DNA of 64,000 bases from an uncultured Granulosicoccaceae bacterium (lineage in GTDB: Bacteria > Pseudomonadota > Gammaproteobacteria > Granulosicoccales > Granulosicoccaceae), in contig CALAJN010000009.1 in assembly GCA_937922675.1 (NCBI GenBank), positions 235,687 through 299,686 on the forward strand, in the 5' to 3' direction. Both the position numbers and the translations under genes were made by a program. This document shows positions 1 through 64,000 of the stretch, in pieces; the first letter of the stretch is position 1; every line of letters begins with the position of its first letter. The notes beneath the pieces were generated by a model. That model was not told the origin of the DNA. It did not search any database and saw nothing but the letters and a program-made list of their open reading frames with translations.

Positions 1-39
1 GCCGGTGGGGCTTGGGGCGAAACGGGTACGAACTGTCAT
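1..39 (-). CDS. gltX: glutamyl-tRNA synthetase, N-terminal 13 codons only (truncated by window edge)
   Basis: Reverse complement of 1-39 reads ATG ACA GTT CGT ACC CGT TTC GCC CCA AGC CCC ACC GGC = MTVRTRFAPSPTG, the class I GluRS N-terminal signature. Confidence 0.8.
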   Translation of the reverse strand, partial: MTVRTRFAPSPTG

Positions 40-201
40 GGTCTGAGGATGGAGAGGAAACGGGAGAGCGCTGGACGCCAAATGGAGGCTGGCAGGGGGC
101 CAACGGTCGATAGATGAGACGGCGATGACCCGCCTTCAGGGCGGCGAGTCTATCAGCGGCCAGCCCCTCGCTATACTGCCCGGCATGAAAGGACGAGATT
201 C

Positions 202-963
202 ATGACCGAAAACGCCTCATCCATCGACGCTGCGCCTCGCTGGTTTTCAGCAGCCCTGACCGTGGTAGGGCATGTGCGCCGGGTAAACGAGGACGCGTTT
301 CTTGATGCTCGCGAGCAGTCGCTATGGGTGGTCGCCGACGGCATGGGCGGACACAGCCGAGGTGATCGAGCCAGCCGCGAGATCATCGAACGGCTGCAAG
401 ACTTTACCCGTGAGCCTACTGCCCGCCAGGCGGTCGATGACATTGTGGCCCGTCTGAGCAAGGCCAACGATTACTGCCGAGAGGCGGCCAATGGCGAGGT
501 CATGGGCAGCACGGTTGCCGCTCTTTATCTGCATCACCAGAGTGCTTGCCTGGTGTGGTGTGGCGACAGCCGTATCTATCGCTTGCGCGATGGCACGCTA
601 GAGCAGCTGACCGAGGACCACAGCCTGGTCCAGGAGCTACACCGGCTCGGGGAGTTATCCGCCGAGGAGGCCGAAAACCACCCCTCGGCCAACGTCATCA
701 CACGCGCGATCGGTGTGGCCGATGAGCTGGACGTACAAATCCAGGAGGTTGATCTGATGGCCGGTGATCGTTTTCTGGTGTGCAGTGACGGACTCTTCAA
801 GGACGTCGCCTTTACCGAGCTTGAAGCAAACCTCAGCCTGCCCTCACCTTCACAGGCGCTGGACGCATTGGTGGCGCTTGCACTGCGCCGCGGCGGTACC
901 GACAACGTCACAGGCATTGTGGTCCAAGCGCCCGCAGACGGCTCCGCTCTTGCGGGCGACTAG
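202..963 (+). CDS. PP2C-family Ser/Thr protein phosphatase
   Basis: Motifs RRVNEDAF, VVADGMGGHSRGD, CGDSRIYRLRDG, TEDHS, VCSDGLFK, GGTDNVTGIVV; AAGGA Shine-Dalgarno upstream of ATG. Confidence 0.9.
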   Translation: MTENASSIDAAPRWFSAALTVVGHVRRVNEDAFLDAREQSLWVVADGMGGHSRGDRASREIIERLQDFTREPTARQAVDDIVARLSKANDYCREAANGEVMGSTVAALYLHHQSACLVWCGDSRIYRLRDGTLEQLTEDHSLVQELHRLGELSAEEAENHPSANVITRAIGVADELDVQIQEVDLMAGDRFLVCSDGLFKDVAFTELEANLSLPSPSQALDALVALALRRGGTDNVTGIVVQAPADGSALAGD

Positions 964-1036
964 CGGCGACGACTAGCGGCAGCGACCAGCGCTGGTGGCT
1001 GGCGGACTGCCAGATAACAAGCTGCCGAGGGTTTGC

Positions 1037-1744
1037 CTATAGCGTATGCGCACCCGCCACAACCGTGTCCCCGATACCCAGCACGCCCTCTATTTCCTGC
1101 TCCAGCCACAAACCCTGAAGGGCGCCGCCGGGGTCTCGCAGCAGCACCACGCGCCGCTTGTCCCGAGTCGCCGCACTTAAACGATAGTGGCGGCGAATCT
1201 CCACGCGACGATCGCCCTCGCTGCCAGTCTCGACACGGGATTCATGTTCAGTTACGAACAGCTGTTCAATGGACGAAGCATCGAGCTTTTTTGCGCCGGG
1301 CCACGGCAGAGGGCCTTGAGAAATCTCAAGGCGAGCCGCATCCACACGCACACGATGCCGGTTGACTGCACGAACCGCGGCGAAGTACGTGATGACCAAG
1401 GCTATCGGCAGAATGAACAAATTCCCCGAGGTCAGCCCAACGTAGGCAAATCCGCCGGCGATGACGAGCAGTATCAGCGATTGAATGCCCTGGCCCACAG
1501 GCCAACTCACTTCAAGGCTGCCCGCGCCGCGCTTGATATCAAATCGCGCGGGCAAACCGACATCCAGTCGTGTGCGCTTGGCGCCAGATGTTGCTCCTGA
1601 TGCGTGCTCTGACGCCGTCTTGGCCATGGACTGCGGCAGCTCATGCAAGCTGCCACAGTGACTACAGGTAACCACGCCAAGCGCTGCGTCTATGCGCCCG
1701 GCGTCAAGCCCAGCACCGCAACTTCGGCAATTCATCGCATTCAC
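1037..1744 (-). CDS. hypothetical membrane protein with N-terminal zinc ribbon
   Basis: CRSCGAGLD...CSHCGS motif followed by hydrophobic segments. Confidence 0.7.
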   Translation of the reverse strand: MNAMNCRSCGAGLDAGRIDAALGVVTCSHCGSLHELPQSMAKTASEHASGATSGAKRTRLDVGLPARFDIKRGAGSLEVSWPVGQGIQSLILLVIAGGFAYVGLTSGNLFILPIALVITYFAAVRAVNRHRVRVDAARLEISQGPLPWPGAKKLDASSIEQLFVTEHESRVETGSEGDRRVEIRRHYRLSAATRDKRRVVLLRDPGGALQGLWLEQEIEGVLGIGDTVVAGAHTL

Positions 1745-1785
1745 CTACGGCAGTCCTCGCATTCCCGAGCTGTTGACCGACGTGA

Positions 1786-4383
1786 TTATGCGGCATCACC
1801 AGCCAGAATGAGCTGCCCGTCCGCCGCATCAATCGCCACGGTGTCACCCGTGGCGTAGGCACCGCCAAGAATCTTCTCTGCCAGAGGATTCTCCAGCTGC
1901 TGCTGAATTGCCCGCTTGAGCGGCCTTGCACCGTACACAGGATCAAAGCCGGACTCACCCAACAGATCGAGGGCTGCATCAGTGATCGAGAATTCAAGCC
2001 CCCGACTGGCAAGCCTGGCTCCCAAATGCTTTACCTGAATACCTGCAATCAGACGGATGTGCTCGCGCGACAAGGGCCTGAACACAACAGACTCATCGAT
2101 ACGGTTGACAAATTCCGGGCGGAAGTGATCGCCGACCACCTCCATCACCGCCGTCTTCATCGCATCGTAGTCTCCACCTTGTATGCCATCGGCAGCGATT
2201 TCCTGAATGCGATGACTACCCAGGTTGGATGTCATCACGATGACCGTGTTACGAAAATCCACCGTGCGCCCCTGTCCATCGGTCAATCTTCCATCGTCAA
2301 GCACTTGCAGCAGCACATTAAAGACATCGGCATGTGCTTTCTCGACCTCATCAAGCAGGATCACCGAGTAGGGTTTACGCCTTACGGCCTCGGTCAGATA
2401 GCCCCCTTCCTCATATCCGACATAGCCAGGAGGCGCACCGATCAAACGCGCCACCGAGTGCTTTTCCATGAACTCGGACATGTCGATACGCACCATCGCC
2501 GACTCATCATCAAACATGAAGTCAGCCAGAGCCTTGGTCAGTTCGGTCTTGCCAACACCCGTTGGCCCAAGAAACAAAAACGAGCCAATGGGCTTGTTCG
2601 GATCTGAAAGACCCGCACGTGACCGACGAATCGCATCAGACACAGCCCCCACTGCCTCATCCTGACCAACAACCCGTTGCCCGATCTCAGACTCCATGCG
2701 CAGCAGCTTCTCACGCTCACCCTCAAGCATCCGTGTGACCGGAATACCCGTCCACTTGGCAACGATCTCGGCAATTTCATCCGCTGTCACGTTGACTGAC
2801 AGCAGCGTCATCTCCCTGTCATCGGTTTCAGCCTGGGCCTGCTCCAGGCGCTTCTCAAGCGCCGGTATCTGGCCGTACTGCAACTCTGACATTTTGCCCA
2901 GATCGCCCGCACGCCTGGCTGCCTCAAATTCAAGGCGTACGCGTTCGAGCTCCTCCTTGATGCCACTGGCATTCTGGACCTCAGCCTTCTCCGCTGTCCA
3001 GATTTCCTCAAGGTCTGCAAACTCGCGTTCAAGCTCCGCTACGTCAACTTCCAGATCTGCAAGGCGCTGACGTGAGGCATCGTCGTTTTCCTTAGCCAGA
3101 GCCTCGCGCTGGATCTTCAGTTGGATAAGACGCCTTTCCAGGCGGTCCAGCTCTTCAGGCTTTGAGTCGATCTCCATACGGATGCGGGACGCTGCTTCAT
3201 CGATCAGATCAATGGCCTTGTCGGGCAACTGTCGATCCGCAATATAGCGATGCGACAAGGTGGCCGCTGCAACAATCGCAGGGTCTGTAATCTCAACACC
3301 GTGGTGCACCTCGTAGCGTTCCTTCAAGCCACGCAAGATAGCGATGGTGTCTTCAACGCTCGGCTCATCAACCAGAATCTTTTGAAAACGACGCTCAAGC
3401 GCTGCATCCTTCTCAATGTACTGACGGTATTCATCCAGAGTGGTCGCGCCAATGCAATGTAGCTCACCTCGCGCCAGCGCTGGCTTGAGCATATTGCCGG
3501 CATCCATAGCGCCATCCGCCTTGCCTGCACCGACCATGGTATGCAGCTCATCGATAAACAGGATTACCTGGCCCTCCTGCTTGGAAAGGTCCGACAATAC
3601 TGACTTGAGCCGTTCTTCAAACTCACCACGAAACTTGGCGCCAGCAATCAGAGCGCCCATGTCCAGTGAGAGCACGCGCTTGTCGCGAATGCCGTCAGGC
3701 ACCTCTCCGTCGACGATACGCTGCGCCAGACCTTCAACCAAAGCGGTCTTGCCGACTCCGGGCTCACCGATGATGACCGGGTTGTTCTTGGTTCTACGTT
3801 GAAGTACCTGTATGGCACGACGAATTTCGTCGTCACGACCAATAACGGGGTCAATCTTTCCTTGCTCGGCACGCTCGGTGAGATCAATGGTGTATTTCTC
3901 AAGCGACTGGCGTTGATCCTCGGCGTTGGGATCATTCACAGGACCACTCTGCACCTGCTCAAGTGTTTTCTCGACCGCCTTGAGATTGGCGCCGTTGGAA
4001 ACCATGGCTTCGGCAGCAGGATTTTTGCGATCCTCCAAAGCGGCAAGAACAAACACCTCTGATGAGATGTACTGATCACCACGCTTCTGTGCCTTCTTGT
4101 CGGTCAGGTTCAGGAGCCTGGAAAGCTCATTGGACACTTGAACCTGCCCGTTTCCTCCCTGTACCGAGGCCATACGATCAAGCGCGCCGTCAAGACTTGA
4201 CTTCAAGCCGCTGACGTTGACACCAGACTGTGCCAGAACAGGACGCACACCACTGCCATCCTGATCCAGCATGGCGGCGAGCAGATGCACGGGCTCTATG
4301 AACTGATGATCCCGGCCCACCGCAGACGACTGTGCGTCCTGCAGGGCGAGTTGGAACTTGGACGTCAGTTTGTCCATTCTCAT
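1786..4383 (-). CDS. clpB: ATP-dependent chaperone ClpB
   Basis: Two AAA+ modules ([33 protein letters not shown]), coiled-coil middle domain, N-term [19 protein letters not shown]; internal Met chosen as start. Confidence 0.97.
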
Positions 4384-4566
4384 GTGCGATTTCTCCACTA
4401 GGGGTTTGCTCCGCTCACTGCCATGAGCCCGACTATGCGGCGCTCGAGCAAACTAAGATTGACTACATGGAAGGTGCGGTCTGATGGCGCGGAATCAACT
4501 GCCGTTGGACTACCCGAGTTTGCGATGCGCCCGCCCCGAAACTACCGGGTCTACCTGCATGATGCC

Positions 4567-6384
4567 CTATCCGTGCAAACAACTCGCCCTGACCTCTGGC
4601 CCCGAGTTTCCTCGCGTAAACAATTCCCGCGCAGCTCCGGCGCCTCCCAATTCACGACCGGCGCTATCGAACAATCGAAACCTCTGTATCCGACCTACCT
4701 TGCACCGGGCGCGCGTGCGCGTCTCGGCATCTACATGGTGCCGGTCAAGCAAATTTGAAACACCAGCGCCGGGCACAGGGCCATTGGGCCCTACGAGTTG
4801 CAGCCTGAATCCTCCTTCATGCAACAGCCTGTGGCAGCTGCTACACAGCAAGGCTGCATTGCTCAAACCTGAGTGCCCGCCGTGTTGGCGGTGTACCACA
4901 TGATGACCATCGAGATGTCGAGTAGCACCGCAACCTGGCATCTGACAGCACCTGTCTCGCCCTCTTAGCGCACTCAACTGACGCTTGCTAAACACCGGGG
5001 CTTGTCGAGACGTGCCGATCACCTGATGCTCTTCGTCAGTTGCCAACAGGGTAAACCCGGACTGTTCAGCAAGGCGTCGAGCTGTTGCTCGGGAAATCGG
5101 GCCGTGCCCTTGTACCTGCGGCCTTTCAATCAATGAAACGTCGCCCTCAGCACTCGCTCCAACGTCCGCCACCAGCTCATCCCCCAACAGTCGAACATCA
5201 ACATTGACATGCACTCGATACCGATCAGCCTGTGCAACGGCCTCACCCGCATGGGCCAGTGATCGACGACTCATCAACACCGCAGCATCAGCGCGCCTCT
5301 GTTGCAGCGTGGGTTCGACGTTCGCCTCACCCGGCGGCTCACCCGGGTGAGCACAAGCCGCCTCTGCATCATCCCCGGCGCTTGCGTCAGCAGCGTCGCC
5401 CGCATCACTATCGCCTCCTTCCTTGATCCAGTCTTCTGCCTGCTCGAGTGAGCGTAAGAACTCGGCAGCAAGATCATCAGGCAGGTCTACAGTAATACGA
5501 GTGGAATAGGCATCGAGCTTGCGCGTACTCAGCGACCTGCGCTCAAAGGCTCGATGCGCGGCGTGCGCCTCAGCGACATCACGCGAGTCACGCTCAGCAA
5601 TCTCTGCGTCCTCATTGTGATCCTGCCGGTGCCGAAAGCGACGGCAATATTCAGTTGTCTCTGTGACCGAGAGCTCCAGTGCAGCCACGGCAAATTCAGC
5701 GTCAGTATCTGCCGATGCGTACCGCGTAATTTCACGCAATTGCGAGAAGGTTATCTGCCCCAATGAAAACAAGGATCGAAGCACTGGCAGATCGATTAAC
5801 GCACGCCCCACTCGCAGGCGCTCAAACGCCGCTGTTTTGCCGATCCCCAGATAGACGTCCATCCAGACAGGCATGCTTCGACATCCATCGCACTCGTACA
5901 GCTTGGCATCGTCAAATTCCACCAGCAGTTGCAGCAACTCAGCCAGATTGCGCTCTGCGCCACGTGCGAGGCGCTTGAGGCGTGTACGCAAGTCAGCAGG
6001 ATCGGTCGCAGGCGCTAGCGCGATATCACTTGATGTGGTCTGCTGATATTCAGTATCCGCATCAGGATGCCCGGCGATACGCGCGACGAGGGAGTCAAAG
6101 CTTGCGTGTCTTGCGTGTTGATCCGATGCACACAGACGCGCGCCTTCAATGAACGCTGCAGACAGCCTGAGGTGTTTGCCCTCTGCTATACGCTGTAAGA
6201 CAGCGTCACCTGGTTTGCCTGTACCCGCAGCCTCGGTTGCTACCGCCGCCCTGGAGTTGTGCTCTTGCGCATCATAATCCGGCGCATCTTCAGCGATGAC
6301 TAAGGGGCCGCCCAAACCGATGCTGGAAGCATATGACCACTGCCTGGTATTCGACTCCAGCAATGTAAATGTGCTCACGATCAA
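4567..6384 (-). CDS. DUF222 / HNH endonuclease domain protein (13E12-repeat-like)
   Basis: C-terminal HNH: CQMPGCGATRHLDGHHVVHRQHGGHSGLSNAALLCSSCHRLLHEGG, preceded by a DUF222-like helical region. Confidence 0.85.
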   Translation of the reverse strand: MIVSTFTLLESNTRQWSYASSIGLGGPLVIAEDAPDYDAQEHNSRAAVATEAAGTGKPGDAVLQRIAEGKHLRLSAAFIEGARLCASDQHARHASFDSLVARIAGHPDADTEYQQTTSSDIALAPATDPADLRTRLKRLARGAERNLAELLQLLVEFDDAKLYECDGCRSMPVWMDVYLGIGKTAAFERLRVGRALIDLPVLRSLFSLGQITFSQLREITRYASADTDAEFAVAALELSVTETTEYCRRFRHRQDHNEDAEIAERDSRDVAEAHAAHRAFERRSLSTRKLDAYSTRITVDLPDDLAAEFLRSLEQAEDWIKEGGDSDAGDAADASAGDDAEAACAHPGEPPGEANVEPTLQQRRADAAVLMSRRSLAHAGEAVAQADRYRVHVNVDVRLLGDELVADVGASAEGDVSLIERPQVQGHGPISRATARRLAEQSGFTLLATDEEHQVIGTSRQAPVFSKRQLSALRGRDRCCQMPGCGATRHLDGHHVVHRQHGGHSGLSNAALLCSSCHRLLHEGGFRLQLVGPNGPVPGAGVSNLLDRHHVDAETRTRARCKVGRIQRFRLFDSAGRELGGAGAARELFTRGNSGPEVRASCLHG

Positions 6385-6473
6385 CTCCCTGATGCAGGCT
6401 GAAGATCATGCTGACACGACTGAATCAGCACGTCATCACTCGGGAAGTGATAACTGTGTTAATTTACAGTATA

Positions 6474-7232
6474 TTATTTATCCAGCCATGCCAGCGTCGC
6501 CATACGTCCGCTGGCCTTGCCATCACGGCGGTGAGAGTAAAACCGGTCGCCATCACTATAGGTGCACCATTGCCCCCCGCTACACTCAATGTCACCCAGC
6601 GCTGCCAATTCGATGCGAGCGAGCTCGTACAGATTTGCCAGGTACTTTCCCGCAGAGTGGCCCGCAGAGCAGACCTCCACAAATGCCGCTGCAAACTCCG
6701 GGCGGCGCACGACAAACGTCTCGCGCACCTCACTACCTACCTCAAAGGCTGTGGGCCCTATCGCAGGACCCAGCCACGCATAGCGCGGTGCACTGTCAGT
6801 GAACGAGGCAACCGCCTCCGTCAGAATGCCCGCGGCCAGCCCGCGCCAGCCAGCGTGAACAGCGGCTACGTGACTCCCCGCCTGATCAGTCAGCACAACA
6901 GGCAAGCAATCTGCCGTCATGATGGCTAGCACTTCACCGGGGACTTCTGTCCATGCGCCATCGGCTGGCTGCTCATCTTCACTGTCACTCATGACATCGC
7001 TCAAAACCGAAACCCGCGTTCCGTGAACTTGCCGCAGCCAAACGGGGTCAGCGGGCAAGTCATGCGCGTGTCGCAACAAACGCCGGTTTTCTGCAACAGC
7101 GTCAGCATCATCACCCACGTGCAAACCGACGTTCATACTATTGAAAGGAGGCTCGCTGACTCCGCCTTCACGCGTGGTACACAACACACGCACGTGCGAG
7201 GGGGCCGACCACTCAGGCCGTATAACAGTCAT
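6474..7232 (-). CDS. pgeF: peptidoglycan editing factor PgeF / YfiH-family (laccase-domain)
   Basis: MTADCLPVVLTD, VHAGWRGLAAGI, WLGPAIGPTAFEVG motifs; adjacent to rluD. Confidence 0.93.
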   Translation of the reverse strand: MTVIRPEWSAPSHVRVLCTTREGGVSEPPFNSMNVGLHVGDDADAVAENRRLLRHAHDLPADPVWLRQVHGTRVSVLSDVMSDSEDEQPADGAWTEVPGEVLAIMTADCLPVVLTDQAGSHVAAVHAGWRGLAAGILTEAVASFTDSAPRYAWLGPAIGPTAFEVGSEVRETFVVRRPEFAAAFVEVCSAGHSAGKYLANLYELARIELAALGDIECSGGQWCTYSDGDRFYSHRRDGKASGRMATLAWLDK

Positions 7233-8287
7233 GGTCCCCCCGAGTCAGCGCGCGAATGGACCTGCGTCTCGGCGAGCGCCTCGCACAAGTCGAGCATGTC
7301 TTGCGGCAGTGGTGAAGAAAAACTCATCGGCTCATCACTCACGGGGTGCTTCAAACGCAATCGCGCGGCATGCAGGGCTTGGCGCGGAAACGCCCCGACA
7401 ATTGCGCGGGTGTCCGAATCCTTGCGATGATTCAGCGCCTCGGCTCTTCCATCACGGTATACGGGGTCACCGATCAAGGGGTGGCCGAGCGATGTCAGGT
7501 GAACACGTATCTGATGTGTACGGCCGGTCTCGAGCTGAACATCAAGGCGGGTGGCTCCGCGCAGGCGTCGTGCACAGTGAAAGTGCGTGACCGCCGGCTT
7601 GCCTCCGGGGGTGACCGCCATGCGCTTGCGATCACGAGAGTGGCGACCAATCGGTTGGTTGACGGTACCGGTTTCGGGCGGGTGACCGATAACGATGGCG
7701 ATGTACTCGCGGCCCATCTCACGCGCTTGCAGCTGCCGCACCAGGGCAGTTTGTGCCTGTAGCGTGCGTGCGACCACACAGACGCCGCTGGTGTCCTTGT
7801 CGAGCCTGTGCACGATGCCCGCCCGAGGCACACTTCTGAGCGCGGGATCCCGGTGGACCAGACCATTCATCACCGTACCGCTGGCGTGGCCCGGTGCCGG
7901 ATGCATGACAAGGCCCACCGGTTTGTCGATTATCAGAATGGACTCATCCTCGAACAGCACATTGAGCGACACCGGCTCGGCCACGACCCGCGATTCGTCC
8001 ACACCGGGATCCATCGCGGCCAGAACCGCCTCGGGCACATCAAGCCTTAGTTGCTCACCGCCGGACAAGCGTGACTTGCCCGCTACCTGCTTGCCATCGA
8101 CCGTGAGGTGCCCGGCGGCAATCCACGCCTGCAAGCGGCTGCGCGAATACATCGGCCAGGCATTGGCAACAATCGCGTCCAGACGTACGCCCGCTTGCGA
8201 GCGAGCAACGCGTACGCTGGCGGCGATAGACTCCGGGTCGCGAGCAGGCGCAGACTCAGGGTCGCTATCTGATGGCAAGACTGACAT
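7229..8287 (-). CDS. rluD: 23S rRNA pseudouridine(1911/1915/1917) synthase RluD
   Basis: S4 domain plus GIVHRLDKDTSGVCVVA and GRTHQIRVHL motifs. Confidence 0.95.
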   Translation of the reverse strand: MSVLPSDSDPESAPARDPESIAASVRVARSQAGVRLDAIVANAWPMYSRSRLQAWIAAGHLTVDGKQVAGKSRLSGGEQLRLDVPEAVLAAMDPGVDESRVVAEPVSLNVLFEDESILIIDKPVGLVMHPAPGHASGTVMNGLVHRDPALRSVPRAGIVHRLDKDTSGVCVVARTLQAQTALVRQLQAREMGREYIAIVIGHPPETGTVNQPIGRHSRDRKRMAVTPGGKPAVTHFHCARRLRGATRLDVQLETGRTHQIRVHLTSLGHPLIGDPVYRDGRAEALNHRKDSDTRAIVGAFPRQALHAARLRLKHPVSDEPMSFSSPLPQDMLDLCEALAETQVHSRADSGGP

Positions 8288-8348
8288 GTCGCGATGTTAG
8301 TCCGGCAGACCGGGATCGGGTGGCAGGGAACGCGACTATACTCGGCTC

Positions 8349-9149
8349 ATGCATCCATACCTCCAGATTCCTTGCCAAGGTCCGAAGACGAGCGCTCGCC
8401 GCGCAGCAACTGCGGTGCTGTGCGTTGCACTCCTTGCAATGAGTGCGTGCTCGACGCCACGGCCGGCCGACTCCGATGCGTCAACGACCGCCGAGTCTCT
8501 GTATCGCAGCGGCAAATCGGCCTTGAACCGCAGTGACTTCCTGACGGCTATCGATACCTTCGAGACGTTGGGCGCGCGCTTCCCCTTTGGCATCTATACC
8601 CAGCAAGCCCAACTGGACATCGCCTACGCGTACCTGCGACAAGACGAGTACGACAATGCAATCGCCTCGGTAGAACGCTTCATCAAGCTCTACCCACAGA
8701 GCGAGAGTATTGACTACGCGTACTACATGAGGGGGCTAGCGCATTTTTCACGCGGAGGCTCCGCCTTCGAGCGCATATTTCCACGCGATATGTCCAAGGT
8801 CAACCAGAACTGGCTGCGGGCCTCGTTTACCGAGTTCGAGGCGCTTGTCAGGCGCTTCCCGGACAGCGAATATGTGCCCGATGCTATCGAGCGCATGAAC
8901 TATCTGCGCGAGCAGATGGCAAGCCATGAGCTGCAAACAGCGCGCTTTTACTACGAGCGAGGCGCCATGGTCGCAGTGGTGAACCGTGTGACCTACCTGC
9001 TGGAGCATTTTGACGGGGCTAGCCAGGTTGGCGATGCACTGGCCCTGTTGTCGGGTGCCTACACTGCTCTGGGGCAAGAAGATCGCAGTGCAGATACCTT
9101 GCGAGTGCTGGCGGCCACCGATCCGGAACATCCTGCGCTCGACAGCTGA
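8349..9149 (+). CDS. bamD: outer membrane assembly lipoprotein BamD
   Basis: Lipobox LLAMSAC, TPR-like repeats with YPQSESIDYAYYMRGLAHF; divergent from rluD. Confidence 0.93.
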   Translation: MHPYLQIPCQGPKTSARRAATAVLCVALLAMSACSTPRPADSDASTTAESLYRSGKSALNRSDFLTAIDTFETLGARFPFGIYTQQAQLDIAYAYLRQDEYDNAIASVERFIKLYPQSESIDYAYYMRGLAHFSRGGSAFERIFPRDMSKVNQNWLRASFTEFEALVRRFPDSEYVPDAIERMNYLREQMASHELQTARFYYERGAMVAVVNRVTYLLEHFDGASQVGDALALLSGAYTALGQEDRSADTLRVLAATDPEHPALDS

Positions 9150-9231
9150 GTGTTACGACGCCACTGTCAAGATCATGTGGCCTGAGTCACGAATGGTGCG
9201 AATCATGCTGTAGCGGGGTCACGTACTCCGT

Positions 9232-10917
9232 TTGCACACGCCACCCGTGCCAGCCCGCCCCTATTTCCCCGACACCGCCCCTGACGACGGCTGGTTGACG
9301 CCAGAAAATCGACAGACAGGCAAATCGTCTGCGCCCATCGTCGCGCCCAATACGCGACCCGATTGGCCCGTTCTGCTGCTGATCAGTCAGTATCGTTACT
9401 TTGTCCTGCTGGTGCTGGGCGGCGTGTACTACGCACCCGATACCCAAAGTGTGGTGGGCTCACGAGATCCGATCTTATTCGAGATCGCACACCTGTTCTG
9501 GTGCGTACTCGCCCTTGGATTTACCTATCTGATCCGAAAGCGGCAGCCCTCTGCCGAAGCCCAGCTGTACCTGCAGAGCTATCTCGATATCGTCTGTATC
9601 AGTCTGCTGATATTTGCCAGTGGCGGCAGCGTCAGCGGGCTTGGACCCTTGTTGCTGATCGGCGTTGCCCTGCTCTCTCACCTGGTGCCGGCTCGCATGG
9701 CTCTGCTGTTCGCAGCCATTGCATCCGTGATGTTGTTTACTCAGGAATTGATCGCCTCAAGCCTGCACCGAGACGCGATCGTGGATCTTGAACGCGCTGG
9801 AATGCTCGGTGCTTCGGTGTTCGCAGCTGCGTGGTTGATTTCGGTGCCGGTACGCAAGCTCTCATCACGTGACATCAGCGTACCGACGGTCTTTCGTGCT
9901 GGCCTGGACGTTGAACAAATTGCGCGATTGAACGAAGAGATCGTGCAGGAACTCGACAGTGGCGTGCTGGTGATAGATTCAAACGGGCAGGTGCAGGTCA
10001 TCAACGACAGCGCACGTGTTCTGCTCGGAATGGAGTTCATCAACCTGCCGGCCCCCCTATCGGCCATAGCACCGGAGTTGCTTGATGATCTGCACGACTA
10101 CCGTGCAAGCCCCGAACACCCCAGTCACCCGATTTCAATGACTGGCACCGGACAAACGCTCTTGCCTCGTTACAGCAACTTGTCAAATGGCGGAATCCTA
10201 CTGCGTATCGAGGATCACAGCTCAATACTGATGCAGTTTCAACAACTCAAACTTGCCTCGCTGGGGCGATTGTCAGCGAGTATCGCGCATGAAATTCGCA
10301 ACCCTCTGGGTGCCATATCTCACGCTGTTCAGCTCATCCGTGAGTCCGAGACTCTCAGCAAGGAGGACTACGGGCTCAGCGAGGTCGCGCTCAAGCACAC
10401 TGCCCGGATCGACAGAATCATAAACGACGTCTTGCAAGTATCCAATCGCCCCCCGGCTGCACCTACTGCATTGAACGTAACCGAGGTCATCACCGATTTC
10501 TGTCAAAGATTCATCAGCGAACGCAAGTTGAAAGAGAATCAGGTGATGTGCACAACATCAGCGGCAGCGACAGCCTTCTTCGACCCTGATCAGTTTGATC
10601 AAGTGATGTGGAATCTGTGTAACAACGCACTACTTCACAATTCAGGCAAACACGTCCTCATCACGATCGATGTCAAGCAAACCGCTTCCGGGTATACAAC
10701 CGTAGACATCATGGATAACGGAGAAGGCATAGAACACTCCGAGATGCAAAAGGTGTTTGAGCCCTTTTACTCAAGTAGCGATAGCGGCACAGGCCTGGGT
10801 TTGTTCATCGTGCGCGAGATCTGTGAGGCCAACAAGAGCAGCATCGACTGCATCCCGACCACGACAGGCGCACATTTCCGACTAACGCTCACAGGTGAGG
10901 GAAATCTCGCTGCATGA
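9232..10917 (+). CDS. pilS: type IV pilus sensor histidine kinase PilS
   Basis: Six-TM N-terminus, PAS region, SIAHEIRNPLGAISHA H-box, GTGLGLFIVREICEAN G-box; directly upstream of pilR. Confidence 0.92.
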   Translation: MHTPPVPARPYFPDTAPDDGWLTPENRQTGKSSAPIVAPNTRPDWPVLLLISQYRYFVLLVLGGVYYAPDTQSVVGSRDPILFEIAHLFWCVLALGFTYLIRKRQPSAEAQLYLQSYLDIVCISLLIFASGGSVSGLGPLLLIGVALLSHLVPARMALLFAAIASVMLFTQELIASSLHRDAIVDLERAGMLGASVFAAAWLISVPVRKLSSRDISVPTVFRAGLDVEQIARLNEEIVQELDSGVLVIDSNGQVQVINDSARVLLGMEFINLPAPLSAIAPELLDDLHDYRASPEHPSHPISMTGTGQTLLPRYSNLSNGGILLRIEDHSSILMQFQQLKLASLGRLSASIAHEIRNPLGAISHAVQLIRESETLSKEDYGLSEVALKHTARIDRIINDVLQVSNRPPAAPTALNVTEVITDFCQRFISERKLKENQVMCTTSAAATAFFDPDQFDQVMWNLCNNALLHNSGKHVLITIDVKQTASGYTTVDIMDNGEGIEHSEMQKVFEPFYSSSDSGTGLGLFIVREICEANKSSIDCIPTTTGAHFRLTLTGEGNLAA

Positions 10918-12353
10918 CTTTCGAAAAGACACTGAACAACATCAGCACGATTCTTGTCATAGACGATGAGCCGGATATCCGAAAGCTCGTTGCCTTGTCG
11001 CTTTCACGCATTGGCGTTGATACACAGGCAGCTGCCAACCTTTCCGAGGCGCGTACACTCCTGAGTGAGTACTCCTTCGATGCCTGCTTGTGCGACATGC
11101 GCCTGCCAGACGGCGATGGGGTCGCGTTTGTGTCTGAACTGCAGAAGGATTACCCAGGACTACCAGTAGCGGTGATCACAGCGCACGGCCATGTAGAGTC
11201 TGCGGTTGAAGCGATGCGCAATGGTGCTTTTGACTTTGTTGCCAAGCCTGTTGATCTGGGCATATTGCGCCGCCTGGTTTCGCAGGCCATAGAGATCAAG
11301 AAGTTGGGGCAAAAGGCACTGGAGGCAGATTCCCCTGTCAGGATAGAGCGTCGAAACATGGCCACGCGACTGCGGCAGGGCGAGCGTTTTGTGGGCAACT
11401 CTCCTCTCATGCAATCACTGAGAGAGCGCATAAAGAAGGTTGCCCGAACCAATGCACCGATATGGATCACCGGAGAATCCGGAACGGGCAAGGAACTCAT
11501 CGCAAGACTCATTCACGCCAATGGACCTCGCGCCCAGATGCCCTTTGTTGCCATCAACTGCGGTGCCATTCCAAGCGAATTGGTCGAAAGTGAATTGTTT
11601 GGGCACTTGAAGGGAGCCTTCACCGGCGCACATCAGGATAAGGACGGACTTTTTCGCGCAGCCAACGGAGGCACACTCTTTCTGGATGAGGTTGCCGAGT
11701 TGCCACTGCATATGCAGGTCAAAGTGCTACGGGCCATACAAGAGAAGGCTATCCGCCCTGTGGGGTCACACCGTGAGAACACCGTAGATGTGCGCCTGTT
11801 AAGCGCAAGCCACAGTGACCTTGCCGACCGCGTAGACGATGGCAGTTTTCGGCAAGACTTGTACTACCGTCTGAATGTCATCACAGTAACCTCCCCTGCC
11901 CTGCGCGAACGTCGGGAGGACATTCCGGCACTGGTTAGCGCGATACTGGACAGACAGACCGCAGGCTCTGAGCGCAGCATGAGTCTTGACTCCAAGGCAA
12001 TGGATCGCCTGCTGAGCCATGACTTCCCTGGTAACGTTCGCGAACTGGAGAATATTCTCGCCCGTGCCAGTGCCATGGCCGAAGGTGGTCTCATCACCGC
12101 TGATGAACTTGAACTGACGCATGTAACCGATGAAAGCTCAAGTGGCGCTTCGAAAAGCCGCAGCAATGAAGAGACAGCAGACTTGACACCTGAGGCCTCT
12201 GAGCAGGCAATGGAAGTCACGAACGTACTCAATGCACTGAACGAAACGCGGTGGAATAGACGAAAGGCCGCAGAAATCCTGGGGCTGAGCTACCGCCAGT
12301 TGCGCTACAAGATTCAGCAACTGGGCCTCGACAAGGATGATCGTGCTGCCTAG
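10914..12353 (+). CDS. pilR: sigma54-dependent response regulator PilR
   Basis: REC domain (VIDDEPDIRKLV), GESGTGKELIARLIH, GAFTGA loop, C-terminal Fis-type HTH. Confidence 0.95.
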   Translation: MTFEKTLNNISTILVIDDEPDIRKLVALSLSRIGVDTQAAANLSEARTLLSEYSFDACLCDMRLPDGDGVAFVSELQKDYPGLPVAVITAHGHVESAVEAMRNGAFDFVAKPVDLGILRRLVSQAIEIKKLGQKALEADSPVRIERRNMATRLRQGERFVGNSPLMQSLRERIKKVARTNAPIWITGESGTGKELIARLIHANGPRAQMPFVAINCGAIPSELVESELFGHLKGAFTGAHQDKDGLFRAANGGTLFLDEVAELPLHMQVKVLRAIQEKAIRPVGSHRENTVDVRLLSASHSDLADRVDDGSFRQDLYYRLNVITVTSPALRERREDIPALVSAILDRQTAGSERSMSLDSKAMDRLLSHDFPGNVRELENILARASAMAEGGLITADELELTHVTDESSSGASKSRSNEETADLTPEASEQAMEVTNVLNALNETRWNRRKAAEILGLSYRQLRYKIQQLGLDKDDRAA

Positions 12354-12364
12354 GCAGCTAGTTT

Positions 12365-12401
12365 TGTCACTTGTTGCCAATTTCAGTGTCAACAAGTGAC
12401 A
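12365..12401. repeat. 12-bp perfect inverted repeat TGTCACTTGTTG-N13-CAACAAGTGACA; candidate PilR enhancer (or pilR 3' hairpin)
   Basis: Arms 12365-12376 and 12390-12401 are exact reverse complements; no T-tract follows; lies upstream of the sigma54 promoter. Confidence 0.6.
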
Positions 12402-12507
12402 GCACTGTTAAACAACGCCATGTGACGTAGTACACGTTACTCGCTGTAGTGTGCACAAGGTCTCTTCACGCAGCGTGTTTTTTGTGCTCCAGACGGTACT
12501 TCAAGAC

Positions 12508-12523
12508 TGGCACGGTGAATGCA
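12508..12523 (+). promoter_or_regulatory. sigma54 (-24/-12) promoter of pilA
   Basis: TGGCAC-GGTGA-ATGCA, close to TGGCAC-N5-TTGCA with canonical GG/GC spacing, upstream of pilA and next to pilSR. Confidence 0.75.
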
Positions 12524-12613
12524 CTCATGGGGTAGAACCTGCGACCGCTAAACCAGATGTAGGTTCGGCTTGACAGCAACTTACTACCTTTAATTTCTCT
12601 GGAGAAAGACCAC

Positions 12614-13084
12614 ATGATGGTTAAGCAAAAAGCACAACAGGGTTTTACCCTGATCGAACTCATGATCGTAATCGCGATCATCGGTATTCTCGCAGCTATC
12701 GCTGTTCCGCAGTACCAGGATTACATTGCCCGTACGCAGATGAACCGCCTGTACGGTGAAATCTCTTCACTGAAGACGGCGGTTGAAACCAACGCTATCA
12801 GCGGTACGGTTGTAACGTCTGGCGACGCCGATGATCTGGCTGACCTTGGCTGGACTGGCCAGTCAAACCTGACCGGCGGTACCGCTACTTCAGTTGATGC
12901 GTCTTTGTCACAAGCTGGCGTTGCTCAGATTACCGCAACACTTGACGGCGCTGTGAGCCCGGGTGTACGAGGAGCAGTAATTTCCCTCGACCGTACTGAC
13001 GCTGGCGTCTGGGACTGCACAATCACTCCATCAACAGCAAACGGCTGGAAAGACTCTTTCGTACCAACAGGATGTGAATTGTAA
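12614..13084 (+). CDS. pilA: type IV major pilin
   Basis: [36 protein letters not shown]-terminal disulphide-loop cysteines (WDC...TGCEL). Confidence 0.95.
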
Positions 13085-13122
13085 GCCTCTGAAAGCGATT
13101 GATGCTTGAAGAGTAAGAATGG

Positions 13123-13146
13123 GGCCTCGCGGTATACCGCGAGGCC
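13123..13146 (+). terminator. 24-bp perfect palindrome/hairpin between the two pilin genes (attenuator, processing stem or weak terminator)
   Basis: GGCCTCGCGGTATACCGCGAGGCC, fully self-complementary, no long U-tract. Confidence 0.55.
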
Positions 13147-13161
13147 TCCTGCGTTTCCGAG

Positions 13162-13626
13162 GTGACAAACATGTGCGCTAACAGACAAGGACGGATAGTA
13201 CACAAGGGATTTACGCTGATAGAGCTGATGATCGTCATAGCGATTCTCGGCATACTGGCGGCGATAGCCATGCCGATCTATACAAATCACACTTACACCA
13301 GCCAGCTAGCCAGAAGCTACAGCGAGTTATCTGGCTACACGCGAGCAGTAGAAGTAGCGCTAGCTACCAACTCATTAGCCGGGATTGATACTGATCCACA
13401 AGGTGTAGTCGGATTTGTCGACTCAAACCTGAGCACCACAAGGTTTGACTCCTTTGAGACCGAAGCTGAAAGCTCAATAACAGCAACGATGGACGGAAAC
13501 ACCGGCGCAGGGATACGTGGCACGACAATTACCCTTTCAAGGTCTTCCACAGGCATATGGACATGCGTCGTTGTGGGTGCCGGGGGAGGTTTTCAGGAAA
13601 ATTTCAAACCGAGCAATTGCTCCTAG
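13162..13626 (+). CDS. second type IV pilin paralogue
   Basis: [32 protein letters not shown]; same C-terminal layout (IWTC...PSNCS). Confidence 0.92.
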   Translation: MTNMCANRQGRIVHKGFTLIELMIVIAILGILAAIAMPIYTNHTYTSQLARSYSELSGYTRAVEVALATNSLAGIDTDPQGVVGFVDSNLSTTRFDSFETEAESSITATMDGNTGAGIRGTTITLSRSSTGIWTCVVVGAGGGFQENFKPSNCS

Positions 13627-13752
13627 AGCCCCTGCACCTCCAGGATGTACCGTTTTGTGTTCCATCGCCGAGTTATTGCGATTCCAGAATATTGACAATT
13701 GGCCGATAGTTCCCCAAGGACAACCTAAGTAGCATTCGGGAGCAACGCGACC

Positions 13753-15441
13753 ATGAGCAACGCCATCGGCGGGCTCGGCAGAAAACTGATCTCTAACGGG
13801 ATCATCTCCGAGCAAGTAGCACAACAAGCTGCAGACACATCAGAAAGCAGCAAGAGCAGCTTCATCAGCGCTCTTGTTGACCAAGAGGGGGTGTCGTCAT
13901 CTGCGGTCACTCATTTCATCGCAGCCGACTTCGGGCTCCCGGTCTTCGACATCAGCAGCCTCTCTACTGATGCTATCCCACACGAATTCCTCAAAGAGGA
14001 CTTGCTGGAACAGTACGATGCTGTTCCCATCGCGCGACGAGGAAGTCGCCTGTTCGTTGCCGTATCGGATCCAACCGACAGCGAAGCCCTGGACAAATAC
14101 AAGTTCACCTCCGGTCTGTCAGTTGAAGCAGTCATTATTGAATCTGCTGCGCTACTTGACTTGAAGAAAACAGTACAGGATTCAAGTGCGGACCTTGCCG
14201 GTGATCTCGACGACAGCTTCGACCTCGAGGTTGATGGCGGAGAAATCAACGACGATGTTGGCGATGAAGAAGGCGTAAACGAGACGCCTGTTGTACGTTT
14301 TGTCAACAAGCTACTGCTTGATGCCATCAAGCGTGGGGCCTCGGATATTCATGTGGAGCCTTACGAGAAACGATTCCGCGTACGCTTTCGTGTAGACGGT
14401 GTGCTTGAAGAAGTTGTGGATCCGCCGCTTTCGATGGCTGGTCGATTGACAGCCCGCCTGAAAGTCATGTCACGCATGGATATTTCCGAGCGCCGCGTGC
14501 CGCAGGACGGTCGCATCAAGCTCAAGATCTCCAAGAACAAGGCTATCGATTTCCGGGTTAACACCTGCCCTACGCTGTTTGGAGAGAAGACGGTACTACG
14601 TATTCTCGACCCCTCCAGCGCCACCCTTGGTATCGATGCTTTGGGCTATGAGCCAGAGCAGAAGCGTCTGTACATGGAAGCGCTTGCCAATCCCTACGGA
14701 ATGATCCTGGTCACTGGCCCCACAGGTTCGGGCAAGACCGTTTCTCTGTACACCGGCTTGAACATCCTGAATGAGCCAGGCACCAACATTTCAACCGCGG
14801 AAGACCCTGCAGAGATCAATCTCGAAGGGATCAACCAGGTCAACGTCAACCCCAAAGCGGGCCTGACGTTTGCTGAAGCGCTCAAGTCCTTCCTGCGCCA
14901 GGATCCCGACATCATCATGGTTGGTGAGATTCGTGATCTTGAAACAGCCAGTATTGCTATAAAGGCAGCGCAGACAGGCCACATGGTCATGTCTACCCTG
15001 CACACCAATGACGCACCTCAGACCCTGTCTCGTCTGGTCAACATGGGCGTCCCGCCTTTCAATATCGCGACCGCTGTATCTCTGGTCATAGCACAGCGCC
15101 TCGGAAGAAGACTGTGCGAGAGTTGCAAGCAACCTGACGATCTACCGGGTGAAACACTGCTCGCGGAAGGCTTCAGAGAAGACCAGCTCGAGGGACTGCA
15201 AATTTACAAGGCCAATGGGTGCAACAAATGCAACAACGGCTACAAGGGTCGGGTGGGCATCTATCAGGTGATGAAGATCAGTGAAGCCATGGGACGTATC
15301 ATCATGGAAGGTGGTAACGCCATGGATATCGCTGACCAGGCACGTGAGGAAGACATCCCGGACCTTAGAGAGTCTGCTTTGCTCAAGGTTTCGCAGGGCA
15401 TCATGAGTCTCGAAGAAGCCAACCGTGTGACCAAGGATTGA
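13753..15441 (+). CDS. pilB: type IV pilus assembly ATPase PilB
   Basis: GPTGSGKTVSLYTGLNILN Walker A, VGEIRDLETASIAIKAAQTGH, tetracysteine zinc region CESCK...CNKC. Confidence 0.96.
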   Translation: MSNAIGGLGRKLISNGIISEQVAQQAADTSESSKSSFISALVDQEGVSSSAVTHFIAADFGLPVFDISSLSTDAIPHEFLKEDLLEQYDAVPIARRGSRLFVAVSDPTDSEALDKYKFTSGLSVEAVIIESAALLDLKKTVQDSSADLAGDLDDSFDLEVDGGEINDDVGDEEGVNETPVVRFVNKLLLDAIKRGASDIHVEPYEKRFRVRFRVDGVLEEVVDPPLSMAGRLTARLKVMSRMDISERRVPQDGRIKLKISKNKAIDFRVNTCPTLFGEKTVLRILDPSSATLGIDALGYEPEQKRLYMEALANPYGMILVTGPTGSGKTVSLYTGLNILNEPGTNISTAEDPAEINLEGINQVNVNPKAGLTFAEALKSFLRQDPDIIMVGEIRDLETASIAIKAAQTGHMVMSTLHTNDAPQTLSRLVNMGVPPFNIATAVSLVIAQRLGRRLCESCKQPDDLPGETLLAEGFREDQLEGLQIYKANGCNKCNNGYKGRVGIYQVMKISEAMGRIIMEGGNAMDIADQAREEDIPDLRESALLKVSQGIMSLEEANRVTKD

Positions 15442-16658
15442 TCATGGCCGCTGCAGCTGAAAAAAAGACCTTTCTATTTGAATGGGAAGGCAAGGACCGC
15501 AAGGGTACAAAGCAGACAGGCCTTGTTTCCGCGCCCAGTATGGACATGGTCAAGGCGAAGCTACGCCGCCAGGGCATCATCTCGCCGAAGGTCAAGAAAA
15601 AGCGATCCGGTGGCGGTGGAGGAAAAATCGAGCCGGGCGACATTGCCATTTTTGCCCGCCAGTTGACCACCATGATGGGAGCCGGTGTACCGATGGTGCA
15701 GGCCTTCGAGATCGTGGCAAACGGCATGGACAACAAGGCCATGCGTGAGATGGTCACAGACGTTAAAACCGAGATTGAAGGTGGTAGCAACCTGACCGCT
15801 GCGCTGCGCAAACATCCGAAGCATTTTGACGATTTGTTTTGCAGTCTTACCGAAGCTGGTGAGCAGTCCGGTACGCTGGAGACCTTGCTCAACGAGATCG
15901 CTACTTACAAGGAAAAATCAGAATCCTTGAAGAAAAAGATCAAGAAGGCAATGGCTTATCCTATCGCTGTATTGATCGTGGCAGCCATCGTGACAACCAT
16001 TCTTTTGATCTACGTTGTACCTCAGTTTGAGACATTGTTCGAGGGCATGGGCGGCAACCTCCCGGCCTTCACGCAGATGATCGTCAACATGTCCGAGTTC
16101 ATGCAAAAGTGGTGGTTTGCCATGGCAGCAGGGGTCGGCGTCGCAGTTTGGACTTTTCTTCAGGCAAAAAAACGTTCTGTAAAGTTCTCGAGATCCCTTG
16201 ATCGGCTTGTTCTGAAGTTACCGGTATTCGGTGACATCATCGTCAAAGCATCGACCGCTCGTTTTGCAAGAACACTCGCGACCATGTCCAAGGCTGGTGT
16301 ACCTCTGGTCGAGGCCATGGACTCTGTTGCCGGCACCGCTGGCAACTATGTCTTTGAACAAGCCATCCTCAAGATGAAGGAAGAGGCGGCAACCGGTCAA
16401 CAGTTGCAAGTTTCAATTGCCTCCTCGGGTCTCTTCTCCAACATGGTGGTACAGATGGTCGCTATTGGTGAGGAATCCGGCTCGATTGACGACATGCTCG
16501 CCAAGGTTGCTGACTACTATGAAGAGGAAGTGGACAATGCGGTTGACGCAATGACATCACTCATGGAGCCGATGATCATGTCCTTTCTGGGTGTAGTGAT
16601 TGGTGGCCTGGTCATTGGTATGTACCTTCCGATCTTCAAGATGGGTGATGCTTTCTAG
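15438..16658 (+). CDS. pilC: type IV pilus inner membrane protein PilC
   Basis: Duplicated T2SSF domains; ARQLTTMMGAGVPMVQAFE, TLATMSKAGVPLVEAMDSVAG. Confidence 0.96.
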   Translation: MIMAAAAEKKTFLFEWEGKDRKGTKQTGLVSAPSMDMVKAKLRRQGIISPKVKKKRSGGGGGKIEPGDIAIFARQLTTMMGAGVPMVQAFEIVANGMDNKAMREMVTDVKTEIEGGSNLTAALRKHPKHFDDLFCSLTEAGEQSGTLETLLNEIATYKEKSESLKKKIKKAMAYPIAVLIVAAIVTTILLIYVVPQFETLFEGMGGNLPAFTQMIVNMSEFMQKWWFAMAAGVGVAVWTFLQAKKRSVKFSRSLDRLVLKLPVFGDIIVKASTARFARTLATMSKAGVPLVEAMDSVAGTAGNYVFEQAILKMKEEAATGQQLQVSIASSGLFSNMVVQMVAIGEESGSIDDMLAKVADYYEEEVDNAVDAMTSLMEPMIMSFLGVVIGGLVIGMYLPIFKMGDAF

Positions 16659-16690
16659 CGCAGCTTTTCACCCAATAGCCAAGCTCTGAC

Positions 16691-16719
16691 CGGGAGTGGC
16701 GCCTCACGGCCCACTCCCG
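16691..16719 (+). terminator. hairpin between pilC and pilD (9-bp stem)
   Basis: CGGGAGTGG (16691-16699) / CCACTCCCG (16711-16719) followed by TTTGTCCTT. Confidence 0.5.
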
Positions 16720-16745
16720 TTTGTCCTTCTGTAACAAGGATCTCG

Positions 16746-17681
16746 ATGAACGCGTTGCTTCTCACCTTCAAGGAAAACCCAGGACTGTGGCTCGGCGTGG
16801 TCGCCTTCCTGGGCCTGTTTGTAGGCAGTTTTCTCAACGTAGTGATCCATCGTCTCCCGCTTATGATGGAGCGGGCATGGCGAGAGGGTATGGAGGAGCT
16901 CAAGGCTGAATCAGAGCATCCGCAGGCCGACGCGCTTTCGGTCAGCGGTGACGGCACAGCCTCCATCACTGGCGCACCGGGCAGTGATTCCGGCGAGGCC
17001 TTCAACCTTGCGGTACCGCGCTCGCGCTGCCCCCACTGTGGGCACGGCATTACTGCTCTTGAGAATATCCCGATCATCAGTTGGCTGATGCTGCGTGGCA
17101 AGTGCTCGAAGTGCGCAGCACCGATCTCTGCCCGTTACCCGGCAATCGAATTCATCACCATGGTGCTGTCACTTCTTGTGGCGTGGCACTTTGGCCCAAC
17201 GCCTCAGGCACTACTGGGCATCGTTGCAACCTGGTACCTCGTCGCCATGACGATGATTGACTATGACACTTACCTGCTACCGGACACCCTGACGCTTCAG
17301 CTGATGTGGATAGGACTTCTTGCAGCCCTTGTTCCGGTGTTCACGGATTTGCAATCGGCCGTATTGGGTGCAGCTCTGGGCTATGGCATCCTGTGGACCA
17401 TCTATCAGGTGTTCCGCTTGATCACCGGCAAGGAGGGCATGGGCTACGGCGACTTCAAGCTCCTGGCTGCCATCGGTGCCCTGCTCGGCTGGCAGGTACT
17501 GCCCATGGTGATCTTGTTGTCGTCTCTCGTTGGTGCTGTCGTGGGCCTTTCATTGATCGCATTCTCCGGTCGCGACAAGAGCAAACCGATCCCTTTTGGA
17601 CCTTACCTCGCTGCGGCCGGTTTCATAGCCATGCTGTGGGGTGAGCAACTCACCGAAAGCTATTTCTCGTTACTCGGTTAA
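16746..17681 (+). CDS. pilD: prepilin peptidase / N-methyltransferase PilD
   Basis: GSFLNVVIHRLP, CPHCGHGI...CSKCAAPIS, DYDTYLLPD, GYGDFKLLA. Confidence 0.96.
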   Translation: MNALLLTFKENPGLWLGVVAFLGLFVGSFLNVVIHRLPLMMERAWREGMEELKAESEHPQADALSVSGDGTASITGAPGSDSGEAFNLAVPRSRCPHCGHGITALENIPIISWLMLRGKCSKCAAPISARYPAIEFITMVLSLLVAWHFGPTPQALLGIVATWYLVAMTMIDYDTYLLPDTLTLQLMWIGLLAALVPVFTDLQSAVLGAALGYGILWTIYQVFRLITGKEGMGYGDFKLLAAIGALLGWQVLPMVILLSSLVGAVVGLSLIAFSGRDKSKPIPFGPYLAAAGFIAMLWGEQLTESYFSLLG

Positions 17682-17852
17682 GCGTTGATCCACATTGACG
17701 TGATACTCGCTTGATCCGGATTGTCGACAGCTACCCCTGTCAATCTGTATGGAACGCGGGGTGTTATAGCGCTCCCGAGCGCTGACTCGCCCGATTTTTC
17801 ATGAGACAGTCTCGGCTCGCCCCGCTACAAGGCGCCCGGCAGAAGGCTCATC

Positions 17853-18455
17853 GTGTTACTCATCGGACTCACAGGCGGAATCGCCAGCGGCAAAACGCTC
17901 GTTTCGGATCGCTTTAGCGAGCTCGGTGCAGCCGTTGTGGATGCGGATGTCGTTGCTCGCGAGGTCGTAGCACCCGGCAGTAGTGGCTTGAGGGCGATCA
18001 TTGAGACGTTCGGCGAAGGTCTGCTGGATGTCACTGGTGCACTTAACCGAGCAGCCTTGCGTGAAAGGGTCTTTGCCGATGACGACGCTCGCCAGACGCT
18101 TAACGCCATCTTGCATCCACGCATCCGTGCTGAATCCGAGCACCAGTTGCAGACTTATGCCGATGCGGGCTACCCCTACGCCGTGTACGCACTGCCCCTG
18201 CTGGTTGAGACTGATCAAGCCGATCGCTTTGACCGCGTACTTGTGGTCGATGTGCCTGAGTCCGTGCAGCTTGATCGACTCATGGCACGCGACAACATGG
18301 ATGCGAGCTCGGCACAGAGGATTCTAGACACCCAGGCGTCACGTCAACAGAGGTTGAACGTAGCTGATGACGTCATCGTGAATACGGGCGCCATCGACGA
18401 GACGCTTGTACAAGTGGACAAGCTACACCACCGCTATAGGGCTCTCGCTGACTGA
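17853..18455 (+). CDS. coaE: dephospho-CoA kinase
   Basis: LIGLTGGIASGKTLVSDRFSELG P-loop; follows pilD; GTG start. Confidence 0.95.
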   Translation: MLLIGLTGGIASGKTLVSDRFSELGAAVVDADVVAREVVAPGSSGLRAIIETFGEGLLDVTGALNRAALRERVFADDDARQTLNAILHPRIRAESEHQLQTYADAGYPYAVYALPLLVETDQADRFDRVLVVDVPESVQLDRLMARDNMDASSAQRILDTQASRQQRLNVADDVIVNTGAIDETLVQVDKLHHRYRALAD

Positions 18456-18570
18456 ATCAATCAGCGCCTTCGGCAATATCGCGGGTGCTAACTGCCGGAA
18501 TCGTAACGCAAGCGGGAATGCGCGATCTCGACAATCGAGAGAAGATCGTTGACTTGTGCAAAGGCAGCTA

Positions 18571-18999
18571 TCAGCCCTGAAAGCCCTCAACCAGCTCTTC
18601 CACAATCACCTGATTGGCTGCTGGAAATGGCAAGCCGGCAAGCTCGGGAATAGGCACCCAGCGCAGCGTTTGCTGCTCCAGCCCGGCCGGTGTGCCACGG
18701 TACCGAAAGACATCGCGCACATGCAAGCGCACAGTTTTCTCGGCATAAGGATGCTCTATCGTGCAACGTCCAATCGACTCGACGGGCTCGATGTCGAGCT
18801 CCTCTTTCAGCTCACGTGTCAATGCCTGCTCGTGTGACTCGTCTGCCTCGATCTTGCCACCGGGAAACTCCCAGCGATCACCTTGATGCTGCGAAGGCTT
18901 GCGCAGCGCGAGAAGCACGCTCTCCATCGTCTCATCAAAAATCACGGCTGCCACGACTTCAACAACAGGTAGCTCGCTTGCAGGTATATCAAATGTCAT
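18571..18999 (-). CDS. mutT: NUDIX hydrolase, MutT-like (8-oxo-dGTP diphosphatase)
   Basis: Nudix box GGKIEADESHEQALTRELKEELDIE. Confidence 0.9.
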   Translation of the reverse strand: MTFDIPASELPVVEVVAAVIFDETMESVLLALRKPSQHQGDRWEFPGGKIEADESHEQALTRELKEELDIEPVESIGRCTIEHPYAEKTVRLHVRDVFRYRGTPAGLEQQTLRWVPIPELAGLPFPAANQVIVEELVEGFQG

Positions 19000-20252
19000 C
19001 AGCTGCGATAGTCCGCATTGATACTGACGTAGTCATGCGACAGGTCTGATGTGTACATACAGAACATGGCGTCACCGCGGCCGAGCTGTATCGTGATTTG
19101 AATGTCCTCTTGCGCAAATACTGCTGCGCCTCTTTCCTCCGTATACCCGGGTGCCACACCTCCGGCTTCGAAGGCTGAAACCTCGCCAACCAGAACGCGA
19201 ATCGCGCTGGCATCCAATGCACGCGTGAGCCTGGAATTCACAGGCTTGGGGACCTCGGCCTTGCCGATCGCTGCAAGCAACCGCCCGACGTTGGCATCCG
19301 ATGCAAACAAGGCTGTCTTGACCAGAGGCGAATTGGCAATAGCACGCGCGACACAGCGGCACTCCTCAGTGGAGTCCCCCTGCTCTACTCTGACCGATAC
19401 AAACTTGGTGGCACCTTCCGCATCACGAATGATCGCTTGCGCCAAGTCCAGACAGAGCGCATCCAGTGCCTCTTGAAAAACCATCTCATCGGCGCTGCCT
19501 TGTGAAACTGCAGGCCCCTCATGTGTCGCACACAGCACAAGAGAATCATTCGTTGATGTATCGCTGTCCACACTGATCGCGTTGAAGCTTGTTGCCACCG
19601 CGCGGCGTAACATCGTATCCAGTAGTGTCTTGTCAATTGCCGCGTCTGTGAACACATAGGCGAGCATGGTTGCCATGTTCGGCTCAATCATGCCAGCGCC
19701 TTTGGCAAAGCCTGTAAGCGTGACAGTTTGCCCGCCGATGCTGCATTGACGTGAGGTCAGCTTTGGGCGTGTGTCCGTGGTCATGATGCCCTCGGCCGCT
19801 GCCCGCCACTGATCAAGCTGCGCATCCTCACCCAGTGCGTCTGCCGCACGCTCGATACCCGCAAGCATCATGGAGTCAGGCAGTAGCTGGCCGATAACTC
19901 CGGTTGAGAAAGGCAGGACAGCCGCTACGGACACATCCAGACGCTCAGCGAGTGCCCGGCAGTGACCTCGAGTCATGTCAAGGCCAGCGGCACCTGTGCC
20001 CGCATTGGCATTACCTGAATTCACCAGCAAGGCTCTGATCGAACCGGCCCGGCTATCGATATGCAGTCGAGCGAGTTGTACAGGTGCTGCGGCAAAGTGG
20101 CTCTGCGTAAAAACCGCTGCAGTGGTGGCACGCTCGGGCAGCGCCATCACCACCATGTCGTTTGACCCGTCGGCCTTGATACCAGCCGCGACGCTGGCAA
20201 GTCGCACCCCGGTGACTGGCAGCGGGGGTGCAAGCTTCAGAGAAACCGGCAT
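18999..20252 (-). CDS. argJ: bifunctional glutamate N-acetyltransferase / ornithine acetyltransferase
   Basis: GFAKGAGMIEPNMATMLAYVFTDAAID cleavage-site region; operonic with secA/mutT. Confidence 0.95.
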   Translation of the reverse strand: MPVSLKLAPPLPVTGVRLASVAAGIKADGSNDMVVMALPERATTAAVFTQSHFAAAPVQLARLHIDSRAGSIRALLVNSGNANAGTGAAGLDMTRGHCRALAERLDVSVAAVLPFSTGVIGQLLPDSMMLAGIERAADALGEDAQLDQWRAAAEGIMTTDTRPKLTSRQCSIGGQTVTLTGFAKGAGMIEPNMATMLAYVFTDAAIDKTLLDTMLRRAVATSFNAISVDSDTSTNDSLVLCATHEGPAVSQGSADEMVFQEALDALCLDLAQAIIRDAEGATKFVSVRVEQGDSTEECRCVARAIANSPLVKTALFASDANVGRLLAAIGKAEVPKPVNSRLTRALDASAIRVLVGEVSAFEAGGVAPGYTEERGAAVFAQEDIQITIQLGRGDAMFCMYTSDLSHDYVSINADYRS

Positions 20253-20255
20253 ATC

Positions 20256-23159
<2,904 letters not shown>

Positions 23160-23196
23160 GACAGTCGGTTCGGAACCTTCGAAGTGAAATTGGACA

Positions 23197-24210
23197 TCAA
23201 CGGATAAAAAAGCCCGGGTCGGTCGCGGTACCGCGATGACGAACCTCCAGGTGCAAGTGCGGGCCAGTGGATCGACCACTGGAACCCAGCGTCGCAATGA
23301 TCTCACCCTTGCGCACCCGATCGCCAGGCCGCACCAACGTGACGTCATTATGAGCATAACGGGTACTGAAATCGCCTGCGTGTTCAAGCTCGACCAGAAG
23401 CCCGTAACCGCCGTTGCGGCCAGACCAGGTAACCACACCGTCAGCGATGGCCATGATGGGCTCACCCACCTCGCCCACAAAATCGAGCCCATGATGCATG
23501 ACCCGCCGTCCCGTCAACGGATCGACGCGCCTGCCAAACCCCGAGCTCATGCTGCCAACGGCGAGCGGCCTGCCCGATAGCCGGCGATCAAACACCCGGC
23601 GGCGTTCCAGATAAATGCTTTGCAAGGCGTTCACCTGTTCAATCATGGGGTCCAGACGCGCAAACAGAACAGCCAGCGCATCAGGTGACGTGGGATCGAG
23701 GCGAGAGAGGGGCTCGCCATCCCCGGTTTTCCCGTCGATTTCAAAATCCAGATCAAATTCGCCCTCATCCTCGATTTCGGCGACCTCCGCCAGTCGCTGG
23801 AAAAGGACTCGCAAGCGCAGCATTTCAGCCTTCAATTGACCAATCTGCTGTGCCTGACCGCTTGCCGGACTTGAGCCATTGACAGCCCCTGTGGCCAAGG
23901 CGGAGGTAGGGGCGGAGGTAGGGGCGGAGGCAGGGTCGGAGGCCGTCGCAGGCTGATCCTGCAAGGGGTCAGTTGTCGTGAAGCTTGCGTCCACGACCCA
24001 CATCTCGACAGGCTGAGTGCGACCGACGAACCAGCCACAGGCCACAGCAGCGATGACCAGTATGGCAACAAGAATCAGCTCAAGCGCATGACCGGACTCC
24101 CGAGTACGCCCATGAGCACTCCCGCTCGCTGCCTGCGGTTTTGAGCCGCTTCGGCCACTGTTGTCGGTAGACTTGCTATGCACCTGCGGTTCGCTCTTGG
24201 ACACGGTCAT
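23197..24210 (-). CDS. M23-family peptidoglycan endopeptidase-like protein
   Basis: [23 protein letters not shown]...[10 protein letters not shown] LytM/M23 motifs; single N-terminal TM; AAGGA SD. Confidence 0.92.
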
Positions 24211-24652
24211 GAAATCCTTCGATAGCCTGATAGACCCGGAAACCCTGGCTTCCGTTCAACAGGCCCGCGAGTTGCACGCCCGGGTCTCACGGACCATGCC
24301 ACGCGATGCTGCTGCGCACCTTGTATTCTGCCGTCTCGATGACGATCAGCTACGACTGACTGTGAACAACGCTTCCTGGCTGGCCAAACTACGGTTCTCT
24401 GAGCGCCAGTTGCTACGCACCCTTGCCAGTGACGGTATCGCCGTAAAACGGATCAGTTGGCACGTCGCTCCCCCGGAGAAGCGCCCGGAGCGCGCAGCGC
24501 CTCGCCGAGCTCGACTGCCTGGGCCCTCTGTCGCAGCACACCTGAGAGCCCTGGCGAACGATCTCGAAGACAATGACAGTCCTGGCGAAAATGATAGCTT
24601 GGGCAAATCGCTGAATCGACTCGCCGATGTGCTGCATCGAGCCAGGGACTAG
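24209..24652 (+). CDS. DUF721 / DciA-like protein
   Basis: Sequence pattern (VNNASWLAKLRFSERQLLRTL) and conserved position between lpxC and M23-secA. Confidence 0.75.
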   Translation: MKSFDSLIDPETLASVQQARELHARVSRTMPRDAAAHLVFCRLDDDQLRLTVNNASWLAKLRFSERQLLRTLASDGIAVKRISWHVAPPEKRPERAAPRRARLPGPSVAAHLRALANDLEDNDSPGENDSLGKSLNRLADVLHRARD

Positions 24653-24727
24653 ACCTCACTACCCCCGACTCTGTGCATCGTCGGACATTACACCCGCCGT
24701 GTGAGCGGCAATCGTGAGTTGCAGACC

Positions 24728-25666
24728 TTACGCTGCCTGACCGGCTGTGTGGCGCACACCGCTGTGGGCTCGGCCGTAATTGATTGGCGCCGAAGACAGA
24801 TCATCTTCGAAAACGACTTCTTCAGATGCCGAGGCGTTTTCCAGCAAGGCACGCAGCAGCTTGTTGTTGAGTGCGTGCCCGGACTTGTAGGCCGTGAATG
24901 AGCCGATCAAACTGTGGCCGAGCAGGTAAAGGTCGCCGATGGCGTCGAGGATCTTGTGGCGTACAAACTCGTCCCGATAGCGCAGACCGTCTTCATTGAG
25001 GACACGGTAGTCATCTATCACGACCGCATTGTCAAGACTGCCACCCAGCGCCAGATTACGCTCACGCAGCGCCTCGATGTCACTCATGAAGCCGAAGGTG
25101 CGAGCACGGCTGATTTCGCGCACAAAGGACGTGGTCGAGAAATCCACTTCCATCGTCTTTGTCTGGTCGCGAAAAACGGGGTGGTCAAAATCAATGGTGA
25201 AGCGCACCTTGAAGCCGTCAAAGGGCTCAAAACGCGCCCACTTGTCTCCATCACGCACCTCGATCGGCTTTTTGATTCGAGTGAAGCGCTTCGGCGCGCC
25301 CTGCTCGAGAATGCCGGCTGACTGAATCAGAAATACAAAAGGTGCTGCACTGCCGTCCATGATGGGCACTTCATCGCTGGACACATCCACGTAGCAGTTG
25401 TCGATACCGAGTCCGGCAAGTGCGGACATCAGGTGCTCGACGGTCGAGACGCGCACGCCATCCTTTGCAAGCGTCGTGGCGAGCGCGGTTTCGTGTACGT
25501 TCAGGGGTTTGCCGGGAATGGCAACAGCGGGCACGCTGTCCACGCGGCGGAACACGATACCCGCATCAATCGGCGCCGGGCCGAGGCTCAGGTACACCTT
25601 GCGTCCGGTGTGCAGGCCAATGCCTGTGGCGCGAATGGTATTTTTTAGGGTCCGCTGTCGAATCAC
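24728..25666 (-). CDS. lpxC: UDP-3-O-acyl-N-acetylglucosamine deacetylase
   Basis: [51 protein letters not shown]. Confidence 0.97.
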
Positions 25667-25977
25667 TTATATATCCCGCTGAGAAGAGACGGAGCCGATC
25701 CCTGCAAGCCATCGAAGATGCATTATCCCGACGATTTGCACAGACTCTTGATATGTATATGTAGCACCTTGTTAATACTTTGCCAGTAGAACAGGGTGGG
25801 TGGTGCGCTAAATATTTATATGTTCTGGTCCTGCACTTCACCATTGCTTGGAAGACCGCGATTTTGTCACCCGGATCGGTCAACCTCTGCAAGGGCGCCA
25901 AGGGTAGCGGAAAGTCTCCTTGAGCTGCGACTGCAGGGGGCCTCTGATACACCTTAAATACAGACATGCAGAGGCGC

Positions 25978-26039
25978 GTCACAAACCGGCTGGCCAGCGC
26001 GTTAACCGGTTAACACCTGCACTCTCAGCCGTTTGTGAC
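25978..26039. repeat. 62-nt imperfect palindrome in the ftsZ-lpxC intergenic region
   Basis: Outer arms GTCACAAACCGGCTG / CAGCCGTTTGTGAC (one bulge) around a perfect 14-bp palindrome GTTAACCGGTTAAC (26001-26014). Confidence 0.7.
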
Positions 26040-26124
26040 ACCGCTCAAATCCAACCCTGCGGCCCTGACGTTCAGATACGGCCTGGTAGGTAGTCACTTG
26101 TGCCCTCGATCAGAGAGCCATGAC

Positions 26125-26149
26125 GAGGGCCGCCACCGGGGCGGCCCTC
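26125..26149 (-). terminator. GC-rich hairpin immediately downstream of ftsZ
   Basis: GAGGGCCGCC (26125-26134) / GGCGGCCCTC (26140-26149), 10-bp stem, 5-nt loop, about 20 nt past the ftsZ stop. Confidence 0.6.
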
Positions 26150-26168
26150 ACTCGACAACGATCCAGCC

Positions 26169-27488
26169 TCAGTCCGCCTGTCGACGCAAAAAGGCCGGAA
26201 TATCGAGGTACTCGACGTCCTGGCCACCGGCGCCGCTTTGCCCACCTCGGCCGCCACCAGTCTGGCCACCGTCATGGCCACCAAGGGAGCCGCGTCCACC
26301 AGCCGGCACTCCGGCTTGACCCACACTCGGCGCCGCTCCACGCGCAGTCTTGCGCATGACAGCGGGCTTGTCGAGGTTGTCATAGCGTGAGCGACCGCTG
26401 GCAGGTACGCCTCCGGCAGAGCCTGCATAGCCCGTCGGTGCACTGGTGTGTCCGCCACCATAGACGGCACCACCACCGGCTGCAGCACGTTGCTGTGCGA
26501 CGTTGGGGACTGCACGCAACTGCGCTCGATCAGGCTGCTGAAGCCCGGTCGCAACGACAGTAACGCGTAGCTCGCCCTCAAGGGATTCGTCGATCGCCGT
26601 ACCGACGACAACGGTTGCATCGTCTGCAGCAAACTGACGTACGACGTTGCCGACTTCCTCGAACTCGCCGATGGCCATGTCAAGACCTGCGGTGATGTTC
26701 ACCAGAATGCCTCGTGCTCCGGCCAGATCAATGTCCTCAAGCAGGGGGCTGGAGATTGCCATCTCGGCAGCCTCAGTGGCTCTTTCATCACCACGGCCAA
26801 TACCTGAGCCCATCATCGCCAGACCCATCTCACTCATGACGGTACGCACATCAGCAAAGTCAACATTGATCAGACCCGGGTTGGTGATCAGCTCGGCGAT
26901 GCCTTGAACAGCACCACGCAGTACATCATTTGCAGCTCTGAAGGCATCCAGCAATGTAATGTTCTTGCCAAGTACCGAGAGCAGTTTCTCGTTCGGGATA
27001 GTGATCAGTGAATCCACATGGGCGCGCAGCTCCTCGATACCCGAGTCCGCCATGTGCATGCGCTTGGACCCTTCGAAAGGAAACGGCTTGGTGACAACCG
27101 CTACTGTGAGCACACCCATTTCACGAGCGATCTGGGCCACAACCGGAATCGCACCCGTACCCGTGCCGCCACCCATACCCGCGGTGATGAACAGCATGTC
27201 AGTCCCTTCGATGATGTCCTGAATACGGTCGCGATCCTCCATCGCTGCTTGTCGACCGATCTCCGGGTTTGCACCGGCACCGAGACCCTTGGTGATGCTT
27301 TGGCCTATGTGCAAAACAGTTTGCGCCTGCATTGACTTGAGCGCTTGAGCATCTGTGTTGGCACAAATGAAATCGACCCCTTCGATTCCCGAACTGACCA
27401 TGTGCTGGACTGCGTTACTACCACCGCCGCCAACACCGATCAACTTGATTACCGGCGCGTCATTGATTGAATCTACGAGTTCGAACAT
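26169..27488 (-). CDS. ftsZ: cell division GTPase FtsZ
   Basis: [31 protein letters not shown] tubulin signature, C-terminal [14 protein letters not shown]. Confidence 0.98.
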
Positions 27489-27710
27489 GTCATTAATCTC
27501 CAGATAAAACTGTGTGTCTTACGTTCTCTTTGCGACCCGGCGATATGCCCGGCCGCCCCCATTTACTTACTGTCTTGAACATCTGTATTGCTATTGCTTC
27601 CGATCTACGTCGGCTTGCTCCGCGAGCATTTGTTCGCGGTCCTGCCCGGTAACCCTGTGCCTGCTTGTTTGGTTGAGGCGGGCAGAACCGGTACGTCATG
27701 CAGAGTCACG

Positions 27711-28952
27711 TCAAAAGTTCCTCTGAAACCACTCCGCCATACGCTTCAGCAAACCTTTTTCCGTGTGCGTATCTACAGGTTCGCTGTGCGGATTCTTCCG
27801 ACGTTGCTGCCCGTACAGGAGCAGGCCAACGCCAGTGGCGTGAATCGGATTTCGCGATACTTCTGCGAGTCCGGAAACATGTTGAGGTACGCCGAGGCGT
27901 ACCGGCATGTGAAAAATTTCCTCGGCGAGCTCGACAACACCCTCCATCTTGGCGGTGCCTCCGGTAAGTACAACTCCGGCGGCACAGGCCCCCTCAAAGC
28001 CACTTCGCCGTAGCTCTGACTGCACCAATCCCAGCAGCTCCTCATAGCGCGGCTCAACAACTTCAGCGAGTGTCTGACGAGCCAGGCGTCGCGCGCCTCG
28101 ATCACCTACACCGGGCACTTCGATGGTCTCCTCGGGCGTGGCTAGCTGACGCAGAGCACAGGCATGCTTGAGTTTGATTTCTTCGGCAAACTGCGTCGGT
28201 GTCCGAAACGCCACCGCAATATCATTGGTGACCTGATCACCGGCGATCGGTATCACCGCAGTATGACGAATGGCCCCTTCAGTGAAAATCGCGATGTCGG
28301 TGGTACCACCGCCCATGTCCACGAGCAACACACCCAGGTCCTTTTCATCAGGTGTCAGTACCGAGTGACTTGAGGCGAGCTGCTCGAGAATGACGTCCTC
28401 TACCTCGAGCTTGCAACGTCGAATGCACTTGGCGATGTTCTGGGCGGCGCTGATCGAGCCTGTTACCAGATGTACCTTGGCCTCAAGTCGTACACCGGCC
28501 ATGCCGATTGGCTGGTGGATACCGTCCTGATTGTCGATCACGAACTCTTGTGGCAGCACGTGAAGAATGCGCTGGTCGGCAGGTATCGCAACTGCCTTGG
28601 CGGCATCAATGACACGATCAACGTCTTCGGGCTCGACCTCGGTGTTGCGTATGGCAACGATGCCATGCGAATTCAAACTTTTGATGTGGCTACCGGCAAT
28701 ACCTGCAAACACCGAACGGATCTCCACACCCGCCATGCGCTCGGCCTCTTCAACAGCTTTGCCGATGGCCTCAACGGTGGTGTCGATATTCACAACCACA
28801 CCCTTTTTCAATCCCTTGGAGGGGTGAGAGCCAAGCGCGATCAGCTCGATCTCGCCGTCAAGGTCGATCTCGGCAACGATGGCGACAATCTTGGAGGTCC
28901 CGATATCGAGCCCGACGATCATCTGCTTGCCTGTGTCTTTATCAGACGCCAT
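27711..28952 (-). CDS. ftsA: cell division protein FtsA
   Basis: MIVGLDIGTSKIVAIVAEI, LVDMGGGTTDIAIFTEG; C-terminal amphipathic tail; internal Met chosen as start. Confidence 0.96.
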   Translation of the reverse strand: MASDKDTGKQMIVGLDIGTSKIVAIVAEIDLDGEIELIALGSHPSKGLKKGVVVNIDTTVEAIGKAVEEAERMAGVEIRSVFAGIAGSHIKSLNSHGIVAIRNTEVEPEDVDRVIDAAKAVAIPADQRILHVLPQEFVIDNQDGIHQPIGMAGVRLEAKVHLVTGSISAAQNIAKCIRRCKLEVEDVILEQLASSHSVLTPDEKDLGVLLVDMGGGTTDIAIFTEGAIRHTAVIPIAGDQVTNDIAVAFRTPTQFAEEIKLKHACALRQLATPEETIEVPGVGDRGARRLARQTLAEVVEPRYEELLGLVQSELRRSGFEGACAAGVVLTGGTAKMEGVVELAEEIFHMPVRLGVPQHVSGLAEVSRNPIHATGVGLLLYGQQRRKNPHSEPVDTHTEKGLLKRMAEWFQRNF

Positions 28953-29025
28953 CACGCAGTCATCCCGGAGCTTTTTGCTCTCATTGTTGAATGAAGGACA
29001 CTCACCCCGTCTGTCCTGATACTGA

Positions 29026-29961
29026 TCACAGGCCACGTGCTCCAGCTAGTGAAAATCCGTCGCTGTAGCGCATATCAAAGGTCACGGGGTCAGATTTCAG
29101 GGACTCAGCGAAGCGCGGGTAGACATCGACAAAGCGGCCCAGACGTCGCTCGTGATCCTCGTACCCCAGGCGCAGGGTCACGTTGCCATCAAGTTCAATC
29201 GTTTGAGACAGGCGCGCATCTTCAACCAGACCTGTCACTCGCAAACCCAGGGCACCCAGCGCCTCGGAGTAGCGGCGGTAGTCATCAAGCACAGCGGAGT
29301 GCCTCCCGGCATCTCCACGTAGCTCAGGCAAGGACGCAAATACACTCTGCCACTCGGTATAGCGAACATCGTCGCGCGACAGCTGCGGGGGTTGAAACAA
29401 TTCGAGCCTCTTGCTGACAAGGCCATCGTCATTCCAGCGCGCTGCCGGTTCGTGTTCTTCCACAGTGACCTTGACACGGCCCGGCCACTCTCTTGCAATG
29501 CGCGCTTCGGCAACCCAGGGCAGGGATTCCACAGCACTGCGCAGTGCCTCGATATCGAGGGTGTAGAAACCTTGTCCGGTAAAAACCTCCACCTTGGACT
29601 GCAGCACACTACGGTCAGTGAAGTCCAGCGTGCCAAGCACATCAACATTGGATACCGGGAAACGCGCAGGGTCAGACAAGGCTTTCCATAGTGCCAGCGC
29701 TGCCGCGAGTACACATAAAACACCCACGGCACCAATCACCCAACGCGTTGTGGCAGAGATACGGGGCACGGCGACTGGCAAAACCGATGTCTTACGCACA
29801 GTGCCTGCACGCCCAACAGCAGAACTCGGCCGTCGCGCTGATCTGACACTCGATACCTCAGGCAACGGTAGATCCGACCGTCGCGCACCACGGTGCGACG
29901 CACTGCTACGTTTGTGACGGCGCTGATCACGATCGAGTACCTGCGAACTCATACAGGACAC
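29026..29961 (-). CDS. ftsQ: cell division protein FtsQ
   Basis: Single TM, POTRA/FtsQ domain (SLPWVAEARIAREWPGRVKVTVEEHEPAARW); gene order. Confidence 0.93.
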   Translation of the reverse strand: MSCMSSQVLDRDQRRHKRSSASHRGARRSDLPLPEVSSVRSARRPSSAVGRAGTVRKTSVLPVAVPRISATTRWVIGAVGVLCVLAAALALWKALSDPARFPVSNVDVLGTLDFTDRSVLQSKVEVFTGQGFYTLDIEALRSAVESLPWVAEARIAREWPGRVKVTVEEHEPAARWNDDGLVSKRLELFQPPQLSRDDVRYTEWQSVFASLPELRGDAGRHSAVLDDYRRYSEALGALGLRVTGLVEDARLSQTIELDGNVTLRLGYEDHERRLGRFVDVYPRFAESLKSDPVTFDMRYSDGFSLAGARGL

Positions 29962-31028
29962 TCCTCGGATGCTGTATCACGAGCTACCACGCGTTGCGCG
30001 AGTGTTTCAGACAATCGTGCAACGCTTGAAGACGAACTGGCCAGAATAGCCAGACACAGGCTTGTAAAATCGATTCCTGCGCACGTCGCTGCCATTGGCA
30101 TAAGACTGTGACTTGTCATACCCGGTGCGGTATTGCATTCGATGAACTGAGGCTCACCTGCTGCATCGAGCATAAAGTCCACACGCCCCCACCCTTGGCA
30201 ACCGAGTGCCTGAAACACTTGCAGCGCATAGGCGGACAGGCGTCCCGCCGTGGCGGCCGGGATATTAGCCGGGCATTCATATTCGGTATTGTCGAGCAGG
30301 TACTTGGCGTCATAGTCATAGATGCCGCCTGCCGCACGCATGGTAATCAGAGGCAGTGAAGTCACTCCATGACCTGGCACATCGAGCACGGCCGCCGTGA
30401 CCTCCAGACCTGGCATAAACGCCTCGATGAGGACATCACCAAAGCGATTGGCTTCAGTCCATGCAGATTCCAGATCGGCAGCTTCGTGCACAACACTAAC
30501 GCCAATACTTGAACCCTCACTCACCGGCTTGACTACGACCGAACCGGCCATACGCTCATACGCCTCACGGGCTTCACTGAATTGACAGGTGCGCTCTGCG
30601 AGGGGTGTTGGCACCCCGGCCACCTGACATAACTGCTTGGCTCGAACCTTGTCCATTGCCAAGGCTGACCCCAGAATTCCGGTGCCAGTGTAAGGGATAC
30701 CCGCTAGTTCGAGTGCAGCCTGAACTGTACCGTCCTCACCACCCCGACCGTGCAGAATCAAAAAGGCACGATCAAACCTGCCACTGACCAGAACTTCGCC
30801 GACGTCACGACCTGCATCAACGGCGTGCGCATCAACACCGGCGCCAACGAGCGCATCGAGCACCTGTTGTCCACTCATCAAGGACACGTCACGCTCGGCG
30901 GACCAGCCACCCATGACGACAGCCACCTTGCCAAAGGAAGTCGGCGGTGCCATGCGAGCAATAGCGTCGCTGTCAATGGTGGCGGTGGCGGTGGCGGTGG
31001 CGGTGGCGGGTGACATCAGCTCAGGCAT
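29949..31028 (-). CDS. ddl: D-alanine-D-alanine ligase
   Basis: ATP-grasp; [41 protein letters not shown]; start ([11 protein letters not shown]...) overlaps the murC stop. Confidence 0.96.
30978..31007 (-). repeat. 5 x 6-bp tandem repeat (GGTGGC)n inside the 5' end of ddl, encoding (Ala-Thr)n
   Basis: ggtggcggtggcggtggcggtggcggtggc on the + strand; Ddl N-terminus [17 protein letters not shown]. Confidence 0.9.
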
Positions 31029-32472
31029 TGACAACACCCTCTGCTGCAAACAGTGCTGGTAGTGAGCGTGCCAGCGCACCTACACTTCCTGCCCCGAGTG
31101 TCAGCACGATATCACCGTCCTCAATCACTCTGGCGAGCTGCTCCGGAACGTCTTCAATCGACTCGACAAACACCGGGTCGGCCGCTCCTCGAGCACGGAT
31201 GGCACGCGCAAGTGCACGCCCGTCGGCACCATTGATACGTGTCTCGCCTGCGGCATAGACCTCGCTGAGGACCAACAAATCAGGTGTTGAGAGCACATCA
31301 GCGAAGTCATCAAACAGGTCGCGTGTTCGCGTGTAGCGATGCGGCTGAAATACAACCAACAAGCGCCTGTCCGACCATCCTCCGCGAATAGCGGCAAGCG
31401 TTGCCGCCACCTCGGTCGGATGGTGCCCATAGTCGTCCAGCAGCGTCGCCTGCTTTCCATCTACATGCAGCGTACCCAGAGCTTGAGCTCGTCGGCCGAT
31501 ACCTGCAAAACGCGATAGTGCCCGCTTACCTGCCTTGACATCAACGCCGAGCTCAAGCGCAACAGTAATGGCAGCCAGAGCATTGAGTACATTGTGACGG
31601 CCTGGCATGTTGAGCACGATGTCGCTTATCACCGAAGTCACATCGCCGGTGTCGATGATCACATCGAAACGCATGCGCATCCCTTCCTGGGTCACGTTGG
31701 TAGCGCGCACGTCAGCGAGATCGTCAAACCCGTAAGTGCGCACAGGTCGCGCTACCCGTGGCAATACCTCACGAATGTTATCGTCATCGAGACAGACAAT
31801 GGCGAGGCCATAAAAAGGCAGGTGCAGCAGGAAATCAACAAAGGTCTGCTTGAGCTTCTCAAAGTCCCCGTCATAGGTAGACAGGTGATCAGCATCAATG
31901 TTGGTGACGATCGCCATGACCGGCTGCAGGTGCAAAAAGGACGCATCACTTTCATCAGCCTCGGCGACCAGCCACTCGCTCTCGCCAAGGTAGGCATTGG
32001 ACGATGAACTGGTGAGCTGACCACCGATCACATAGGTCGGGTCCATCCCGCCTTCGGTCAGAAGACTCGCCACCAGACTCGTGGTCGTTGTCTTGCCATG
32101 TGTGCCGGCAACCGCAATGCCCTGCTGGAAGCGAAACAGCTCAGCCAGCATCTCAGCACGTCGCACTACCGGCACACCCAGCTCCCGAGCGCGTACAAGC
32201 TCGCTGTTATCCTCTGGCACCGCGGTAGAGATCACCACCACATCGGCGTCTTCAACCTGACTGGCTGTATGCCCCTGATACACGGTGACACCGAGCCCGA
32301 CAAGACGTGCTGTCAAGGCATTGCTGCCAAGATCGGAGCCTGTGACCCGAAACCCAAGCTTGTGCATCACCTCAGCGATGCCCCCCATACCGACACCACC
32401 GATGCCGATGAAGTGCATGCCGCGCACACGCCGCATCTGGCTCTTGACCACCGGAGACAGGTTAATGGCCAT
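31021..32472 (-). CDS. murC: UDP-N-acetylmuramate-L-alanine ligase
   Basis: [32 protein letters not shown]. Confidence 0.97.
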
Positions 32473-33710
32473 CAGCGCAATCCCCCGAGCTGATGTTGCC
32501 GCCGGTCAACCGAGTCACCACTGGATTGAGCTTGCGATGTCGTCGATGCTGAATCCGCTACTGCTCCTGCTGCATCACATAACGCATCAGCGACACGCGC
32601 CGCAGCCCCAGGCACGAAGCGCTCATGGGCGGCACGAGCCATTGCATCGAGCCGATCAGGGTCACGCAGCAATTGCTCGACCTCGAACGCAAGCGACCTG
32701 GCATCAAGCTGATCTTCCGGCAACAAGACAGCTGCACCCACCGACACCAGCCAGTTGGCATTCGCAGTTTGATGATCATCAACCGCATACGGAAACGGCA
32801 CCAGCAAGGCAGGTGTGCCCGAAGCTGCCAGTTCGGTCACGGTCATCGCACCGGCACGACTGATCACAAGATCAGCCTTGCTGTAGGCGGTGGCCATATC
32901 GTCAACAAAATCCTCTACGCAAACACTGACCTTGTGGGTGGCCGCCAGCGCCTTGAGATAGCGCTCTCTGGTAGCACCACCACGCCCTGCACCCGCTTGA
33001 TGAAAGACCTCAATAGACCCGACCTTGTCGCTCGCCAGACTGTCATCGACTCGCAAGGCTTTCATCGCTTCAGGCAGCAGGCGGTTCAAACACTCAGCCC
33101 CGCGACTACCTCCGATCACAAGCACTCGTAAAGGATCGCCCTTTTGTCTGATTCTTGTCGTCCCGGCAACTATTCCTGCAGGCACCGGATTACCCACTGT
33201 TTCAGCAGATCGAGAAGCCGGGAACACATCAGGGAAGGCACTGAATACTCGCGTGGCAAAACGCGCCAGCCAGGCGTTGGTCATGCCGGCTACGGCATTC
33301 TGCTCGTGCAGAACCAGAGGAATGCGCAGCATCAAGGCAGCCAGGGCAACAGGGCCAGAGACAAATCCGCCCATGCCCAATACTGCGCTGACACGCTCGC
33401 TCCGGAGCAGGACGATGGACTGCACGATCGCTCGCAATAAACGCAACGGTCCAAGCAGCGTATCCAAGACGCTCTGGCCGCGCAGCCCGCGTATATCGAT
33501 CAGTCGCATGGGAATACCCGCGGTTGGCACCATGCGTGACTCAAGACCTTGCCGAGTACCGGCCCACAACACGGGCACCTGACGCTCGCGCAAGGTGTTG
33601 GCAACGGCAAGCGCAGGCACCACATGCCCTCCTGTGCCACCCGCAGCAATGAGTACGGGACGACCTTCTGTCATGCCAGATCTCATACCAGATCTCATAC
33701 CAGCTCTCAT
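32472..33710 (-). CDS. murG: UDP-GlcNAc:lipid I GlcNAc transferase MurG
   Basis: [49 protein letters not shown]. Confidence 0.97.
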
Positions 33711-33719
33711 ACCAGGCTC
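33672..33719 (-). repeat. 12-bp tandem repeat across the ftsW stop / murG start, carrying four in-frame ATGA starts
   Basis: CAT (ATG on minus) at 33672-74, 33684-86, 33696-98 and 33708-10, exactly 12 bp apart; MurG N-terminus [17 protein letters not shown]. Confidence 0.9.
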
Positions 33720-34957
33720 CTGCCGCGCATGGCGCTGCTCGAGCCGGAGGCCCTCACCTGATCACTTGAGCCACGCGCGGCATTCCGCACTTCCCACTCA
33801 ACTCGCAATAGCAATGCAAAGGTCGCTGCGAATACTACAACGCTGGAACCACCGTAGCTCATCAGCGGTAGCGTGATGCCCTTGGTCGGCAACACACCCA
33901 TGTTCACGCCAATGTTGATGAAGGACTGCAGACCAATCCAGATACCTATACCGAGAGCCACATGGCTTGCAAAGCGCAAATTGACACGGGCTGCCACCGA
34001 CGACAGCTGAAAGCAGCGAAACACAATGAAGGCATAGGCACCGATCAGACAGACGACCCCGATCAGGCCGAGTTCCTCGCCCATGACAGCGAACAAGAAG
34101 TCGGTGTGCGCCTCTGGCAGGTAGTGGAGCTTCTGCACGCTTGCACCAAAGCCGACACCGCTCACCCCACCTGAGCCAATGGCAATCAGTGACTGGGTAA
34201 GCTGAAACCCGGTATTGAAGGGATCTGAAAAGGGATCGAGAAAGCTTGCAAAACGCCGCATGCGATACGGAGAGAATGCGATCAACACGCCTGCAATAGC
34301 GCTGATCACTGCGATGAGCGCAGCAAACTGACTAAAACGCACACCGGCGACGAACAACATCAACAATGCGGTGCCCAGAATGACGACAGAGGCTCCGAAG
34401 TCCGGCTCCAGCAGCAACAAGGCACTGACCACACCCATCAAGACCAAGGGTCGGATGAAGCCGCCGAAGGTGTTCTGAACGAGGTGCCCGCGGCGCACAA
34501 GATAGCCTGCGAGGTACACGATGATCAACAGCTTGACCGCCTCGGAGACCTGCACCGTAAAAAGACCGAGGTCAATCCAGCGACGGCTGCCGTTCACTTC
34601 CTTGCCGATACCCGGTATCAGTACCAGGGCCAGCGCGACCAGAGCAATGATGATCATATGCGGCCCGTATTTCTCCCACACCGCCAGTGGCAGACGGAAC
34701 AGAAACACACCGACCACACCGCCAAGCGCCAGAAAGATCAGCTGTCGACTGACAAAAAAGAAGGGACCACCAAAATCAGCCGCTGCCAGTGCCATGGATG
34801 CTGATGCGATCATGACGGCTCCAAACAGCGAAAGCCCTATCACAACGATAAGCAAGGCATGATCGGAAAAGCGCGGCGCCTCAGACAGCTGCGACGGTTT
34901 TAGCCGTGATTTCAGCGAACGTGTGCCTGTCGCTGTGCGTGATACCAGGGTGCTCAT
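33707..34957 (-). CDS. ftsW: lipid II polymerase / SEDS protein FtsW
   Basis: SEDS multi-TM protein, LTQSLIAIGSGGVSGVGFGASVQKLHYLPEAHTDFLFAV. Confidence 0.96.
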   Translation of the reverse strand: MSTLVSRTATGTRSLKSRLKPSQLSEAPRFSDHALLIVVIGLSLFGAVMIASASMALAAADFGGPFFFVSRQLIFLALGGVVGVFLFRLPLAVWEKYGPHMIIIALVALALVLIPGIGKEVNGSRRWIDLGLFTVQVSEAVKLLIIVYLAGYLVRRGHLVQNTFGGFIRPLVLMGVVSALLLLEPDFGASVVILGTALLMLFVAGVRFSQFAALIAVISAIAGVLIAFSPYRMRRFASFLDPFSDPFNTGFQLTQSLIAIGSGGVSGVGFGASVQKLHYLPEAHTDFLFAVMGEELGLIGVVCLIGAYAFIVFRCFQLSSVAARVNLRFASHVALGIGIWIGLQSFINIGVNMGVLPTKGITLPLMSYGGSSVVVFAATFALLLRVEWEVRNAARGSSDQVRASGSSSAMRGRSLV

Positions 34958-36378
34958 CAGGACGCCACCTGCGCTGTTACTGTGACCGCATCCTGAAACG
35001 CCAGACCACGTGCGACATAGTCTTTGAACATGTCAAAGCTCGAACAGGCGGGAGACAACAGCACAACATCACCTTGCGCGGCGGCAGCGCGAGCCACAGA
35101 CACCGCCTCAGACATCGACTCTGCATCGCTCAGCTCGGTGCACCCCTGCAGTACCTCTCGCAGCACACCGCGATCCCGTCCGATAAGCACAACGTGCTTT
35201 ACGTGCTCCCGGGCCACGTCCGCCAAGGGTGAAAAGTCGGCGCCCTTTGACAAACCGCCAGCGATCAACACGACAGGCCCCGGCATTGCCTCAATCGCCT
35301 TGATACAGGCATCTACATTGGTGCCTTTGGAATCGTCATACCAACGAACGCCTGCGTGATCGGCAACCAAGGCAGTACGATGCGGCAGACCGGGCCAGCC
35401 ACCCAGTGCACGCACGAGAGACTCCCGATCCAGCACCATATCCATTCCTTGCTGTAGACACTCGGCAAGTGCAAGCACCATGAGTGCGTTACTCGCATTG
35501 TGCAGACCGGGGACGCTCAGCAAGGCAGCATCAACGATGTTCTTTCCGTTGCGACACAATTGCGGACCGAGCGTTTGCAGCGACTCATTGGCCGCCGCGA
35601 CGTTAAGGGATCCAGGCATGGGCGTACCGAGACAAAAATGCCAGCACACAGGCTGACCTGCGCCAACCGACGGCGGCACCTTGTCCGTTGCAAATACACG
35701 GGCATCACAACTACCCAGAGACTGCGCCGGCTGGGTGCGATCATCAAGTGCATTGGTGACACAGAACCGAGCGGCGCTATAGACATGCCGCTTGACCGCC
35801 GCATAGTCGTCCAGCGACGCGTAACGATCAAGATGGTCCTCACTGACATTCAAGGCAACGGCTACCAGAGGTTGCAAGCGCGTGACCGATTCCAGCTGAT
35901 AGCTTGACAACTCAAGCACGTACACTGAAGCGGATTCGTTCAAGGCGTCGAGTGCTGAAAGTCCAATATTGCCGCAAGCCAGGGCCTTTAGCCCGCATTC
36001 ATGCAGCACATGGGCAAGCCAGGCAACGACCGTGCTCTTTCCATTGGATCCTGTTACCGCCACGACCGGCACGTCACCGACAACACTGGCAAACAACTCG
36101 ATATCTCCGATTACCTGTGCGCCCGCATCTATAGCAGCAACGATGTCAGGATGAGCTCTAGGAATACCGGGGCTGAGAATGACAACCTCGTAGTCGGCAG
36201 CGACGCTCAGGGTGTTGTGTACACACGTGGACGCAGGCAGCCTCACCGAATCGGTATTGCCTGAATCGGCAGCATCAAAGGGCACATCAGAGCGCACGAG
36301 ATAGCGTACGACAGCGGCACCACTGACACCAAGTCCGGCGACCAACACGCGTTTTTGCTGGAGTTCCGTTGGTGTCAT
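34957..36378 (-). CDS. murD: UDP-N-acetylmuramoylalanine-D-glutamate ligase
   Basis: VAGLGVSGAAVVRYL, VTGSNGKSTVVAWLAHVL; start MTPTELQ overlaps the mraY stop. Confidence 0.96.
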   Translation of the reverse strand: MTPTELQQKRVLVAGLGVSGAAVVRYLVRSDVPFDAADSGNTDSVRLPASTCVHNTLSVAADYEVVILSPGIPRAHPDIVAAIDAGAQVIGDIELFASVVGDVPVVAVTGSNGKSTVVAWLAHVLHECGLKALACGNIGLSALDALNESASVYVLELSSYQLESVTRLQPLVAVALNVSEDHLDRYASLDDYAAVKRHVYSAARFCVTNALDDRTQPAQSLGSCDARVFATDKVPPSVGAGQPVCWHFCLGTPMPGSLNVAAANESLQTLGPQLCRNGKNIVDAALLSVPGLHNASNALMVLALAECLQQGMDMVLDRESLVRALGGWPGLPHRTALVADHAGVRWYDDSKGTNVDACIKAIEAMPGPVVLIAGGLSKGADFSPLADVAREHVKHVVLIGRDRGVLREVLQGCTELSDAESMSEAVSVARAAAAQGDVVLLSPACSSFDMFKDYVARGLAFQDAVTVTAQVAS

Positions 36379-37460
36379 CAGCGGATCTTCAGGGTCGACA
36401 GACCGATCAGCACGAGGATCACCGTGATGATCCAGAAGCGCACGATGATGCGCGGCTCGGGCCAACCCTTCAGCTCAAAATGGTGATGTATGGGCGCCAT
36501 TCGAAAGATACGGCGCCCCGTGAGCCGGTAGGAGGCGACTTGCAGGATCACCGATACAGCTTCCATCACAAACACTCCGCCCATGATGAACAGCACCAGC
36601 TCCTGACGCACCATGATCGCTACCGCGCCGAGTGATCCGCCGATGGCGAGAGCACCCACGTCACCCATGAACACTTGTGCCGGGTAGGTGTTAAACCACA
36701 GGAATCCAAGACCCGCTCCCACAAGGGCACTACAAAAGACCGTCAGCTCACCTGCCCCACGAATGTTGGGTATATGAAGGTAGTCAGCAAACACCGAATG
36801 CCCGGCGAGATAGGCAATCAGGCCAAGCCCGGCGGCAACCATGACCGAAGGCAAAATAGCCAGACCATCCAGACCATCTGTGAGATTTACCGCGTTGCTG
36901 GCCCCCACGATCACGAGAAAGGCAAAGGGGATGAACAACCAACCCAGGTAGAAGGCCACGTCTTTGAAAAAAGGCACGATCAACTCGACCTCGGCCCGCT
37001 CGCTGGCGGTCATGTAAACAACGACCACCGCGATACCGGCTATCAGGCTTTGCCAGAGAATTTTTTCACGCGCCGTGAGCCCCACGGAGTTCGCGAGCAC
37101 CACCTTGCGATAATCATCTACCCATCCAATGGCGCCAAAGCCAATTGTCACAAACAGCACCAGCCAGACCTGCCTGACAGACAGGTCAGACCACATCAAG
37201 GTCGACAAGGCAACAGCGACGATGATCATGGCCCCGCCCATGGTAGGAGTACCTGCCTTGACCAAATGGGTCTGCGGTCCATCATCACGTATCGACTGAC
37301 CAATCTTGGCGGCCGACAGTTTTCGGATCAATGTTGGCCCGACCAGCAAACAGATCACCATCGCCGTCAAGGCCGAGAATATCGCCCGCAGGGTGATGTA
37401 CTGAACGACTTCAAAGCCCTGATCAAGATCAGCAAGCCAACCACCGATGAGCAGCATCAT
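36378..37460 (-). CDS. mraY: phospho-N-acetylmuramoyl-pentapeptide transferase
   Basis: [51 protein letters not shown]. Confidence 0.97.
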
Positions 37461-38800
37461 GTGACGGTCTCCAGCTGCTCTTGCAGCCCCGTCACCACTC
37501 GCTCCATGCGTGCACCACGAGACCCCTTGACAAGCACCGTGTCGTGCTCCTCCAGACTTGCGCGCAACTCATTGAGCAGAGTCTTGATATCGGTAAACGC
37601 ACGACCACCGTCCTCAAAGGCTCTGGCAGCGGGTTCAGCCCCTGCACCCAAGGTCCAGAGCCTTTCAATGCCGCGGTGTTTGGCGAGGCGACCGATATCA
37701 GCGTGCATTCGCTCAGCATCATCACCAAGCTCAAGCATCTCGCCGAGAACCAGATGGCGGCGCCCGGTACGTCGTGCCAGCAACTCTACAGCGGCCCCAA
37801 CAGACGTTGGATTGGCGTTGTAGCTGTCATCAATCAAGTGAACACCCCGGGCGCCTCTCTTTTCTTCGAGCCGACCTACAACCGTTGGCACCTTGGAAAG
37901 ACCCGAGAGAATAGCCCGGTCCTGTACATCCAGACATTGCACCGCGGCAACCGCTGCAAGGGCGTTCATGCCATTGTGATCGCCGAGCAGCGGAAAGTTC
38001 ACACGCAACCCTCGACCCATGGTTTCAATCTGCAAGCCTGGCCCAGACACGCCCCGCACGTCAGCCTGAGCTGACACACCAAAGGTTCGGCGGCGCCGTC
38101 CGATCGAGGCGTCGCGAAACAGCGGTGAGTACTCGTCATCAAGATTGATAACCGCAGCACCCTGACGCCCAAGCCCTGCAAAAATCTCTGATTTCGCCTG
38201 AGCCACACCCTCAAGACTGCCAAAGCCCTTGAGGTGAGCTGCACCCACATTGGTGAGTACAGCCACATCAGGCGGCGCAATCTCCACCAGCCGAGCGATG
38301 TCACCAGGAGCGCTTGCACCCATTTCAATCACTGCATAGCGATGGTCCTGGTCAAGCTCAAACAAGGTGAGCGGGACACCGATGTGATTATTCAGATTAC
38401 CTCGTGTGGCAAGCACCGGACCTAGCTGACTCAAGATGGAAGTGATGATTTCCTTGGTCGTTGTCTTGCCGTTGCTTCCTGTAATCGCAATCAGCGGCAC
38501 GGGATTCCGTGACAACCAGAAGTGGGCAAGATCACCGAGCGCTCGAGTCGTATCACTGACGATCAGTTGCGGCAAATCCGATTCAACTTCACGCTCGACG
38601 ATCAGCGCAACAACACCACTCTGCTCTGCTTCGGTGATGAAATCATGACCATCAAAGCGCTCGCCGCGGATGGCGACATAGACAGCACCAATGGCATCGG
38701 TACGTGTGTCAATGCTGACGCCGACAAAGTCAACATCATTCCCGACCAGGCGCCCGGACAAGGGGGCCTCGCACACCGAAAGCGACAAGCGCACCGTCAT
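37457..38800 (-). CDS. murF: UDP-MurNAc-tripeptide-D-Ala-D-Ala ligase
   Basis: [29 protein letters not shown]. Confidence 0.96.
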
Positions 38801-40422
38801 GCCTTCACTCCTGCGGATGCGCCCGCAAGATCTGCGCTACGCGCCGCGAGAGCCGCGCGTGCGACCTCCCGATCATCAAAGGGGTAGCGAGTCTCACCAA
38901 TGATCTGATAGTCCTCATGCCCCTTGCCGGCGATCAGCACGGTGTCTTCAGGCCGAGCCTGTGCAATGACTTGCTCAATCGCAGCACGACGATCAGGCAC
39001 AACCGAGACATGAGACTGATCAGAGAATCCGCCCAACACCATGTCACGAATCACAGCGGCGTCTTCGGTGCGTGGGTTGTCGTCAGTGACAACGACTCGG
39101 TCAGCGGCTTCGGCCGCTGCGGCCATACTCCGGCGTTTGCCCGGGTCACGATCACCACCACAACCAAACACCACCGTAAGCACGCCGTCACAATGTGCAC
39201 GTACAGCACTCAATGCAGCGGCCAGAGCGTCTGCGGTATGCGCGTAGTCGACAATCACGGCAGGCTCATCGCACTCCTGGGCTATACGATCATTCGCATT
39301 CACTCGCTCCATGCGACCGGGCACAGGCAACAAGGTCGAAAGCGCCGATACAGCGTCTTCAAAATCACACCCGAGCAGCCTCATCACACCGTGACAGGCG
39401 AGCAGGTTTTCCACATTGAATTGACCGACGAGCCCACTGTGGACTTGAGCACCGAGCTGTGCGCCTTGCCCAGCCTCAGACAGGCTGAACGCCAAACCTG
39501 TAGCGCTCGACTGAATGTCTGTTGCGACAATGTTGTGGCCACACCCGGCCAACACATCAGGATGCTGTCCGAACAAGGAAAACGTGGCGACTTGCAGTGG
39601 CTCGCGTACATGTTGATCGATCAACTGTTTTCCAAGTGAATCATCACAATTGACGACCATGCCGATCAAGCTTGGCCATTCAAACAATCGTGCCTTGGCA
39701 GCTCGGTACTCGCACAAGGTCTTGTGATAATCGAGATGATCCTGACCGAGATTGGTCAACACAGCGACGTCGATAGACAAACCGTCAAGCCGGCCCTCTG
39801 CGATGCCGTGCGAGGATGCCTCCAGGGCGACAACTGTTGCACCCTGATCCAGCAATGCACGCAGTATGCGACGCAAGGCAACGGCATCCGGTGTGGTCAA
39901 GGCGGTATCGTCAAGTGTGTTGTCGTCACCAACCACACCCCAGCCGAGCGTACCGACGTAGCCTGCCACATCACCGACAGCCGCAAAGGCGTCCGCCACA
40001 AAGCGACAAACACTGGTTTTTCCATCCGTACCTGTGACCGCCACAAGCCTGAGCGCATCCGCTGGCGAGCCAAAAAATGTGTCGGCAAGATCATTGACTC
40101 GCGCCTTGAGTTCAGCGAGCTCTACAACAGGCACGGCAAGTTTACCGAGACGGCATGAGGCACCTGGCACGGTCACGATAGCGACAGCGCCTCTGACTAC
40201 CGCAGAAGCGGCGTGATCCATTCCGTGACTGGCACGACCTGGCAAGGCGAGGTATACATCGCCCGCTTGCAGCGCGCGCGTGTCCAGGCTGAGCCCACTG
40301 ATAGACACATCTCGCCAACCCGATACGGCACAGGTGATCTCTGCGTGCGCATCGCCTGCAACGCTATCGATCAATGCGCCCAGTGCCATCTCGCGCGGCC
40401 GACTGTGCACAAAGGCACTCAT
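38797..40422 (-). CDS. murE: UDP-MurNAc-dipeptide ligase MurE
   Basis: VTGTDGKTSVCRFVADA, DDNPRTED meso-DAP-type motif, VDYAHTADAL. Confidence 0.96.
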   Translation of the reverse strand: MSAFVHSRPREMALGALIDSVAGDAHAEITCAVSGWRDVSISGLSLDTRALQAGDVYLALPGRASHGMDHAASAVVRGAVAIVTVPGASCRLGKLAVPVVELAELKARVNDLADTFFGSPADALRLVAVTGTDGKTSVCRFVADAFAAVGDVAGYVGTLGWGVVGDDNTLDDTALTTPDAVALRRILRALLDQGATVVALEASSHGIAEGRLDGLSIDVAVLTNLGQDHLDYHKTLCEYRAAKARLFEWPSLIGMVVNCDDSLGKQLIDQHVREPLQVATFSLFGQHPDVLAGCGHNIVATDIQSSATGLAFSLSEAGQGAQLGAQVHSGLVGQFNVENLLACHGVMRLLGCDFEDAVSALSTLLPVPGRMERVNANDRIAQECDEPAVIVDYAHTADALAAALSAVRAHCDGVLTVVFGCGGDRDPGKRRSMAAAAEAADRVVVTDDNPRTEDAAVIRDMVLGGFSDQSHVSVVPDRRAAIEQVIAQARPEDTVLIAGKGHEDYQIIGETRYPFDDREVARAALAARSADLAGASAGVKA

Positions 40423-42146
40423 GAGCGATCACCGGCGGCAAACGGCACAGTCAGACTGGTCAGATCATCGATGTCATCCGGCTCAACACCATCAAGACGC
40501 AAGGCATGCGACATGACCGCCTTGAATACCGGGGCGGCGACTACGCTACCAAAGTGCTCACCCGCCTTTGGGTCATGGACCACAACGACGGCCGCCAGAC
40601 GAGGGTTGGACACAGGCGCAAAGCCTGCAAATACCGATACATACTGATCTTCAGCATAGCCGCCTGATTGGGACCGATGCGAGGTACCCGTCTTGCCGGC
40701 AACACGGTATCCCGGAATTGCAGCGCGCCCACCGGTGCCATCGGTAACCACGCCTTCAAGCATCGATTGCATACTCTTGGCAATCGACTCGTCGATAACG
40801 CGCTCGCCTTGCTCTGGCGCATCGACGGCAAGAAAGGATACTGGCGGCATAATGCCATCGGCTGCAATAGCAGCATAGGCACGAACCAACTGCAAGGCCG
40901 ACACGGAAATACCATAACCAAACGACACACTCGCCTGCTCGACATGATGCCAGTATGTGGGGTGATTGAAATACCCAGGCACCTCACCCGGAAACTCGCT
41001 ACCCGGTGGACGACCAAAACCGAAGCGATCAAACACCGACCACATCTGCTCCGGGTCCAGAGAGGTAGCAAGCTTGCTGACCCCTACGTTGCTCGACTTG
41101 GTAACGATTCCGCGCAAATCCAGCCATCCGTGATCGCGGGTATCGGAGATCTTGTACTTGCCAATCTCGTAACTGCCCGGCGAGGTGTAGACGATGTCAT
41201 TCGGTACGAATTCACCCGAATCCAGCGCGGCCGCGATGGTGAACGTCTTCATGGTGGAGCCCGGCTCAAACACATCAGTCAGCGCGCGATTGCGCTGGCG
41301 GCCACCACTGCGATCAGCGGTGTCATTCGGGTTGTAGCCTGGCAAGTTGGCCATTGCCCGAATCTCTCCTGTATGTACATCCATGACGACAACAGAGGCT
41401 GACTCAGCTTGGTGCTGAGTGACAGCTTCACGCAATGCACTGTCGGTCAGATACTGCAATTGCTTGTCAAGACTGAGCCGCAGATCCCGGCCTGGTATCG
41501 CATCCTCGACGATATCGGTACCGGTGATCTCTCGCCCATTGAGATCACGCACCACGCGCCTTTTGCCAGGAGAGCCGGCAAGCCACTCGTCATACGCCAA
41601 CTCAAGCCCTTCACGACCACGGTCATCAATGTCGGTGAATCCGATAACGTGAGATGCAGCAGCACCACTTGGGTAATAGCGACGATACTCCCTCTGCACG
41701 GAGAGATCAGCAACGCGCAGGGCCATGACGCTCTCGGCAATCGCTGGTGTCACATGTCGCTTGACGTACATGAACTCACGCCCACGATCCGCAGCCGTTT
41801 GCGTGCGCTGCTGCAACTCGGCGGCATCAATATCCAACAGTGCTGCCACCTCACGCATTGCTGCCGGCTGAGTGACCAAGGTCTTGGGATTGCCCCAAAG
41901 CGTTTGAATCGGTGTCGATACGGCAAGTGGCTCGCCGCTGCGATCCAGCAAATTACCCCGGTGCGCAGCGATAGGCACCACACGCACCTGGCGCGCATCG
42001 CCCTGCCCGCGATAAAAATCGTGATCAAACACCTGCAAATAGGTCGCGCGCGAAAGCAAGCCGAGACCCAGCATCGCAAAACCTGCCAACACGAGGTGCC
42101 GGCGCATGCGCGAGCTATCCACGCGATCAGTGCCTAGCGCTCTCAT
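40419..42146 (-). CDS. ftsI: peptidoglycan transpeptidase FtsI (PBP3)
   Basis: PGSTMKTF (SxxK), KSSNVG (SxN), GKTGTSH (KTG). Confidence 0.97.
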   Translation of the reverse strand: MRALGTDRVDSSRMRRHLVLAGFAMLGLGLLSRATYLQVFDHDFYRGQGDARQVRVVPIAAHRGNLLDRSGEPLAVSTPIQTLWGNPKTLVTQPAAMREVAALLDIDAAELQQRTQTAADRGREFMYVKRHVTPAIAESVMALRVADLSVQREYRRYYPSGAAASHVIGFTDIDDRGREGLELAYDEWLAGSPGKRRVVRDLNGREITGTDIVEDAIPGRDLRLSLDKQLQYLTDSALREAVTQHQAESASVVVMDVHTGEIRAMANLPGYNPNDTADRSGGRQRNRALTDVFEPGSTMKTFTIAAALDSGEFVPNDIVYTSPGSYEIGKYKISDTRDHGWLDLRGIVTKSSNVGVSKLATSLDPEQMWSVFDRFGFGRPPGSEFPGEVPGYFNHPTYWHHVEQASVSFGYGISVSALQLVRAYAAIAADGIMPPVSFLAVDAPEQGERVIDESIAKSMQSMLEGVVTDGTGGRAAIPGYRVAGKTGTSHRSQSGGYAEDQYVSVFAGFAPVSNPRLAAVVVVHDPKAGEHFGSVVAAPVFKAVMSHALRLDGVEPDDIDDLTSLTVPFAAGDRS

Positions 42147-42502
42147 TGCCCTTGCACCTCTCGCACGATCAACCGGGTTGCACTGAGCTCCGGATAACGC
42201 ATGGCCAGCCGCTCGGTGGCCGCACGCTCTATACGCCCGTAGTCAGAAACAGTACTTTCTTCCAGTTGCAATCGACTCCACTCGACATTCAGGTCATCAA
42301 TCACCTGGCGACTGGCACTGATGTCGGCCCACGCCGTGCGTGAAAGGTGCTTGGTGTAGACCACGGCAACGGCAGTACAACAACACAGCCCGGCGAGCAC
42401 CAACGCGGATACGCTCCACGCGCTGACTCCGGTGGACGCCATGCCATTGGCCGCAAGAGCGACAGAACCGCGACTACGCTGATCAGACAACGGGGCGTTC
42501 AT
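42143..42502 (-). CDS. ftsL: cell division protein FtsL
   Basis: Short bitopic protein with coiled coil, overlapping neighbours between ftsI and rsmH. Confidence 0.9.
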   Translation of the reverse strand: MNAPLSDQRSRGSVALAANGMASTGVSAWSVSALVLAGLCCCTAVAVVYTKHLSRTAWADISASRQVIDDLNVEWSRLQLEESTVSDYGRIERAATERLAMRYPELSATRLIVREVQGQ

Positions 42503-43437
42503 GTCCTCTCCGCCACTCGCAGCACGGCGCTGCGCGCACGAGGGTTGACGCCCAACTCTTCAGCCGAAGCCTTCACCGCCTTGCCGACCAGCTTCCAGGG
42601 GTGGCTTGCCGACGGATAGCCAGGCGGTAGCGGCAATCCGCGCGGCAAGGAGGGATCCGGCGGTGGCTTGCGCAAGGCGCGCTTGACAATGCGGTCTTCG
42701 AGCGAGTGAAAACTGATGATCGCAAGGCGCGCTCCACGCACCAGAATGCGCGCCGCCGCCGCGAGCAGAGACTCCAGCGCGTCAAGCTCGCCGTTGACCG
42801 CTATACGTATTGCCTGAAACGTGCGCGTGGCCGGATGATGATGACGCTCCCAACGCGGGTGCGCTGTCTTGACGATTTCAGCCAGCTCTCCTGTGCGCAA
42901 AATTGCTTGCTCGGCACGCGCTGCAACAATAGCCCTGGCGATACGCCGCGCATAGCGCTCTTCGCCAAAACGCTTGAGCACGGTCGCAAGCTCATTTTCA
43001 TCAACACGCGCCAACCACTGCGCGGCGGACTCACCACTGGAAGGGTCCATGCGCATATCAAGATCACCGTCACGAGAGAAGCCGAAACCCCGCTCGGCCA
43101 CATCGATTTGCGGCGACGACACACCAAGATCAGCCAACAGACCATCCACTTGCCCCGACCAACCAGCCGCATCAACCACGGCCTCGACTGCCGCAAAATT
43201 GGCCTGAGACATGATGAATCTGGAATCACCACTGAAGCGCTCATGCGCCACTGCTACAGCTTCGGGATCACGATCCACGGCAAGCAGGCGCCCGTCCGGA
43301 CCGAGCGCCTCGAGAATACGCTTTGCATGGCCACCACGACCAAAGGTGGCATCGACATAGCGCCCACTCGGGCGCACCGCCAGAGCCGCAAGCGCTTCGT
43401 TGGCGAGCACCGGAACATGGGCGTGTTCTGAGACCAT
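42499..43437 (-). CDS. rsmH: 16S rRNA m4C1402 methyltransferase RsmH
   Basis: HVPVLANEALAAL, YVDATFGRGGHAKRIL, FHSLEDRIVKRAL. Confidence 0.97.
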   Translation of the reverse strand: MVSEHAHVPVLANEALAALAVRPSGRYVDATFGRGGHAKRILEALGPDGRLLAVDRDPEAVAVAHERFSGDSRFIMSQANFAAVEAVVDAAGWSGQVDGLLADLGVSSPQIDVAERGFGFSRDGDLDMRMDPSSGESAAQWLARVDENELATVLKRFGEERYARRIARAIVAARAEQAILRTGELAEIVKTAHPRWERHHHPATRTFQAIRIAVNGELDALESLLAAAARILVRGARLAIISFHSLEDRIVKRALRKPPPDPSLPRGLPLPPGYPSASHPWKLVGKAVKASAEELGVNPRARSAVLRVAERT

Positions 43438-43898
43438 CAGAAGCTGATGCTCTGCAAGGCGTCAGGTGCCGGCATCTCGTTACCGGACTCGGAGTCACTG
43501 CGCCAGGATTCGTTTTCAGCAGCCCAGGCACGCTCATCCCAGAGCTCGAGCTTGCGCCCCTGACCGATCAACACGACCTTGCGATCCACCCCGGCGTACT
43601 CGCGCAGCTCCACTGGCAGCAGAATTCTGCCGGTCCCGTCGAGCTCCATTGGCGTTGCATAGCCGATGTACAACCGTTGTATGCGACGCGCCTGCGGATG
43701 ATTGTTGGGCAGCTCTACCAATTGATCCTCAATTTCCTGCCAGACCGGCATCGGGTACACGAGCAAGCAGCCAGACAGATCGGCGGTGACAACGATCTCG
43801 GTGATACCGCTTTCGATCAGGGTGTCGCGATGGTGCTTGGGCACGGCTATGCGGCCCTTGGCATCGACACTGATCTTTGTAATCCCGCGAAATCGCAT
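43437..43898 (-). CDS. mraZ: transcriptional regulator MraZ
   Basis: MRFRGITKISVDAKGRIAVPKHHRD, ATPMELDGTGRILLPVELREYAG (two SpoVT/AbrB-like halves); supplied ORF runs too far upstream. Confidence 0.95.
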   Translation of the reverse strand: MRFRGITKISVDAKGRIAVPKHHRDTLIESGITEIVVTADLSGCLLVYPMPVWQEIEDQLVELPNNHPQARRIQRLYIGYATPMELDGTGRILLPVELREYAGVDRKVVLIGQGRKLELWDERAWAAENESWRSDSESGNEMPAPDALQSISF

Positions 43899-43915
43899 GG
43901 CCTCAGGGGGTTTTT

Positions 43916-43950
43916 CCCACAAAATGCCACTTATGGGCACTGAGCGCCAC
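43916..43950 (-). promoter_or_regulatory. MraZ operator: four 5-nt boxes at exact 10-bp period
   Basis: Minus strand: GTGGC-GCTCA-GTGCC-CATAA-GTGGC-ATTTT-GTGGG, upstream of mraZ. Confidence 0.8.
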
Positions 43951-43977
43951 TATACGGGGCGGATACACACACGGCAA
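43949..43977 (-). promoter_or_regulatory. sigma70-type mraZ/dcw promoter
   Basis: Minus strand TTGCCG-N17-TATAGT, -10 overlapping the first MraZ box. Confidence 0.7.
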
Positions 43978-44227
43978 CGAAAATACGGCTTACAACTCGG
44001 TTTTTTGTCTTTAACGACAATGAGTTAGCTAAATTCGCCACCCTCCTTAAATCAATGGCTTAGACACCGCTGCTCGAAAGACTCTGAGAATATTGGCGCA
44101 GATGCTTGCCGTAAAACCGGCGCAGATGGTTCTGTTTCAAAGAGTTTTCAATTCAGGTCCGCCAAAACTGGCCGCTGCGCGTCGCAACGTCGATCACGCA
44201 GCGAATCGACGCCTTGCGAGCTCTGAA

Positions 44228-44635
<408 letters not shown>

Positions 44636-44674
44636 CGTAGACAGGATAACAAGAGCAAGGCAACCATGGCGCCG

Positions 44675-45532
44675 CTAAATATCGCTATCCGAGCGTAATG
44701 CCAATACCTTTGCGTAAGCCTCGCGCTTGGGCACCTTTGCAAGCTCGGCGACGACACTGGCCGCCTTGCCAGGCGGCAGATGCGGCGCAATGGCAGATAC
44801 CAATGTATCGACTGACAAAGGCGCACTGGAGCCCCCATCAGATTTGGGCGCAGCACCTAGTACCAACACAAATTCGCCCCGGCGTTGATCCGCATCACCG
44901 AGCAGACTCAAGAGCAGCTCATGCAGCCCCCCCCGCAAAAACGTCTCGAACCGCTTGGTCAACTCGCGGGCAATAACGGCCTGACGCTCCGGCCCGCAAC
45001 AGCGTTGCAGCTGCTCAACAGCATCGACAATACGATGCGGCGACTCATACATGACCAAGGTGTGGGGTAGAGCCGACATCTGCTCGAACCAATCGCTTCG
45101 GGCTGCACCGCGTGCGGGCGCAAAACCCGCATAGGTAAAGCGATCCGTGGGTAAGCCTGAGCCCGACAGTGCCGCCAGGAGTGCGCTCGGACCCGGTACG
45201 GGTGACACTCTCACCCCGGCGCTGACACAAGCCCCGACCAGACGGTAGCCGGGGTCCGAGATCAAGGGGGTACCCGCATCAGAGATCAAGGCGGCATCAC
45301 CCAGCTCAAGTACTCGTTGTGCTATCGCCTCTGCGCGCGCGGCTTCGTTGTGTTCGTGCAGGGCTTGCAGTGGCGTGTCAATCCCGTGAGCCTTGAGCAG
45401 TCGAGCGCTGTGGCGTGTGTCTTCGGCGTAGATGACATCGACTTGCCGCAGCACATCGATAGCCCGCAAGCCAATATCATCCAGGTGACCTATTGGCGTG
45501 GCCACGAGGTACAGCGTATGCTCGCTAGCCAT
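44675..45532 (-). CDS. rsmI: 16S rRNA (cytidine1402-2'-O)-methyltransferase RsmI
   Basis: LYLVATPIGHLDDIGLRAIDVL, EDTRHSARLL, ISDAGTPLISDPGYRLV. Confidence 0.96.
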   Translation of the reverse strand: MASEHTLYLVATPIGHLDDIGLRAIDVLRQVDVIYAEDTRHSARLLKAHGIDTPLQALHEHNEAARAEAIAQRVLELGDAALISDAGTPLISDPGYRLVGACVSAGVRVSPVPGPSALLAALSGSGLPTDRFTYAGFAPARGAARSDWFEQMSALPHTLVMYESPHRIVDAVEQLQRCCGPERQAVIARELTKRFETFLRGGLHELLLSLLGDADQRRGEFVLVLGAAPKSDGGSSAPLSVDTLVSAIAPHLPPGKAASVVAELAKVPKREAYAKVLALRSDSDI

Positions 45533-47531
45533 GACTTGTGCGATTGATAGAAGAACCCGTATCCGGGTACCGGTCCGCTTGATGGCGTTGGGCCTGGTTG
45601 CGTGCCTCGGCCTCATTGCCGGGTGCGCCTCAACCCTACCCACCTTACCGGATGACCCGGAGTTCGCGAGCGTAACAGACCCCGAGGCACGCCAACAGCT
45701 GCAACTCGGCAGACCGATTGCCGCCGCCGACGTCTACTCAGCCAGGGCGGCCGCAAGCAAAACGCCGGAAGAGCGTCAGGAGAATCTCCTGACGGCCGCA
45801 GAAATCCTGTACGACCGCGGCTTGGCTGAACCCGGGCGCGAGCGTCTGGACGCAGTGCCGCTGGAGCTTGCAACCGTAGAGCTGGTGCAGCGGCGAAACG
45901 TACTCGTAGCAAAGGCACGGCTACTGGATGACGATCCCGAGGGGGCCCTTCAGGCACTGCCGCAACCGAATGATGTGCCCACTGCACTACACCGAGCACG
46001 CGTCTACGAGACCTTGGCGCAGGTGTACGCGGTCACCGGCGACGCGGATCAAGAACTGGTAGCGCGCATCGGACTTGAATCCCAGCTGGTCGAGCCCGTG
46101 ATCATCGAGCGCAGCCAGGCCGGCACTTGGCAGATGCTGACGAGCCTGGCCTTATCCGATCTGCAGCGTCTGACCACTAACGTGCGCAGTGATGTGTACC
46201 AGGGATGGGTTGAGTTGGCCCTGGCTCATGCCGACGCCGGCAAGGATGAACAACGGCGACAGGAGGCCTTTGATCAGTGGAGCACCTTGTTCCCGGATCA
46301 CCCTGCCAACGGTGACTTTGTTACCGCTCTGATCACACCCGGTGAGTTCGATGGATTCTCCACCGACGTCAACAACATAGACACAGTCGCTGTACTTTTA
46401 CCATTTTCTGACTCACGCGCAGGCTCAGCATCCGCTGCCATCCGCGATGGCTTGATCACGGCACGTGATCAGGCGAGCCGCAGCAGGCAAGTGCCTGACT
46501 TGCGTTTTTACGATGTCGGTGCCAACCCGGCCTTTGCACGCGCCGCCTTTGAAACGGCCGTCCGAGAGGGCGCCGATGCCGTAATAGGCCCACTACGAAA
46601 AGAGGCGGTGGCCGCGATCATCACGCAGCGCCGCGTGCCGGTTCCCACGATTACGCTCAACACCGTCGAGACAAGCAGTAACCTGGGACGCGGCCAAGGT
46701 CGCGAACAGGGCAACAGCAACGTCGTACAGTTTAGCCTCGCCCCCGAAGATGAAGCGCGCGCAGCGGCAGCACGTGCTATCGCGCTCTCACTGAGCAATG
46801 CCATCATCTTGCAGAGTGACGACTCTCGAGGAGACCGGGAAGCACGCGCATTTCAGGACTCCATGTACGCGCGCGGAGGTGACATCGTGCACGTGGCGGT
46901 CCTGCCAAACGATCAATTTGACTACTCGGAGCAAATTCGAGCGGCACTCGCTATCGATGACAGCGACGGCCGCTTTCGCACCTTGAGCAGCACGCTTGGC
47001 GAGCGACTGTTTTTTGAACCCGCCATTCGACAGGATGTAGATGTCGTCTTTCTGGCTCTGAGCAACGAACAGGCTCGCTCGGTGAGACCTCAACTGGATT
47101 TCTTCCGTGCGCGCGAGATTCCTCGGTTCTCCACCTCACGCGTTGCCGCTCTGGGACAGGATTTGAAGGCCACCAGGGATCTGAACACGATCTTTTATAC
47201 CGATGTTCCCTGGATGCTCGATTCGCGGTTGAATCAGGATCCGGTCAAGCGCGCTATCGTTGCTCAGTTTCCGTCGGCTGACGGCGTGTTTGGCAGGCTC
47301 TACGCGCTTGGCGCCGATGCCTGGCAACTGGTGAACTCGCTGGATGCGATCGTCGCTGGCGAACGACTTGATGGCTACACCGGCGAGTTGTCACTCAGCC
47401 TCGATGGTCGAATCAAGCGACAACCGAACTGGGCTCAGTATCAGGACGGAGTCGCCGTGCCTGTCGAACGGGTTGTAACGGATGATGTCCCGGTGGCCAT
47501 AGACGCGGGCGAGCAACAACGTATCAACTAA
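45531..47531 (+). CDS. lpoA: penicillin-binding protein activator LpoA-like lipoprotein
   Basis: Lipobox LIAGC, C-terminal periplasmic-binding-like domain (VAVLLPFSDSRAGSASAAIRDGL); flanked by rsmI and yraN; start uncertain (45498/45531/45582). Confidence 0.88.
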   Translation: MTCAIDRRTRIRVPVRLMALGLVACLGLIAGCASTLPTLPDDPEFASVTDPEARQQLQLGRPIAAADVYSARAAASKTPEERQENLLTAAEILYDRGLAEPGRERLDAVPLELATVELVQRRNVLVAKARLLDDDPEGALQALPQPNDVPTALHRARVYETLAQVYAVTGDADQELVARIGLESQLVEPVIIERSQAGTWQMLTSLALSDLQRLTTNVRSDVYQGWVELALAHADAGKDEQRRQEAFDQWSTLFPDHPANGDFVTALITPGEFDGFSTDVNNIDTVAVLLPFSDSRAGSASAAIRDGLITARDQASRSRQVPDLRFYDVGANPAFARAAFETAVREGADAVIGPLRKEAVAAIITQRRVPVPTITLNTVETSSNLGRGQGREQGNSNVVQFSLAPEDEARAAAARAIALSLSNAIILQSDDSRGDREARAFQDSMYARGGDIVHVAVLPNDQFDYSEQIRAALAIDDSDGRFRTLSSTLGERLFFEPAIRQDVDVVFLALSNEQARSVRPQLDFFRAREIPRFSTSRVAALGQDLKATRDLNTIFYTDVPWMLDSRLNQDPVKRAIVAQFPSADGVFGRLYALGADAWQLVNSLDAIVAGERLDGYTGELSLSLDGRIKRQPNWAQYQDGVAVPVERVVTDDVPVAIDAGEQQRIN

Positions 47532-47584
47532 ACCTGTGGATGTGAACCGCGGGACGCAAACACGCATGGACAACGGAGGGTCCC

Positions 47585-48004
47585 ATGGCCGCAACAGGCA
47601 CTCGAACGGCTCGCCAGCGACGCGGTGATGAAGCCGAGGCGTCAGCCGGACGCTTTCTCGAATCTCGCGGGCTGGTCGTGCTCGAACGTGGGCACACGCG
47701 CCGCTGCGGGGAGATCGATATTGTGTGCGTTGACCCCGCAACCGGCACGATCGTCTTCGTTGAGGTGCGCTTTCGCAGCCGCCATGACTTCGGCGGCCCG
47801 CTGGCAAGCGTCACGCGCGCCAAGGTAGTACGTCTGCGCAAGACGGCCGCCGCCTGGCTGCAGCGGCATGCAGATCCGCGACGACCGGCAAGAATTGATG
47901 TTATCGGCTTGAGCCCTGATGACCCCCCTCCCGAGCAGACCTTGCTCAACCCGGTAGTTTACTGGGAGGGCCACAAACTCTGCTGGCTGCAATCCGCCTG
48001 CTGA
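47585..48004 (+). CDS. yraN: UPF0102 / YraN family protein (nuclease-like fold)
   Basis: GDEAEASAGRFLESRGLVVLERGHTRRCGEIDIVCVDP...TIVFVEVRFRS. Confidence 0.93.
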   Translation: MAATGTRTARQRRGDEAEASAGRFLESRGLVVLERGHTRRCGEIDIVCVDPATGTIVFVEVRFRSRHDFGGPLASVTRAKVVRLRKTAAAWLQRHADPRRPARIDVIGLSPDDPPPEQTLLNPVVYWEGHKLCWLQSAC

Positions 48005-48014
48005 GAGACTCGCG

Positions 48015-48452
48015 CTACTTGACGATTTTCAGCGTCGGGCGCTTGTGTTCAGCGCGCGGCGACGGTGGCGGAGCATCGTTTGTATCAACCGAACGCGGCG
48101 CACCGGGCCGCGGACCAGGCTCAGGTGGGGTGTCGTCCTGGTCGCCAAACATCATGCCCTGTCCATTTTCCCGCGCATAGATGGCAAGCACGCTGGGGAC
48201 AGGAACATGCACGTCCATGGCTGTGCCACTGAAGCGCGCGTTGAAGGTCACAGCATCATTGCCGAGTACAAGACTGTGGGTCGCCTCCGGACTGATGTTC
48301 AATATGATCCGGCCGTTCTCGACAAACGCACGCGGCACCTCCACAAGGTCATGCGCAGTGTCCACCAGCATGTAAGGCGTAAAACCGTTGTCCACGATCC
48401 ATTCGTAGAGCGCACGGATCAAATACGGTCTGCTCGATGTCACCTCACTCAC
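48015..48452 (-). CDS. sspB: ClpXP protease specificity-enhancing factor SspB
   Basis: RPYLIRALYEWIVDNGFTPYMLVD; C-terminal RPTLKIVK ClpX-binding tail. Confidence 0.95.
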   Translation of the reverse strand: MSEVTSSRPYLIRALYEWIVDNGFTPYMLVDTAHDLVEVPRAFVENGRIILNISPEATHSLVLGNDAVTFNARFSGTAMDVHVPVPSVLAIYARENGQGMMFGDQDDTPPEPGPRPGAPRSVDTNDAPPPSPRAEHKRPTLKIVK

Positions 48453-49080
48453 CTGCTGACCGGGACTCAGCGATTACTCGCTCAGCGCTGCTGAGACTGG
48501 CCTTGAAGCCTGGCCGGTCAAAGAGACGTTGCGCGTAGGATTGTATCGGCTGAGCCGACTCACCGAGTACGATGCCATAACGCTCCATACGCCACAACAA
48601 AGGCACAAGCATCGCGTCCAGCAGGGAGAACTCATCCGACAGGAAAAAGGGCGCCAGCTCAAACAACTCGCTCGATGAGACCAGCACCTCTTGCAGGCGT
48701 CGAGCACCGTCCCGATGTGCCGTGTCGGTAGCGCCGGATGCCGGCATCACGCTCTCCCAGTCTCGCTGCAACCGAAACAGCGACAAGCGTGTACGGGCCC
48801 GCGACACCGGGTCCATCGGCATCAGGGGCGGATGCGGGTAGCGCTCGTCCAGATACTCGATGATGACTCGTGCGTCGTACAAGACGAGCTCACGATCAAC
48901 CAGGGTCGGACACAGCCCGGAAGGATTGATTGCAAGCAAGTCCGCATCACGTGAGCCTGGTGGCAGTTCTACACAGGTGTGCTTGATGCCCTTCTCTGCC
49001 AGAACAAAGCGGATCCGGTGACTATCCAGTGCCTCCGGATCCGAGTACAGGACGGGTACGCTGCGTCTTGCTCCTGTCAC
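48445..49080 (-). CDS. sspA: stringent starvation protein A (GST fold)
   Basis: VLYSDPEALDSHRIRFVLAEKGIKH, INPSGLCPTLVDRELVLYDARVIIEYLDERYPHPPLMP; coupled to sspB. Confidence 0.94.
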   Translation of the reverse strand: MTGARRSVPVLYSDPEALDSHRIRFVLAEKGIKHTCVELPPGSRDADLLAINPSGLCPTLVDRELVLYDARVIIEYLDERYPHPPLMPMDPVSRARTRLSLFRLQRDWESVMPASGATDTAHRDGARRLQEVLVSSSELFELAPFFLSDEFSLLDAMLVPLLWRMERYGIVLGESAQPIQSYAQRLFDRPGFKASLSSAERVIAESRSAGE

Positions 49081-49084
49081 TGGA

Positions 49085-49948
49085 TCAGACTACGTCCTTC
49101 CAGTATTCCTTCTTGAGGAACCAGGCGAGCGCCAGCAAGCCGAACAGGAACAGCATTACCCAGAACCCAATGCGATGGCGGGTTTCCTTGATCGGATCGG
49201 ACACATAACCCAGAAAATTGGTGATATCTGAAATCATGGTGTCGTACTCGTCAACCGAGAGGCTGCCGGGCTCAGTCAATTCCAGTGTCTGAACAGTACC
49301 GCCGTGTCCATCATCACCTTCGCCAAGCGACTGCCATCCCTGATAGTTCCACAATACATGTGGCATCGCAGTCCCCGGGTAGACAAGGTTGTTGCTACCG
49401 GTCCCAGCGCGCTCGGGGTCCTTGTAGAAGGTCTTCAGGAACGAATAGATCCAGTCCTTGCCGCGTGAGCGCGCCGTAAGTGACAAATCAGGCGGCTTGA
49501 TGCCGAAGGCCTGCTCGCCGTAGTCCCTCGACATATTGTTGACCATGGTTGCACCCACTTTGGTGGGCTCCCCTTCGGCGTCAGTGGTGAAGATGAAGTT
49601 GTCTGCAACATCATCTTCACTCAGACCCAGGTCCGCAGCCAATCGACTATAGCGGCTGTACTCGACGCTGTGACACCCCATGCAGTTGTTGATGAAGTGA
49701 CGGGCACCGCTCTGCAGTGATCGGATGTTGCCCTGATCGATGTGCGGCGACTCAAGAGCCACACTGCTGCCCGCCGCGCGCGCCTGTGTCGACACAAACC
49801 CGACCGCAAGCGCCAGAAAAGTGGCCGCGATGATCACTGCGGTGCTTGTCGTGCGGGGTGTCGAGCGAGTCGCCACCCTCACCCGGCGTACCTGGAGAGC
49901 CGGGCGAAGCTGTGTGTTGTCAGAGCGTTTGCTAAAGGTACTGAATGT
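49085..49948 (-). CDS. petC: ubiquinol-cytochrome c reductase cytochrome c1
   Basis: CMGCH haem c motif, C-terminal TM anchor. Confidence 0.93.
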   Translation of the reverse strand, partial: TFSTFSKRSDNTQLRPALQVRRVRVATRSTPRTTSTAVIIAATFLALAVGFVSTQARAAGSSVALESPHIDQGNIRSLQSGARHFINNCMGCHSVEYSRYSRLAADLGLSEDDVADNFIFTTDAEGEPTKVGATMVNNMSRDYGEQAFGIKPPDLSLTARSRGKDWIYSFLKTFYKDPERAGTGSNNLVYPGTAMPHVLWNYQGWQSLGEGDDGHGGTVQTLELTEPGSLSVDEYDTMISDITNFLGYVSDPIKETRHRIGFWVMLFLFGLLALAWFLKKEYWKDVV

Positions 49949-49955
49949 CATGGGC

Positions 49956-51242
49956 TTAGGCCCCTCCTTCTGCAGGCGCATGGGCGTTGTAGGTCACACG
50001 ATCAGGAACCGGTTTTCTCGGCTTCTCGTTGCGGCTGAGGATGAACAGCAGCGGGAAGTAGCCGAAGTAGATCAGCGTACCGATGCGCGACATCAGCGTG
50101 TACAGATCGGTCGCCGGCTTGATCCCGAGATAACCGAGCATCAGGAAGTTGGCCGCAAACACAAACAACATGATGCGGTACCAATTAGCGCGATAACGAA
50201 TGGATCGGATCGGACTACGGTCTAGCCACGGCAGGATAAACAGCACAACGATCGCACCACCCATCGCCATGACGCCGCCGAGCTTGTCGGGTACGGCTCT
50301 GAGGATGGCGTAGAAGGGCGTGAAGTACCACACGGGTGCTATGTGCTCCGGCGTCTTCAGAGGGTCCGCGGGAATGAAATTGGCGTGCTCGAGAAAGTAG
50401 CCTCCCATCTCGGGTGCATAGAACACGACCGCAAAGAACACGATCAGGAAGATCACGATAGCGACCAGATCCTTGACGGTGTAGTACGGGTGAAACGGAA
50501 TGCCGTCCTTGGGAATTCCAGCGGCGTTCTTGTTCTTCTTGATCTCGATGCCGTCCGGGTTGTTGGAACCCACTTCGTGCAGCGCCATGATGTGACCGAC
50601 TACCAGCCCGAGCAGCACTAGCGGCACCGCGATGACATGAAGGGCAAAGAAGCGATTCAGCGTTGCATCGGAGACGATGTAGTCGCCCTTGAGCCACAAG
50701 GTCACAGCATCGCCAATGCCGAAAGGAATGGCACCGAACAGAGAGATGATGACCTGCGCGCCCCAATAGCTCATCTGGCCCCAAGGCAGCAGGTACCCCA
50801 TGAAAGCCTCTGCCATCAAGGCCACGTAGATCAACATGCCGAAGACCCAGAGGAGCTCGCGTGGTTTCTTGTAGGAGCCATACATCAAGGCTCGAAACAT
50901 GTGCAGGTACACAACCACGAAAAAGGCCGAAGCGCCAGTGGAGTGCATATACCGTATGAGCCAACCGAAGTTGACATCGCGCATGATGTACTCAACCGAC
51001 GCAAACGCCTTCGCGCCGTCCGGCTTGTAGTTCATGGTAAGGAAGATACCCGTCACGATCTGAATCACCAGCACGACCATGGCAAGTACACCAAATACGT
51101 ACCAGAGATTGAAGTTCTTTGGCGCGTAGTATTTGGTGACGTGCTCTTCGAGCAGTTTGGTTAGCGGAAACCGCTCATCAACCCAGGTCAACAGACCGTT
51201 TTTTGATCCGGCCGCACTGCCCGGTTTGATATTCGCACTCAT
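49956..51242 (-). CDS. petB: ubiquinol-cytochrome c reductase cytochrome b
   Basis: Multi-TM cytochrome b with [36 protein letters not shown]. Confidence 0.96.
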
Positions 51243-51898
51243 GCCGCAGCTCCTTGATCTTCACCGACGACTATCAGGCCGTCCTCAACAAACCGATACG
51301 GAGGAACCTCCAGGTTGGTTGGCGCAGGCACCCCAGCGTAGACACGACCCGCCAGATCGAATTTGGAACCGTGACAGGGACAAAAGAAACCACCGTCCCA
51401 ATCATCACCGAGATCTGCTGGTGCCAGATCCGGACGATAGGTGGGCGAACATCCAAGGTGGGTGCAGATACCCACAACAACCAGAAACTCCGGTTTTATC
51501 GAACGGGTCGCGTTGGCTGCGTAATCCGGTTGCATCGGTTGCCCGGAATCAGGATCCGACAATCGCGCAGTATCTGCATCAAGCGTTGCGAGCTGCTCCT
51601 CAGTGCGGTTGACAATCCACACCGGCTTGCCGCGCCACTCAACGGTCAGTAGCTGCCCCGCGCCGAGTTTTCCAATGTCGGCCTCGACCGGGGCACCGGC
51701 CGCCTTGGCTCGTGCGCTGGGCGACATGGACGTGACAAACGGCCAGGCCACAGCGGCAACACCGAGCCCACCAACCGCCGCCATGCCGCGGACCAGGGTC
51801 CGCCGGCGCTTGGGGTCCAGGCCGGCGGTGGACACGGAAGATTCAAGATCCAATTGACCCCGCGGACTACCGGCGCCGTTATCTGATGTCGCACTCAT
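51239..51898 (-). CDS. petA: ubiquinol-cytochrome c reductase Rieske iron-sulfur subunit
   Basis: CTHLGCSP and CPCHGSKFD Rieske motifs; Tat-like [10 protein letters not shown]. Confidence 0.96.
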
Positions 51899-52062
51899 GC
51901 GAAGACTCCACTCACTGACAGGTTTTCTATGTTCAAAGCTGAATTATTCTGGAACCAGGCACGCACTCGCAGACGAGAATCGTGCCTGACAGGCACTCAT
52001 CGCGGTAACACAACGCCCGACGCAGTCCCTGATTGTATACGGCTCGGATAACATCACCACTG

Positions 52063-53220
52063 ATGAATGCGCGATTTACTCTGCTCTACGTTACCGCCGG
52101 CGTTTTGGTCGGCGCCGCGTGGTGGGCATGGTCTTCTGATTTTGCGTCGAGAGCCAGCCGCAAATTGGAGGCCGCCAGCTCTCAGACTCCATCAGCAGCA
52201 CCGGCCGCTACCGTCCTGTCCTACAACGAGGCTGTCATGCGTGCCGCTCCGGCGGTCGTCAGCGTCTATGCCAGTCGTGCGCCAGCAGTCTCTGATACGA
52301 GCTCCCCCGCGGCCAACCGCGTGCAGACAACACAAGGCTCTGGAGTTGTGGTCAGGGCCGATGGCATCGTTGTGACCAACCGCCATATCGTCGACGGCGC
52401 GGAGATCATCAATGTCGCGCTGGCCAACGGGCGGTTGCACCCGGCCACCATGATTGGCAATGATGAGGCAACCGACATTGCAGTGCTGCAGATACCGGTC
52501 ACCGAACTTGCCTACCTGTCACTGGATACGGGCCCGGTGTTACGCGTCGGCGATGTGGTACTCGCGATAGGTAACCCCTTCGGGGTGGGTCAGACGGTAA
52601 CGCAGGGCATCGTCAGTGCGACGAGGCGGCGAGTTGCCAATGCCAGCCCGTGGCAGAACTTCATACAGATCGATGCTGCAATCAATCCCGGCAATTCAGG
52701 CGGCGCCTTGATCAATCCGGCAGGCGAGCTGGTCGGCGTCAATGCTGCGGTGTTCCGCCGACCCGACGGAAGTACTGCAGGATCCCTGCAGACCGCAGGC
52801 GCCAACGGATTCAGCGTCGCGGCGCAAGGTATCGGATTCGCGATACCAGCAACACTACTCGCCGAGGTGGTACCAGATATCGTGAAGCTGGGTCGCGTGG
52901 CGCGTGGCTGGCTGGGTATTGCAGCCGATGATCTCACCGTATTTCCGCGCTTGGCGCAAAACCTTGGCAGAGCTGCCGGAGCGGTTATCACCGATGTCAC
53001 CACCGGAGGCCCAGGCCAGATACACGGCTTGCAAAGTGGCGATATAGTCGTCGCCGTTGACGGGCTGGTGATCCAGAATGCCAACGATCTGTTGTTGGCT
53101 GTCTCCTCCAATCGACCAGGCTCGGTATCAAGACTTCGACTCGTTCGCAATGGTCGCGAACAAGAAATTGCCGTCACGCTGGATGAGCGCAAACCCAGAC
53201 CCGAAGGCGCGCAGGAATGA
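52063..53220 (+). CDS. Do-family trypsin-like periplasmic protease (DegS/AlgW-like) with one PDZ
   Basis: TNRHIVDGA, DIAVLQI, INPGNSGGALINPAGELVGVN; N-terminal TM; C-terminal PDZ. Confidence 0.93.
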   Translation: MNARFTLLYVTAGVLVGAAWWAWSSDFASRASRKLEAASSQTPSAAPAATVLSYNEAVMRAAPAVVSVYASRAPAVSDTSSPAANRVQTTQGSGVVVRADGIVVTNRHIVDGAEIINVALANGRLHPATMIGNDEATDIAVLQIPVTELAYLSLDTGPVLRVGDVVLAIGNPFGVGQTVTQGIVSATRRRVANASPWQNFIQIDAAINPGNSGGALINPAGELVGVNAAVFRRPDGSTAGSLQTAGANGFSVAAQGIGFAIPATLLAEVVPDIVKLGRVARGWLGIAADDLTVFPRLAQNLGRAAGAVITDVTTGGPGQIHGLQSGDIVVAVDGLVIQNANDLLLAVSSNRPGSVSRLRLVRNGREQEIAVTLDERKPRPEGAQE

Positions 53221-53234
53221 GCCCCAGATGAGTC

Positions 53235-55595
53235 TCAGCTTCGGAGCGCAGTGGCCTTTGGTAGCACCCGTCCTCGGCGCCACCATTCCATCGCCACAAG
53301 CAACCACCAGAACCCTGCAGCGCCGGATCCCGAGCCGCTGCCCAAGGCAGGCAGATCGTTATTGCTCGGTACGACGGACTCAGCCGCGATTGTCGATTCA
53401 TTGGTGACCGTGTTGGATGCCATCAAGACACTGCCATCGGTCGTTGCGGTGTTGTCAGAGGGTGCGAGCTCCACGATACCTATCGGCACCAGCTCGCCGC
53501 CCACCGGCTCACCATAGGCCTCGACGCTGGTGTCGAGTGGCAGCTGAAACTCCACCCGCTCAGCCGGACCAATGGCGCTGATCTGGCAATCAGCACTGGT
53601 CGGAGTGGTGACGCGGCAATTGTCTGGCCATAGAACCTGACCCGGCACACCGGTCTCGACCACCAGGCGCGTGTCCAGACCCGTTGCAGTCTCCGGATTG
53701 GTGATACCGAACACGACAGCGTCACCACGCATGTTGGCGTCCAGGGAAAGATCGACCGTATTGGACAAACACGAAAGCGCCCGTGACGTAGCGACACTAC
53801 TGGCGCTGCAACGGGTCAAACGCGTGGACGTGTTGCCCGAGATGTGGGGCCACATCAATCCGTCCCGGTCAGCTGAACAAGCAGTGTCACTGTCATGTTG
53901 CGCGCCAAAGGAGTGCCCAAGCTCATGGGTGAGCAACACGTCGCCAAACGAGCTTGGCGTGGTGATGCCAACATCGTAGCCATCTGTTCTGCACAAGGTA
54001 TCTATCCACGCCAGACCCAGCGTCACGTCGGTCTTTTGATTACCTGTGAACAGATAGGTCGCTGCACTGTCGGCGAACAGGGTCTTCTGTGCCATGCGGT
54101 AGCTTCTGAACTTACGCAGAAAGCTCTCAAGCGTGCCCGCATCCAGCTTCAGAGGATCGGCATCATCAAGGAACCCGATTGCTTCATCCAGCGTAATGGC
54201 AAGACCATGTTGCCGGTACACACCATCGGCGACGTTCAGGTAGTCCAGCGCTGTTGCAAGCCCGCGCCCGGAGTGATAAGCATCAAAGCGGCTGTCGACC
54301 ACTATCGACATCGGCACAGACCGAATCTCGGTCATTGCCGAACCTGAGCGTCGTGTGATTGCTGCCTCGGCGCCGCGCGGCGGTGCCTGCAACAAATCAA
54401 TGGCCTGCAATTGACTGGCAATCGAGGGGTCGGAAGGGTCAAGCGAGCGAATCGAGCCCATCCCCCCGCGCCGACTGGCGGGCTGATAATAGTCGAGTGT
54501 TCCAGTCAGATGACCGGGTAGCAAGCGCATACGCGCACCATTGATCTCGATCATGCCGGTGATGGCACCATCACTTATGGTAGCCCGCACCCAGGAATCA
54601 GGCGCACCTTCCACCTCGCCTTCATAAACCCCTATATCTGGCGGTAGACGATCAGTGAGGCGAGCGTCTTTCCAGCCGGTGTCGCGCACCAGGGCACTCG
54701 GTGACAACAACAACTGCATGTCGATTCCATCGACGTTCACTCCCACTCGCATCCGCCCATCTTCGAGCACTGTTCGGTTGGCCATACGACTGGCGGTACG
54801 CAAGCGGCGATCGATGATGTCGATTCGTCGCTCGGCGCGGTCAAACCAATAGCGCGACAAGACGTTGCCAGCAGGCCAGCGAAAACCGAAAGGCAGACCC
54901 AAGGCGGTATGCCTGTCACGCAAGGTAATCAGTGTTTTACGAGCATTTGCGGTATCACCCATCTGTTCGGCCACAATGGCGGACAAGTAGTCGGCTGAAT
55001 CACTGTAAGCCGATTCGGGGAAGCGGCGCGAGAGCTCGGCAAGCCGCTCTTGTGCATCGGGAAAATCGTAGCCATCCATGACGCTGAGGTAGGCACTGAG
55101 ATACAAGGCGTCATCCAACAAGGTAGAGGTCGCACGCTCTCGGGCAATCCAATCCAGAAGGTCCAGCGCTTGATCAAGCTCACCTGCATCACGCGCATCA
55201 AGTGCACGCAAGAACACCGACAGAGAATCACCCGCATCAGAAGCTTCATGCAGTACTGCAACTCTGGTCTGCACAGCGGAGAGCTTTGAAAATGAAGGAT
55301 AGCTCGACTGCACGCGCCGCAAGGCAACCAGAGCATCGCTGTGTTTGCCCTGCTTGATCAGAGCCAAGGCTGCGTCATAGGCCCGTTGCGCCGGCGCTTC
55401 ATCCACCCGCAAAACAACAGCATCAAACCCCTCCGTTGTGGCAGCCCGCGCAAGGCTTGGCACGCCTGAACTCAATGCGAGAACAAGCGCCAGGGCACCT
55501 ACGGCCACGGTAAGACGCAAACGATGCTGCGCGTTGCTAGACACTGGCACTGTCTCAGTCAATGACTTCTCCGCCGCTGACTTACGCGCGACCAC
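53235..55595 (-). CDS. secreted reprolysin-like (M12-type) zinc metalloprotease with GlyGly-CTERM-like tail
   Basis: HELGHSFGAQHD zinc-binding motif; signal-like N-terminus; C-term GSGSGSGAAGFWWLLVAMEWWRRGR. Confidence 0.85.
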   Translation of the reverse strand: MVARKSAAEKSLTETVPVSSNAQHRLRLTVAVGALALVLALSSGVPSLARAATTEGFDAVVLRVDEAPAQRAYDAALALIKQGKHSDALVALRRVQSSYPSFSKLSAVQTRVAVLHEASDAGDSLSVFLRALDARDAGELDQALDLLDWIARERATSTLLDDALYLSAYLSVMDGYDFPDAQERLAELSRRFPESAYSDSADYLSAIVAEQMGDTANARKTLITLRDRHTALGLPFGFRWPAGNVLSRYWFDRAERRIDIIDRRLRTASRMANRTVLEDGRMRVGVNVDGIDMQLLLSPSALVRDTGWKDARLTDRLPPDIGVYEGEVEGAPDSWVRATISDGAITGMIEINGARMRLLPGHLTGTLDYYQPASRRGGMGSIRSLDPSDPSIASQLQAIDLLQAPPRGAEAAITRRSGSAMTEIRSVPMSIVVDSRFDAYHSGRGLATALDYLNVADGVYRQHGLAITLDEAIGFLDDADPLKLDAGTLESFLRKFRSYRMAQKTLFADSAATYLFTGNQKTDVTLGLAWIDTLCRTDGYDVGITTPSSFGDVLLTHELGHSFGAQHDSDTACSADRDGLMWPHISGNTSTRLTRCSASSVATSRALSCLSNTVDLSLDANMRGDAVVFGITNPETATGLDTRLVVETGVPGQVLWPDNCRVTTPTSADCQISAIGPAERVEFQLPLDTSVEAYGEPVGGELVPIGIVELAPSDNTATTDGSVLMASNTVTNESTIAAESVVPSNNDLPALGSGSGSGAAGFWWLLVAMEWWRRGRVLPKATALRS

Positions 55596-56235
55596 TACCG
55601 GACGCTGGCAGCTGGTCAGACTCGGCTACCGTTGCTTTGACGCGCCCTGCATCAAACCAGGATAGCTCTTCGCGACAATTCTCCAAAGCGGCGCGCATCT
55701 GCTGCGCATCGGGGCTTGGCTGCTCGTGCAGAGAATCAAGGATGGCGGTAGCCGCACGCGCGTCAGCCACGTGCGACTGCACGGTTGCTACCGCACGATT
55801 GAGCGCCTCGGCAAGCTCTGCAAACTCAGCAGAATCCCCCGCGCGCAGGCGCGTGTCCAGCTTACCGTCACCAATATCGTTAAGGGCGCGCCGCATGGCG
55901 AGAATCGGGCTACCCAGCTTGCGCACAATCCAGGTACCAATGATGCCTGTCACTACCGCATTGATCGCAAGCATCACGAGCAGCCATTGGGACATGGCAT
56001 CGCCCACCGACGGCACAGCATCGGCCAGACGCGCCATGTCTTCTGAGGCAAACAGCAGCGGCGCGTTACCGCTGACAAGCGAACCGAGCAGCTGATAGTG
56101 AAACACACCCAACAGCAGCGTCGATTGCACGATAAAAAAGCCCATGAGCATGAGCACCCGACGCAGCTGCCGCATCTGGAAGGTCTTGTCGCGCACCAGC
56201 GAAAGCGGAAAGACCGAATCTGACGAACGCGCCAT
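55582..56235 (-). CDS. HAMP-domain membrane protein without recognisable output domain
   Basis: Two TM segments followed by HAMP-like RKLGSPILAMRRALNDIGDGKLDTRLRAGDSAEFAELAEALNRAVA. Confidence 0.75.
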   Translation of the reverse strand: MARSSDSVFPLSLVRDKTFQMRQLRRVLMLMGFFIVQSTLLLGVFHYQLLGSLVSGNAPLLFASEDMARLADAVPSVGDAMSQWLLVMLAINAVVTGIIGTWIVRKLGSPILAMRRALNDIGDGKLDTRLRAGDSAEFAELAEALNRAVATVQSHVADARAATAILDSLHEQPSPDAQQMRAALENCREELSWFDAGRVKATVAESDQLPASGSGRA

Positions 56236-56454
56236 GACCTGTGCCTGGATGAGGCCTCTTTTACCGAGGCGATATCAGTAAGGTCGGCGTGACGCGGCGT
56301 GACTTGACTCACACACGTAACGCAAGAGCGCCTGAGGCCCGTGACAGATCACAGTCTGTGGACTGGCTCACACAGCGTGGCTTCGAGTTTGTTCCTGAGA
56401 CCGACCCGGGCTTGAGTCTCGCCAAGAGACTCGCCGCAAGCCTCGCCTGAGGTC

Positions 56455-57507
56455 TCAGCCCAGTGTTCGCCGTGCCACTACAGCTTCGGCGAGCTGATCC
56501 AACAGCGGTTTGGTGTCATCCCAGGCGAGACAGGCATCAGTGACGCTTTGCCCGTACATCAACGGCTTGTGTGACGGTGATTGATTGCCTTCGACCAGGT
56601 TGCTCTCGATCATTACCCCGGTGATGCGCCCATCTCCCGAGCTGATCTGCGAGCACACATCGCGACCAACGTAGACCTGCCTGCGGTGCAACTTGCGCGA
56701 ATTTGCGTGACTGAAATCGATCATCACGCGCTCTCGCAAACCCGCCTTGCGCAACAGCGCGCAGGCATCGTCGACACTTGCCGCATCGTAGTTGGTGTGA
56801 AGTTTTCCGCCGCGCAGAATGAGATGACAATCCGCATTGCCAGCGGTCTTGAAAATGGCCGAACTACCTTCCTTTGTGGCAGATAGAAAATGGTGCGAAT
56901 GCTGGGCTGAACCGATTGCATCTACAGCAATTTGCACGCTACCCGCCGTCCCGTTCTTGAAGCCGACAGGGCAAGACAAGCCCGACGCCAACTCACGGTG
57001 CCCTTGACTCTCCGTGGTTCGCGCACCGATTGCGCCCCAACCGACCAGGTCAGCAATGTACTGAGGACTGATCAGGTCCAGGTACTCCACACCTGCCGGC
57101 ATACCCATGCCAGCCAGGTCTCTCAATAAGCCTCGCGCGGTCGCCAGACCCTCGTTGATGCGAAAGCTGCCGTCCATACGCGGATCATTGATCAGACCCT
57201 TCCAACCGACCGTGGTACGCGGCTTTTCGAAGTAGACGCGCATGATCACCACCAACTCGCCGGCCAGCCGCTCACGCGCCTCATGCAGGCCCTTGGCGTA
57301 CTCAAGTGCCGCCGCCGGATCGTGGATTGAACACGGGCCAACCACCACGACGAGTCGATCATCATCGCCATCAAGCACGCGACGTACATCATCGCGACAA
57401 CCGCGTACAGTCGCCGCCGCCGCATCACTGACCGGCAGTTCGCTGATCAATGATTCAGGTGAACGAAGTTCGATCTCCTGGCTGATTCGCAGGTCGTCTG
57501 TGGACAT
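56455..57507 (-). CDS. 3-deoxy-7-phosphoheptulonate synthase (DAHP synthase, class I AroF/G/H type)
   Basis: VVVGPCSIHDPAAALEYAKGL, RVYFEKPRTTVGWKGLINDP; start MSTDDLRIS just downstream of hisG. Confidence 0.94.
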   Translation of the reverse strand: MSTDDLRISQEIELRSPESLISELPVSDAAAATVRGCRDDVRRVLDGDDDRLVVVVGPCSIHDPAAALEYAKGLHEARERLAGELVVIMRVYFEKPRTTVGWKGLINDPRMDGSFRINEGLATARGLLRDLAGMGMPAGVEYLDLISPQYIADLVGWGAIGARTTESQGHRELASGLSCPVGFKNGTAGSVQIAVDAIGSAQHSHHFLSATKEGSSAIFKTAGNADCHLILRGGKLHTNYDAASVDDACALLRKAGLRERVMIDFSHANSRKLHRRQVYVGRDVCSQISSGDGRITGVMIESNLVEGNQSPSHKPLMYGQSVTDACLAWDDTKPLLDQLAEAVVARRTLG

Positions 57508-57514
57508 CGACTTC

Positions 57515-58201
57515 TCAGGACTCTGTTTGGGAGGATTCTTGGGTGGATTCGGGCAGCTGACACGCTGCCGCAAGTTCAGAAATGACGGCTGATAGCTCGG
57601 CATGGCGCACCTTCATGGCAGGCCGATTGACAATCAGCCTTGCGCTGATCGGAGCGATCATCTCGATCGGCTCAAGCCCATTGGCCCTCAGAGTAGAGCC
57701 GGTATCGACAACATCGACGATCAGATCAGCCAGACCTACCAGAGGCGCAAGCTCCATTGACCCATACAACTTGACCAGCTCGACCTGACGCCCGGCGGCT
57801 GCAAAATGCGCTCGCGCAGACTTTGGAAACTTGGTCGCTACACGCGGCCGTTGAGGCAACTCCGCAGCATCCACAGGACCCGCAACCATCAACTTGCACC
57901 GTGCAATACCCAGATCGAGCGGCTCCAACACACCTTCCCCGCCGTGCTCATTGAGAACGTCTTTCCCCACAACCCCTAAATCAGCTCCCCCATATTGCAC
58001 ATAGGTCGGAACGTCGGAGGCGCGCACAATCAAAAACTCAACGCGACCATCGGCACTCGGGATGCGTAGCTTGCGTGATTCAGACGGGTGCTCACTCGGC
58101 ACCAGACCTGCTGCCTCAAGGAGCGGCAGAGTGTCATCAAAAATGCGCCCCTTTGACAGGGCAAATCGCAAGGGTGAAACCGACAAGGCTGACATCGTCA
58201 T
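57515..58201 (-). CDS. hisG: ATP phosphoribosyltransferase
   Basis: [57 protein letters not shown]. Confidence 0.96.
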
Positions 58202-58209
58202 CAGAAGAT

Positions 58210-59520
<1,311 letters not shown>

Positions 59521-59713
59521 TCAGCACCCCCGGCAAGCCAGCCAGTCTTCAGGGCCGGTTGGGACCCGTTGACGAACCGGTAGAGAGCAGGGCTCGCGCT
59601 GACGGCCGCGCACTCAGCCGGAACGCGGCTTGATTACGCCGCTATTATAACGCCGCTGCTTGACCCTTGCTTACGCGTCGCGCAAGGCTGCGTCCCAGAT
59701 CACCCGAATATGC

Positions 59714-60028
59714 TCAGGCAAGCTGTGGCTGCAATAATTCAGTGACCTGACACACCTCGGCGAGCTGCAGCAGACCCGTCGGCACTCCGGCGAAGGTAAC
59801 CTTGTGTTTGCTGCGGCGGGCTACTGCTAGCCACTCGATCAAAATAGCCAGCCCCACGCTATTGCTGTGCGACACGCCGGACAGGTCAACGGTGAGGTTC
59901 CGAGTCGCCTCTATGGCTACTCGGCCACAGTCCAGCACGGCACCACCATTGTCAAAATCGATCTCACCCGCCACGGTCAGCGAGCTGCCTTCATGTCGGC
60001 AAGTCAAGTTGGTGGCATTTGGACTCAT
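59714..60028 (-). CDS. mlaB: STAS-domain protein MlaB
   Basis: STAS fold sequence (LTVDLSGVSHSNSVGLAILIEWL), downstream of mlaC. Confidence 0.88.
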   Translation of the reverse strand: MSPNATNLTCRHEGSSLTVAGEIDFDNGGAVLDCGRVAIEATRNLTVDLSGVSHSNSVGLAILIEWLAVARRSKHKVTFAGVPTGLLQLAEVCQVTELLQPQLA

Positions 60029-60768
60029 GACTTTCTGGCATTACGCTCTTCAAGCGTCTTGAGCAGGCCTGCAATACCGCCCTTGCTGATCTCGTTGGAG
60101 AACGCGCTGCGGTAACTGGTTACCAGGCTGATACCGTTGACTTCGATGTCATAGATCTTCCAGCCGCCCTTGTCGCGCAACTTGTAGATAACCGGCACGT
60201 CGCCGGCCCCACCGGATTGATTGAATTCGGAGCGAACCACAGCTCGGTCTTCACGGCGCTCTGGGCGAAACGGCAGAAACGAGATCGTCTGACCGCGGTA
60301 TTCCGAAAGCGCTCCTGAGTAAGTGTTCATCAACAGTTTCTTGAACTGCGTCACCAGCTCCGGCTTCTGCGCAGCATCCGCTCGTCGCCAGAATTTTCCA
60401 ACCGCAAGCTTGGTCATCGTGCCAAAGTCAACATGCGGAGTAATGATTTCGTCAACACGTTGCGCAAGCAACTCCGGGTCATTGGCGAGCGCATCGCCCT
60501 CTGCCTCAAGTACCTGAATGGCCTCATTGACAGCATCCTCGACCAACGATTGGGCCGGATGCTCCTGCGCCGCCGCACCTTGTGCAAAGGACAGCATCAT
60601 CAGGGCAATTGCCGCGATGATTGTCGCTATCGGTGCGCTTAGCGGTGTGCGGGTTCGTGCCATGGGGGAGACGCTCATCGAGTCTGCTCCTACTTTAAGG
60701 TATGTGTGAGACTGCATCGGACCGTTGGCGTTCCTTGTCTGACTGTTTTTGTTGCCCAGGTCATTCAA
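60025..60768 (-). CDS. mlaC: periplasmic phospholipid-binding protein MlaC
   Basis: ITPHVDFGTMTKLAVGKFWRRA, KGGWKIYDIEVNGISLVTSYRSAF. Confidence 0.95.
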   Translation of the reverse strand: MNDLGNKNSQTRNANGPMQSHTYLKVGADSMSVSPMARTRTPLSAPIATIIAAIALMMLSFAQGAAAQEHPAQSLVEDAVNEAIQVLEAEGDALANDPELLAQRVDEIITPHVDFGTMTKLAVGKFWRRADAAQKPELVTQFKKLLMNTYSGALSEYRGQTISFLPFRPERREDRAVVRSEFNQSGGAGDVPVIYKLRDKGGWKIYDIEVNGISLVTSYRSAFSNEISKGGIAGLLKTLEERNARKS

Positions 60769-60786
60769 TTCGCGACCCAGGTCGCC

Positions 60787-61251
60787 CTATTCTGCGCCCG
60801 ACCGGCTGAACAGTACCTGACCAATCAGTCGCTCAAGCACTATTGCAGATTGCGTCAGCGTAATCTCATCACCGTCGATCAGCGCGATGTCCTCCGCGCC
60901 AGCCTCCAGCCCGATGTATTGCTCGCCGAGCAAACCGGCGGTGTAGATGCTCGCTGTGGTGTCTTCAGGAAAAGCATCCACAAACTCGGCTTCCACCTTC
61001 AGCGTCACCTTGGCTGCAAAGTCTTCCGGGATGTAGGCAATCGACTCCACCTGTCCCACGCGCACGCCACTGGCTGAAACCGGTGCCCCGGACTTCAAAC
61101 CGCCGACGTTTTCAAATTCGGCAACAAGGGTGTATCCGCCGCTGGAACCCAGCCCAGTCAAATTGCTGACACGCATGGCCAGAAACAACATGGCCCCAAG
61201 AAACAACAGCATGAAGAGGCCGACGAGGATTTCGGTTAATCGTGAGTTCAT
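60787..61251 (-). CDS. mlaD: MCE-family phospholipid transport protein MlaD
   Basis: TLVAEFENVGGLKSGAPVSASGVRVGQVESI MCE domain, GLLGEQYIGLEAG. Confidence 0.95.
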   Translation of the reverse strand: MNSRLTEILVGLFMLLFLGAMLFLAMRVSNLTGLGSSGGYTLVAEFENVGGLKSGAPVSASGVRVGQVESIAYIPEDFAAKVTLKVEAEFVDAFPEDTTASIYTAGLLGEQYIGLEAGAEDIALIDGDEITLTQSAIVLERLIGQVLFSRSGAE

Positions 61252-61260
61252 TGAACTGCC

Positions 61261-62031
61261 CTAGAACATGATTGCCGTGAGCACGAAATCGAGTCCGAGC
61301 ACAGCGAGAGAGGAATAAACAACGGTGCGCGTGGTAGCGGCGCTGACACCTTCGGAGGTAGGTATGCAATCGGTACCCTCGAAAATCGCGATCCAGCTAA
61401 CCACAAAGCCGAAGACGCAGGCCTTGATCAAACCCTGCACAACATCATCCAGAAAGGCTACCGAGCTCTGCATATTTGACCAGTAGGCGCCGGCGTCGAC
61501 GCCAAGTACCTCGACGCCGACCAGATACCCACCGACAACGCCCACTGCGCTGAACATGGCGGCCAACATGGGCAGAGCCAGAAATCCAGCAAAAAAGCGT
61601 GGCGCGTAGACACGCTTGAACGGATCCACGGCCATCATCTCAAGACCCGACAGCTGCTCTGTTGCTTTCATCAAGCCGATTTCTGCGGTCATGGCAGATC
61701 CAGCACGGCCGGCAAACAGCAGGCCTGTGACTACCGGCCCGAGTTCACGCACCAAGGTCAGAGCGACAGCTTGACCCAACGCAGCCTCGGCACCAAAACC
61801 CTCGAGCAGGTAATACCCCTGAAGCGCCAGCACCATACCAACGAACAGTCCTGATACCAGCACGATTGACAGGGTCATTACGCCAACAGCGTGAAGCTGA
61901 CGCACCAGCAACCCAAAGCGTGGAATCAACGACCCTATCGCACCTAGGGTTCGCGCCAGAAACAGATGAGCGCGACCCAGGCGCTCGAGAACATCGAGCC
62001 AGAATCGGCCGAAGCGCGCAACAAAATCCAT
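61261..62031 (-). CDS. mlaE: phospholipid ABC permease MlaE
   Basis: AVALTLVRELGPVVTGLLFAGRAGSAMTAEIGLMKATEQLSGLEMMAVDP. Confidence 0.95.
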   Translation of the reverse strand: MDFVARFGRFWLDVLERLGRAHLFLARTLGAIGSLIPRFGLLVRQLHAVGVMTLSIVLVSGLFVGMVLALQGYYLLEGFGAEAALGQAVALTLVRELGPVVTGLLFAGRAGSAMTAEIGLMKATEQLSGLEMMAVDPFKRVYAPRFFAGFLALPMLAAMFSAVGVVGGYLVGVEVLGVDAGAYWSNMQSSVAFLDDVVQGLIKACVFGFVVSWIAIFEGTDCIPTSEGVSAATTRTVVYSSLAVLGLDFVLTAIMF

Positions 62032-62867
62032 CAGCGGCGATCCCCGGAGAGCAGTTCTTCAGCATAGTCGGGAGCGCTCAGTTGAAACGGCACAGGCCCA
62101 TCCGGACTGCCGCTCAAGAACTGGCGCGTCCACGCTGATTCACTGTTTTTGAGTTCGTCGGGCGTGCCGGTCTCGACCACCACACCTTCAGAGATGATCA
62201 CGACGTAATCGGATATCGACAAAGCTTCAGCCAGGTCATGCGACACCATAAGCGAGGTCAGCCCCAGCGCCTGATTAACGGTTCGGATCAGGGTCAACAG
62301 CACACCCATGGAAATCGGGTCCTGTCCGGTAAAAGGCTCGTCGTACATGATCATCATCGGGTCAAACACGAGCGCACGAGCCAAGGCCGCGCGGCGTGCC
62401 ATCCCGCCCGAGAGCTCAGCCGGGTAGAGATCACGTGCACCACGGAGCCCAACAGCATGCAGTCTCATCAACACCAGATGAGAGATCAGTGACTCGGGCA
62501 GAGATGTGTGCTCACGCAACGGGAAAGCCACATTCTCGAACACGCTCAGATCGGTCAACAACGCGCCGGACTGAAACAGCATGCCCATGCGCTTGCGCAA
62601 TGCATACAGGTCACGACGGCTCAGTCGCGCAACGTCTTGCCCATCAACAGAGACCGTCCCTCTCAGTGGCTTCAACTGGCCGCCAATCATCTTGAGCAAG
62701 GTAGTCTTGCCGGTACCGGAGGGCCCGAGAATGGTGGTCACCTGCCCGCGCGGCACATCGAAGTCGAGACCACGAAATATTGGCTTCGAGCCACGCGTGA
62801 AATGCAGATCGCGCACACACACGAGTGGATCATCCACCACGTTTGTCTTGTCCGACATCGAATTCAT
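62031..62867 (-). CDS. mlaF: phospholipid ABC ATPase MlaF
   Basis: GPSGTGKTTLLKMIGG Walker A, LSGGMARRAALARAL signature, MIMYDEPFTGQDP; start approximate. Confidence 0.94.
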   Translation of the reverse strand: MNSMSDKTNVVDDPLVCVRDLHFTRGSKPIFRGLDFDVPRGQVTTILGPSGTGKTTLLKMIGGQLKPLRGTVSVDGQDVARLSRRDLYALRKRMGMLFQSGALLTDLSVFENVAFPLREHTSLPESLISHLVLMRLHAVGLRGARDLYPAELSGGMARRAALARALVFDPMMIMYDEPFTGQDPISMGVLLTLIRTVNQALGLTSLMVSHDLAEALSISDYVVIISEGVVVETGTPDELKNSESAWTRQFLSGSPDGPVPFQLSAPDYAEELLSGDRR

Positions 62868-63132
62868 GAAAAGACTCTTCGCACCATCCGTACCAGCCAG
62901 TGTCTCAATAGCGTCCACATAACCCCAAGACCAGCGGCGCCAAAACCCGGTTACGCGCACCTTGCGCCACCCGTACCACGAACGGTACTCGATAACACTT
63001 GCGACTGCCTACTCTCACTCACATATGCCCGCGCAAGGCCTGCGACGAAAAATTGTCACCTCCATGGCGCTCCCGTGGACACGGCGGTAGATCGACTACA
63101 CTTTGCGCGCCCTGCCGAACACGACCTGACAC

Positions 63133-64000
63133 ATGAAGCGACTGACGTCAGCACTACTTTGCCTGCTGCTCACAACTGCTTGTGCGACCAACACCCCTAC
63201 AGGTCCTGTACACGACCCCTACGAAGGCTTCAATCGCGGCGTCTATCGATTCAACGATGCCATTGATCGGACCGTGCTCGTACCGGTCGCCAGAGGCTAT
63301 CGCTATGTCACGCCGGATTTTCTTGAGCTCGGTATCGGCAATTTTTTCTCCAATATTGGTGATGTCACAGTAGCGGCCAATGGCCTGCTCCAAGGAAAGT
63401 TCAAGCAGGCCGCCTCGGACACCGCACGCGTGTTTGTCAACACAACCGCAGGTATCGGGGGCTTCTTCGATGCGGGAACACGCATGGGGCTGGAGAAACA
63501 CAACGAGAGCTTTGGGCAGACCCTGGGCTACTGGGGGGTCGGCGAAGGTCCGTTTCTGATGCTCCCCTTGTTGGGACCAAACAATACGCGCAGCGCGACC
63601 GGGCTCATACCGGACCGCACGGTGTTGTCTGCCAAGTGGTGGCTTCTTGATGACGGCCCGACAAATCTTGGACTGACCGTGGCAGAGATCATATCGATCA
63701 GAGCGCGTTTGCTCTCGGCCGGCAATCTGCTCAACAGCGCGGCACTTGACCCGTATTTGCTGTTACGTGATTTCTGGGTCCAGCAACACCGACGTCTGAC
63801 GGTTGATGGCAAAGTGCCCGTCGCTATCGGCACGCCAGACAGCTCAGACGGCTTCTACGGCGACGATGAGCTCGATGAGCTCGATGAGCTCGATGAGCTC
63901 GATGAACTCGATGAACTCGATGAACTCGATGAACTCGATGAACTCGATGAACTCGATGAACTCGATGAACTCGATGAACTCGATGAACTCGATGAACTCG
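63133..64000 (+). CDS. mlaA: phospholipid-removing OM lipoprotein MlaA (VacJ) with (DEL)n C-terminal tail; truncated by window edge
   Basis: Manual translation MKRLTSALLCLLLTTACATNTPTGPVHDPYEGFNRGVYRFNDAID...; open to the window end, so absent from the ORF track. Confidence 0.92.
   Translation, partial: MKRLTSALLCLLLTTACATNTPTGPVHDPYEGFNRGVYRFNDAIDRTVLVPVARGYRYVTPDFLELGIGNFFSNIGDVTVAANGLLQGKFKQAASDTARVFVNTTAGIGGFFDAGTRMGLEKHNESFGQTLGYWGVGEGPFLMLPLLGPNNTRSATGLIPDRTVLSAKWWLLDDGPTNLGLTVAEIISIRARLLSAGNLLNSAALDPYLLLRDFWVQQHRRLTVDGKVPVAIGTPDSSDGFYGDDELDELDELDELDELDELDELDELDELDELDELDELDELDELDEL
63865..64000 (+). repeat. 9-bp tandem repeat: 4 x GATGAGCTC then at least 11 x GATGAACTC, in frame as Asp-Glu-Leu
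   Basis: Direct reading of 63865-64000; continues past the window edge. Confidence 0.97.

Follow-up and report, generated by a model that had tools for sequence, protein, structure and literature searches.

A Tandem Asp-Glu-Leu Array at the C-Terminus of MlaA in a Granulosicoccus Relative: A Candidate Multiplied Form of the MlaC-Docking Tail

Introduction

The window, that is, the whole stretch of 64,000 nucleotides analyzed here, ends inside an mlaA gene whose 3′ portion consists of a 9-bp tandem repeat encoding Asp-Glu-Leu (DEL). This locus raises the question of whether the array is a genuine part of the MlaA protein and, if so, what such a tail might do. A literature search returned no description of repeat tails on MlaA/VacJ and nothing linking Granulosicoccus with MlaA. 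The question is of interest because the capture of apo-MlaC by MlaA and the direction of lipid flow in the Mla pathway are under active investigation.

Results

The mlaA Gene and Its Mla Neighbors

The mlaA gene occupies positions 63133–64000 on the plus strand and is open at the contig end. Its core (residues 1–244) includes a lipobox-like Cys17 and an MlaA domain at residues 27–220, which was matched by Pfam family PF04333 with a value of 2.9e-68 (229.8 bits; curated cut-off, 25). A sequence search matched the product to the solved MlaA chains 5nuo, 8i8r, and 5nuq, and the fold of the AlphaFold2 model matched 5nuo, 5nur, and 8i8r (TM-score about 0.8 by target length) as well as 8i8x. The first-pass annotation had named the gene mlaA, and this identification was supported by both the domain and the fold. 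The N-terminus is hydrophobic and contains LLLTTAC, in which the threonine at −3 departs from the lipobox consensus; LSAC or LAGC is found in relatives. The best named matches of the MlaA core were Granulosicoccus records, and on the basis of these matches the organism belongs with Granulosicoccus.

In the AlphaFold2 model, confidence is high for the core and low for both the linker and the tail, the latter being modeled as a long helix at residues 246–288 (pLDDT 56–62). The linker, which runs from the last core helix to the array (about residues 223–244; 63799–63864, plus strand), is predicted to be flexible: pLDDT values were 49–53 in the blocks spanning residues 231–250, and a 3-residue turn was the only stable element predicted from residue 224 to residue 245.

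A complete mlaFEDCB set (59714–62960, minus strand) adjoins mlaA divergently, in the same gene order as in E. coli. It comprises the ATPase gene mlaF (62031–62960; ABC_tran, PF00005, 2.7e-29), the permease gene mlaE (61261–62031; PF02405, 1.2e-72), mlaD (60787–61251; PF02470, 1.3e-22), mlaC (60025–60768; PF05494, 6.4e-51), and the STAS gene mlaB (59714–60028; STAS_2, PF13466, 1.6e-13). The mlaC product, the periplasmic shuttle, is the candidate partner of the tail.

Structure of the Array and Its Continuation on a Second Contig

The array lies in frame with the open reading frame starting at 63133, as read from the ORF listing, and is composed of two blocks on the plus strand. The first (63865–63900) is (GATGAGCTC)x4, encoding (Asp-Glu-Leu)x4, and the second (63901–64000) is (GATGAACTC)x11 plus one base, encoding at least eleven further Asp-Glu-Leu units up to the contig end. 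Tandem Repeats Finder reported an array at 63864–64000 with a period of 9, 15.2 copies, and 99% matches; its score of 246 was the highest in the window. Direct reading and Tandem Repeats Finder agree on the two-block tail described in the first-pass annotation, and the block structure is consistent with its suggestion that a variant unit had spread recently.

Shorter repeats were also observed elsewhere in the window, both on the minus strand. A 12-bp repeat at 23899–23942 encodes an Ala-Ser-Ala-Pro-Thr-type stretch in an M23-like peptidase ORF (23197–24210; domain assigned by eye), and a GGTGGC hexamer repeat at 30978–31009 encodes ATATATATAT close to the N-terminal end of an ORF (29949–31079) resembling D-Ala-D-Ala ligase (family assigned by eye).

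The window edge coincides with the end of contig C9 (299,686 bp) in a genome of 20 contigs. In a whole-genome search, the repeat was present at just two sites, namely the end of C9 and, on the opposite strand, the end of C3. The minus strand of C3 (locus L011) reads CTC(GATGAACTC)x11 GGT TGA, and the stop is followed downstream by kdsD, lptC, lptA, and lptB, with rpoN further on. Since these are the only two repeat-bearing ends, and since relatives carry kdsD directly after mlaA on one contig, we infer that C9 and C3 join across the array. The stop codon sought past position 64000 would be the one on C3: the array there runs straight into GGT TGA with no interruption of the frame before the stop, so the MlaA frame would close normally with Gly-stop.

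When the C9 and C3 ends are combined, the protein has a minimum of 15 DEL units and a length of about 290 residues. The count of 15 is a lower bound because the assembly broke inside the array. About 100 bp of pure repeat stands at each contig end, which would fit a short-read graph failing at a repeat, and the actual number of units may exceed 15.

As had been proposed, the 9-bp unit preserves the reading frame, and the frames of both mlaA and kdsD are kept. Phase variation by frame switching, as at a simple-sequence contingency locus, was rejected on this ground.

Distribution in Granulosicoccus and the Family

The array is not peculiar to the present protein; it proved to be carried by nearly the whole genus. 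In a comparison based on one genome per species, in which the nearest relative (G003) was 76% identical in MlaA, 22 of the 25 genus genomes with mlaA carried 7 to 32 consecutive D-x-hydrophobic triplets. Of the other three, one has an array interrupted by a gap, and two have acidic tails lacking a DEL array. At loci L018 and L044, a run of N lies inside the array, and the apparent frame change past the gap was left uncounted. Pure DNA runs were found in several species (e.g., L017 and L028), and higher-order units of 18 residues in some, such as DELDELDELDRLDALDKA in L020.

Two tails (L026 and L029) stop at contig ends inside the array, which indicates that assemblies often break there. A tail of comparable kind is present in a one-contig genome (G023, locus L025), which is evidence that the tail is not an artefact.

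In the class as a whole, (DEL)4 was found in 4 of 369 genomes, every time at the 3′ end of mlaA, and one of the four (G091) belongs to another, unrelated family. Two Granulosicoccaceae loci (L077 and L081) were also observed to encode divergent MlaA homologues, 42–45% identical, with DEL arrays of 9–11 units and no adjacent kdsD. A different acidic expansion was seen in Candidatus Parabeggiatoa (L060), in which the MlaA tail is about 170 residues long and almost purely Asp/Glu.

Acidic MlaA Tails in E. coli and Across the Class

In the MG1655 sequence, MlaA ends with ...AIQDDLKDIDSE, its tail of roughly 25 residues (about 227–251) closing in IQDDLKDIDSE. This acidic tail is required for the recruitment and binding of MlaC: function or binding is impaired when the last 8–9 residues are truncated, when the charge is reversed at D243/D244 or at D247/E251, and by each of the substitutions I241N, L245N, and I248N (PMC10719372, PMC10245069). 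A GFP-tail fusion binds MlaC with a KD of 57 µM, about 9–14 tail residues suffice, and the linker has been proposed to let the tail reach nearly halfway across the periplasm (PMC10719372, PMC10245069). The positions of the tail residues were confirmed in the MG1655 sequence.

A survey of 84 MlaA tails, sampled across the class with, for the most part, a single representative per family, showed that 92% were net acidic. Hydrophobic residues three apart were enriched in these tails (86 against 55.8 ± 6.1, a value reached by 0 of 1000 shuffles), as was the pattern [DE]xh[DE]xh (38 against 10.4 ± 3.1). Other families also have tails with between one and five such units, e.g., LDEIDELDEIDELDALE in L190 and LDELDEMD in L230. 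The assumption of the first-pass annotation that known MlaA proteins extend little beyond the core was not upheld, as E. coli itself has the MlaC-binding tail and most tails of the class are acidic.

The tail described here resembles that of E. coli in belonging to the same protein, in its place after the core on a flexible linker, and in its acidic character with regularly spaced hydrophobic residues. Over six positions, the E. coli stretch D-D-L-K-D-I (D243-D244-L245-K246-D247-I248) agrees at five with the acidic-acidic-hydrophobic pattern of D-E-L-D-E-L. The two differ in copy number, with one motif in E. coli and 15 or more tandem units here, and in hydrophobic spacing: in E. coli, residues at i, i+4, and i+7 line a single helix face, and in the array the hydrophobic residue falls strictly at every third position. 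Moreover, MlaC binding was measured for the E. coli tail, whereas the DEL tail is known from its sequence.

Other gammaproteobacterial acidic tails (L190, L202, L214, and L230) have the same motif grammar and position, sometimes already repeated; in contrast to the array, they are short, with one to five D-x-hydrophobic units and no homogenized DNA array. Bacterial surface proteins can contain in-frame coding minisatellites, which likewise have a unit that is a multiple of three, homogenized blocks, and a copy number varying between species. Unlike them, the present array belongs to a lipid-transport lipoprotein and points into the periplasm, and its unit resembles a known docking motif.

Since the tails of the class share the motif and (DEL)4 always occurs at mlaA, the array appears to be an amplification of an MlaC-docking tail that is itself widespread.

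Helix Geometry and the MlaC Groove

The tail had been described as amphipathic, which was not confirmed for a long α-helix. Leucines placed every three residues point all round the helix axis, and their computed resultant over 18 residues was 0. Only adjacent i/i+3 leucine pairs of the repeat share a helix face, and the triad of the E. coli type (I241, L245, I248) is not reproduced. Because the DEL helix is not amphipathic and was predicted with low confidence, the bound tail may consist of short helical pieces.

On the MlaC side, E. coli K83-S84 and R90 align with R-R and K in the protein of this genome, and A75 and Q80 each align with K; the lysine numbered K84 in the published work is residue 83 of the MG1655 precursor. 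Basic residues of this patch type are common throughout the class. Across 62 genomes, the correlation between MlaC groove charge and tail acidity was weak at best (rho 0.24, p 0.057), and it was rho 0.29 (p 0.027) in the 59 genomes remaining without the three Granulosicoccus; 19 MlaC sequences that were unaligned under a simple filter were omitted from this test. Groove charge did not differ between motif-bearing and motif-free tails in the 62-genome set (p 0.97).

Discussion

Proposed Role of the Array

We consider it reasonably probable that the array is an expanded MlaC-recruiting tail of the E. coli type, in which tandem docking registers would provide a multivalent or longer-reaching bait for MlaC. 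This presupposes that the repeats bind MlaC and that additional copies add binding. An orientation of the tail toward MlaC, as suggested in the first-pass annotation, was judged its most likely role.

According to this proposal, the array would form the C-terminal, periplasm-facing tail of MlaA, and an ancestral short acidic-plus-hydrophobic motif would have been multiplied in tandem through 9-bp duplication in Granulosicoccus and its family. One MlaA molecule would probably display many equivalent or overlapping docking registers on a flexible linker. Such registers could increase the rate or reach of apo-MlaC capture, or allow more than one MlaC to be held. Copy number would drift through in-frame duplication and loss, with selection retaining Asp plus a hydrophobic residue in every triplet. 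Some observations weigh against the proposal: the weak relation between MlaC groove charge and tail acidity, the E. coli-type hydrophobic spacing that the DEL repeat does not reproduce, and the two genus genomes whose acidic tails lack a DEL array. A stronger form, in which MlaA serves as a multivalent landing strip where several MlaC molecules are held or queued and whose length is tuned by 9-bp copy-number change, is put forward only tentatively.

It is rather unlikely that only one or two units engage MlaC at any moment while the rest of the array acts as a spacer or negatively charged brush for reach, with copy number otherwise neutral. Such an arrangement would be in line with the 9–14 residues that are enough in E. 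coli (PMC10719372, PMC10245069), with the freedom of copy number to differ between species from 7 to 32 triplets, and with the extension into the periplasm already proposed for the E. coli linker. However, Asp and Leu are retained in nearly every unit, and a pure spacer needs no leucine at each third residue.

Selection on the Repeat Peptide

Differences between neighboring units were compared with neutral expectation at each codon position of the unit. The counts were taken over whole arrays, with units unfiltered by residue, and those within one array are not independent because duplicated units share descent. For Asp, 115 synonymous and 14 nonsynonymous differences were counted (neutral synonymous fraction 0.11–0.22); for Leu, 113 and 51 (0.33–0.44); and for the middle Glu, 53 and 95 (0.11–0.22). 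As the synonymous differences exceed neutral expectation, selection on the tail peptide is indicated, acting most on Asp and Leu.

These data bear on neutral slippage, by which the 9-bp unit would have grown by chance in a tolerant disordered tail and the function would reside in a single ancestral motif. Recent duplication is evident from the homogenized blocks one base apart and from the pure DNA runs in several species (L017, L028). However, the array has persisted across the genus and family while its units drifted synonymously, the same gene carries it in a second family, and arrays of the DEL peptide occur nowhere else in this genome; we regard slippage alone as improbable.

Overlap of mlaA and kdsD

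A point absent from the first-pass annotation is the overlap of mlaA with kdsD within the array. When read one base further on (63866–64000, plus strand), the units become ATG-AGC-TCG and ATG-AAC-TCG, encoding Met-Ser-Ser and Met-Asn-Ser, with an ATG in the kdsD frame in every unit. Contig C3 reads ATG AAC TCG GTT GAT CGC... into KdsD, and the ATG of its last unit, which lies 14 nt inside mlaA, is probably where kdsD starts. The kdsD gene (L011:13241–14326, minus strand) encodes an SIS and two CBS domains, as identified by domain search.

The array could accordingly be imagined to act at the DNA or RNA level, its repeated ATGs or translational coupling serving kdsD and tuning LPS precursor synthesis, and the ATG in every unit with the likely start in the last one would suit such a role. 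The 14-nt overlap is also present in the nearest relative (L013). In most other array-bearing relatives, however, kdsD starts past the mlaA stop, the corresponding array frame there gives no ATGs, and it is the peptide rather than the DNA unit that is conserved. This explanation is very unlikely, and regulation of kdsD was rejected as the main role of the array because most other relatives lack the overlap; for the same reason, the overlap looks like a local effect of the array abutting kdsD and not the reason for the array.

As at the proposed junction here, mlaFEDCB of E. coli adjoins kdsD-kdsC-lptC-lptA-lptB-rpoN; mlaA lies elsewhere in that genome. It was also observed that lptC comes directly after kdsD on C3 (L011:12599–14326) and that kdsC, which stands between them in E. 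coli, is absent from this site. A second tandem repeat with an ATG in each unit, resembling the mlaA/kdsD array, was noted at the ftsW/murG junction (33665–33715, minus strand), where 12-bp units of the GAGAGCTGGTAT-GAGATCTGGTAT type lie at the start of murG; the last Met of this repeat is probably the usual murG start.

Finally, a misassembled or inflated repeat is hardly credible: both contigs do stop in the array with their pure repeat ends, as expected from an unresolved short-read graph, but a contig ending in a repeat implies a real run at least about as long as that displayed, and comparable tails are read through into kdsD in G023, a genome on one contig, and in many further contigs, so that, exact copy number aside, an artefact is largely refuted as regards the existence of the array.

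Significance

An acidic-hydrophobic tail is widespread among the MlaA proteins of the class; from E. coli it was known as a single weak docking motif (KD 57 µM). While that single motif was already established, what is new is the known docking tail in multiplied form, conserved in one lineage. With the motif multiplied as many as dozens of times and its chemistry maintained by selection, this lineage provides a natural dosage series for measuring what the tail contributes through valency, reach, and on-rate. If MlaA does act as a landing strip for MlaC, the capacity for lipid retrieval could evolve through repeat number.
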